From assembly GCA_017649925.1 (NCBI GenBank), contig JAGCFX010000015.1:1-34067 (forward strand): a stretch of 34,067 bases of DNA, written 5' to 3'. Below, in pieces: positions 1 through 34,067 of the stretch. The notes under the pieces are model-generated. The model was given only the letters and a program-made list of their open reading frames with translations, made no database searches and was not told the origin of the DNA. A program made the position numbers and the translations under genes. Source of the stretch: Paludibacteraceae bacterium. GTDB taxonomy: Bacteria > Bacteroidota > Bacteroidia > Bacteroidales > Paludibacteraceae. Each line of letters starts with the position of its first letter. Within the stretch, counting starts at the first letter, position 1.

Positions 1-833
1 CAGGTTCATATACCATTCCAGATGGAATAGAATCAATCGCAGGTGCCTCTTTCGATGATTGCACCGGTTTGACCTCTGTGACGATTCCCAATAGCGTCAC
101 AAGCATTGGAGATGGGGCTTTCGATGATTGCAGCGGTTTGACCTCTGTGACTATTCCGAATAGCGTCACAAGTATTGGAAATGAGGCTTTCGATGGTTGC
201 AGCGGTTTGACCTCTGTGACGATTCCCAATAGCGTCACAAGCATTGGAATGGGTGCTTTCGAGGGTTGCAGCGGTTTGACCTCTGTGACCATTCCCAATA
301 GCGTCACAAGCATTGGAGAGTATGCTTTCGCTTTTTGCACCGGTTTGACCTCGGTAACAATAGAAGCAGAAACACCACCAACATTAGGGGAGGAAGCTTT
401 TTATTATACCACTAAATGTCTAATCTATGTTCCCTGCAATGCAGTAAACGCCTATAAAACTGCTTGGAGCGAATATGCGGACTGTATTGTTGCTAATTGT
501 GCATCATATACTATCACCTTTGTTAACTGGGATGGCTCGAACTTGCAGACATTAAGTGTCGCAGAGGGCGAAATGCCGCAATATACAGGCTCGACGCCTG
601 CACGTCCGGACGATGAGGAATATACCTATACTTTCTCCGGCTGGACTCCGGCAATTGTGGCCGCAACAGAAGATGCCACTTACACCGCAAACTATACCGC
701 TACACCAAAGAGCCAAGGCATCAATGATGTACAAAGTGACCAAGTACAAAGTACAAAGGTTGTTCGTGACGGGCAAATGTATATACTACGTGGCGACCAC
801 ACCTACGATGCCCAAGGAAAACTGATTAAGTAG
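1..833 (+). CDS. BspA-like leucine-rich repeat surface protein, C-terminal part (5' end outside window)
   Basis: The frame (codons from base 3) is open to the left edge, so the start lies outside the window. Residues 1 to about 120 are BspA-type (LRR_5) leucine-rich repeats of 23 residues, with the recurring motif [12 protein letters not shown] followed by an AF and a CSGLT block. After them comes a domain resembling the InlB/Listeria-Bacteroides beta repeat (pattern ITFVNWDG, then YTFSGWTP and YTANYT). The last 38 residues are a tail containing [12 protein letters not shown], which also ends the galactanase at 4544-5860. BspA-like proteins are normally secreted and act in adhesion; this one is presumably exported, but the signal peptide is not in view. 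A terminator follows directly. The repeat identity is clear; the ligand is unknown. Confidence 0.9.
66..358 (+). repeat. 69-bp tandem coding repeat
   Basis: The word GGTTTGACCTCTGTGAC or a near match starts at 66, 135, 204, 273 and 342, a strict 69-bp period. Each unit encodes one 23-residue LRR. Units are nearly identical at DNA level, which implies recent duplication or gene conversion and allows copy-number change by slippage. Confidence 0.93.
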
Positions 834-870
834 AACTACTCAACTGATAAACTAATCAACGAACTATTGA

Positions 871-899
871 AGTGACTCACATTGTGGGTCACTTTTTTT
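871..899 (+). terminator. Rho-independent terminator after BspA-like gene
   Basis: A 10-bp stem, AGTGACTCAC against GTGGGTCACT (one G-T pair), closes a 3-nt loop and runs into seven T. It lies 38 bp after the stop codon and marks the left edge of the intergenic module that follows. Confidence 0.88.
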
Positions 900-972
900 G
901 CCCGTCACACGCCTACTTGTGTTTTTTTTCACTTGGTCCTTTTCATTACGACAGATGCATGCTCTCTCGGTC

Positions 973-1164
973 CGTTGCCGTGTCGTTGCCGTGTCGTTAT
1001 CGACTCGTTGTCGTGTCGTTGTCGTGTTTGGCTCGAGAAAGTTACGAGACTGAACCACAAGATACCCATAACATACCCATAGGATACCCATAGGATACTT
1101 GCCCCGTTTTTGCACAAACCTCGCTTCTCCTGTATATATACTATGTATATATACACTTTTCGTC
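973..1164 (+). repeat. Dispersed intergenic module, copy 1
   Basis: Three parts in order. Bases 973-1027 are five 11-bp units of the type CGTTGCCGTGT. Bases 1045-1101 are a 57-bp core containing repeated ATACCCATA words. Bases 1131-1157 hold a near-palindrome of two TGTATATATAC-like arms. The core and palindrome recur in inverted orientation at 30931-31043 with 56 of 57 and 27 of 27 identical bases. No credible coding frame is present. In both copies the module fills the gap between a terminator and the promoter of the next gene. Confidence 0.9.
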
Positions 1165-1189
1165 GTTTTTTATAAAAATTGAAATAAAC

Positions 1190-1220
1190 TTGCATATCTC
1201 AAAAAAAAGCAGTACTTTTG
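1190..1220 (+). promoter_or_regulatory. Bacteroidales-type promoter (TTGCATAT / TACTTTTG)
   Basis: TTGCATAT begins at 1190 and TACTTTTG at 1213, giving TTGC-N19-TAnnTTTG. The expected start of transcription is near 1225, 20 bases before the ATG at 1246. This argues against the GTG at 1225 as start codon. Confidence 0.8.
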
Positions 1221-1245
1221 TGGCGTGAATTATAAAAACAGACTT

Positions 1246-2403
1246 ATGAAAAAAGATTTTTGGGATAACTTTCAGTCGCATAAAGTGGTGCGGATCTTTA
1301 AGATTATTTCCGAATCGGCAGTGTTCGCGTTGTTACTGTCGCTGATACTTTTCGGCGTGGAGATGTTCAACGAGATGGAGGACTCCCGCGAGATGACGAA
1401 GAACCTGCTGGAGATCCAGAACTCGCTTTCCACACGTTATCTGGGTGAGTTCCCGAATTTCGTGCCGGACATCAATCAGTTGTACTCAGAGGCCAAAGCC
1501 GGCGATTCAATAGTGGTGCTGGAAGATGTGCTTTTCTACGGCATCACGAGTGCTCCGGGCGAGTTCTACGAGGCAACGACGAAGTTACTGGATCTGGCCG
1601 CCGCGGGCAGTCATGTGATGATAGCATACTATCGTCCTCACGGGCTGGCGTATGACTTCATGATGCAGGAGTGGTTGCTATCCCAAGAACAATACAATCA
1701 TTTCCGCGACACGATGACGCTGTTTGAGCGCCGCCAGCATGCCTACAAAGAGGAGATGCGCGCGTTGATGGATTCGTGCCGCACGAACGAAGTGAACAAG
1801 ACAGAGACGCGTCGTCTGATGCGCGCGCTGATGGACAAGAGTTTCGGCGACGTCATCGGCAAGCAGCGTGACGGCAAGCCTGTCATTGCCTATAGCAGCG
1901 ACAACGAGCAAGTGAAGGCGATGTTCCTCGAGCGTTATTTCGCCAAGACGCGCGAAGAAGACCGTGCGGCATTCAAAGCGATGATCGCCAAATATCGCTA
2001 TCCGACCACCCGCGCGCTGCCCACCGACATCTCCACGCGTACCGAACTGGAGACGGCAGAGATGTGCCACCAGATGGATTCCGTACGTATTCAGTACCTT
2101 GGTCGCGAAGGCGCATCGATAGACAAGCCGACGTACGCCGATTTTGTGAATATGTTCGCTGACATGACCCAAGTGATGGAGCGTACTTTCCAGCGCTATC
2201 CGTCCATTCAGTTAGTGGCGATTGATGATTTCCTGTCTGTTCGCAGTTGGCTCGTATGCTCAAAGAAAAACGAAGGGAAAGCCATCATGGCCTTCCCCAG
2301 TCGTTATGCTTCCAGCGAGATAGGATTCTTCACTACCGACGCTTCGACGCGCGAGTACATCAAGACGATGGAGCGCGGAATATTGGTCAATTTTGCTCCT
2401 TAA
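1246..2403 (+). CDS. Membrane-anchored protein of unknown function
   Basis: The protein has 385 residues from the ATG at 1246. A GTG at 1225 is also in frame but sits at the predicted transcription start. A short basic N-terminus is followed by one hydrophobic helix at about residues 17-36 (SAVFALLLSLILFGVEMF), so it is probably a single-pass inner-membrane protein with a large soluble domain. The first part of that domain has alternating beta and alpha character (GDSIVVLEDVLFYG, then AAAGSHVMIAYYRP). A charged helical middle follows, and the end looks like alpha/beta again. I see no catalytic motif and in particular no HKD motif, despite some resemblance to a PLD-like layout. It converges on the S9 peptidase gene with a 17-bp overlap. 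I do not recognise the family. Confidence 0.75.
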   Translation: MKKDFWDNFQSHKVVRIFKIISESAVFALLLSLILFGVEMFNEMEDSREMTKNLLEIQNSLSTRYLGEFPNFVPDINQLYSEAKAGDSIVVLEDVLFYGITSAPGEFYEATTKLLDLAAAGSHVMIAYYRPHGLAYDFMMQEWLLSQEQYNHFRDTMTLFERRQHAYKEEMRALMDSCRTNEVNKTETRRLMRALMDKSFGDVIGKQRDGKPVIAYSSDNEQVKAMFLERYFAKTREEDRAAFKAMIAKYRYPTTRALPTDISTRTELETAEMCHQMDSVRIQYLGREGASIDKPTYADFVNMFADMTQVMERTFQRYPSIQLVAIDDFLSVRSWLVCSKKNEGKAIMAFPSRYASSEIGFFTTDASTREYIKTMERGILVNFAP

Positions 2404-4540
2404 GCCATCGGTCAAGCCACTCGCGGAACGTGCGTTGCCATAGGATTCCGTTCTGCGGTTTGAGCACCCAGTGGTTTTCGTCCGGGAAGATAAGCAACTC
2501 CGCGGGCACACCACGCATCTTTGCCGCATCGAAAGCAGCCATCGCCTGGTTCGCCAAGATGCGGTAGTCTTTTTCTCCGTGGATACAGAGAATCGGAGTG
2601 TCCCATTTATCGACGAACTTATGCGGGCTGTTAGCAAACGTACGCTGCGCCACTTTGTTGTCCTTGTCCCAATACGCGCCGCCCATATCCCAGTTGGCAA
2701 ACCATTTCTCTTCAGTCTCCAGATATTGCATCTCAAGGTTGAAGATGCCGTCATGTGCGATGAAGGCTTTGAAGCGCTTGTCATGATGTCCGGCAATCCA
2801 ATAGACGCTGAATCCGCCGAAGGAAGCGCCCACGCAGCCTAAGTGATCTTTATCGACGTACGGCTCTTTGCAGAACTCGTCAATGGCGCTGAAGTAGTCC
2901 TTCATGCACTGACCTCCGTAGTCGCCGCTGATCTCTTCATTCCACTCTTTGCCGAATCCGGGCAGACCGCGTCTGTTAGGCGCAACGATGATATAATCGC
3001 CTGCGCTCATCATCATGAAGTTCCAACGGAAAGACCAGAACTGCGAAACAGGACTCTGCGGGCCGCCTTCGCAATATAAGATCGTCGGGTATTTCTTAGA
3101 CGGGTCGAAATGCGGCGGGTAGATGATCCACGTCAGCATCTTCTTACCATCCGTCGTGTTCTGCCAACGCGGCACGACCGTTGAGCGCTCAATCTGATCA
3201 TAGATATTATCATTCTCATGCGTCAGTTGCTTCAACTCCACATATCCGTCAATCTTCGCGAGCGCTTCGCGTACGTTCAGTTCATAAATCTCGTTTGCTT
3301 CGCGCATCGAGTGCTTCAGCAGGTACGCATGTCCGTCCGTCACACTACCTAACGAGACGTCGAACTGTCCCTCCGTCAACTTCGCGCACCATCCTTCCAG
3401 CCCCATCGCCCAGAGATGGATAGTACCTTGTATGACAGCCGTGCCGAGAAGCGTGGAGTCATCGAGCCACTCGAACTCATCGACGTTGGTATCGAGGAAA
3501 CGGCTGACGAAACGTTTCTCGCCGCTCTCCAGATTCATCACCATCAATCGGTTCTCGTCGCTCTCATAGCCATCCCGTGCCATCGACGACCACGCAATCC
3601 ACTCGCCGTTAGGCGAATAGGCAGGGTTCGTGTCGTAGCCTTTGTTATCCATCGTGATGTTCCACTCGTCGCGCTCGCCTTCATTGAGCAGGCGGTCCAC
3701 GTTGATAAGGAAGATATCGCTATTCGTGCTGACGGCATAGTCGAGTCCGGTCTTCTTGCGGCAGGTATAAGCGATCTCCCGGTTGTTTGGATTCCATGCC
3801 AACTGTTCAATGCCGCCGAAGGGTTTCATCGGGCACTCAAAAGCCGTACCTTCCAAGATATTCACACCCTCATCGACTTTCGCACGCTTGATGCGTTCGC
3901 CTTGTCCGAAATACTCAATCTCCAGCTTGCATACAAACGGCTGCGGTGCGGTCTCTGTCCATTCGTCCCAGTGTTTGTACATCAGATCTTCGTGTACATG
4001 TCCGGTAGCCAAAGGCAAATCAGGATACTTGTCTGCGGTTGAAGAGACAGTTTTTATTTGTTTGACGAGGATGATCTTGTCGCGCATAGGGGAGAGTAGG
4101 AATCCGTCAATGTCGTTGGCTCCTTCCACTTCTATCTCTTTGCCGTCGCGGCGCAGATAGAGTTGCCCGGCACGCATAAACGCGAGCCATCCGCTGGCAC
4201 CGAACCAAGCAGGCTCATATCCTACGAACTCATCCACAACATTTACCATTTGACCATTTACCATTTTGTCATTGTACGGATTGACGATACGGATCCATGT
4301 GGTTGAGCGGTTCTCGGGAACGCTGTAATAGCTGACGGTATAAGCCAACTCACCCGTCTCGATGTCGCTTTTCGCACAGCCGATGCGCCCCATCGCCCAT
4401 AGCCCTTCCGGCGTCAGACGCCCGCCTTCAATAGTAATCTCCGGCTTGGTGATAGGATTCTTGCCGTCATCTTTTTTCTCCGCGCAACTCGCGCCCAGCA
4501 AAACCATTGCTGCCATAATAGTAACTTTGAAATATCTCAT
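2387..4540 (-). CDS. S9 family (prolyl oligopeptidase-like) serine peptidase, lipoprotein
   Basis: Length is 717 residues. The N-terminus MRYFKVTIMAAMVLLGASC is a lipoprotein signal with the lipid-modified Cys at 19. Residues of about 30-450 form the WD40-like beta-propeller of S9 enzymes, with repeats such as YSPNGEWIAWSS. The C-terminal alpha/beta hydrolase has Ser573 in GASFGGF, Asp658 in HGEKDYR and His690 in DENHW, a complete triad. Such enzymes cleave short peptides or acylpeptides in the periplasm or at the cell surface; the exact subfamily (DPP5-like or acylaminoacyl-type) is not settled by eye. Its ATG lies 3 bp after the galactanase stop, so it is the last gene of a three-gene unit. 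A low-complexity insert (near NDKMVNGQMVN) interrupts the propeller in frame. Confidence 0.92.
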   Translation of the reverse strand: MRYFKVTIMAAMVLLGASCAEKKDDGKNPITKPEITIEGGRLTPEGLWAMGRIGCAKSDIETGELAYTVSYYSVPENRSTTWIRIVNPYNDKMVNGQMVNVVDEFVGYEPAWFGASGWLAFMRAGQLYLRRDGKEIEVEGANDIDGFLLSPMRDKIILVKQIKTVSSTADKYPDLPLATGHVHEDLMYKHWDEWTETAPQPFVCKLEIEYFGQGERIKRAKVDEGVNILEGTAFECPMKPFGGIEQLAWNPNNREIAYTCRKKTGLDYAVSTNSDIFLINVDRLLNEGERDEWNITMDNKGYDTNPAYSPNGEWIAWSSMARDGYESDENRLMVMNLESGEKRFVSRFLDTNVDEFEWLDDSTLLGTAVIQGTIHLWAMGLEGWCAKLTEGQFDVSLGSVTDGHAYLLKHSMREANEIYELNVREALAKIDGYVELKQLTHENDNIYDQIERSTVVPRWQNTTDGKKMLTWIIYPPHFDPSKKYPTILYCEGGPQSPVSQFWSFRWNFMMMSAGDYIIVAPNRRGLPGFGKEWNEEISGDYGGQCMKDYFSAIDEFCKEPYVDKDHLGCVGASFGGFSVYWIAGHHDKRFKAFIAHDGIFNLEMQYLETEEKWFANWDMGGAYWDKDNKVAQRTFANSPHKFVDKWDTPILCIHGEKDYRILANQAMAAFDAAKMRGVPAELLIFPDENHWVLKPQNGILWQRTFREWLDRWLKEQN
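4239..4275 (-). repeat. In-frame quasi-tandem insert in the S9 peptidase gene
   Basis: On the minus strand units like ATGGTAA and ATGGTCAA follow one another (plus strand TTTACCATTTGACCATTTAC). They encode about 12 residues of the type MVNGQMVN. The composition differs from the surrounding gene and the frame is kept. Confidence 0.65.
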
Positions 4541-4543
4541 GTT

Positions 4544-5860
4544 CTATAATCGTTTTCCGTCCATTGCGTAGACTTTCCCGTTTCGCTCGATGAGCAGTTG
4601 TCCGTCACGGAGCACTTTTGTACAGGGTACATTGTCGCTTTGTACATCATCAATACCCAGCGGCGCAAACCCGACGAATCTGCCCATATAGTACGGCGCG
4701 CAGACGTCTGCAGCTGTTTGACCGCTCGGGATCTGTCCCGTACGGTTGATGTTATGGGTGTTCTTCTCCGGATTCCAGAACCCGCGGTTTTGCCATGTCC
4801 AAAGTACCGTACCTTTGGAAGTGTTCCAGTCCGTGTCATCGCCGTTACCTGCTTCTTCGGGGAACCAGTAGTTGATGCCGTCTACATTACTCAGCGGCAA
4901 CAATGCGTCCACCAAGTCTTTGACGAACTGATACTGTCCTTGTTTGGAGCAAGCCCACACGTCCTGGGTGTTATAATTGACGCCGCTCGTTGGCCAGTAT
5001 TGGAAGTTGTACGCACACTCTACGATGTGTACACGTTTGGTCGGGAAGTTCGTCGCAAGGGCGTTAATGGACTTCACAAGGTTCTCCTTGTTGGATTTAT
5101 TGGCTACTTGTTCTTCCGTCAAGTACCCGTGCCAGAAGGGGTAGTAACTGAGACCGATGATGTCATAGTCCACACCGCCGTCAATCAACTTCTGGTAGTA
5201 GAACTGGTTGTAGGCCGTATTGCCCGGGCGATCGGTGTGAATGATAATCTGTGCTTTCGGACATAGTTGGCGCACGGTGTCGCAACCCGCTTTGAGCAAA
5301 CCTAAATAGCCCGACCAGTTGTCGCCGCTCTTCTCATAAGGATGCACCTGTATGCCGCAAAGACCGTACATGATCTCGTTGCCCACTTGCACAAAGTCCG
5401 GCGTGGCACCAGCGGCATTGAGTGCCCTCAATACCTCACTCGTATGCTCGCCAACATGCTGCGCCATCGCCGCATCGTCACTGCCTTGCCATGCAACAGG
5501 CGCTTGAATATGCGTGGCATCTACCCATGTATCCGAGTAGTGAAAATCCAACATGAAGTACGCCCCCGATTCCTTGATGCGTTTGCCCAATGCCTTCACA
5601 TACTCAAGATCCTGACTCAACGACGGGTCGGTTTTGTCCGGATTGACAAAGATTCTCACGCGGAAGGTATTCCACCCGCAGTCTGTCATAAACCACGTCA
5701 GCAAATCGCTGATGGTTTTGCCATACGCATCTTTGTAAGGCGAGTTATGCTGCTCATAAAGCGGCAACATCGAAATGTCGCCGCCTATGTAACGTTTCTG
5801 CTCCGCTTGCATATTTGCGCATAACAAAGCAAGGAGCAATAAAGAAATCAATCGACGCAT
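4544..5860 (-). CDS. Arabinogalactan endo-beta-1,4-galactanase (GH53), secreted
   Basis: Length is 438 residues. A signal peptide covers residues 1-19 (MRRLISLLLLALLCANMQA). The GH53 barrel fills roughly residues 22-395, with hallmark segments GGDISML, MLDFHYSDTWVD and VQVGNEI. Glu162 (acid/base, in GNEI) and Glu281 (nucleophile, in VHIVECAY) match the two GH53 catalytic glutamates. The enzyme hydrolyses beta-1,4-galactan side chains of pectin-type arabinogalactan (EC 3.2.1.89). The last 37 residues are a tail with TKVLRDGQLLIE, shared with the BspA-like protein at the left edge, and may serve export or anchoring. It lies between a FISUMP-like gene (3-bp gap) and an S9 peptidase (3-bp gap). 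No SusC/SusD pair is in the window. Confidence 0.93.
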   Translation of the reverse strand: MRRLISLLLLALLCANMQAEQKRYIGGDISMLPLYEQHNSPYKDAYGKTISDLLTWFMTDCGWNTFRVRIFVNPDKTDPSLSQDLEYVKALGKRIKESGAYFMLDFHYSDTWVDATHIQAPVAWQGSDDAAMAQHVGEHTSEVLRALNAAGATPDFVQVGNEIMYGLCGIQVHPYEKSGDNWSGYLGLLKAGCDTVRQLCPKAQIIIHTDRPGNTAYNQFYYQKLIDGGVDYDIIGLSYYPFWHGYLTEEQVANKSNKENLVKSINALATNFPTKRVHIVECAYNFQYWPTSGVNYNTQDVWACSKQGQYQFVKDLVDALLPLSNVDGINYWFPEEAGNGDDTDWNTSKGTVLWTWQNRGFWNPEKNTHNINRTGQIPSGQTAADVCAPYYMGRFVGFAPLGIDDVQSDNVPCTKVLRDGQLLIERNGKVYAMDGKRL

Positions 5861-5863
5861 AGC

Positions 5864-6697
5864 TTAACGAACGTCTTCTACCAAACGAACTGACAGACCG
5901 TAGAAGCGTTTCTCGTGGTCACGCGGGCCAATACGTTTCTCGCTGAAGAAGAAGTCACGAGCCTCATCCTCTGCGCCGCTCTCCGGTGTGAAAACAGTTG
6001 AAGACCAATAGAAACCGATAACGCCTACTACGCTCATTTCCTTACCGTTACGGAAGCCACCTGCCGGCAGGAACACAGCGCCTGCTTTCTCCATCTTCTT
6101 CCATTGCTTCTCGCTGTACTCGTTTGTTTTCCAGTTGTTGGCTTCCGGTGTGAATTTCATTTTCTTGGGCAGTTGCCAGTCATCCGGCAGCAGTATATAG
6201 CCGTGTACGTCATCTACCGTTGCCTGGCTGCGCAGTTGAGCTGCGTTAGGACGGGTAACGAGCAGATAGAACCATTCTTCCCAAGTGAGCGTACGCCATG
6301 CCTGACCAAGGAAACCGCCGTTCATAACGGTGTTGTTGCCCCAATCATTGAAGGTATAATATTCCTTTGCATCCTCAATGGCCAGCACTGGTGCATCGCC
6401 GGTGCCCCAACCAAAGAGGTCAATCCAGCAGTCATAACGCGGACCGATGAGGCAGTTGCTGCAATCATCGAACGCATAACTTACATTACCTTTCGTAACA
6501 TTACCGCCTACGAAGTCAAATTGACGCTCCGCAAAACGCCAAGCGTTCTGAACAGGCTGATATTGCAAGTTACCCTGCGAGAAAATCACTTGCTTTCCCT
6601 CTGCTACAGAGAACTTACCTGTTAGCGCACCGCCTTCGGCAGCTTGCGCGATTAGTGCGCAGCACATTACAGCTGCTAAAAAGAGAACTTTTTTCAT
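5864..6697 (-). CDS. Secreted FISUMP-like protein
   Basis: Length is 277 residues with a signal peptide at 1-19 (MKKVLFLAAVMCCALIAQA). The mature protein starts with GKFSVAEGKQVIFSQGNLQY, a common opening of Bacteroidales secreted proteins. It ends with features of the Fibrobacter succinogenes major paralogous (FISUMP) / formylglycine-enzyme-like fold: AVFLPAGGFRNG, GFYWSSTVF and YGLSVRLVED. The molecular role is unknown; a structural or binding role at the surface is my inference. It is the first gene of the unit with the galactanase and S9 peptidase, behind a clear promoter 25-55 bases upstream. Confidence 0.85.
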   Translation of the reverse strand: MKKVLFLAAVMCCALIAQAAEGGALTGKFSVAEGKQVIFSQGNLQYQPVQNAWRFAERQFDFVGGNVTKGNVSYAFDDCSNCLIGPRYDCWIDLFGWGTGDAPVLAIEDAKEYYTFNDWGNNTVMNGGFLGQAWRTLTWEEWFYLLVTRPNAAQLRSQATVDDVHGYILLPDDWQLPKKMKFTPEANNWKTNEYSEKQWKKMEKAGAVFLPAGGFRNGKEMSVVGVIGFYWSSTVFTPESGAEDEARDFFFSEKRIGPRDHEKRFYGLSVRLVEDVR

Positions 6698-6721
6698 TGT
6701 GTAAGTAATTTAAATCGGCGG

Positions 6722-6752
6722 CAAAGGTACAACTTTTTTTTTAGATATGCAA
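6722..6752 (-). promoter_or_regulatory. Promoter of the galactanase operon
   Basis: On the minus strand TTGCATAT (6752-6745) is followed after N19 from TTGC by TACCTTTG (6729-6722). The predicted transcript starts near 6716, giving a leader of about 20 nt to the ATG at 6697. Confidence 0.82.
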
Positions 6753-6779
6753 ATTTTTGTGCGAAATTACACATTATGC

Positions 6780-6810
6780 TTGCATATTTGAAAAATTTGT
6801 AGTAATTTTG
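6780..6810 (+). promoter_or_regulatory. Promoter of the 6830-14054 operon
   Basis: TTGCATAT at 6780 and TAATTTTG at 6803 have the same 19-base spacing as the other promoters. It diverges from the galactanase promoter, with 27 bp between the two outer boxes, so a single regulator could act on both. Confidence 0.83.
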
Positions 6811-6829
6811 CACGCAAAATTGTGTACAA

Positions 6830-8104
6830 ATGAAACTATTACTCATTTTATTGTCGGTAATGACGTTTACGGTGGAGACTAAAAACTCTGTGTCTGCTTC
6901 CGGTATATGGCCGTACGACATGCAGGTGACTTTTGACAACAATAGTTCCCAAGGAAAAGGGAACGTCGGCAAAAATGACGTTGCGGCTTTTAATGTAACG
7001 GAGTTGGGCGGCATTACTATTGAGAAGATAGATGTGTATATTAAGTCCAATAAGGAAAGCGGAGCCGGCAATATAGAGGCACGTGTGCATCAAGGTTTGA
7101 CGACATTAGGCACCAAGACAGGCAGTTTTGAAGACTGGACCGGCAGTTTTGATGATACCAAGTATCACGCCATCACTATTTACGAAGGCAGTGTGCCTAA
7201 TGTGTACGATGTTTCGATACAACTTATCGGGACGGAAAACTCCCTGCATATTGAGAAATATGAAATCACATGGGCATCTGCGCCCGCCCGCACGGTAACG
7301 CTGATGAAAGGCAGTGCGGTCTATTCGACTTTAACAGAGGAGTCGGGTGGGGAAGGCGTGACGTTACCTGCGCTCCCTGATTCCGCTGAGTGGCATTTCA
7401 TCGGCTGGTCGGAAACGGAGTTCTGGGAAACGAATACGATGCCCACTGTCCTCAGTACTTCCGACAAGTATTATCCTTCGCATAACTGCAGCCTTTGGGC
7501 AGTGTATAAGTATCAGGTCGAACCCGAAGAAGTTTATCTAACCGAACTCAAGTCAGGTAAGTATGTGTATGCGGACACGGCTAGTGGGGTTGCTATTACA
7601 GGCGTGCCTGGAAGTGATGGTAGAATGCCGTATGCGACAGCTAATCCATCTACAGAAAACCAACATTATTATATAGAATTTAATGCAACATGCGATAGTG
7701 CAACAATACAACATGTAAAAACCGGTACGTATATTGGGTACAAGTCGGATGGTAAGAAACTTATTGCACAGGCCTCAAAATGGTGCGTGTTTCACAACAA
7801 TGCCCAAACTGGCTTTTATATGAAATACGGGGAAAAGTTATATCTCTTGTATCCTTATTGTAATGATTTGAGTACAGATTACGCCGGACTAATCAATGTG
7901 AACGATGTAACAACTACTCCCACTGCCCTAATGCTAATCCCCGAGAAGCCGGAGAAGGACAGGTATACTTGCCACCCCGAAGGAGGAGAAGCGCCGACGG
8001 AGACTTTGCCTATCATAGGAACGGAGAAGGAATTTGTTGTGAGCTTCGGGCTCTATGAACTGCATATTATCAATGGACAAAAATATCTGCGATTGAAACA
8101 ATGA
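6830..8104 (+). CDS. Secreted protein with InlB-type beta repeat, function unknown
   Basis: Length is 424 residues. The hydrophobic N-terminus MKLLLILLSVMTFTVET suggests export, though the cleavage site is weak. Residues of about 25-150 are beta-rich and similar in style to carbohydrate-binding or jelly-roll domains (for example ITIEKIDVYIKSN). Residues of about 152-228 resemble an InlB/Listeria-Bacteroides repeat (VTLMKGS, then WHFIGWSE and SLWAVYKY). The rest is a beta-rich region of no family known to me, ending ELHIINGQKYLRLKQ, a weak echo of the tails on other secreted proteins here. Its stop overlaps the DPP IV start in ATGA. It has lower GC than the peptidase gene that follows. Confidence 0.8.
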   Translation: MKLLLILLSVMTFTVETKNSVSASGIWPYDMQVTFDNNSSQGKGNVGKNDVAAFNVTELGGITIEKIDVYIKSNKESGAGNIEARVHQGLTTLGTKTGSFEDWTGSFDDTKYHAITIYEGSVPNVYDVSIQLIGTENSLHIEKYEITWASAPARTVTLMKGSAVYSTLTEESGGEGVTLPALPDSAEWHFIGWSETEFWETNTMPTVLSTSDKYYPSHNCSLWAVYKYQVEPEEVYLTELKSGKYVYADTASGVAITGVPGSDGRMPYATANPSTENQHYYIEFNATCDSATIQHVKTGTYIGYKSDGKKLIAQASKWCVFHNNAQTGFYMKYGEKLYLLYPYCNDLSTDYAGLINVNDVTTTPTALMLIPEKPEKDRYTCHPEGGEAPTETLPIIGTEKEFVVSFGLYELHIINGQKYLRLKQ

Positions 8105-10101
8105 AAATTCTAACCATCATATTGAGTGTACTGCCGGCTATTCTGGCAGGTGATTTTAATCCCAAAACGCTCTCTACGGCGGAGCAGGATAGTATCCTCT
8201 ATGCCGGTGTGCAACAGGAAGAGGACGAGAATGTGTGCACACGCTATCGCTTGGAATCCGAGAACGAGGAGCAACTATTCCGTCATTCGCAAGTGGCGGA
8301 CTGGTATATTTTAGATTCTATGCGTCATACGCACAAGCAGTTGGGCGAGCCGCTCAAACTCGGCAAAGTGCGTGACGCACAGATGAGTCCTAACGGCCGG
8401 TACGTAGCGTTTGCGCAGGGCAACAATCTCTATGTCCACAAACTCGATTTCGGTACTGAAGTGGCGGTGACGAAAGATGAGGATACGGATGTTATCAACG
8501 GCGTTGCCGACTGGCTGTACGAAGAAGAATTCGGTACTACGGCACTCTTTGCTTGGTCTCCGGACTCCAAACAACTGGCTTTCGTCAAACTGGACGAACA
8601 CGAAGTGCCTGCCTTCAGTTGGCAGTATTTCTTAGGCTCTGACTATCCCACAGCAGACACACTTCGTTATCCCAAAGCGGGTCACAAAAACGCGAAAGCT
8701 TCGGTATGCGTCTACGATATTGCTACGAAAGGAATTCTGACAATGCAGGTCAATAACGACCAAGCAGACGTCTATTTCCCGCGTCTCAAATGGAACAATG
8801 CCGGGGAGTTGTTGGTGCTCAAAGTGAACCGTGACCAGACAAAGATGGAAGTGCTCGCATGCAATGCGAAGTCCACGGTGGCGCACCCGCTCTACAAAGA
8901 GGAGAGCAAGAAATACTTCATCGACTATAGCCTGTTTGACCAATGGAAATGGTTGAGTGACGATCGTTTTATCGCGTTGAGTGAGAAAGACGGCTGGCGC
9001 AGGGCGTACCTCTTCTCCAACCAAGGCATTGAGCAGAAGGTCCTTACGCCTGCCAATATCGACGTGACGGCTATATTCGGCGTGAATGAGAAGACGCAAA
9101 TGCTTTATTATCAGGCAGCGCCGAAACCGAGTACGCGGCAGATCTACGAGCTGAATATGAAGAAAGGCACCGTCACACAAATCACGAAAGAGGACGGCAT
9201 TTGGTCGGCGCGCTTCTCCAAAGACTGCGACCGCGCGGTCCTTTGCTATCAGTCTTTCGACACACCGAACACGTATAGCCTTTATTCAAAGAATAAAAGT
9301 AAACTGATTGAGGATAACGCGGAGGTAAAAAAAGCATGGCAGGCTAATGGCTTACCGGAACCGCAGCTCCTAACCATCCCTAACGGCAAAGGCAAAGAGT
9401 TGGAGGCAATGCTTCTATTGCCGTCAGGTAAGAGTTCCTCCCCTTTGGTTGTTATGCATTACAGTGGACCTGCGAGTCAACGCGTGCTGAACCGTTGGCG
9501 CAAGAGGTTTGAGTATGCGTTGGTAGAGCAAGGGTATGCTGTGCTCATCGTTGACCCGCGTGGAAGTGACTGCCGCGGAAGAGAGTGGCGGAACGAGACC
9601 TACATGAATCTCGGCGTCAAAGAGGCGGAAGATCTCATTGCTGCGGCGAACTGGGCCGCGCAACGTTCGGATATTGATGGCGATAGAATGGCTATCCTCG
9701 GATGGAGTTATGGCGGCTACCAAACGCTGATGACCATGAGTCAGAAAGACCATCCGTTCAAGGCAGGTATCGCTATCGCTCCTGTGACCGACTGGAAGTT
9801 ATACGACAGCGTATATACGGAGCGTTTTATGCGTCGCCCGCAAGTGAACGACAAGGGCTATAAACAGGCTTCGCTTCTTCCTCGCGCCAACGACCTTACC
9901 GGAAATGTCCTGATTATTCACGGCACGGCGGACGACAACGTTCATGCCCAGCAGACCTGGCAATATATAGAGGCTCTCGTTGAGGCAGACAAGCAATTTG
10001 AGATGCAGATTTACCCGGATGACAACCATTTCCTCAAAAAAGGTAATCACGCGCTGCATATGCACACCAGAATATTGAATTTCTTACAAAAAAATCTATA
10101 A
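8101..10101 (+). CDS. dpp4: Dipeptidyl peptidase IV (S9B)
   Basis: Length is 666 residues, a little shorter than typical DPP IV at about 720. An N-terminal signal (MKILTIILSVLPAILAG) directs it to the periplasm. The propeller carries the DPP IV hallmark DWLYEEEFG, whose glutamates (residues 141-143) bind the substrate amino terminus. The hydrolase domain has Ser536 in GWSYGGY, Asp611 in HGTADDNVH and His643 in DDNHF. The enzyme releases Xaa-Pro dipeptides from peptides, an important step in amino-acid-using Bacteroidales. Start and stop overlap the previous gene by ATGA, and the ROK kinase gene begins 3 bp after its stop. Confidence 0.94.
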   Translation: MKILTIILSVLPAILAGDFNPKTLSTAEQDSILYAGVQQEEDENVCTRYRLESENEEQLFRHSQVADWYILDSMRHTHKQLGEPLKLGKVRDAQMSPNGRYVAFAQGNNLYVHKLDFGTEVAVTKDEDTDVINGVADWLYEEEFGTTALFAWSPDSKQLAFVKLDEHEVPAFSWQYFLGSDYPTADTLRYPKAGHKNAKASVCVYDIATKGILTMQVNNDQADVYFPRLKWNNAGELLVLKVNRDQTKMEVLACNAKSTVAHPLYKEESKKYFIDYSLFDQWKWLSDDRFIALSEKDGWRRAYLFSNQGIEQKVLTPANIDVTAIFGVNEKTQMLYYQAAPKPSTRQIYELNMKKGTVTQITKEDGIWSARFSKDCDRAVLCYQSFDTPNTYSLYSKNKSKLIEDNAEVKKAWQANGLPEPQLLTIPNGKGKELEAMLLLPSGKSSSPLVVMHYSGPASQRVLNRWRKRFEYALVEQGYAVLIVDPRGSDCRGREWRNETYMNLGVKEAEDLIAAANWAAQRSDIDGDRMAILGWSYGGYQTLMTMSQKDHPFKAGIAIAPVTDWKLYDSVYTERFMRRPQVNDKGYKQASLLPRANDLTGNVLIIHGTADDNVHAQQTWQYIEALVEADKQFEMQIYPDDNHFLKKGNHALHMHTRILNFLQKNL

Positions 10102-10104
10102 GAC

Positions 10105-11061
10105 ATGAAAAAATTTGCTTTAGGTATTGACTTAGGCGGTACCGGCACCAAGTTCGGCTTGGTAAACGAAGAGGGACAAGTTCTCCGCAGCAGTTCACTT
10201 CCCACGCAGCAGTATCCGAACATCGACGAGTATTGCGATGTGCTCTGCGCGGGGCTCAAACAACTGGTGAAAGAAGAAGGACTGACGATGGCGGACATCG
10301 TGGGTGTAGGCTGCGGCGCGCCGAACGCCAATTTCTATTCGGGTTGTATTGAACAGGCTCCGAACCTGCCGTGGAAAGGTGTGGTGCCTTTTGCCAAACT
10401 CATCACGGAGCGCATGGGCGTTAAGTGTACTATTACCAACGATGCCAATGCTGCGGCGCAAGGTGAGATGATCTACGGCTCTGCGCGCGGACTGAAGAAC
10501 TTCATCGTTATCACGCTCGGCACAGGTGTCGGCTCGGGTATTGTCATCGACGGCAAGTTGCTTTACGGACATGACGGTTTCGCCGGCGAGTTGGGCCACT
10601 GTAAGATTGACCACTCTGGCAACGGACGTCTCTGCGGCTGCGGTCAGAAGGGTTGCATTGAAGCCTATGCTTCGGCGACCGGTGTGGCACGTACTGCCAA
10701 AGAGATTGTCACTTCCACCACTCAACCGACGCTCCTCCGTAATGTGGCGGACATCGACCATATTACTTCAAAGGACGTCTTTGATGCCGCTGAGAAAGGC
10801 GATCTGGTAGCAAAGCAGATCTTTGACTACACGGGTCATCTGTTAGGTCAGAAACTGGCGGACTTCGTGCATTTCTCCAGCCCTGAGGCGATTATTCTCT
10901 TCGGTGGCTTGACCAAGTCCGGCCACTGGATCATGGACCCGATTCGTGAAGCGCTGGACGACAATCTTATGCCGATCTGGAAAGGTAAGATTCCTGTTTC
11001 CATTTCCATCCTCAAAGATAGCGACGCCGCTATTCTCGGCGCTTCGTCATTGGCGTGGTAA
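10105..11061 (+). CDS. glk: ROK family glucokinase
   Basis: Length is 318 residues, normal for ROK kinases. The phosphate-binding loop is GIDLGGTGTKFG (residues 7-18), the catalytic Asp is in TITNDANAA (D113) and a second ATP motif is TLGTGVGSG. The ROK zinc site is visible: His165 in GHCKI and Cys177, Cys179, Cys184 in CGCGQKGC, followed by Glu186. It phosphorylates glucose (or a related hexose) in the cytoplasm. Substrate specificity cannot be settled by eye; glucose is the most likely. It follows DPP IV by 3 bp, and its last codons overlap the GTG start of the deacetylase gene. Confidence 0.92.
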   Translation: MKKFALGIDLGGTGTKFGLVNEEGQVLRSSSLPTQQYPNIDEYCDVLCAGLKQLVKEEGLTMADIVGVGCGAPNANFYSGCIEQAPNLPWKGVVPFAKLITERMGVKCTITNDANAAAQGEMIYGSARGLKNFIVITLGTGVGSGIVIDGKLLYGHDGFAGELGHCKIDHSGNGRLCGCGQKGCIEAYASATGVARTAKEIVTSTTQPTLLRNVADIDHITSKDVFDAAEKGDLVAKQIFDYTGHLLGQKLADFVHFSSPEAIILFGGLTKSGHWIMDPIREALDDNLMPIWKGKIPVSISILKDSDAAILGASSLAW

Positions 11062-11645
11062 AAATCAGAGACATATTTAAAAAACTGTACCCATACAGTG
11101 TGTTCCGCGCGGGGACAAATGTCTATCTTACGTTTGACGACGGCCCTATCCCCGAGGTGACGCCGAAGGTGCTTGACATCCTCGCGCACTATAAGGTCAA
11201 GGCCACTTTCTTCATGGTGGGCGAGAATATCGACAAGCACCCGGAGGTCTTTGAGCAGGTCATCAAAGCCGGTCACTCCATTGGCAATCACACCTACAAT
11301 CATCTCAAAGGTTGGCGCACGCCTTTCCGTAAATATATGGCGAATGTGGCGAAGTTTCCCAAGGAGACGAAGTTGTTTAGACCTCCTTACGGCAAAGCAT
11401 GGCTATGGCAGCGCTATGCTTTGCATCGACGGGGTTATCAGCTTATCTATTGGGATATTCTCACGCGTGATTACGATGCGTCTGTAACACCCGAACAAAT
11501 GTTCTCGCTTATCCAACGTGAGACGCGTCCGGGCTCTATCATCAATTTCCACGACTCTCTCAAGTCCAACGAACGCATGCTCGCTGTCTTGCCGCAAGTC
11601 ATAGAGTGGTTACAAACACAAGGATATGAAATTAAGAGTTTATAG
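11055..11645 (+). CDS. NodB-type polysaccharide deacetylase (CE4)
   Basis: Length is 196 residues from a GTG start that overlaps the glucokinase stop. All NodB motifs are present: TFDDGP (Asp28, Asp29), HTYNH (His79 and His83, metal ligands), RPPYG (Arg109) and NFHDS (His166). There is no signal peptide, so it is a bare NodB domain, probably cytoplasmic or membrane-associated. The family removes N- or O-acetyl groups from polysaccharides such as peptidoglycan, chitin oligomers or exopolysaccharide; the substrate is unknown here. The ATG of the next gene lies 20 bp inside its 3' end, suggesting translational coupling. Confidence 0.9.
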   Translation: MVKIRDIFKKLYPYSVFRAGTNVYLTFDDGPIPEVTPKVLDILAHYKVKATFFMVGENIDKHPEVFEQVIKAGHSIGNHTYNHLKGWRTPFRKYMANVAKFPKETKLFRPPYGKAWLWQRYALHRRGYQLIYWDILTRDYDASVTPEQMFSLIQRETRPGSIINFHDSLKSNERMLAVLPQVIEWLQTQGYEIKSL

Positions 11646-13383
11646 CATAGTATTCCTCGCGTTGGCGTTGGCGAGTTGTGCGAATAGAGGTGTGGGGCCG
11701 CAGGGCGGACCAAAGGATACCATTCCTCCAGTGCCCGTTATGTCCGATCCTGAGCAGGGTGCGCTGAATTTCCATGGCAAGCGCATCGAGGTCACGTTCA
11801 ACGAATACCTTCAGTTGGATAACATTGCTTCCAACCTGCTGATGTCACCGCCGCAACAGACTCCGCCGGATGTGAAGGCGCGAGGTAAGAAACTAATTGT
11901 TCAGTTCCAGGACACCTTGCGTGACAGCACGACATATACGATTGATTTTGGCGCTGCCGTTTGCGACTACCACGAGAAAGTGCCGCTTCGCGGCTACTCA
12001 TTCTATTTCTCGACGGGAGACCAGATAGATACTCTAGAGACGACCGGCCGCGTTTATGACGCAGAGACGTTGAATCCCGTGCAAGGTATGCTGGTCGGCA
12101 TTCACGATGATCTGTCGGACAGCGCGTTTGTGGGTAGTCCTTTCTTGCGCATTGCCAAGACTGACTCTGCGGGCTTTTTCCGTATCGGTAACATGCGTGA
12201 GGGAACTTATCGTTTGTACGCCGTAGATGACGTGAGCCGTGACTACCGCTTGACGATAGGCGAGGCGTTAGCTTTCAAAGACGAGACGATACAACCCGGT
12301 GACACGAGCACCCTTTTCCTTTTCAAAGAAGAACAGCAGAAACTATACCTGCAACGCACACTCCGTGACCAACGGCACTTGATAACGCTTCTCTTCTCGT
12401 CCTCTCCGGACAGTCTGCCTACGTGGCGCGCAATGCGTCCATCGGAGATGGACTCCACAAAGAGCGACAGCGCATGGATAGACCCGACGCCGCACATTCA
12501 TCCGCAGTACTCGCTCAACGGCGATACCATATGGCTTTGGCTGACGGATAGTATAGCTATCCAACAGGACTCTATCTTCCTTGAGGCGCGTTATCGCCGC
12601 ACCGACAGCGTCTATTCTCTCGAATGGTACACCGATACTTTACGGGCTGTTTGGAGAGCTCCTCGTTTAAGCCAGAGAGCGCAGGAAGCGCAGGAGAGAC
12701 GAAACCGCAACAGAAGACTGGAATTGAAATCGAATGCCAAGAAAGATTTTGAGATCTACGACACGCTGCGGCTCAGTTGTACGACTCCGTTGGCGCGCAT
12801 CGAAATCGATTCTTTGCATTTGTATGAGAAGATAGACACCATCCGCAAACCCGTGCCGTTCACGCTTGCGCCGCACGACTCGTTACCAATGCAGTTGACT
12901 TTCATAGCAGACCTGCAGCCGAACGGCGAGTACGAACTATGTATAGACAGCGGCGCGCTGCATGACGTTTATGGTATCACGCACATCGCCGGCAGTTATC
13001 CGCTGAAGGTCAAGACACCGCAGGAGTACGCTACGCTGCGCGTGAAAATAACGCCTTTTGTCCCGCAAGCGCGCATACAGGTGCTCAACAACAAAGACAA
13101 AGTGCTGCGTGAGTTGCCGGCGACGGAGGAAGGTGCGTTCTTCGAGTACCTCAAGGCCGACAGTTACTACCTGCGCCTTTACATGGACGATAACGGTGAC
13201 GGCAAGTGGACCACCGGTGCCTGGGCGGAGAAACGGCAGCCCGAGGCGGTCTATTACTTCCCCGAGAAGATACAAACGAAGTCCAACTGGGATTTTGAAG
13301 AAGAGTGGGACTACACGGCTGTGCCGCAGACAGAAGCCAAGCCTGCTGAATTGATTAAGGCCTCGCCGAAAAAGAAAAAATGA
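11626..13383 (+). CDS. Ig-like (Big_5/SbsA) domain lipoprotein
   Basis: Length is 585 residues. The lipoprotein signal MKLRVYSIVFLALALASC places the lipidated Cys at 18. Residues of about 35-120 are the SbsA Ig-like domain (IEVTFNEYLQLDNI, then YTIDFGAAVCD). A middle carboxypeptidase-regulatory-like beta domain follows at about 140-210 (GRVYDAETLNPV, then GFFRIGNMREGTYRLYAVDD). The C-terminus has LRLYMDDNGDGKWTTG and a Lys-rich end. This arrangement is a known Bacteroidota lipoprotein family of undefined role, probably in the outer membrane. It overlaps the deacetylase gene by 20 bp and pnuC by ATGA. Confidence 0.88.
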   Translation: MKLRVYSIVFLALALASCANRGVGPQGGPKDTIPPVPVMSDPEQGALNFHGKRIEVTFNEYLQLDNIASNLLMSPPQQTPPDVKARGKKLIVQFQDTLRDSTTYTIDFGAAVCDYHEKVPLRGYSFYFSTGDQIDTLETTGRVYDAETLNPVQGMLVGIHDDLSDSAFVGSPFLRIAKTDSAGFFRIGNMREGTYRLYAVDDVSRDYRLTIGEALAFKDETIQPGDTSTLFLFKEEQQKLYLQRTLRDQRHLITLLFSSSPDSLPTWRAMRPSEMDSTKSDSAWIDPTPHIHPQYSLNGDTIWLWLTDSIAIQQDSIFLEARYRRTDSVYSLEWYTDTLRAVWRAPRLSQRAQEAQERRNRNRRLELKSNAKKDFEIYDTLRLSCTTPLARIEIDSLHLYEKIDTIRKPVPFTLAPHDSLPMQLTFIADLQPNGEYELCIDSGALHDVYGITHIAGSYPLKVKTPQEYATLRVKITPFVPQARIQVLNNKDKVLRELPATEEGAFFEYLKADSYYLRLYMDDNGDGKWTTGAWAEKRQPEAVYYFPEKIQTKSNWDFEEEWDYTAVPQTEAKPAELIKASPKKKK

Positions 13384-14054
13384 ACCGCAAGGTATTCGAC
13401 TATAGTTTTCTTGCCCTCGGCTTGTTGATTCAAGTGGTCACGTTTCTCGTGACCAACAGCGTGAGCGGTCTCACTTCTGACAGCGGCAGCGGTCTAATTT
13501 CCCTCCTTTCCGGCTGTCTCGGTGTGTGTTCGGTGTGCCTCGCTGCGCAGGGCAATATCCTGACGTACGTCTTCGGTTTCGGGCAAGTCATCACGTACAC
13601 TTACCTCTGCTGGACGCAGCGTTTCTATGGCGAGATTGCCATCAACGCCTATTATTTCGTCACGATGATCTACGGTGTGTTTGTCTGGCGTCAACGATTA
13701 CAGAACACCACGGAGGTCACGCCTCGTTCGTTATCTCTCCGCACGATTCTTCTCATCGCTGCTGCCACGTTGGTCTGCTCGGGGCTGGCGGGCTGGGGAT
13801 TAGCGGCATGGACCGACGACACGCAGCCTTACCTCGACGCTTTCACAACAATACCCGCACTTGTGGCGCAGGTATTGATGATTCTCGTTTATCGCGAGCA
13901 CTGGTTTATCTGGTTGGCGGTCGATGTGTTGAGTGTTGCACTCTGGCTGCGGGCCGGTGACTACTGCCTTGCGGCGCAATATGTCTTCTGGTGCGCCAAC
14001 TGCCTCTACGGTCTTAAGCGCTGGCAGCGTCTCACTTCTCGTTCGGCATCTTAA
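13380..14054 (+). CDS. pnuC: Nicotinamide riboside transporter PnuC
   Basis: Length is 224 residues with seven or so hydrophobic helices. PnuC hallmarks are visible: QGNILTYVFGFGQVITYTYLC in the middle, NAYYFVTMIYGVFVW, and near the end WFIWLAVDVLSVALW. The family imports nicotinamide riboside by facilitated diffusion for NAD synthesis. No TPP aptamer or kinase gene is adjacent, so nicotinamide riboside is preferred over thiamine as substrate, by inference. It is the last gene of the operon and its end overlaps the convergent DUF4837-like gene by 23 bp, leaving no room for a terminator between them. Confidence 0.9.
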   Translation: MNRKVFDYSFLALGLLIQVVTFLVTNSVSGLTSDSGSGLISLLSGCLGVCSVCLAAQGNILTYVFGFGQVITYTYLCWTQRFYGEIAINAYYFVTMIYGVFVWRQRLQNTTEVTPRSLSLRTILLIAAATLVCSGLAGWGLAAWTDDTQPYLDAFTTIPALVAQVLMILVYREHWFIWLAVDVLSVALWLRAGDYCLAAQYVFWCANCLYGLKRWQRLTSRSAS

Positions 14055-15051
14055 GGGTGTAGAGAATGGCCTCTGACTGCCGCATCGCGTTGCGTTTCTT
14101 CTGTCCCGCGGCGAACAGGAAGGCTTCGGCGGTCACTACTCTTCCGTTCACTTGGTCCAGGCGTGTGAGGCTCACAAACGGACCACCCATCGCTTCGCCG
14201 TCCAGTATCTTCCATAATCCTCGTGTTTCCATCGCGTAGAAGCCGCCTACACTGTCCCGCAATGCCGGCACCTGACGCGTCACAGGCGGGAAATGCTTGT
14301 ACTCCGTGCCCATATGACTACCTTCCACTTGCGCGCTGACGATCTGCCCGAGCACGGCATTGCGCATCGCGATGATGGAGTCGTTGCTAAACTGCTCTTG
14401 AGACGTATACGGATAACTCATCACTACAATGTCCTTGCGCATCGGACCCTTGTTGTTGCAGCACCACACGACATTCACCACTTCATCATTCTTAATTCTT
14501 AATTCTTCATTCTTAATTAACATGTAGTCCTCCGGGATGAGCATGTCGTATCCTTGTTTGTTGAGTATAGCTCGTGCCTCTTTGTTCGTGTTGGCGCGGT
14601 AGAACGTGATCTGGCGGGCTAACTCTTCGCGCACAAACCACTCGCGCACGGCTTCGCCGTTCTCCGTCCAATAGGCCTGCAGGGCTTCATCGCTCGGCGC
14701 TTGGATTCGTATCACCGCCTGCGGTTTCGACCATACGTCGCGACTCTTCAACACTTTCACTTGCGTGTATTTATGCTCGTTGACGTCTAGGACCAAGATG
14801 TTACGCGTGGACTTTAGGAAGTCGTCAAACTGACTGGCGGGAATCTGCGTCACGGTGAAATAACTCTCCATCTGCGGCAGACCGTACATGTCCGCGCCCA
14901 TTGTGGCAGCCACCGACTCGCGCACAGCACCGTTGCCCACTACAAGGCATTCGTAGATACTACCCGTTGCGGAGGTCAACAACCGCTCATTGCCCTTTCC
15001 GCAACTCACCAATACGAGCGCCATCAGCGCGTAAAGAATGCTCTTTTTCAT
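14032..15051 (-). CDS. DUF4837-like lipoprotein
   Basis: Length is 339 residues. The lipoprotein signal MKKSILYALMALVLVSC has its Cys at 17. The body matches my memory of the Bacteroidota DUF4837 family: ATGSIYECLVV near the start, LPQMESYFTVTQIP, a central WFVREELARQITFYR, and GLWKILDGEAMGGPFVSL near the end. The function is unknown. A low-complexity insert reading LIKNEELRIKND lies in the middle and has unusual AT-rich DNA. A clear promoter precedes it. Confidence 0.83.
   Translation of the reverse strand: MKKSILYALMALVLVSCGKGNERLLTSATGSIYECLVVGNGAVRESVAATMGADMYGLPQMESYFTVTQIPASQFDDFLKSTRNILVLDVNEHKYTQVKVLKSRDVWSKPQAVIRIQAPSDEALQAYWTENGEAVREWFVREELARQITFYRANTNKEARAILNKQGYDMLIPEDYMLIKNEELRIKNDEVVNVVWCCNNKGPMRKDIVVMSYPYTSQEQFSNDSIIAMRNAVLGQIVSAQVEGSHMGTEYKHFPPVTRQVPALRDSVGGFYAMETRGLWKILDGEAMGGPFVSLTRLDQVNGRVVTAEAFLFAAGQKKRNAMRQSEAILYTLKMPNEK
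14487..14520 (-). repeat. In-frame AT-rich quasi-tandem insert in the DUF4837-like gene
   Basis: The plus strand reads ATTCTTAATTCTTAATTC and close variants. On the coding strand this gives repeated AAGAATTA words translated as LIKNEELRIKND. Base composition is far more AT-rich than the flanks and the frame is kept. Confidence 0.7.
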
Positions 15052-15074
15052 ATGCTTTAGGATTGATTTGTGTG

Positions 15075-15105
15075 CAAAATTACTGCTTTTTTTTCAAATA
15101 TACAA
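15075..15105 (-). promoter_or_regulatory. Promoter of the DUF4837-like gene
   Basis: On the minus strand TTGTATAT (15105-15098) and TAATTTTG (15082-15075) keep the common spacing. The first box has T in place of the usual C. Confidence 0.78.
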
Positions 15106-15400
15106 GGTTTTGTGTAATTTTATACAAAAAAGAGCCGCTTTGTGAGTCTCAAAACTATAGAGAATAAATACAACATTGTGCTCTCGATGAAAGTGCGATA
15201 TGCCTCCGATAAGAGTCCGATAGAAATTTAGAACATTAAGAAAATGTACAATGGGGATGAGGAATAGGATCACTCTCGGTTATCTCTCTGCGGTCGGCGA
15301 AGGATGACTACCGCCAGCATCCGAGCTCGAGTGAAACGGCGCACAAGAAGTCCAAAAGTAATAAAAATGCAAGCATTTTTTATTTTTTTCTTCTAATTAT
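15106..15400. other. Intergenic region without recognisable gene
   Basis: About 300 bp between divergent promoters. I see no open frame with coding character, no tRNA fold and no clear hairpin terminator. A stretch near 15195-15235 has loosely repeated CGATA words (TGCGATATG, CCGATAAGA, CCGATAGA), reminiscent of but not matching the 11-bp arrays elsewhere. It could hold operators for the AraC-type regulator. Confidence 0.5.
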
Positions 15401-15431
15401 TTGCACATTTGATTTTTTTTTACTACTTTTG
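15401..15431 (+). promoter_or_regulatory. Promoter of the AraC-type regulator gene
   Basis: TTGCACAT at 15401 and TACTTTTG at 15424 with 19 bases between TTGC and the TAnnTTTG box. The start of transcription near 15436 excludes the longer reading frame that begins at 15409. Confidence 0.78.
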
Positions 15432-15450
15432 CAGCCGATATTCAACTTTA

Positions 15451-16329
15451 ATGCCGAATAATATGACATTATCTACTGATTCTATCTTTCTCACTAATGA
15501 TGTAGAGGGCTTCCGCGAGTGCCGGGAGAAACGTACTACATCCAAGGACACCATGAGCGCCATTCTGTGCAAGAAAGGGTACATCGACGTGTATTATCAC
15601 GAGGAGATGATTCGCATCAACAAGGGCGATCTATTCTTCCGTATTCCGGACTTTGCACATGAGTTAGGCCCGTATGAGATGTCGCCTGACTTCGAGTTCT
15701 CGCAAGTGACCGTCAGCGCAGCCATCTTTGAAAAGGTGATGTATGAGCACATGCGCGTGGAGCCCAACTGGTATGCGAAGCAGGAGTTCCTTAAAGAGCA
15801 TCCGATCTTCCACGTGAACGCTGTGAGCCAGGACTTTTTCAACACCTATTTCCATTTGTTGGCGCTGCAGTTGCAGGATAATCTGACGGAGTATCGCGTC
15901 CAGATTCTGCAAAACATAGCGCGCGCGGCGACGATGGAGATGCTGAACTACATCGACAAGCTCTCTGTGCTCTCTCCAATGGAGTTGAGTCGTCTGTCCG
16001 TAAACCAGAGTGACTACACATTCCACGAGTTCACGCGTCTGCTGCAGGAGTACCCGCACGAACGTGAAGTGCAATGGTATGCAAAGAAACTGAACATCAC
16101 GCCGAAGTACTTGTCTGAGATCTGCAAGGAGCGCAGTAACAAGTCTGCCAGCCAATGGATAGCCGACATCACGGTAACGGAGATCAAGCATCTCTTGCGT
16201 GAGACGACGTTACCTATCCGCGAGATTGCGCGCAAGATGGAGTTTCCGAATGCCTCTTTCTTCTGTCAGTACACGAAGAAACACACGGGTCTCACTCCAA
16301 ATCATTTCCGTAAACAGAAACAGGCGTAA
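15451..16329 (+). CDS. AraC family transcriptional regulator
   Basis: The product has 292 residues from the ATG at 15451; an ATG at 15463 is also possible. The N-terminal half is a cupin-like sensing domain (for example GYIDVYYHEEMIRINKGD). The C-terminal 100 residues carry two helix-turn-helix units of AraC type: VQWYAKKLNITPKYLSEICK, then LPIREIARKMEF followed by SFFCQYTKKHTGLTPNHFRK. It would bind DNA in the cytoplasm in response to a small ligand. Its target is not shown; it stands alone between divergent and convergent neighbours. Confidence 0.92.
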   Translation: MPNNMTLSTDSIFLTNDVEGFRECREKRTTSKDTMSAILCKKGYIDVYYHEEMIRINKGDLFFRIPDFAHELGPYEMSPDFEFSQVTVSAAIFEKVMYEHMRVEPNWYAKQEFLKEHPIFHVNAVSQDFFNTYFHLLALQLQDNLTEYRVQILQNIARAATMEMLNYIDKLSVLSPMELSRLSVNQSDYTFHEFTRLLQEYPHEREVQWYAKKLNITPKYLSEICKERSNKSASQWIADITVTEIKHLLRETTLPIREIARKMEFPNASFFCQYTKKHTGLTPNHFRKQKQA

Positions 16330-16331
16330 AC

Positions 16332-16365
16332 AAAAATCCTCCGCATTGCAGCGGAGGATTTTTTT
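16332..16365. terminator. Bidirectional terminator between the AraC gene and glyA
   Basis: An 11-bp perfect stem (AAATCCTCCGC with GCGGAGGATTT) closes a 6-nt loop, with A on the left and seven T on the right. It can serve both convergent transcripts. Confidence 0.92.
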
Positions 16366-16369
16366 ATGC

Positions 16370-17650
16370 TTACCATGCGAAGAGCGGGTGTTGGTTCATT
16401 TCTCTATTGACCTCCTCTCGCACGGCTTTGATGACGGCGTCGCTTGTGGGGTCGAGTAGCACGCGGTCGATGAGTTCTACAATCCACGGCATCCGGTCTT
16501 CTTTAAGTCCACGCGTGGTGATGGCGGGCGTACCGAAACGCAGACCCGAGGTCTGGAACGCCGAACGGCTATCAAAAGGCACCATGTTCTTATTCGTAGT
16601 GATGTCCGCGCTGACCAATGCCTGCTCGGCTACCTTACCGGTCAGGTCTGGGAACTTCGTGCGCAGGTCGATAAGCATGGAGTGGTTATCTGTACCACCG
16701 CTGATGACCTTATATCCTTTGTCCATGAACGCCTGTGCCATGACGGCTGCGTTCTTTTTCACTTGGCGCTGATAAACCTTGAAGTCCTCGGTCAATGCCT
16801 CTCCGAAAGCGACCGCTTTGGCTGCAATCACATGCTCTAACGGTCCTCCTTGTGTGCCGGGGAAGACAGCCGAGTCGAGTAGGGCACTCATCTTTTTGAT
16901 CTCCCCTTTCGGCGTGGTCTTGCCCCATGGGTTATCGAAGTCCTTGCCCATGAGGATAATACCTCCGCGCGGTCCGCGGAGCGTCTTATGCGTGGTGCTG
17001 GTGACGATATGCGCATGCTTGAGCGGGTTCTCCAGCAGTCCTGCCGCAATGAGTCCTGCGGGGTGCGCCATGTCCACCATGAAGATAGCTCCAATCTCAT
17101 CCGCCACGCGACGTATGCGCGCGTAATCCCACTCGCGGCTATACGCGCTCGCGCCCGCGATAATTAATTTAGGTTTATGCGTGCGCGCCTTGAGTTCGAG
17201 GTCGTCGTAATCCACACGCCCGGTCTCTTCTTTGAGGTCATAGCCGATGGCATTGAACATGAGTCCGGAGAAGTTAACCGCCGAGCCGTGACTGAGGTGT
17301 CCTCCGTGGCTGAGGTTGAGTCCCATAAAGGTGTCTCCGGCTTTGAGGCAAGCCATGAAGACCGCCATGTTAGCCTGTGCGCCACTGTGCGGCTGCACGT
17401 TCACATACTCCGCATTATAGAGTTTTTTCAGTCGCTCGCGTGCGATGTCCTCTGCGATGTCCACTACCTCGCAGCCGCCGTAATAACGGTGACCAGGGTA
17501 GCCCTCGGCGTACTTGTTGGTCAGCACGCTACCCATAGCTTCCATCACTTGGTCGGAAACGAAGTTCTCGCTTGCGATCAGTTCAATTCCTTTTGTCTGA
17601 CGTTCCCGCTCACGACGGATGACGTCAAAAATCTCGGTGTCTCTATTCAT
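16370..17650 (-). CDS. glyA: Serine hydroxymethyltransferase
   Basis: Length is 426 residues, normal for bacterial SHMT. Family blocks are intact: IELIASENF near residue 23, [26 protein letters not shown], the PLP lysine Lys222 in [13 protein letters not shown], and the C-terminal [15 protein letters not shown]. It interconverts serine and glycine with tetrahydrofolate, supplying one-carbon units in the cytoplasm. It is the last gene of the ispG-pfp-TPR-glyA unit, starting 4 bp after the stop of the small TPR-like gene. Confidence 0.97.
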
Positions 17651-17654
17651 TGTT

Positions 17655-18272
17655 TTATTTCTTTAGTTTCTCGTGACATTGGTCAATGTACATGGTGTTG
17701 GCCTCGCGTAGCCAGCAGTACTGCCATTTAGGTGCGCGGAAGTATTGGTCGGCTTTGTTGAACCACTCCAGTGCTTCCTGTTTGCTGCCGAACGGTTTGG
17801 GCGCGTAGAAAAGGGATGTGCCGTAATAGGTAAGTACCATCGGGTCGTTCGGCGCTAACTTAGTCGCCTCTTTGGCGAGCGACATCGCTTTCGCGGGATG
17901 AAATGACTCATGTAGCCGCAGTTCATATACATAAACGGCACTCATGTACATTTGATAGTGCCCTCTTGGCAGTTGGTTCTTGAGCGTCTCCACATGTTTG
18001 CGGAAACGCTGAACGTACGGCAAGGCGTGCGGCTTATCATACTCCAGCAGATAGCCGCAGTAGCCGTACTCGTATAATATAAGGTTAGAGGTCTGAGGAT
18101 TAGCGGTCGGAGAGTCAATATAGGCTTTCCAAACCGACATGTCTTGGTTTAGGTATGCACCGAATAATTCTCTATCCGCGACAAAAGATTGCGCGGATAG
18201 AGAAAGACTGATGCAAAGAGCGGTAATTACGCTCCGCGCTCGAGAAGTAATGTGTGCGTAGGTTGGTCGCAT
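17655..18272 (-). CDS. Small exported TPR-like protein
   Basis: The frame is open further upstream into pfp, but I choose the ATG at 18272, preceded by AGAAG. It gives [29 protein letters not shown], whose second half looks like a signal peptide with cleavage after SAQ or nearby. The start overlaps the pfp 3' end by 46 bp. The mature part of about 175 residues is helical, with TPR-like segments such as [23 protein letters not shown] and [14 protein letters not shown] periplasmic scaffold role is possible. The family is not one I can name, and the start remains uncertain. Confidence 0.72.
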
Positions 18273-19879
18273 ACTTCTGCCGGTCCGTAGTACTGAATAG
18301 GTCCCGGATAAATATAGTTGGTGTCCGGTGCTGCCCATTTAGCGCGGTGATCCTGGAGATACTTGAACGGCGCGCCGTCGAGTTTCACAAGCGCTTTCTG
18401 GATAACGGGTTTCATCTTACCGTTACGTTTCTCCATATTCATCATCATTGTGATAGGTACACCACCTGCGATCCATTTGTCGGAAGGCTTGGTGAGGTTA
18501 CGTACGAGCGACATGTAACCCGTCTTACCTGCTGCGATGAGGTGGGTAGCGGTGATACCGATAGAGTAGCAGTAGTCGGCGTCGAAGTTAGACGGCATAG
18601 CGCAACGTCCTTCATATCCGAAGAAATGATTGAGGGCAGCGAACTTACCCTTGAACTCACCGTTGGCTTTGAGCACTGCCAGGCGTTTCTGTACCATCTC
18701 AATGAGCAGTTTCTCGGTCTCAATTTGGCTTACCATCACGTTTCCGTGCGGGTCACGGTCGAGTGTCAACTGACGAGCGATACCTTTCGGCAGCGAACGA
18801 TAGAGATCGCAGCTAGCCGGCGTCAGTTTGGACTTCACGTACTCACGTTTTGCATCGTCGCCATCGAGTGAAGTGAACTCCTCGTTGTTAGCGAGCAGGT
18901 CATTGAGTTCCTGAATCAGTACGCGCATGGCGGGGATGAACTCAATCAGTCCTTCCGGAATAAGGATGGTACCGAAGTTCATGCCTGCGTTGGCACGCGC
19001 TACAATTACTTTGACGATGTCCTCAACGATGTCGTTGAGCGTCATTTTCTTGGCTTCCACTTCCTCGGAGATAAGGCAGATGTTTGGCTGGCTCTGGAGT
19101 GCGCACTCGAGGGCGATATGGCTGGCGCTACGTCCCATAAGACGGATGAAATGCCAGTATTTTTTCGCCGAGTTAGCGTCGCGCTGGATATTACCGATGA
19201 GTTCAGCATAGGTCTTACAAGCGGTGTCGAAACCGAAGGAGGTCTCGATCATCTCGTTCTTGAGGTCGCCGTCGATGGTCTTCGGGCAGCCGATGACTTG
19301 AATACCGCATTGTTTCTGCAGGTAGTACTCAGCGAGCACGCATGCGTTGGTGTTGGAGTCGTCACCACCGATGATAACTACAGCCTTGATACCCAGTTGT
19401 TTGCAGACCTCGATACCGTTGTCAAACTGCCAAGTCTCTTCCAGTTTGGTACGACCGGAGCCGATGATGTCGAAACCGCCGGTATTACGGTACTCGTCGA
19501 TGATGTCCGCCGTCAGTTCCTGATATTTGCCGTCAATAAGTCCGCTCGGGCCACCGAGGAAACCGTACAGTTTGTTGTTCGGGTTGATGGCTTTGAGTCC
19601 GTCAAAGAGTCCGGAGATGACGTTGTGTCCGCCGGGTGCTTGACCGCCGGAGAGGATAACGCCGACGTTGAACGGCTCTGCTTTGTGGTTATCGCCCGTG
19701 GTGGGTTCCATTGTGATAACGGGCAGACCGTAAGTGTTAGGGAAGAGTTTCTTGATCTCCTCTTGGTCAGCCACCGAGTGTGTTTTCTCGCCTTCTACTA
19801 GGCGTACGGCGCCCTGCAAGGCTACCGGCATTTTCGGCTGGTAGTTCTGGCGCGCAATTTGTAAAGGTGATTTTTGCAT
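18227..19879 (-). CDS. pfp: PPi-dependent 6-phosphofructokinase, long form
   Basis: Length is 550 residues, typical of the long PFP clade found in Bacteroidota, plants and spirochaetes. The phosphate loop is [13 protein letters not shown], the PPi-specific GGDDSN sits at residues 171-176 (Asp174 replaces the Gly of ATP enzymes), and the catalytic motif PKTIDGD has Asp203. [11 protein letters not shown] binds fructose 6-phosphate. The enzyme converts fructose 6-phosphate and PPi to fructose 1,6-bisphosphate reversibly, saving ATP in glycolysis. It lies 23 bp after ispG and ends inside the start of the TPR-like gene. Confidence 0.96.
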
Positions 19880-19902
19880 AGCGGTTAATTATTTATAGTT
19901 GA

Positions 19903-21258
19903 TTATTTATTTTCTTTGTCTGATTCTATCAAGCGAAGGAGTTGCTCTACGGCTTCCTCTTGCGGGATATTCTTGAGCACGCACTCTTTTCCGCGGTAGA
20001 GGGAGATACGGTCTCGCCCTGCGCCCACGTAGCCGTAGTCAGCATCTGCCATTTCTCCCGGGCCGTTGACTATACACCCCATCACAGCAATCTTCAGACC
20101 CGTCAGATGAGAGGTCGCGTCTTTGACGCGGCGAATCGTCTCTTCGAGGTTAAACATCGTACGTCCGCACCCCGGGCAGGAGATGTACTCCGTCTTATAG
20201 GTGCGTACGCGTGCGGCTTGGAGAATGTCCTTGCTCAGGAAGTTCAGTTTGTTCTCCGAGAAATGCGGGTTAACGAGCGTCAGTTCCGTGGCTTTATAAT
20301 CCCACAGCAGTCGTCCGCACTCAGCAGCAGCCTGGAGGCAGAATAGTTCCCAGTCCTCCTCATAACTCGTATAGCGGATCTCCGCGTTGCCGCCGATGTT
20401 ATCCAGCACTTCTGCTGTGACCGAACCATCGTAACGCACAGAGTCCTCGTCCGCGAAATAATCCACAAGTTCGCGCGCAACAGGAATCTCATTCTCGGGT
20501 GCTTCGCTGAGACTGACGCGGATGGTATCTCCGATGCCATCAGCCAGCAGCGCACCGATGCCTACCGCCGATTTGATTCGTCCGTCCTCTCCTTCACCGG
20601 CTTCTGTGACGCCGAGGTGCAGCGGGAACGCCATGTGCTTTTTGCTCATCGTCTTGACGAGTAAGCGCACGGTCTCGACCATGACGCGCGTGTTGGAGGC
20701 TTTGACAGAGATAACGATGTCGTGGAAGTCATGCTTCACGGCAATACGCAGAAACTCCATCACGGATTCTACCATGCCTTGCGGGGTATCGCCGTACTTA
20801 TCCATCATGCGCTCGGATAGCGAGCCGTGGTTGACGCCAATACGGATGGCAGTCTCATGCTTGCGGCAGATATCCAAGAGGTGAACAAAGCGCTCTTCCA
20901 GTTTGGAAGCATCTTTGCTGTAGTTGCCCGGGTTGATACGCACGGCCTCGACTACCTGAGCCGCCGCGTCCGCCACCTCGGAATTGAAATGCACATCCGC
21001 CACGAGCGGCACTGCCGTTAGGACTTGGGCGTGAATTTCGCGAAGCGATTCGACCTCTCGTAGGCCTTGCGTGGTAAAGCGCAGCAACTCTGTGCCGGCT
21101 TCGATGCAACGACGTGCCTGGTTCACCGACTCATCGATGTCATTAGTCGAAGTATTGGCCATCGTTTGGACACGGATAGGGTAGTCTGAGCCCAAAAAGA
21201 TGTTCCCGACCTGTACATTTGTGGTCTTTCTTCGGTTATATGTTAGATTTATTTGCAT
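19903..21258 (-). CDS. ispG: 4-hydroxy-3-methylbut-2-enyl diphosphate synthase (IspG/GcpE)
   Basis: Length is 451 residues. The TIM-barrel domain fills about residues 1-255 (GSDYPIRVQTMANTSTND, VADVHFN, RINPGNY). The C-terminal reductase domain has the [4Fe-4S] ligands Cys361 and Cys364 in CPGCGRTMFN and Cys395 in GCIVNGPGE, with Glu402. Between them lies an insert of about 90 residues. From memory, many bacteria have about 370 residues without an insert, while Bacteroidota, Chlamydiae and plants have about 600 with a large one, so this is an intermediate form. It makes HMBPP in the MEP isoprenoid pathway. It is the first gene of its operon. Confidence 0.94.
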   Translation of the reverse strand: MQINLTYNRRKTTNVQVGNIFLGSDYPIRVQTMANTSTNDIDESVNQARRCIEAGTELLRFTTQGLREVESLREIHAQVLTAVPLVADVHFNSEVADAAAQVVEAVRINPGNYSKDASKLEERFVHLLDICRKHETAIRIGVNHGSLSERMMDKYGDTPQGMVESVMEFLRIAVKHDFHDIVISVKASNTRVMVETVRLLVKTMSKKHMAFPLHLGVTEAGEGEDGRIKSAVGIGALLADGIGDTIRVSLSEAPENEIPVARELVDYFADEDSVRYDGSVTAEVLDNIGGNAEIRYTSYEEDWELFCLQAAAECGRLLWDYKATELTLVNPHFSENKLNFLSKDILQAARVRTYKTEYISCPGCGRTMFNLEETIRRVKDATSHLTGLKIAVMGCIVNGPGEMADADYGYVGAGRDRISLYRGKECVLKNIPQEEAVEQLLRLIESDKENK

Positions 21259-21276
21259 TAAAATTCATTTTTTTTT

Positions 21277-21284
21277 CAAAAATA
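21277..21284 (-). promoter_or_regulatory. Possible -7 box for the ispG operon
   Basis: The minus strand has TATTTTTG about 19 bases before the ATG at 21258. No TTGCATAT-like box lies at the usual distance. It abuts the outer box of the divergent tRNA promoter. Confidence 0.3.
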
Positions 21285-21285
21285 T

Positions 21286-21316
21286 TTGCATATTTCAAAA
21301 ATTTGTAGTACCTTTG
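21286..21316 (+). promoter_or_regulatory. Promoter of tRNA-Lys
   Basis: TTGCATAT at 21286 and TACCTTTG at 21309 with the common 19-base spacing. The predicted start near 21321 leaves a 5' leader of about 20 nt for processing. Confidence 0.8.
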
Positions 21317-21341
21317 CACCCGCTTTTGAAAAAAGGCCGGA

Positions 21342-21414
21342 GAATCAGTAGCTCAGCAGGTAGAGCACATCCCTTTTAAGGATGGGGTCCTGGGTTCGAG
21401 CCCCAGCTGGTTCA
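21342..21414 (+). tRNA. trnK: tRNA-Lys (anticodon UUU)
   Basis: A full cloverleaf folds by eye. The acceptor GAATCAG pairs with CTGGTTC (one G-T pair). The D arm GCTC/GAGC, the anticodon stem CATCC/GGATG with loop CTTTTAA, and the T arm CTGGG/CCCAG with loop TTCGAGC are all present. The anticodon TTT reads lysine. The discriminator is A and the CCA end is not encoded (ACAA follows). Confidence 0.97.
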
Positions 21415-21417
21415 CAA

Positions 21418-21450
21418 GGGAGACGAGGCAACTCGCCTCCCTTATTTTAT
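21418..21450 (+). terminator. Terminator after tRNA-Lys
   Basis: GGGAGACGAG pairs with CTCGCCTCCC (one mismatch) around a GCAA tetraloop and runs into TTATTTTAT. The distal part overlaps the leuS stop region on the other strand. Confidence 0.82.
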
Positions 21451-24200
21451 ACCACGATGTTGACTATTCTGCCGGGTACGACGATAACGCGTTTGGGTGT
21501 ACTTCCGTTGAGGTACTTAGCCGTCTCGTCGGATGCCATAACTAATTTCTCCACTTCTTCCTTCGGTGTGTCTTTCGGGCACTCAAAGGTAAAGCGCACT
21601 TTTCCATTGAACTGCACAGGATATTTCTGCGTGTCCTCCACCAGATAACTCTCGTCGCACTCAGGCCACTCGGCATTGACGACAAACGAGTCGTTGCCGC
21701 AACGATGCCAAGCCTCTTCCGCGATATGCGGGGCGTACGGCGCGAGTAACTCAGCGAACTGCTCGAGTATAGCGCGTTTGTTGCATTTGAGCGTCGCCAG
21801 TTCGTTCTGCGCGATCATGAAGGCAGGTATAGAGGTATTGAACGAGAAGTTCTCAATATCCCATGTGATCTTCTTGATCAGCTTATGCAGGCTGCGGAGT
21901 TCTTCTTTGGTCGGCTGCTCATCGCTGATGTTCTCAAACATGTTCCACAGACGTTTGAGGAAACGGTGCACGCCGTCGATGCCGTTGGTATCCCAAGGTT
22001 TGCTCATCTCCAGCGGGCCGAGGAACATCTCATAGAGACGTAAGGTGTCGGCGCCGAACTTAGCAATGACATCATCGGGGTTAACGACGTTGAACATCGA
22101 CTTACTCATCTTCTCCACCGCCCATCCGCATATGTATTGCTTCGGGCCGGCGAGGTAACCGGTCAGTTCAGACGTTGTGCCGTCCGCGAATACGAACTCA
22201 GCATTCTTGAACTCCGGCATCCAGTTACGGAAGGCGGTGATGTTCAGCACATCGTTGTCCACAATGTTGACGTCTACGTGAATAGGCTGCACTTTGTCTT
22301 TGTACTCGGGGTTGTCGATGAGATTATAACTGATGTAAAGGTTGCCCGTTGCACCTTCGCCTATATAGCGGTAAACGAAGTTTGAGCGACCTTGTATCAT
22401 TCCCTGATTGATGAGTTTCTTGAATGGCTCATCCTCGCACACATAACCGAGATCGTAGAGGAACTTATTCCAGAAACGCGAGTAGATAAGGTGTCCCGTT
22501 GCGTGCTCACTACCGCCGAGGTAGAGGTCCACCTGACGCCAGTACTCGTTCGCCTCTTTGCCGACGAGTGCTTCGTCGTTATGGTTATCCATATAACGGA
22601 GATAATAAGCGGAACTGCCTGCAAAGCCCGGCATGGTGCAGAGCTCTAGCGGATAGCCGTTATAGGTCCAGTCTTTGGCATTACCAAGCGGCGGGCGACC
22701 GTCTGAAGTGGGCTTGAAGTCCGTCACCTCCGGCAGTTGTAGCGGCAGGTCTTTCTCATTGATCGTATAAGGCATGCCGTCCTTGTAATAGATAGGGAAG
22801 GGCTCGCCCCAATAACGCTGACGACTGAAGATAGCGTCACGGAGACGGTAGTTCACCTTCACGCGACCGATACCGGTATTGGTAATGTACTCCTTCATCG
22901 CCTGAATGGCTTCTTTCACTTCAAGACCATTGAGGAAACCGGAGTTGATCATCTTTCCTTCCTTGGCATCAAACGACTCTTCTGAGACGTCTGCGCCTTC
23001 TATCAGCGGGATTATCGGCAGGTTGAAATGTTTGGCGAAAGCGTAGTCGCGGCTGTCGTGTGCCGGTACAGCCATGATGGCGCCGGTGCCGTAACCCGCG
23101 AGGACGTAATCGGAGATAAAAATAGGAATCTCGCCCTGCGTGAGCGGGTTGATGGCATACGAGCCGGTGAAGACGCCCGTCACGCGTCGGTCAGCTATGC
23201 GCTCGCGCTCCGTACGGTTCTTGCAGCGTGCCAGATAAGCGTCCACTTCTTCGCGTTGCTCATCCGTGATCACGCGTTGCACGTACTCCGATTCAGGAGC
23301 CAGCACCATGAACGTGACACCAAAGATAGTATCAGCACGCGTGGTGAAGATTGTGAAGGGTTCGTCTTGTCCTTTGATGGCGAACTTCATCTCTGCGCCT
23401 TCCGAGCGACCAATCCAGTTGCGTTGCGTCTCTTTGAGGCTCTCTGTCCAGTCGATACGGTCGAGTCCTTCGAGCAGACGACCGGCGTAAGCACTCACGC
23501 GCAGGCACCATTGGCGCATGACGCGTTGCTCCACCGGGTAACCGCCACGGACAGAAAGACCTTCGGACACCTCGTCGTTCGCGAGCACCGTTCCAAGTTT
23601 CGGGCACCAGTTAACCTTGGTGTCAGCGAGGTAGGCAATGCGGTAGTTCATCAGCCTCTCCTGTTGCGCTTTCTCGCTCAGCGTAGCCCAGTTAGGGTCA
23701 TTGGCCTCGAACTCTGCGATGAGCTTGGAGATGGGCTGTGCTTTCTGCGTCTTGGGGTCGAAATAAGAATTGAACATCTGTACAAACGCCCACTGTGTCC
23801 ACTTGTAGAACTTCGGATCGCAGGTCCGCACCTCGCGATTCCAATCGTAGCAGAAACCGATTTTCTTGAGCTGCGAGATATAGCGGTCGATGTTCTCAAA
23901 CGTCGTTTTCTCGGGGTGTTGACCAGTCTGAATAGCATACTGTTCCGCGGGCAGACCGTAACTGTCAAAACCCATCGGGTGAAGCACGTTAAAGCCTTTG
24001 AGACGTTTGTAACGGCTGTAAATATCGCTGGCGATGTAGCCTAACGGGTGACCAACGTGCAAACCCGCTCCCGAAGGATAAGGGAACATATCCAACACAT
24101 AGTAGTGCGGCTTGTCGGATTCATTGTAAACGGTATAAACGCCGTTCTCCTCCCACGCCTTTTGCCACTTTTTCTCAATCTCTGAAAAGTTGTATTCCAT
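21447..24200 (-). CDS. leuS: Leucyl-tRNA synthetase
   Basis: Length is 917 residues from the ATG at 24200. An upstream in-frame ATG at 24224 lies inside the promoter and is rejected. The class I signature is HVGH (His48, His51) in [16 protein letters not shown]. The CP1 editing domain contains [12 protein letters not shown] and [12 protein letters not shown], and the KMSKS loop is at residues 697-701. It charges tRNA-Leu with leucine in the cytoplasm. It is transcribed alone from its own promoter, converging on the tRNA-Lys gene. Confidence 0.97.
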
Positions 24201-24221
24201 ACATAAAAACAAATTTGCGTG

Positions 24222-24252
24222 CAAATTTACTACTTTTTTTTGACATATGCAA
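24222..24252 (-). promoter_or_regulatory. Promoter of leuS
   Basis: On the minus strand TTGCATAT (24252-24245) and TAAATTTG (24229-24222), spaced as elsewhere. The predicted start near 24217 gives a leader of about 17 nt. Confidence 0.82.
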
Positions 24253-24544
24253 GAAGTATAGGAATTTTGTAGATTTTTTGCGTGTATTTAGCCTCCGTTT
24301 ATTCTTCAATGAGCCTCTATTTAGCCTTCATTCCCGTTACCATCTCGTTACCATTACGTACGTCACCGTCCCGTTTTTTTATCCGTTTGTTACCCTAAAA
24401 AGGTATCCGATTATTAAGAAAAAGGTAAAGGCATCGTACGGTCACGTACAGGATGCTAACGCAATGCGAACGACATAGCCTCGAGATACCCACGAGAATG
24501 GTTAACGGACCACTAAGAATGACTAAGAACAACTAACGGTCGCG

Positions 24545-24593
24545 TTCTTAGCCTCAAGGGCACGATTATTACGGCAAATGGGTTGCAAAGATA
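24545..24593 (-). repeat. Dispersed 49-bp repeat, copy A
   Basis: It runs from TTCTTAGCCTCAAGGGC to TTGCAAAGATA on the plus strand. It matches copy B at 24796-24842 except for about six substitutions and a short gap. On the minus strand it begins with TATCTTTGCAACCC, a good -7 box, so it may be a promoter plus leader, though no outer box is at the usual distance. Confidence 0.8.
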
Positions 24594-24605
24594 AAAAAAG
24601 TACAT

Positions 24606-24669
24606 GACCATATTGACCATATTGACCGTTTTGGGGGAGAAACGGTCAAAACGGTCAGAACGGTCAGAA
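24606..24669. repeat. Inverted 3+3 array of 9-bp units, A
   Basis: The units are GACCATATT twice, then GACCGTTTT, a 10-base centre GGGGGAGAAA, then CGGTCAAAA and CGGTCAGAA twice. The halves are imperfect inverted repeats in 9-bp register and can form a long hairpin. It lies 12 bp from repeat copy A. Confidence 0.82.
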
Positions 24670-24795
24670 CAAAAAATGTACGTGAGACTATGAGACTTTG
24701 GGACTATTGAGATTCCATAATGGAAACGATTCCTTCACAAAATGAGCGAATTAGCGGAAGAAAAGAAGAAACAACAAAGCCGTGTCCGAATACAA

Positions 24796-24842
24796 TTCTT
24801 AGCCGCAAGGGCCCGGATTACGGCAAATGGGGTGCAAATATA
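24796..24842 (-). repeat. Dispersed 47-bp repeat, copy B
   Basis: It runs from TTCTTAGCCGCAAGGGCC to GGTGCAAATATA on the plus strand. On the minus strand it starts with TATATTTGCACCCC, again a -7-like box. It is followed after 28 bp by the second 9-bp array, the same order as at copy A. Confidence 0.8.
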
Positions 24843-24870
24843 CAAAAATGCAGAGTTAAAAAAATAATAT

Positions 24871-24931
24871 GGCATAAGTGGCAGAAACGGCATAAAATCG
24901 GGAAATTTATGCCACTTATGCCGTTTATGCC
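24871..24931. repeat. Inverted 3+3 array of 9-bp units, B
   Basis: The units are GGCATAAGT, GGCAGAAAC and GGCATAAAA, a 7-base centre TCGGGAA, then ATTTATGCC, ACTTATGCC and GTTTATGCC. The two halves pair over nearly 27 bp. The layout equals array A but the unit sequence is different, so the architecture rather than the sequence is shared. Confidence 0.84.
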
Positions 24932-24988
24932 AGTGCAAATTATTACACAAGTGGAAAAATGTACGATTTTTAAGATTACGCATACTAA

Positions 24989-25019
24989 ACAAGCGGCGAG
25001 AATTTTCCCCGCCGCTTGT
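24989..25019 (-). terminator. Hairpin terminator after the small exported protein gene
   Basis: ACAAGCGGCG and CGCCGCTTGT form a perfect 10-bp stem with an 11-nt loop, about 30 bp after the stop at 25051. The T tract on the minus strand is short (GTTTAG), so termination strength is uncertain. Confidence 0.65.
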
Positions 25020-25050
25020 CTTTGTTCTGTTTAATTCATGCTTCCTTCGA

Positions 25051-25452
25051 TTATTTCGCAAACTTTTCAAAGAAAGAGTCGTGACCTTCACTTTTGATGA
25101 GCAAGTCACCCTTCTTATTTCTCTCTGTGTATGCCTTTATTTCATCATATATAAAGTATTCATTAAATTCCGTAATTTTAGTTTCGTCAAAAGTATGTGT
25201 CTTGAATAGATATGCCATGTAATATTTGTTCTTACTTTGTTTTGCCAAGAACATGGGCTGCTCGTTATGAACTTCGTTTTTGGACATATTATCAACGTTA
25301 GTTATGACTTCTTCTTTTTTTACATCTTGATTGCTATCTTGTGCCGTAAATATAATTTCGAAAGGAGATATTATACGAGCACTTTTCTTTTGAGCCAAAA
25401 CGATTAGAGAAGAAGAAAGAAGAACTAAAATTAGCAATAATCTTGTTTTCAT
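25051..25452 (-). CDS. Small exported protein, unknown
   Basis: Length is 133 residues with a clear signal peptide (MKTRLLLILVLLSSSLIVLAQ, cleavage near residue 20). The mature part is polar and charged, with no Cys and no motif I recognise. The tail reads KGDLLIKSEGHDSFFEKFAK. The gene is AT-rich compared with leuS and tkt on either side and follows the lipoprotein gene by 9 bp, so the two form a pair. I cannot assign a function. Confidence 0.7.
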   Translation of the reverse strand: MKTRLLLILVLLSSSLIVLAQKKSARIISPFEIIFTAQDSNQDVKKEEVITNVDNMSKNEVHNEQPMFLAKQSKNKYYMAYLFKTHTFDETKITEFNEYFIYDEIKAYTERNKKGDLLIKSEGHDSFFEKFAK

Positions 25453-25461
25453 AGCTACCTA

Positions 25462-25938
25462 TTATTTACCGAACAACTTGAATTTTTTATTGTCAGGAGC
25501 AGGAGCTTCTTCCTTCGGCTCTCCTATCGTAACGAACCAGCTATCATCTTTTGTCGCGCTACGTATATTTTTGTACGTAGCAGGATAGCCAGTTACAATT
25601 ACAACAAGTGCGTTTGTTCCTTCTTTCTGAATATCAATTATCGGAGCAACCATTACTTCGGTGTTAAAATACTTTATTGCATGGGATAAGACGGTAGATT
25701 TGATCTCTGCTATCATACCAGCGATTTTCTGCTCAGAAGGTTTCTTGTCTTTAATTATGACTTTTTCCGTGTACGACATACGGGTGTCGCTCACTTGCAA
25801 ATCGGCGACCAGAGGAATAGCATGCATGCTTTGTGTCGGTTCTACCGTGCGGTACTCCGAATACGATACTGTTTGAATCGAGGAGCAACTGCACAACACC
25901 AGCGCTGCAAACGAACACAAAAGAATTGTTTTTTTCAT
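25462..25938 (-). CDS. Small lipoprotein, unknown
   Basis: The product has 158 residues from the ATG at 25938; the longer frame to 26088 has no support. The signal MKKTILLCSFAALVLCSC is of lipoprotein type with the Cys at 18, so it is probably outer-membrane anchored. The mature part has the beta-rich segments SMHAIPLVADLQVSDTRM and EGTNALVVIVTGYPA, then an acidic-Pro stretch and a Lys-rich end. The layout recalls small Bacteroidota lipoproteins that follow an IQTVS-like start, but I do not know a named family. Its 370-bp upstream region has no promoter of the type used elsewhere here. Confidence 0.72.
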   Translation of the reverse strand: MKKTILLCSFAALVLCSCSSIQTVSYSEYRTVEPTQSMHAIPLVADLQVSDTRMSYTEKVIIKDKKPSEQKIAGMIAEIKSTVLSHAIKYFNTEVMVAPIIDIQKEGTNALVVIVTGYPATYKNIRSATKDDSWFVTIGEPKEEAPAPDNKKFKLFGK

Positions 25939-26311
25939 TGTTTTGTTGGCGGTTATATCCCATCGCCTCGTCGGTTTTAAGAGTTGTTTGGGGTTAATTA
26001 TACGCAAAAGTGCGAACTTTCGCTTTGTTATATTGGGTCCTTCGGGTCTCGACTCCCATGTACTCCAATATATGCAGAAAGTCCACACTCACGATGTGAA
26101 CATTCGCTATATTTCGGAAGTACAATTCAAATTGTCGAGAAATGAAGGGCTCCTTAATAAAGCAAATGCTTATTTATGTATGTTGTTTGTCTGTTGTTTT
26201 ATGCCATAGGCGGTATGGTTCTTCCATCCAAAGTGCAATTTTTTCACTTATAAAGAACGCTAATTGCACTTTGTTGGATTATAATACTTTATGTTTTACA
26301 ATATTCATCTA
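25939..26311. other. AT-rich intergenic region, no gene seen
   Basis: It lies between the tkt stop and the small lipoprotein gene. Short frames exist on both strands, but none has a start, leader and composition that convince me. The only structure I see is the inverted repeat at 26229-26273. Confidence 0.5.
26229..26273. repeat. Perfect 12-bp inverted repeat with 21-bp spacer
   Basis: CAAAGTGCAATT and AATTGCACTTTG are exact complements. It lies about 40 bp after the tkt stop. No T tract follows on the minus strand, so it may be a weak terminator, a protein site or the remains of a small inverted-repeat element. Confidence 0.7.
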
Positions 26312-28321
26312 TTATAATAGCTTCTTTACCTGCTCGTATACGTTCTGAGCGGTGAAGCCGAGTTTTTCGTCGAGGACTTTGTACGGAGCGGAGAAGCCGA
26401 AGCTCTCGAGTCCCCAGATAGCGCCGTTTTCGCCTACAAGGCCTTCCAACGTGCAAGGCAAGCCTGCGGTCATGCCGAAACGCTTGATGCCCTTCGGCAG
26501 CACTTCTTCCTGGTACTCTTTGGGTTGCTCGCGGAAACGTCCTTCTGACGGCACGCTGACGATCTGGAGGCGGATTCCTTCTGCGCGGAGGAGTTCGGCT
26601 CCTGCGAGCAAGGTCGAAACCTCGGAACCCGAAGCCAACAATACAACCTGCGGATTCTCGTCTTTGGAAACAATATATGCTCCTTTGCGGAAACCTTCGA
26701 GGTTGACGTTAGGAACGGGCGCGATGTCCTGGCGGCTGAGGATAAGCGCCGTCGGCGTCTCGGTGTTCTCAATGGCAGCACGCCATGCGAGAGTCGTTTC
26801 TTCTGCGTCAGCCGGACGGAGAACGAGCATGGACGGTTTGCCGCTATGATTATGCAGTTTCTCCATGAGTCGGATTTGCGCTTCTTGTTCCACGGGCTCG
26901 TGAGTCGGACCATCTTCGCCGACACGGAAGGCATCGTGGCTCCAAATGAACTTAACAGGAAGTTCCATAAGTGCCGCCATACGTACTGCAGGTTTCATGT
27001 AATCGCTGAACACAAAGAATGTACCGCAGGCAGGGATGATGCCCCCATGAAGCGCCATACCAATCATCACACAAGCCATGGTGAGTTCAGAAACACCTGC
27101 TTGGAGGAACTGACCGGAAAAATCACCTTTCTTAAAAGCGTGAGTCATTTTCAAGAAACCGTCTGTCTTATCGGAGTTGGAGAGGTCTGCGGACGAAACA
27201 ATCATGTTACCTACATTCTCTGCGAGGAAGGAGAGTACTGCACCGCTTGCATTGCGGGTTGCTGCGCCTTCTTTCTGACGAATCAAACTCCAGTCTATGC
27301 AGGGCACTTCACCCGACATGAAGGTCTCATACTCGTTAGCTGCGAGCGGGTTGGCTTTCTTCCACTCGTAGTAAGCCTTGTAGCGTTTGTTAGCAATCTC
27401 ACGCAGTTCGGCTGCGCGGTCTTCGTACAGCTTGGCTACCTCCGGGAATATCTGGAACGGGTTGGTAGGATCGCCGCCGAGGTGCTCGATGGTCTTCTCA
27501 AACGAAGCGCCGGCTTTGCTGAGCGGAGCGCCGTGGGTAGAGCATTTGCCTTCCCAGTTTGCGCCTTCTGCCGTCACGCAGCCTTTACCCATTGTGGTAT
27601 GACCGATGATAAGCGACGGTGCACCTTTGTGTGCTTTGGCTTTGACGATGGCCTCGCGGATAGCGTCAGGGTCATTGCCCGGGATCTCCTGAACGAACCA
27701 GCCCCATGCTTTGTATTTGGCTGCCACGTCTTCCGATGTCACCTCACCGCAACCCGTAGAGAGCTGGATGGTGTTGGAGTCGTAGAACATGACGAGGTTA
27801 TCCAGACCAAGGTGTCCGGCGAGACGGCCAGCGCCTTGCGAGATCTCTTCCTGTACACCACCATCGGAGATGAAAGCGTAGATGGTCGGGTTATGGATGG
27901 CACCGTAACGTTGGTTAAACCATTTGGCAGCGATGGCTGCGCCGACAGCGAACGTATGTCCTTGACCGAGCGGACCGGAAGTATTCTCAATCATTCGCTC
28001 TATCTCGCGCTCGGGGTGACCCGGCGTAACCGAACCCCACTGACGGAGATTCTGCAGGTCTTCGAGAGTGAACTTACCAGCCAGGCAAAGTTGCGAATAG
28101 AGCATCGGAGCCATGTGACCCGGGTCGAGGAAGAAACGGTCTCTCGCTTCCCAACCTGCGTTGTCGGGGTCGTATTCCAGGAACTCGCTGAAGAGTACGT
28201 TGATGAAGTCTGCGCCACCCATAGCTCCGCCCGGGTGACCGCTTTTCGCTTTCTCTACTGCTGCTGCGGCTAAAATACGAATGTTGTCTGCCGCACGATT
28301 TAGAAGTTGTGTCTTGTTCAT
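26312..28321 (-). CDS. tkt: Transketolase
   Basis: Length is 669 residues, normal for the family. N-terminal blocks are KSGHPGGAMGGADF and TSGPLGQGHTFAVGAA. The ThDP/Mg region reads ISDGGVQEEISQGAGRLAGH in place of the common GDGCLMEG form; I recall the same SDGG variant in other Bacteroidales. DSNTIQLS and, in the pyrimidine domain, HDAFRVGEDGPTHEPVEQ complete the picture. It moves two-carbon units in the pentose phosphate pathway. A 10-bp array separates it from the DUF6048-like gene upstream, and no promoter box is visible in the 61-bp gap. Confidence 0.96.
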   Translation of the reverse strand: MNKTQLLNRAADNIRILAAAAVEKAKSGHPGGAMGGADFINVLFSEFLEYDPDNAGWEARDRFFLDPGHMAPMLYSQLCLAGKFTLEDLQNLRQWGSVTPGHPEREIERMIENTSGPLGQGHTFAVGAAIAAKWFNQRYGAIHNPTIYAFISDGGVQEEISQGAGRLAGHLGLDNLVMFYDSNTIQLSTGCGEVTSEDVAAKYKAWGWFVQEIPGNDPDAIREAIVKAKAHKGAPSLIIGHTTMGKGCVTAEGANWEGKCSTHGAPLSKAGASFEKTIEHLGGDPTNPFQIFPEVAKLYEDRAAELREIANKRYKAYYEWKKANPLAANEYETFMSGEVPCIDWSLIRQKEGAATRNASGAVLSFLAENVGNMIVSSADLSNSDKTDGFLKMTHAFKKGDFSGQFLQAGVSELTMACVMIGMALHGGIIPACGTFFVFSDYMKPAVRMAALMELPVKFIWSHDAFRVGEDGPTHEPVEQEAQIRLMEKLHNHSGKPSMLVLRPADAEETTLAWRAAIENTETPTALILSRQDIAPVPNVNLEGFRKGAYIVSKDENPQVVLLASGSEVSTLLAGAELLRAEGIRLQIVSVPSEGRFREQPKEYQEEVLPKGIKRFGMTAGLPCTLEGLVGENGAIWGLESFGFSAPYKVLDEKLGFTAQNVYEQVKKLL

Positions 28322-28340
28322 GATAAAAATGTTTTATTAT

Positions 28341-28384
28341 TGTTTGATGTTGTTTGACGTTGTTTGATGTTGTTTGATGTTGTT
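28341..28384 (-). repeat. 10-bp tandem array between DUF6048-like gene and tkt
   Basis: Four units of TGTTTGATGT (one reads TGTTTGACGT) run from 28341 to 28380, and a partial fifth unit enters the stop region of the gene upstream. On the tkt strand the unit is ACATCAAACA, placed 20-60 bases before the tkt ATG, so it would lie in the leader of a read-through transcript. Confidence 0.88.
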
Positions 28385-29036
28385 AGAACCGCCATCCGAG
28401 GTAGTAGTTTACTCCCCATCCGATGTTATCTCGTGCGCCGTAACCCGGGATGTAAAGCGAGTCTCCTTTGCGGGTGAAGAGGAATTTAAACCGTCCCATC
28501 CAGCCCATATAAAAGGCCGTCGTGTTCACTTCCGCAATCTCCACCTGGCAGCCCGCCACAATCTCTCCCCAGCAGTCAGCGCCCGTGCCAGTCTTGGTGG
28601 CCATCCCATTCGTGTACAGCAGTCCGTACTCTTGCACCGCCGTGCCCAGTCGTACGCCGATGAGCATCGCGTGGGGACTCTCGGGGTGCTTCTTAAGCGG
28701 GTTGATATCACATCCTACGCGGAAGAATCCGCCGTACCCTTTGTGGTCAATAGTGTCGCCCTGTGTCGTTTCTCCGCCGGCGTAACCCACTTCAAGAGTG
28801 GGGTAGAAGCGCTGTGCGCACCGCACGTTCACCGCCAGTTCATAGTGCTGCACCTGCCAATGGTTGATACCCGCGACCACCACCGGCGAGAGGATGTCCA
28901 ACTTCACTTGCGTTCCCCCGTAGATGGGCACTTTAGGAATGTGCACTTTGGTGGAGTCGTTATGCGCTTGCGCAGGCACCCAGAGCGACAAACAGAGGCA
29001 AAGGACTAATATGTTAAATAAGGTCTTTTGCTTCAT
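28383..29036 (-). CDS. DUF6048-like outer-membrane beta-barrel protein
   Basis: Length is 217 residues with a signal peptide (ending WVPAQA near residue 24). The body has the alternating pattern of a small beta-barrel: QVKLDILSPVVVAG, CAQRFYPTLEVGYAGGE, GGFFRVGCDINPLKKH, and a terminal NIGWGVNYYLGWRF ending in Phe, typical of outer-membrane proteins. It resembles the Bacteroidota DUF6048 family as I remember it. The function is unknown. Its start overlaps the end of the preceding membrane-protein gene by 23 bp, so the two are probably translated together. Confidence 0.75.
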   Translation of the reverse strand: MKQKTLFNILVLCLCLSLWVPAQAHNDSTKVHIPKVPIYGGTQVKLDILSPVVVAGINHWQVQHYELAVNVRCAQRFYPTLEVGYAGGETTQGDTIDHKGYGGFFRVGCDINPLKKHPESPHAMLIGVRLGTAVQEYGLLYTNGMATKTGTGADCWGEIVAGCQVEIAEVNTTAFYMGWMGRFKFLFTRKGDSLYIPGYGARDNIGWGVNYYLGWRF

Positions 29037-29544
29037 TCTTCAGTTCTTCGAGCGCCTTGTCTGTGGGTGTCAGCCCATTGCTGGTGAACGCCGTGATGAG
29101 CGTGGCAGCGTATGTCTGTGCGTTTGCGCCGCGCGGTAACTGCCCGGCCATGGAGATAATGAATGAGGCGAGTTGGTCGCGCGCATTGACGATGAGCGTC
29201 CATACTTCTTCGCTTACATACACCTGTTGGCTCTGGTTATGGTCAAACTCCGCACGGATGGTCTGCAGCAGGTATTGCTGTAACTGCGGCACGGTCCATG
29301 TCACCAGTGCCTCGGGGTCTTTCTGACGCAACTCCATCAGCATGTGCTCGGGTTTCGTGCGTTCCAAAAAGAGCGTGAGGCGTTCGTACGCGCGCAGGCG
29401 TATGGGCGAAATGCTCTTCTGACTCTCGCGCTGCAACTCCCATTTGCGTTTCTTCTCTTCGTTGCGGTACATCGACTGCTGAATGAGCCAGAAGCCCAAG
29501 ACCAGCGTCACGATCAGTACAACGTATGGCAATATATTCATCAT
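29014..29544 (-). CDS. DUF7935-like membrane-anchored protein
   Basis: Length is 176 residues. One N-terminal helix (residues 3-23, NILPYVVLIVTLVLGFWLIQ) anchors it, and the rest is a soluble helical domain. Segments SPIRLRAYERLTLFLERTKP, IRAEFDHNQSQQVYVSEEVW and the Ala-rich C-terminus match my memory of a conserved Bacteroidota family, probably DUF7935. No function is known to me. Its ATG overlaps the stop of the small tail-protein gene in ATGA, and the DUF6048-like gene starts inside its 3' end. Confidence 0.75.
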   Translation of the reverse strand: MMNILPYVVLIVTLVLGFWLIQQSMYRNEEKKRKWELQRESQKSISPIRLRAYERLTLFLERTKPEHMLMELRQKDPEALVTWTVPQLQQYLLQTIRAEFDHNQSQQVYVSEEVWTLIVNARDQLASFIISMAGQLPRGANAQTYAATLITAFTSNGLTPTDKALEELKNEAKDLI

Positions 29545-29808
29545 AATTGAATCTCCTTTCCTTGAAGTGTATAAATCTTATCTCCGCATATTATCAACAA
29601 CCGGCCGTCACGGAGGATTTTCGACCATTGTCCGTTGTCGCCTTGTATGTTGTCAAAACCTTGTTCTCCGGGGTTTGTCGGGTCTGTCGGGTCTGTGGAA
29701 TCTGTCGGATCGGTGGAACCGCCTTCTCCTTGCGTGTCATGATTTTCGGACTCCAGCACAAACGGCACTCAACAGCCCTGCCAAAATTACCCAAAATGTC
29801 TTTCTCAT
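29541..29808 (-). pseudogene. Frameshifted mini-protein: signal peptide, linker and C-terminal tail only
   Basis: A promoter and an ATG at 29808 start MRKTFWVILAGLLSAVCAG, a good signal peptide, but that frame stops at 29737. The frame one base over continues with ESENHDTQGEGG, a linker of TDPTDS-type repeats and a 39-residue tail with SKILRDGRLLII, related to the tails of the BspA-like protein and the galactanase. One extra base between about 29768 and 29737 explains the break. An intact version would have about 88 residues and no globular domain. It may be a sequencing error, a true mutation or, less likely, programmed shifting. Its stop overlaps the next start by ATGA. Confidence 0.75.
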
Positions 29809-29831
29809 GATTATGTTTTCAAATTCGGGCA

Positions 29832-29862
29832 CAAAGATAGTGAAAAAAAATGACATACGCAA
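29832..29862 (-). promoter_or_regulatory. Promoter of the mini-protein operon
   Basis: On the minus strand TTGCGTAT (29862-29855) and TATCTTTG (29839-29832) with 19 bases between. The outer box lies inside the hairpin of the terminator of the preceding gene. Confidence 0.78.
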
Positions 29863-29871
29863 GCGTATGCC
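29843..29871 (-). terminator. Terminator of the TPM gene, overlapping a promoter
   Basis: On the minus strand GGCATACGC and GCGTATGTC form a nine-pair stem (one G-T) with a very short TT centre, followed by A and eight T. The 3' arm and T run also form the outer box and spacer of the next promoter. Confidence 0.7.
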
Positions 29872-29914
29872 ATTCTTTTTTGCATTTTTCTTCTTTTTTA
29901 GGGCAGCCACGTCA

Positions 29915-30847
29915 TTACCATTTACCGCCTGCACCGCCACCGGATGACGAACCTCCGCCCCAGGAACCTCCGCTATGACTACGCCTTCCGGATGACGAGC
30001 CGGACGAATGGCTTAGCTTCGGAATTTTATAGGCCACGACGAATATATTGCCGCATTTCTTGCACTTATAGGTGCGTTCTCCGTTGCCTCCGTGGCCATA
30101 GGTGGCGGCCGTTAGCACTTTGTCGGCAATCTTGTGGGCTCTGCGCTTCTTGCATTTCGGACATTTGCGTGTTTCTGTCGGCCAAGCATACCAGATGAGA
30201 GTAAAAAAACCGGCATATACTCCTATAACACCGATAGAGCAAAGTAACGCAAGCCATACGTCTGATTTTCCTCCGCCCTCCGGGGCATACTTGCCGCGAT
30301 TGGTAACGGATGTCATATTGAGCAATTCCTCCGGCGCAGTACCATCGGTACAGATCTCATAGATGCGCAGTGCCCCAAGACACAAACCCTCGCCATAATG
30401 GCCTGCGCGGAAAGCGGGCGTCATGTCGTCACGGATAATCTGCGAGCAACGCGCGTCGGTCAATATGCCTTCTATACCTGTGCCGGTCATGATACGGATG
30501 TCGTGGCTGTCAAGCACAAAAAGGACCAGTACGCCGGTGTTCTTCCCCCGAGCGCCTATTCCCCAAGTCTGGAAAAGTTCGAAGGAGAAATCGAAAGCAT
30601 CTGCGTCCCCGATGGACCGCAAAGCAACCACACACAACTCCACATCCGTAGCGTCCTCCAACATCCGCGCACAGCGGTTAAGGAACACCACATCGCTGTC
30701 ATTAAGCAACGTATCGGGATCTGCCACATAGAACGCTTGACCTTGATTTTTCGGACTGGGAACAGATTTCGGAGTATATACCGCAGCCATGGTCAGCGTA
30801 CTGAACAAAGCCGCAAGGGACAAAACAATTTTTCGGATTGCTTTCAT
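29915..30847 (-). CDS. TPM-domain membrane protein with zinc ribbon
   Basis: Length is 310 residues. A signal peptide (to about residue 21) precedes the TPM domain at about 24-175 (NQGQAFYVADPDTLLND, then VLVLFVLDSHDIRIMTGTGIEG). One transmembrane helix spans about 197-222. The cytoplasmic part has CPKC (229, 232) and CKKC (262, 265), a zinc ribbon, and then a Gly/Ser tail (GGSWGGGSSSGGGAGGKW), as is common in TPM proteins of YgcG type. The family is linked to envelope or photosystem protein turnover; the role here is unknown. It has its own promoter, and the dispersed intergenic module copy 2 lies upstream. Confidence 0.88.
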   Translation of the reverse strand: MKAIRKIVLSLAALFSTLTMAAVYTPKSVPSPKNQGQAFYVADPDTLLNDSDVVFLNRCARMLEDATDVELCVVALRSIGDADAFDFSFELFQTWGIGARGKNTGVLVLFVLDSHDIRIMTGTGIEGILTDARCSQIIRDDMTPAFRAGHYGEGLCLGALRIYEICTDGTAPEELLNMTSVTNRGKYAPEGGGKSDVWLALLCSIGVIGVYAGFFTLIWYAWPTETRKCPKCKKRRAHKIADKVLTAATYGHGGNGERTYKCKKCGNIFVVAYKIPKLSHSSGSSSGRRSHSGGSWGGGSSSGGGAGGKW

Positions 30848-30869
30848 AATTGTTTTTCATTTGCGACTG

Positions 30870-30900
30870 CAAAAGTAGTGAAAAAAAATGACATATGCAA
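30870..30900 (-). promoter_or_regulatory. Promoter of the TPM gene
   Basis: On the minus strand TTGCATAT (30900-30893) and TACTTTTG (30877-30870), same spacing as the others. It adjoins module copy 2 just as the promoter at 1190 adjoins copy 1. Confidence 0.83.
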
Positions 30901-30930
30901 GTTTATTCCAAAATAAAAAAATCAACGGAA

Positions 30931-31095
30931 AGTGTATATATACATAGTATATATACAGTATAAGTGATGATTGTTCGAAAAAGGACCAAGTATCCTATGG
31001 GTATCCTATGGATATGTTATGGGTATCTTGTGGTTCAGTCTCGATAATGACTCGATAATGGTTCGATAATGACTCGATATTGACTCGATATTGAC
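30931..31095 (-). repeat. Dispersed intergenic module, copy 2 (inverted)
   Basis: Read on the minus strand: five 11-bp units (31095-31041; plus strand TCGATAATGAC and TCGATATTGAC), the 57-bp core (31043-30987) with ATACCCATA words, about 30 bp of spacer, and the TGTATATATAC palindrome (30957-30931). The core has one mismatch to copy 1, while the 11-bp units differ strongly from those of copy 1. No gene is encoded. Confidence 0.9.
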
Positions 31096-31117
31096 TCGAA
31101 GATGGGGAGGTGTCGGA

Positions 31118-31142
31118 CAAAAAAAAGCACCCCGAAGGGTGC
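31118..31142 (-). terminator. Terminator of the Cys-Trp repeat lipoprotein gene
   Basis: On the minus strand GCACCC and GGGTGC form a 6-bp stem with a TTCG tetraloop, then nine T. It lies 25 bp after the stop codon. Confidence 0.9.
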
Positions 31143-31166
31143 CTTTGAAGTATTGTTCGGCAGTGC

Positions 31167-31913
31167 TTATATGCCGTTGAGGGCGTTGCAAGCATCGCTG
31201 TCATTAGCGTCAGCTTTTTTATAAGAAGCCGTGCCACCTGCCATTTGAACAGCACTGACAACCTGCTGTGCATAAGACTCGCTCTCCCATACATAGTTCA
31301 CGGTCGATTGGCCGTTGACATTCTGGGTGATCTCCCAGCATGCCTTGTCGCCCGCAGGAGGCGTGACGGGAACCTCCGGATTGAGTTTCTCACAAGCGTC
31401 TTGGTCAGCAGCATCAGCGCGTTTGTAGGTGTGGGTCAATCCTTTGGATTGATAGTAGTCGTGCCGCTCTTTCATGTTTGCCTCCGGCATCCAACCGAAG
31501 TTCGTCTCGGACTGACTACCGTAACTGATCGTCTCTTCCCAGCACTCGGCGCCTTCCCATACTTTGGCATTGCAAGCGGCCTCGTCATTGGCTTTGGACT
31601 CCGTGTACATTACTTTCTTGGTCTGTCTGCCGAAGGTCTGCAGGTCAATAGTCAGAATTATTCTTGCCATTTCTGCCACTTGAGCTTCGGTTGCCCACTC
31701 AAACTCACGGCCGATAGTAGTACCATCACACCAGAGGTCAATAGCCCAGCATTTGTTGGTCTTGTCGTCCATGAGAGCCGAGTTGACCTGGCTGGCAGAC
31801 TCAATCCATTTGCCTTCCAAAGAGTTCTTAGAATCAGGGTCGTTTTTGCCTTTGCAAGCGACAAACATAGTTGCGCAAGCGAGTGCGATAAGCGCGAAAT
31901 AAAGTTTTCTCAT
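31167..31913 (-). CDS. Lipoprotein with three Cys-Trp repeats, unknown
   Basis: Length is 248 residues. The signal MRKLYFALIALACATMFVAC gives a lipidated Cys at 20. The mature protein has three imperfect repeats running Cys55-Cys114, Cys124-Cys174 and Cys192-Cys242. Each opens with CW (CWAIDL, CWEETI, CWEITQ), has an aromatic Trp in the middle (FEW, FGW, YVW) and closes with a Tyr-Lys/Thr segment and an Asp-rich end ending in AC (DEAAC, DQDAC, DSDAC). Each repeat has two main Cys, which may form one disulfide. A VPVTPPAG linker precedes the third repeat. I do not recognise this repeat. It has its own promoter and terminator. Confidence 0.82.
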   Translation of the reverse strand: MRKLYFALIALACATMFVACKGKNDPDSKNSLEGKWIESASQVNSALMDDKTNKCWAIDLWCDGTTIGREFEWATEAQVAEMARIILTIDLQTFGRQTKKVMYTESKANDEAACNAKVWEGAECWEETISYGSQSETNFGWMPEANMKERHDYYQSKGLTHTYKRADAADQDACEKLNPEVPVTPPAGDKACWEITQNVNGQSTVNYVWESESYAQQVVSAVQMAGGTASYKKADANDSDACNALNGI

Positions 31914-31960
31914 AACGAATAAATTTTATGGTTAATGAATGTTATTTTCGAATCCGCTGC

Positions 31961-31991
31961 AAAATTACAACATTTTCGCGACATGTGCAAG
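31961..31991 (-). promoter_or_regulatory. Promoter of the Cys-Trp repeat lipoprotein gene
   Basis: On the minus strand TTGCACAT (31991-31984) and TAATTTTG (31968-31961). It diverges from the esterase promoter with only 17 bp between the outer boxes. Confidence 0.8.
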
Positions 31992-32008
31992 AAAAAAGTG
32001 CAAATATT

Positions 32009-32039
32009 TGCGTATGTGAAAAAAAAGCAGTATATTTGC
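32009..32039 (+). promoter_or_regulatory. Promoter of the esterase-nadC unit
   Basis: TTGCGTAT at 32009 and TATATTTG at 32032 with the common spacing. The predicted start near 32044 excludes the upstream reading-frame start at 31928. Confidence 0.8.
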
Positions 32040-32068
32040 ACCCGAAATTGCAAAGGCGGCATAAGGAA

Positions 32069-32845
32069 ATGAAACGGATAATAATTATTTTGTGTGCGGC
32101 GGCGCTGGTGAGTTGCGCAGGGCGGCATGCCCAGGAAGCGCGGCAAGTAGGTGCAGTGGTGCGAGACACGATAAACGGCGTGCCCTGTCAGGTGTATGTG
32201 CCGCATGGGTCATTGGTGATTGGTGATAGGTCATTGGTGAGTGGTGATAGGGCATTGGTGATTGGTGTCAGATATCCTGTCTTGTATCTGCAGCACGGGA
32301 TGTTTGGCAACGAGAACGACTGGGTGGAGCAGGGACATCTGGTGCATTGGATGGACAGTCTGCTGCGGATCGATGCCGTCAAAGAGATGGTAGTGGTGAT
32401 GCCGGATAACTGTCCGAGTCGCCCGACCTATGAAGAAGAGAAAGACAACGCCACGACCGGCGAATGGGAAGCGCATTTCGCGGAGTTTATGGCCGATACG
32501 GAACGCAAATATCCTGTGCGCAGCGATGCTGCGGGTAGGGCTATTGCCGGACTATCGATGGGCGGATACCATACCATGCGTGTGGCGGCAACTTACCCCG
32601 GGCAGTTCGCGTATGTAGGCATGTTCTCGCCCGCGACGTTTGTACACGAAGCACCCACCGGCGCACGCGTATTCTGGATAGGTATAGGCAACGAGGACTT
32701 CTTATTCGAGTCGCTGCAAGAATACCGCGCATGGCTCGACGCCAGTCATATCGAATATACGTATTACGAGAGCACAGGCGGTCACACATGGCCCAACTGG
32801 CAGGATTATATCTGCCGTTTTTTACCGAAACTATTTAAAGAATAA
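32069..32845 (+). CDS. Lipoprotein esterase (putative esterase / CE1-like)
   Basis: Length is 258 residues from the ATG at 32069, which is preceded by AAGGAA. The lipoprotein signal MKRIIIILCAAALVSC has its Cys at 16. The alpha/beta hydrolase body has YLQHGMFGNENDWVEQG (oxyanion region), the nucleophile in AGLSMGGYHTM and the catalytic His in GGHTWPNW, as in feruloyl/acetyl-xylan and tributyrin esterases of the PF00756 type. It probably removes ester groups from sugars or other small esters at the cell surface. An in-frame repeat of three 7-residue units follows VYVPHG near the N-terminus. nadC starts 4 bp after its stop. Confidence 0.88.
   Translation: MKRIIIILCAAALVSCAGRHAQEARQVGAVVRDTINGVPCQVYVPHGSLVIGDRSLVSGDRALVIGVRYPVLYLQHGMFGNENDWVEQGHLVHWMDSLLRIDAVKEMVVVMPDNCPSRPTYEEEKDNATTGEWEAHFAEFMADTERKYPVRSDAAGRAIAGLSMGGYHTMRVAATYPGQFAYVGMFSPATFVHEAPTGARVFWIGIGNEDFLFESLQEYRAWLDASHIEYTYYESTGGHTWPNWQDYICRFLPKLFKE
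32210..32272 (+). repeat. In-frame 21-bp repeat, three units, in the esterase gene
   Basis: Three 21-bp units of the type TCATTGGTGATTGGTGATAG encode SLVIGDR, SLVSGDR and ALVIGVR. The insert lies between the first beta strands of the hydrolase fold, where other members of the family have a short loop. Confidence 0.85.
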
Positions 32846-32849
32846 GCAT

Positions 32850-33716
32850 ATGGACAAACAAGAATTACGTAAACTGATTGCTATCTGGTTTGAAGAAGAC
32901 ATCCGCGACGGTGACCATACGTCGCTCAGTTGTATCCCGCCCACGCAGATGGGCTGCCAGCAGTTGATCATCAAAGATACCGGCGTGCTGGCGGGTGTCG
33001 AAGTAGCGAAAGAGATCATCAACTATTTTGACCCGGAGTGCCGCTTTGAGCAGTTCCTTGAAGACGGCGCGCACGTCAAACCCGGCGACATCGCATTCAA
33101 AGTATATGGCAAAGAGCTGAGTCTGCTGCAGATAGAGCGCACGATGCTCAACATCATGCAGCGCATGTCCGGCGTGGCGACCACGGCACATAAATACCAG
33201 TTGCTGATAGAAGATACGGGCTGCCATGTGCTCGACACGCGCAAGACGACGCCCGGACTGCGTTATCTGGAGAAAGAGGCAGTGGCGTTAGGCGGCGGTA
33301 TGAACCACCGTATCGGCCTTTTCGACATGATACTGCTGAAGGATAACCACGTCGATTTTGCCGGCGGCATCACTAACGCGCTGACACGCGCCCGTGACTA
33401 TTGCAAAGCAAAGGGCAAGAATCTGAAGATAGAAATCGAGGTGCGTAACTTCGACGAGATCAACGAGGCGCTGGCGACCAATATACCCGACCGTATCATG
33501 CTCGATAACTTCACTCCCGCGAAGACCAAAGAGGCAGTGGACCTCATCCGCGCATGGGAGAAGACGGCAGGACGGCATATGGAGATCGAGTCCTCCGGCG
33601 GCATAACGATTGATACCATCCGCGATTATGCGCTGCAAGGTGTGGACTTTGTTTCCGTCGGCGCGTTGACCCACAGCTACAAGAGCCTCGACATGAGTTT
33701 CAAAGCCGTGAAGTGA
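32850..33716 (+). CDS. nadC: Nicotinate-nucleotide pyrophosphorylase (carboxylating)
   Basis: Length is 288 residues, normal for NadC. Key blocks are EDIRDGDHTS at the start, the Arg in QIERTMLNIMQRMSGVAT, DTRKTTPG (residues 129-136), GGGMNHRIGLFDMILLKDNH and the phosphate-binding ESSGGI and VSVGALTHS. It converts quinolinate and PRPP to nicotinate mononucleotide, the last step of the de novo branch to NAD. With pnuC at 13380 it gives this region both a synthesis and a salvage route. It is co-transcribed with the esterase gene, with no evident functional link. Confidence 0.96.
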   Translation: MDKQELRKLIAIWFEEDIRDGDHTSLSCIPPTQMGCQQLIIKDTGVLAGVEVAKEIINYFDPECRFEQFLEDGAHVKPGDIAFKVYGKELSLLQIERTMLNIMQRMSGVATTAHKYQLLIEDTGCHVLDTRKTTPGLRYLEKEAVALGGGMNHRIGLFDMILLKDNHVDFAGGITNALTRARDYCKAKGKNLKIEIEVRNFDEINEALATNIPDRIMLDNFTPAKTKEAVDLIRAWEKTAGRHMEIESSGGITIDTIRDYALQGVDFVSVGALTHSYKSLDMSFKAVK

Positions 33717-33731
33717 TTCACCATAGCGCAC

Positions 33732-33758
33732 AAAAAAAGAGCCACACGGCTCTTTTTT
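33732..33758. terminator. Bidirectional terminator after nadC
   Basis: GAGCC and GGCTC pair around an ACAC loop, flanked by seven A and six T that extend the stem, so it works for both nadC and the minus-strand gene at the right edge. Confidence 0.9.
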
Positions 33759-33759
33759 G

Positions 33760-34067
33760 TTATCCTTTACCGAGGTGGGCCGTGCCGCTTGTCTCTACGA
33801 ATTCGATGCAGGGGAACGAGAACGCATCTTGGGCAGGCTGCTTGGCTTGAATCAAGAAACTGAAGAACGTGTTGATGCGCAGTTTGTTGCTCAGGTAGAT
33901 CGCATTCTCCGAGTCTCCTTGTTTGCCCAGCTGTTCATTCTCGGCTTCGAGGGCTATTAATTTCTCGAAGATGGGACGAATCGAAGCATCGCCGTCTTGC
34001 GCTATCTTGAGCCATTTGGCAGCCCAGCGCCTGTTCCACTGGTCAATGAGCGCGTTCTCTTTCTTGC
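33760..34067 (-). CDS. C-terminal end of an unknown protein (5' end outside window)
   Basis: The minus-strand frame is open from the right edge to TAA at 33760, giving 101 residues with no start in view. The first 60 residues are charged and helical (for example NALIDQWNRRWAAKWL and IALEAENEQLGKQG), perhaps coiled coil. The last part includes INTFFSFLIQAKQ and FPCIEFVETSGTAHLGKG. The frame has normal base use for the region and ends at a good terminator, so it is probably a real gene. I do not recognise the family. Confidence 0.7.
   Translation of the reverse strand, partial: KKENALIDQWNRRWAAKWLKIAQDGDASIRPIFEKLIALEAENEQLGKQGDSENAIYLSNKLRINTFFSFLIQAKQPAQDAFSFPCIEFVETSGTAHLGKG

Follow-up and report, generated by a model that had tools for sequence, protein, structure and literature searches.

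A dispersed module of 11-bp repeats and a palindrome beside promoters in rumen Paludibacteraceae: a candidate protein-binding control element

An intergenic module present twice in the window (the whole stretch of DNA analysed, 34,067 nucleotides from a Paludibacteraceae bacterium) is a member of a dispersed family in rumen Paludibacteraceae MAGs and is not a segmental duplication. The module consists, in order, of four 11-bp direct repeats (CCNNANGATNN), a spacer, a 25-bp dyad and a T-run; in many cases an ordinary -33/-7 promoter comes next. The arrangement of these parts suggests a composite protein-binding control element, a reading for which the chances appear evenly balanced.

Results

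Two copies of the module in the window

The first-pass annotation had described one module at two distant loci. Both copies were found, in opposite orientations and with their parts in equal order (Table 1). A core of 57 bp, at 1045-1101 (+) in copy 1 and 31043-30987 (-) in copy 2, is identical at 56 positions, and a 27-mer bearing the palindrome (1130-1156, +; 30958-30932, -) is identical throughout. The element AATAAACTTGCATAT begins at 1183 (+) and 30907 (-), and the upstream genes of both copies end in hairpin-plus-T terminators, as judged by eye. Some of the parts needed redefinition. The arrays reported as five 11-bp units are present, but further 11-bp units lie inside the core; near-identical as it is, the core consists mostly of four more such units, in a register shared with the outer array. 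A promoter does lie where a promoter start had been reported, but the element seen there is the -33 part of an ordinary promoter, TTG...TAnnTTTG. In copy 1, the distance from dyad centre to -7 is 69, and the offset from dyad end to TTG is 34.

The similarity of copy 1 to other loci is far beyond chance, because a 361-bp query from it gives other matches in its own genome with E-values down to 7.5e-73 and the reversed-pattern controls for palindrome and core gave 0. Segmental duplication was rejected: the likeness of the two copies stops at the module and its promoter, and they are not the only two, since many more copies exist in the genome and palindromes occur in related genomes too. The window also contains a 69-bp tandem repeat of 4.4 copies at 49-352, within a BspA-type leucine-rich repeat gene (TRF, Pfam), and a tRNA gene at 21342-21414, the sole Rfam match in the window at gathering score.

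Table 1. Parts of the two module copies and the genes downstream of them
Feature	Position	Strand	Basis
Copy 1 outer variable 11-bp tandem array (CGTTGTCGTGT, 5.0 units)	973..1027	+	TRF, sequence
Copy 1 inner array, four 11-bp units CCACAAGATAC CCATAACATAC CCATAGGATAC CCATAGGATAC	1055..1098	+	sequence, family consensus
Copy 1 spacer, near-fixed length, poorly conserved letters, about 3 helical turns	1099..1130	+	
Copy 1 25-bp dyad TGTATATATAC-TAT-GTATATATACA	1131..1155	+	
Copy 1 T-run CTTTTCG, marking the promoter-facing side	1156..1162	+	
Copy 1 ordinary -33/-7 promoter, TTG 1190-1192, TACTTTTG 1213-1220	1190..1220	+	consensus
Gene downstream of copy 1, 385 aa, membrane-protein-like (by eye), without Pfam family	1246..2403	+	
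Copy 2 outer 11-bp tandem array, 5.5 units, TATCGAGTCAT type	31040..31099	-	TRF
Copy 2 inner array, four 11-bp units	30990..31033	-	
Copy 2 spacer	30958..30989	-	sequence
Copy 2 25-bp dyad, identical to copy 1 dyad	30933..30957	-	
Copy 2 -33/-7 promoter, TTG 30900-30898, TACTTTTG 30877-30870, offset 32	30870..30900	-	consensus
Gene downstream of copy 2, TPM-domain protein (PF04536)	29915..30847	-	Pfam

Size and distribution of the family

Of 45 matches to the 361-bp query in the own genome, several represent complete modules, and many weaker ones span the promoter part only. The dyad occurs there 12 times at up to 3 mismatches, 10 times perfectly (reversed control 0), and a three-unit array pattern has 13 matches (reversed control 1). 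With a 161-bp query, matches were obtained in the own genome and in 18 of 36 congeners; of 24 genomes from other families, one matched, over no more than 27 bp. Among 61 sampled genomes of the genus, own included, 29 contain TATATATACNNNGTATATATA (control hits 0) and 6 carry 10 to 16 dyads each. A scan of GTDB genomes for dyads with a TAY centre returned at least 119 stretches. Among the 80 stretch titles listed, 70 are Bacteroidia, mostly named Bacteroidales or Paludibacteraceae and many from the rumen; the 10 that are not were left out of later counts, and 39 further stretches were kept without a title screen. The module adjoins unrelated genes in different genomes. The literature searched, with most subscription journals outside its scope, held no paper on the module recognisable by title and abstract start. 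Two congeners that lack the dyad also match the three-unit array pattern, G010 at 56 sites, more than any other of the 61 genomes, and G074 at 24; among genomes with the dyad, G066 leads with 26.

The number of dyads per genome and the different adjoining genes also fit a MITE-like non-autonomous mobile element inserting upstream of promoters, in which case the regulatory look would come from targeted insertion or later host use. A transposon-like origin is possible, but this reading as a whole is unlikely, if still to be taken seriously. No inverted repeat is apparent at the ends of the array-spacer-dyad-T-run consensus, which are unlike each other, though the true ends of the module are not defined because weak conservation runs on past unit 1 (C in 67 of 95 modules at -10). 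No target duplication was seen among orthologues too diverged to place the ends, and no larger transposase-bearing copy was noticed by eye among the nearest neighbour genes, whose clustering gave five recurrent clusters, none transposase-like by eye. A genome-wide search found the Y1 transposase (PF01797) in 14 of 29 palindrome genomes and 8 of 32 others; as the own genome (G000) and 15 of the 29 gave no match, it was rejected as a required partner. REP/RAYT systems comprise palindromic repeats dispersed between genes. The module resembles them in its dispersed intergenic palindromes, and differs in its direct-repeat array and in the lack of a Y1 transposase match in its own genome.

A precedent for a mobile element is BrickBuilt of P. 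gingivalis, likewise a dispersed intergenic element of Bacteroidales with internal tandem repeats; this MITE/minisatellite has 19 copies in one strain and is linked with promoter activity (PMC4596501). It differs in its 23-bp units, its inverted-repeat ends and its reported occurrence in P. gingivalis strains, and its abstract mentions neither a 25-bp dyad nor helical phasing (PMC4596501).

Anatomy of the module

An 11-bp array, defined as at least 16 of 22 matches at lag 11, is found on one side of the dyad in 115 of 136 distinct dyads. Unit composition was read from 95 modules whose arrays score at least 25 of 36 against four CCATAGGAT units, a set thus selected by similarity to CCATAGGAT. 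Within it, C1, C2, A5, A8 and T9 of the unit hardly vary. Units 1, 3 and 4 have G at position 7 in 92 to 94 of the 95 modules; unit 2 differs at this position (G 39, C 38, A 15). The spacer, of about three helical turns, is poorly conserved in its letters, yet the distance from the last GAT to the dyad is 30-35 bp in 86 of the 95 modules, the rest being 43-47 (6), 56 (1) and 22-23 (2). Arrays built from other unit families, such as GCACTTATCAC and CCTCCCCGCAC, stand before dyads of this kind too. A second dyad context occurs at four loci (L108, L114, L138 and L199), where the dyad lies between CACGG(G/A) and AGGTGTGGTGGGATACG or a sequence close to it.

The dyad centre is mostly TAY/RTA. The inner nine pairs were set by the search pattern, which leaves pairs 10 and 11 as the test of symmetry; 104 and 122 of the 136 modules, respectively, are complementary there, with A-T, G-C and T-A all occurring and G.T in 0 of 272 cells. 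The centre reads TACTAYG on one strand in 132 of the 136 modules and exactly TACTACG in 37. This brings to mind the double-strand origins of rolling-circle replication in the pMV158 family, which combine a hairpin containing the nick sequence TACTACG with tandem 11-bp repeats, three or four in number (PMC9943647, PMC3387028). Four 11-bp repeats near a hairpin with such a centre make an architecture strikingly similar in form, and the modules could in principle be chromosomal remnants, or replicating non-autonomous elements, with tandem Rep-binding repeats. We regard this as very unlikely. The module differs from such an origin in being chromosomal, multi-copy and promoter-phased, the phasing not being expected of an origin. 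Rep_OBD (PF01719) matched in 0 of 61 genomes searched and was rejected as a required partner, and the 161-bp query had no plasmid or phage match in blastn at E 0.01. The centre also occurs in both orientations relative to the array (83:49), and most loci had been fetched with a TAY centre in the search, an open search finding other centres.

Placement and neighbouring genes

The module had been placed after the end of one gene and before the promoter of the next, in the direction of transcription. This holds as a bias and not as a rule. With both neighbours resolved within 600 bp in 84 of the 95 modules, their orientations are ++ in 41, -+ in 23, +- in 12 and -- in 8 (++ vs -- p = 2e-6; -+ vs +- p = 0.09). 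Within 200 bp of the T-run side, a consensus promoter points away from the module in 55 of 95 cases and back in 1; 23 of the 95 have one on the array side. Extended to 300 bp and 136 modules, the counts are 85 with a promoter pointing away and 4 with one pointing back, and 51 are without a recognised promoter. Some modules in the ybeY-locus context also lack one on the T-run side.

Seen from the promoter-facing side, the consensus is an AU hairpin followed by CTTTTTG, the one feature here that favours action at the RNA level, as a terminator or other structured RNA. Such action is nonetheless the least probable of the readings weighed, and scarcely to be expected. A structured RNA is not supported because the module lies upstream of the promoter, its spacer is poorly conserved, and neither the window's modules nor those of six loci matched an Rfam 15 covariance model at gathering score. 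The module lies between divergent genes in 23 of 84 cases, and the dyad is free of G.T at pairs 10-11. An intrinsic terminator should follow a gene in the direction of its transcription, and was rejected because 31 of 84 modules have an array-side gene oriented the opposite way.

Genes downstream of promoter-near modules share no obvious function and look unrelated (by eye, with Pfam for five proteins), and a coherent regulon was rejected on this mostly visual basis. Directly beside seven modules, as right-hand neighbour, a recurrent GKxNKK protein family is encoded (L110, L113, L123, L128, L174, L190 and L213), whose C-terminus we take to be acetyltransferase-like. At another locus (L002), a gene with a TonB-receptor plug domain (Pfam) lies downstream of the module. 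It is preceded by letters that, in our view, resemble a THI box; these gave no Rfam match at gathering score.

Helical spacing between dyad and promoter

The distances between dyad and promoter fall on a comb, which is real although its strength is uncertain. These distances rest on consensus promoter calls in draft MAGs, and the sequence clusters used for de-duplication are not a phylogeny. Among 35 clusters with a promoter within 60 bp, dyad end to TTG measures 20-23 bp in 20, 31-35 bp in 8 and 24-30 bp in none; one cluster listed at 4 reflects a false TTG inside the T-run and is about 32 on inspection. Over 300 bp, 77 clustered pairs give a best period of 11.4 bp for dyad centre to -7 (bootstrap 11.3-11.5; R 0.62). 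Sixty of the 77 distances lie within 2 bp of the fitted comb, against about 27 for random positions, and 0 of 4000 jittered sets matched it over periods of 10-12. Under stricter de-duplication, the pairs beyond 90 bp keep an R of about 0.5 at 11.3 (n 42-47, at most 1/4000); the near set weakens as clusters widen, to 34/4000 (n 18) and then 763/4000 (n 11, not significant). Array-side promoters, which were not de-duplicated, have a weaker phase (n 51, R 0.41, 11/4000).

Among the controls, upstream stop codons have no phase (n=291, R=0.09), and T-tracts reach R 0.19 (109/2000). A-tracts upstream of promoters of the genus are phased more weakly than the dyads at 11.4 bp (R=0.30, n=113, 2/2000), and overlapping A/T words in sampled stretches give R 0.2-0.4, mostly near 10.5 bp; part of the comb may therefore be a general property of these promoters. 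Terminator hairpins, with 10 cases only, were uninformative. A hold-out of 100 fresh loci supplied 98 dyads. Setting aside 15 that lacked an array and 30 repeats left 53 new modules, of which 37 have a promoter. These 37 pairs give a projection of 0.44 (0/10000) on the preset comb (57 + 11.4k); the 27 that resemble neither the first set nor one another give 0.33 (14/10000), and those of the 27 beyond 90 bp give 0.31 (n 15, 185/10000). The free best period of this small hold-out is not 11.4. Fresh loci thus support the preset comb, more weakly than the first set.

The period of 11.4 bp is near the in vivo helical repeat: lac loops gave fitted values of 11.60 and 11.08 bp in wild-type data and 10.95 without HU (PMC1762422). 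The module is like the lac repressor loops in a dependence on distance with the helical repeat (PMC1762422), and differs in being a natural comb across many loci and genomes, read from sequence and without a known protein.

Orthologous promoters with and without the module

Orthologues of three genes were read in the best 30 loci per search, plus the carrier L170 for nadE, and a dyad was counted if no more than 330 bp from the start. A promoter of the kind described above is present in 24 of the 30 best loci for rfbC (dyad in 1), in 28 of 31 for nadE (dyad in 1) and in 15 of the 30 best for TPM (dyad in 2), where distant hits may be paralogues. The -7-to-start distances of carriers (rfbC 34, nadE 31, TPM 30 and 76) fall inside the range of non-carriers. 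Since relatives without the module have a promoter at the same place, the module was most likely gained upstream of pre-existing promoters at these three genes. The rarity of the dyad among orthologues is also what a mobile element would give. At the TPM locus of a second genome, G035, the array is of a different type and lies at a different distance.

Period-11 tandem repeats in the genus

Non-coding tandem repeats were counted at lags 6 to 33, with at least 26 of 33 matches required and low complexity removed. In 391 kb of the own genome, 5 were found at lag 11 and 0 at every other lag. Lag 11 also leads in 393 kb of 20 congeners, with 11 repeats (no more than 4 at any other lag), and gives 0 in 257 kb of 20 genomes of other families. 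In called-coding stretches, the commonest lag is 7 (3 in the own genome, 9 in congeners) and lag 11 gives 1 and 4. Intergenic 11-bp arrays of many unit sequences, also without a nearby dyad, were seen at L282:1960-2033, L285:12414-12502, L303:8105-8170, L308:3874-3942 and elsewhere. By species, the ybeY locus has the four-unit module, another array and dyad, an array alone, or almost no intergenic DNA.

This dominance of period 11, together with the many unit sequences and the arrays without a palindrome, would be expected if the module were a neutral by-product of a mutational habit of the genus that makes 11-bp arrays, with the palindrome as a common neighbour. We consider this improbable. 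The inner array is made up of four units, the second of them special, and keeps a near-invariant CC..A..AT, though in modules chosen by similarity to CCATAGGAT; the distance from array to dyad is fixed, the orientation is biased, and the period of the promoter comb is 11.4 and not 11.0 bp.

Uniformity of arrays within genomes

Identities were compared among 63 modules under 18 genome labels, a hand-picked part of the loci. Within and between genomes, respectively, they are 0.93 and 0.76 for arrays, 0.65 and 0.51 for spacers, 0.59 and 0.55 for the 30 bp after the dyad, and 0.72 and 0.50 for the 30 bp before the array, the between-genome values being possibly raised by G handles that duplicate named-record genomes. 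In all four segments, 0 of 500 label permutations reached the observed difference. Five copies in one genome have an array identity of 0.96 and a spacer identity of 0.49. High array identity beside drifted spacers argues against recent copying as the only cause. For a mobile element, a genome-specific unit sequence is a point in favour; spacers and right flanks so much less identical than the arrays within a genome are not what recent copies would show.

Uniform arrays with drifted spacers suggest upkeep in trans. Patchy gene conversion could be an alternative source, both of this uniformity and of a pattern at ybeY: in the G030 copy, positions 6-7 of units 2 and 4 (AC, AG) match the letters of G000/G003, and three units have G030's own T at position 10 (one locus, one genome).

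Discussion

Three readings had been proposed at the outset, a mobile non-autonomous element, a structured RNA and a site for a DNA-binding protein. The last is the best supported, because the geometry is fixed, the dyad symmetry is kept by compensatory changes without G.T, and the promoters are helically phased. Dispersal over evolutionary time is supported as well, since the module adjoins unrelated genes across genomes and few of the orthologous promoters read carry it; a transposon mechanism is no more than possible, and a structured RNA is not supported. Phasing of promoters by whole DNA turns suggests that the module is probably a docking site for gene-control proteins. That proteins bind, that expression is affected, and whether this means activation or repression, we infer from letters and positions.

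In the proposed mechanism, one protein would probably coat the four 11-bp direct repeats, one subunit per helical turn and on a single face. A second protein, or the same one, would bind the 25-bp dyad, three turns beyond the repeats, as a dimer. The whole assembly would face RNA polymerase at the promoter, and so would have to lie on the right face of the helix. Contact would be direct where about 57 or 68 bp separate the -7 element from a dyad centre upstream of it, and at greater distances the assembly would act through a DNA loop. An 11-bp direct-repeat spacing upstream of promoters is also known from OmpR/PhoB operators; PhoP of M. tuberculosis, of this family, binds cooperatively to a directly repeated 7-bp motif whose copies are 4 bp apart (PMC4832192). 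The module differs in having four units with evolving letters plus a separate dyad, and in being known from DNA sequence.

More speculatively, the family may form a roaming enhancer-like system: a dispersed bipartite element at unrelated promoters in a rumen Bacteroidales clade, set at whole in vivo helical turns from -7 out to nearly 300 bp, with array letters rewritten genome-wide as a putative trans-acting recogniser changes specificity. We hold this extended view as tentative and, on balance, doubtful. If right, natural genomes record the transcription-relevant in vivo helical repeat (11.4 bp) at dozens of loci in many genomes without experiment, and the family offers a tractable case of regulatory sites dispersing to new genes and co-evolving with their reader. 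Even in a mobile element, settling at fixed helical offsets upstream of promoters would be unusual.

Parts of the module also occur in viral sequences. The 21-bp palindrome alone was found in 61 viral stretches; the best one-sided score at lag 11 is 17 of 22, in two of them, and the others have at most 16. The array pattern was found in 18 stretches of viral contigs. Several of 12 inspected viral palindromes lie between what we take to be a primase/helicase-like gene and a RusA-like resolvase gene, and the site perhaps marks a replication origin. In five viral, phage-like contigs (L221, L226, L243, L255 and L273), this palindrome has a TACTACGTA centre, and in some of them short iterated words lie alongside.
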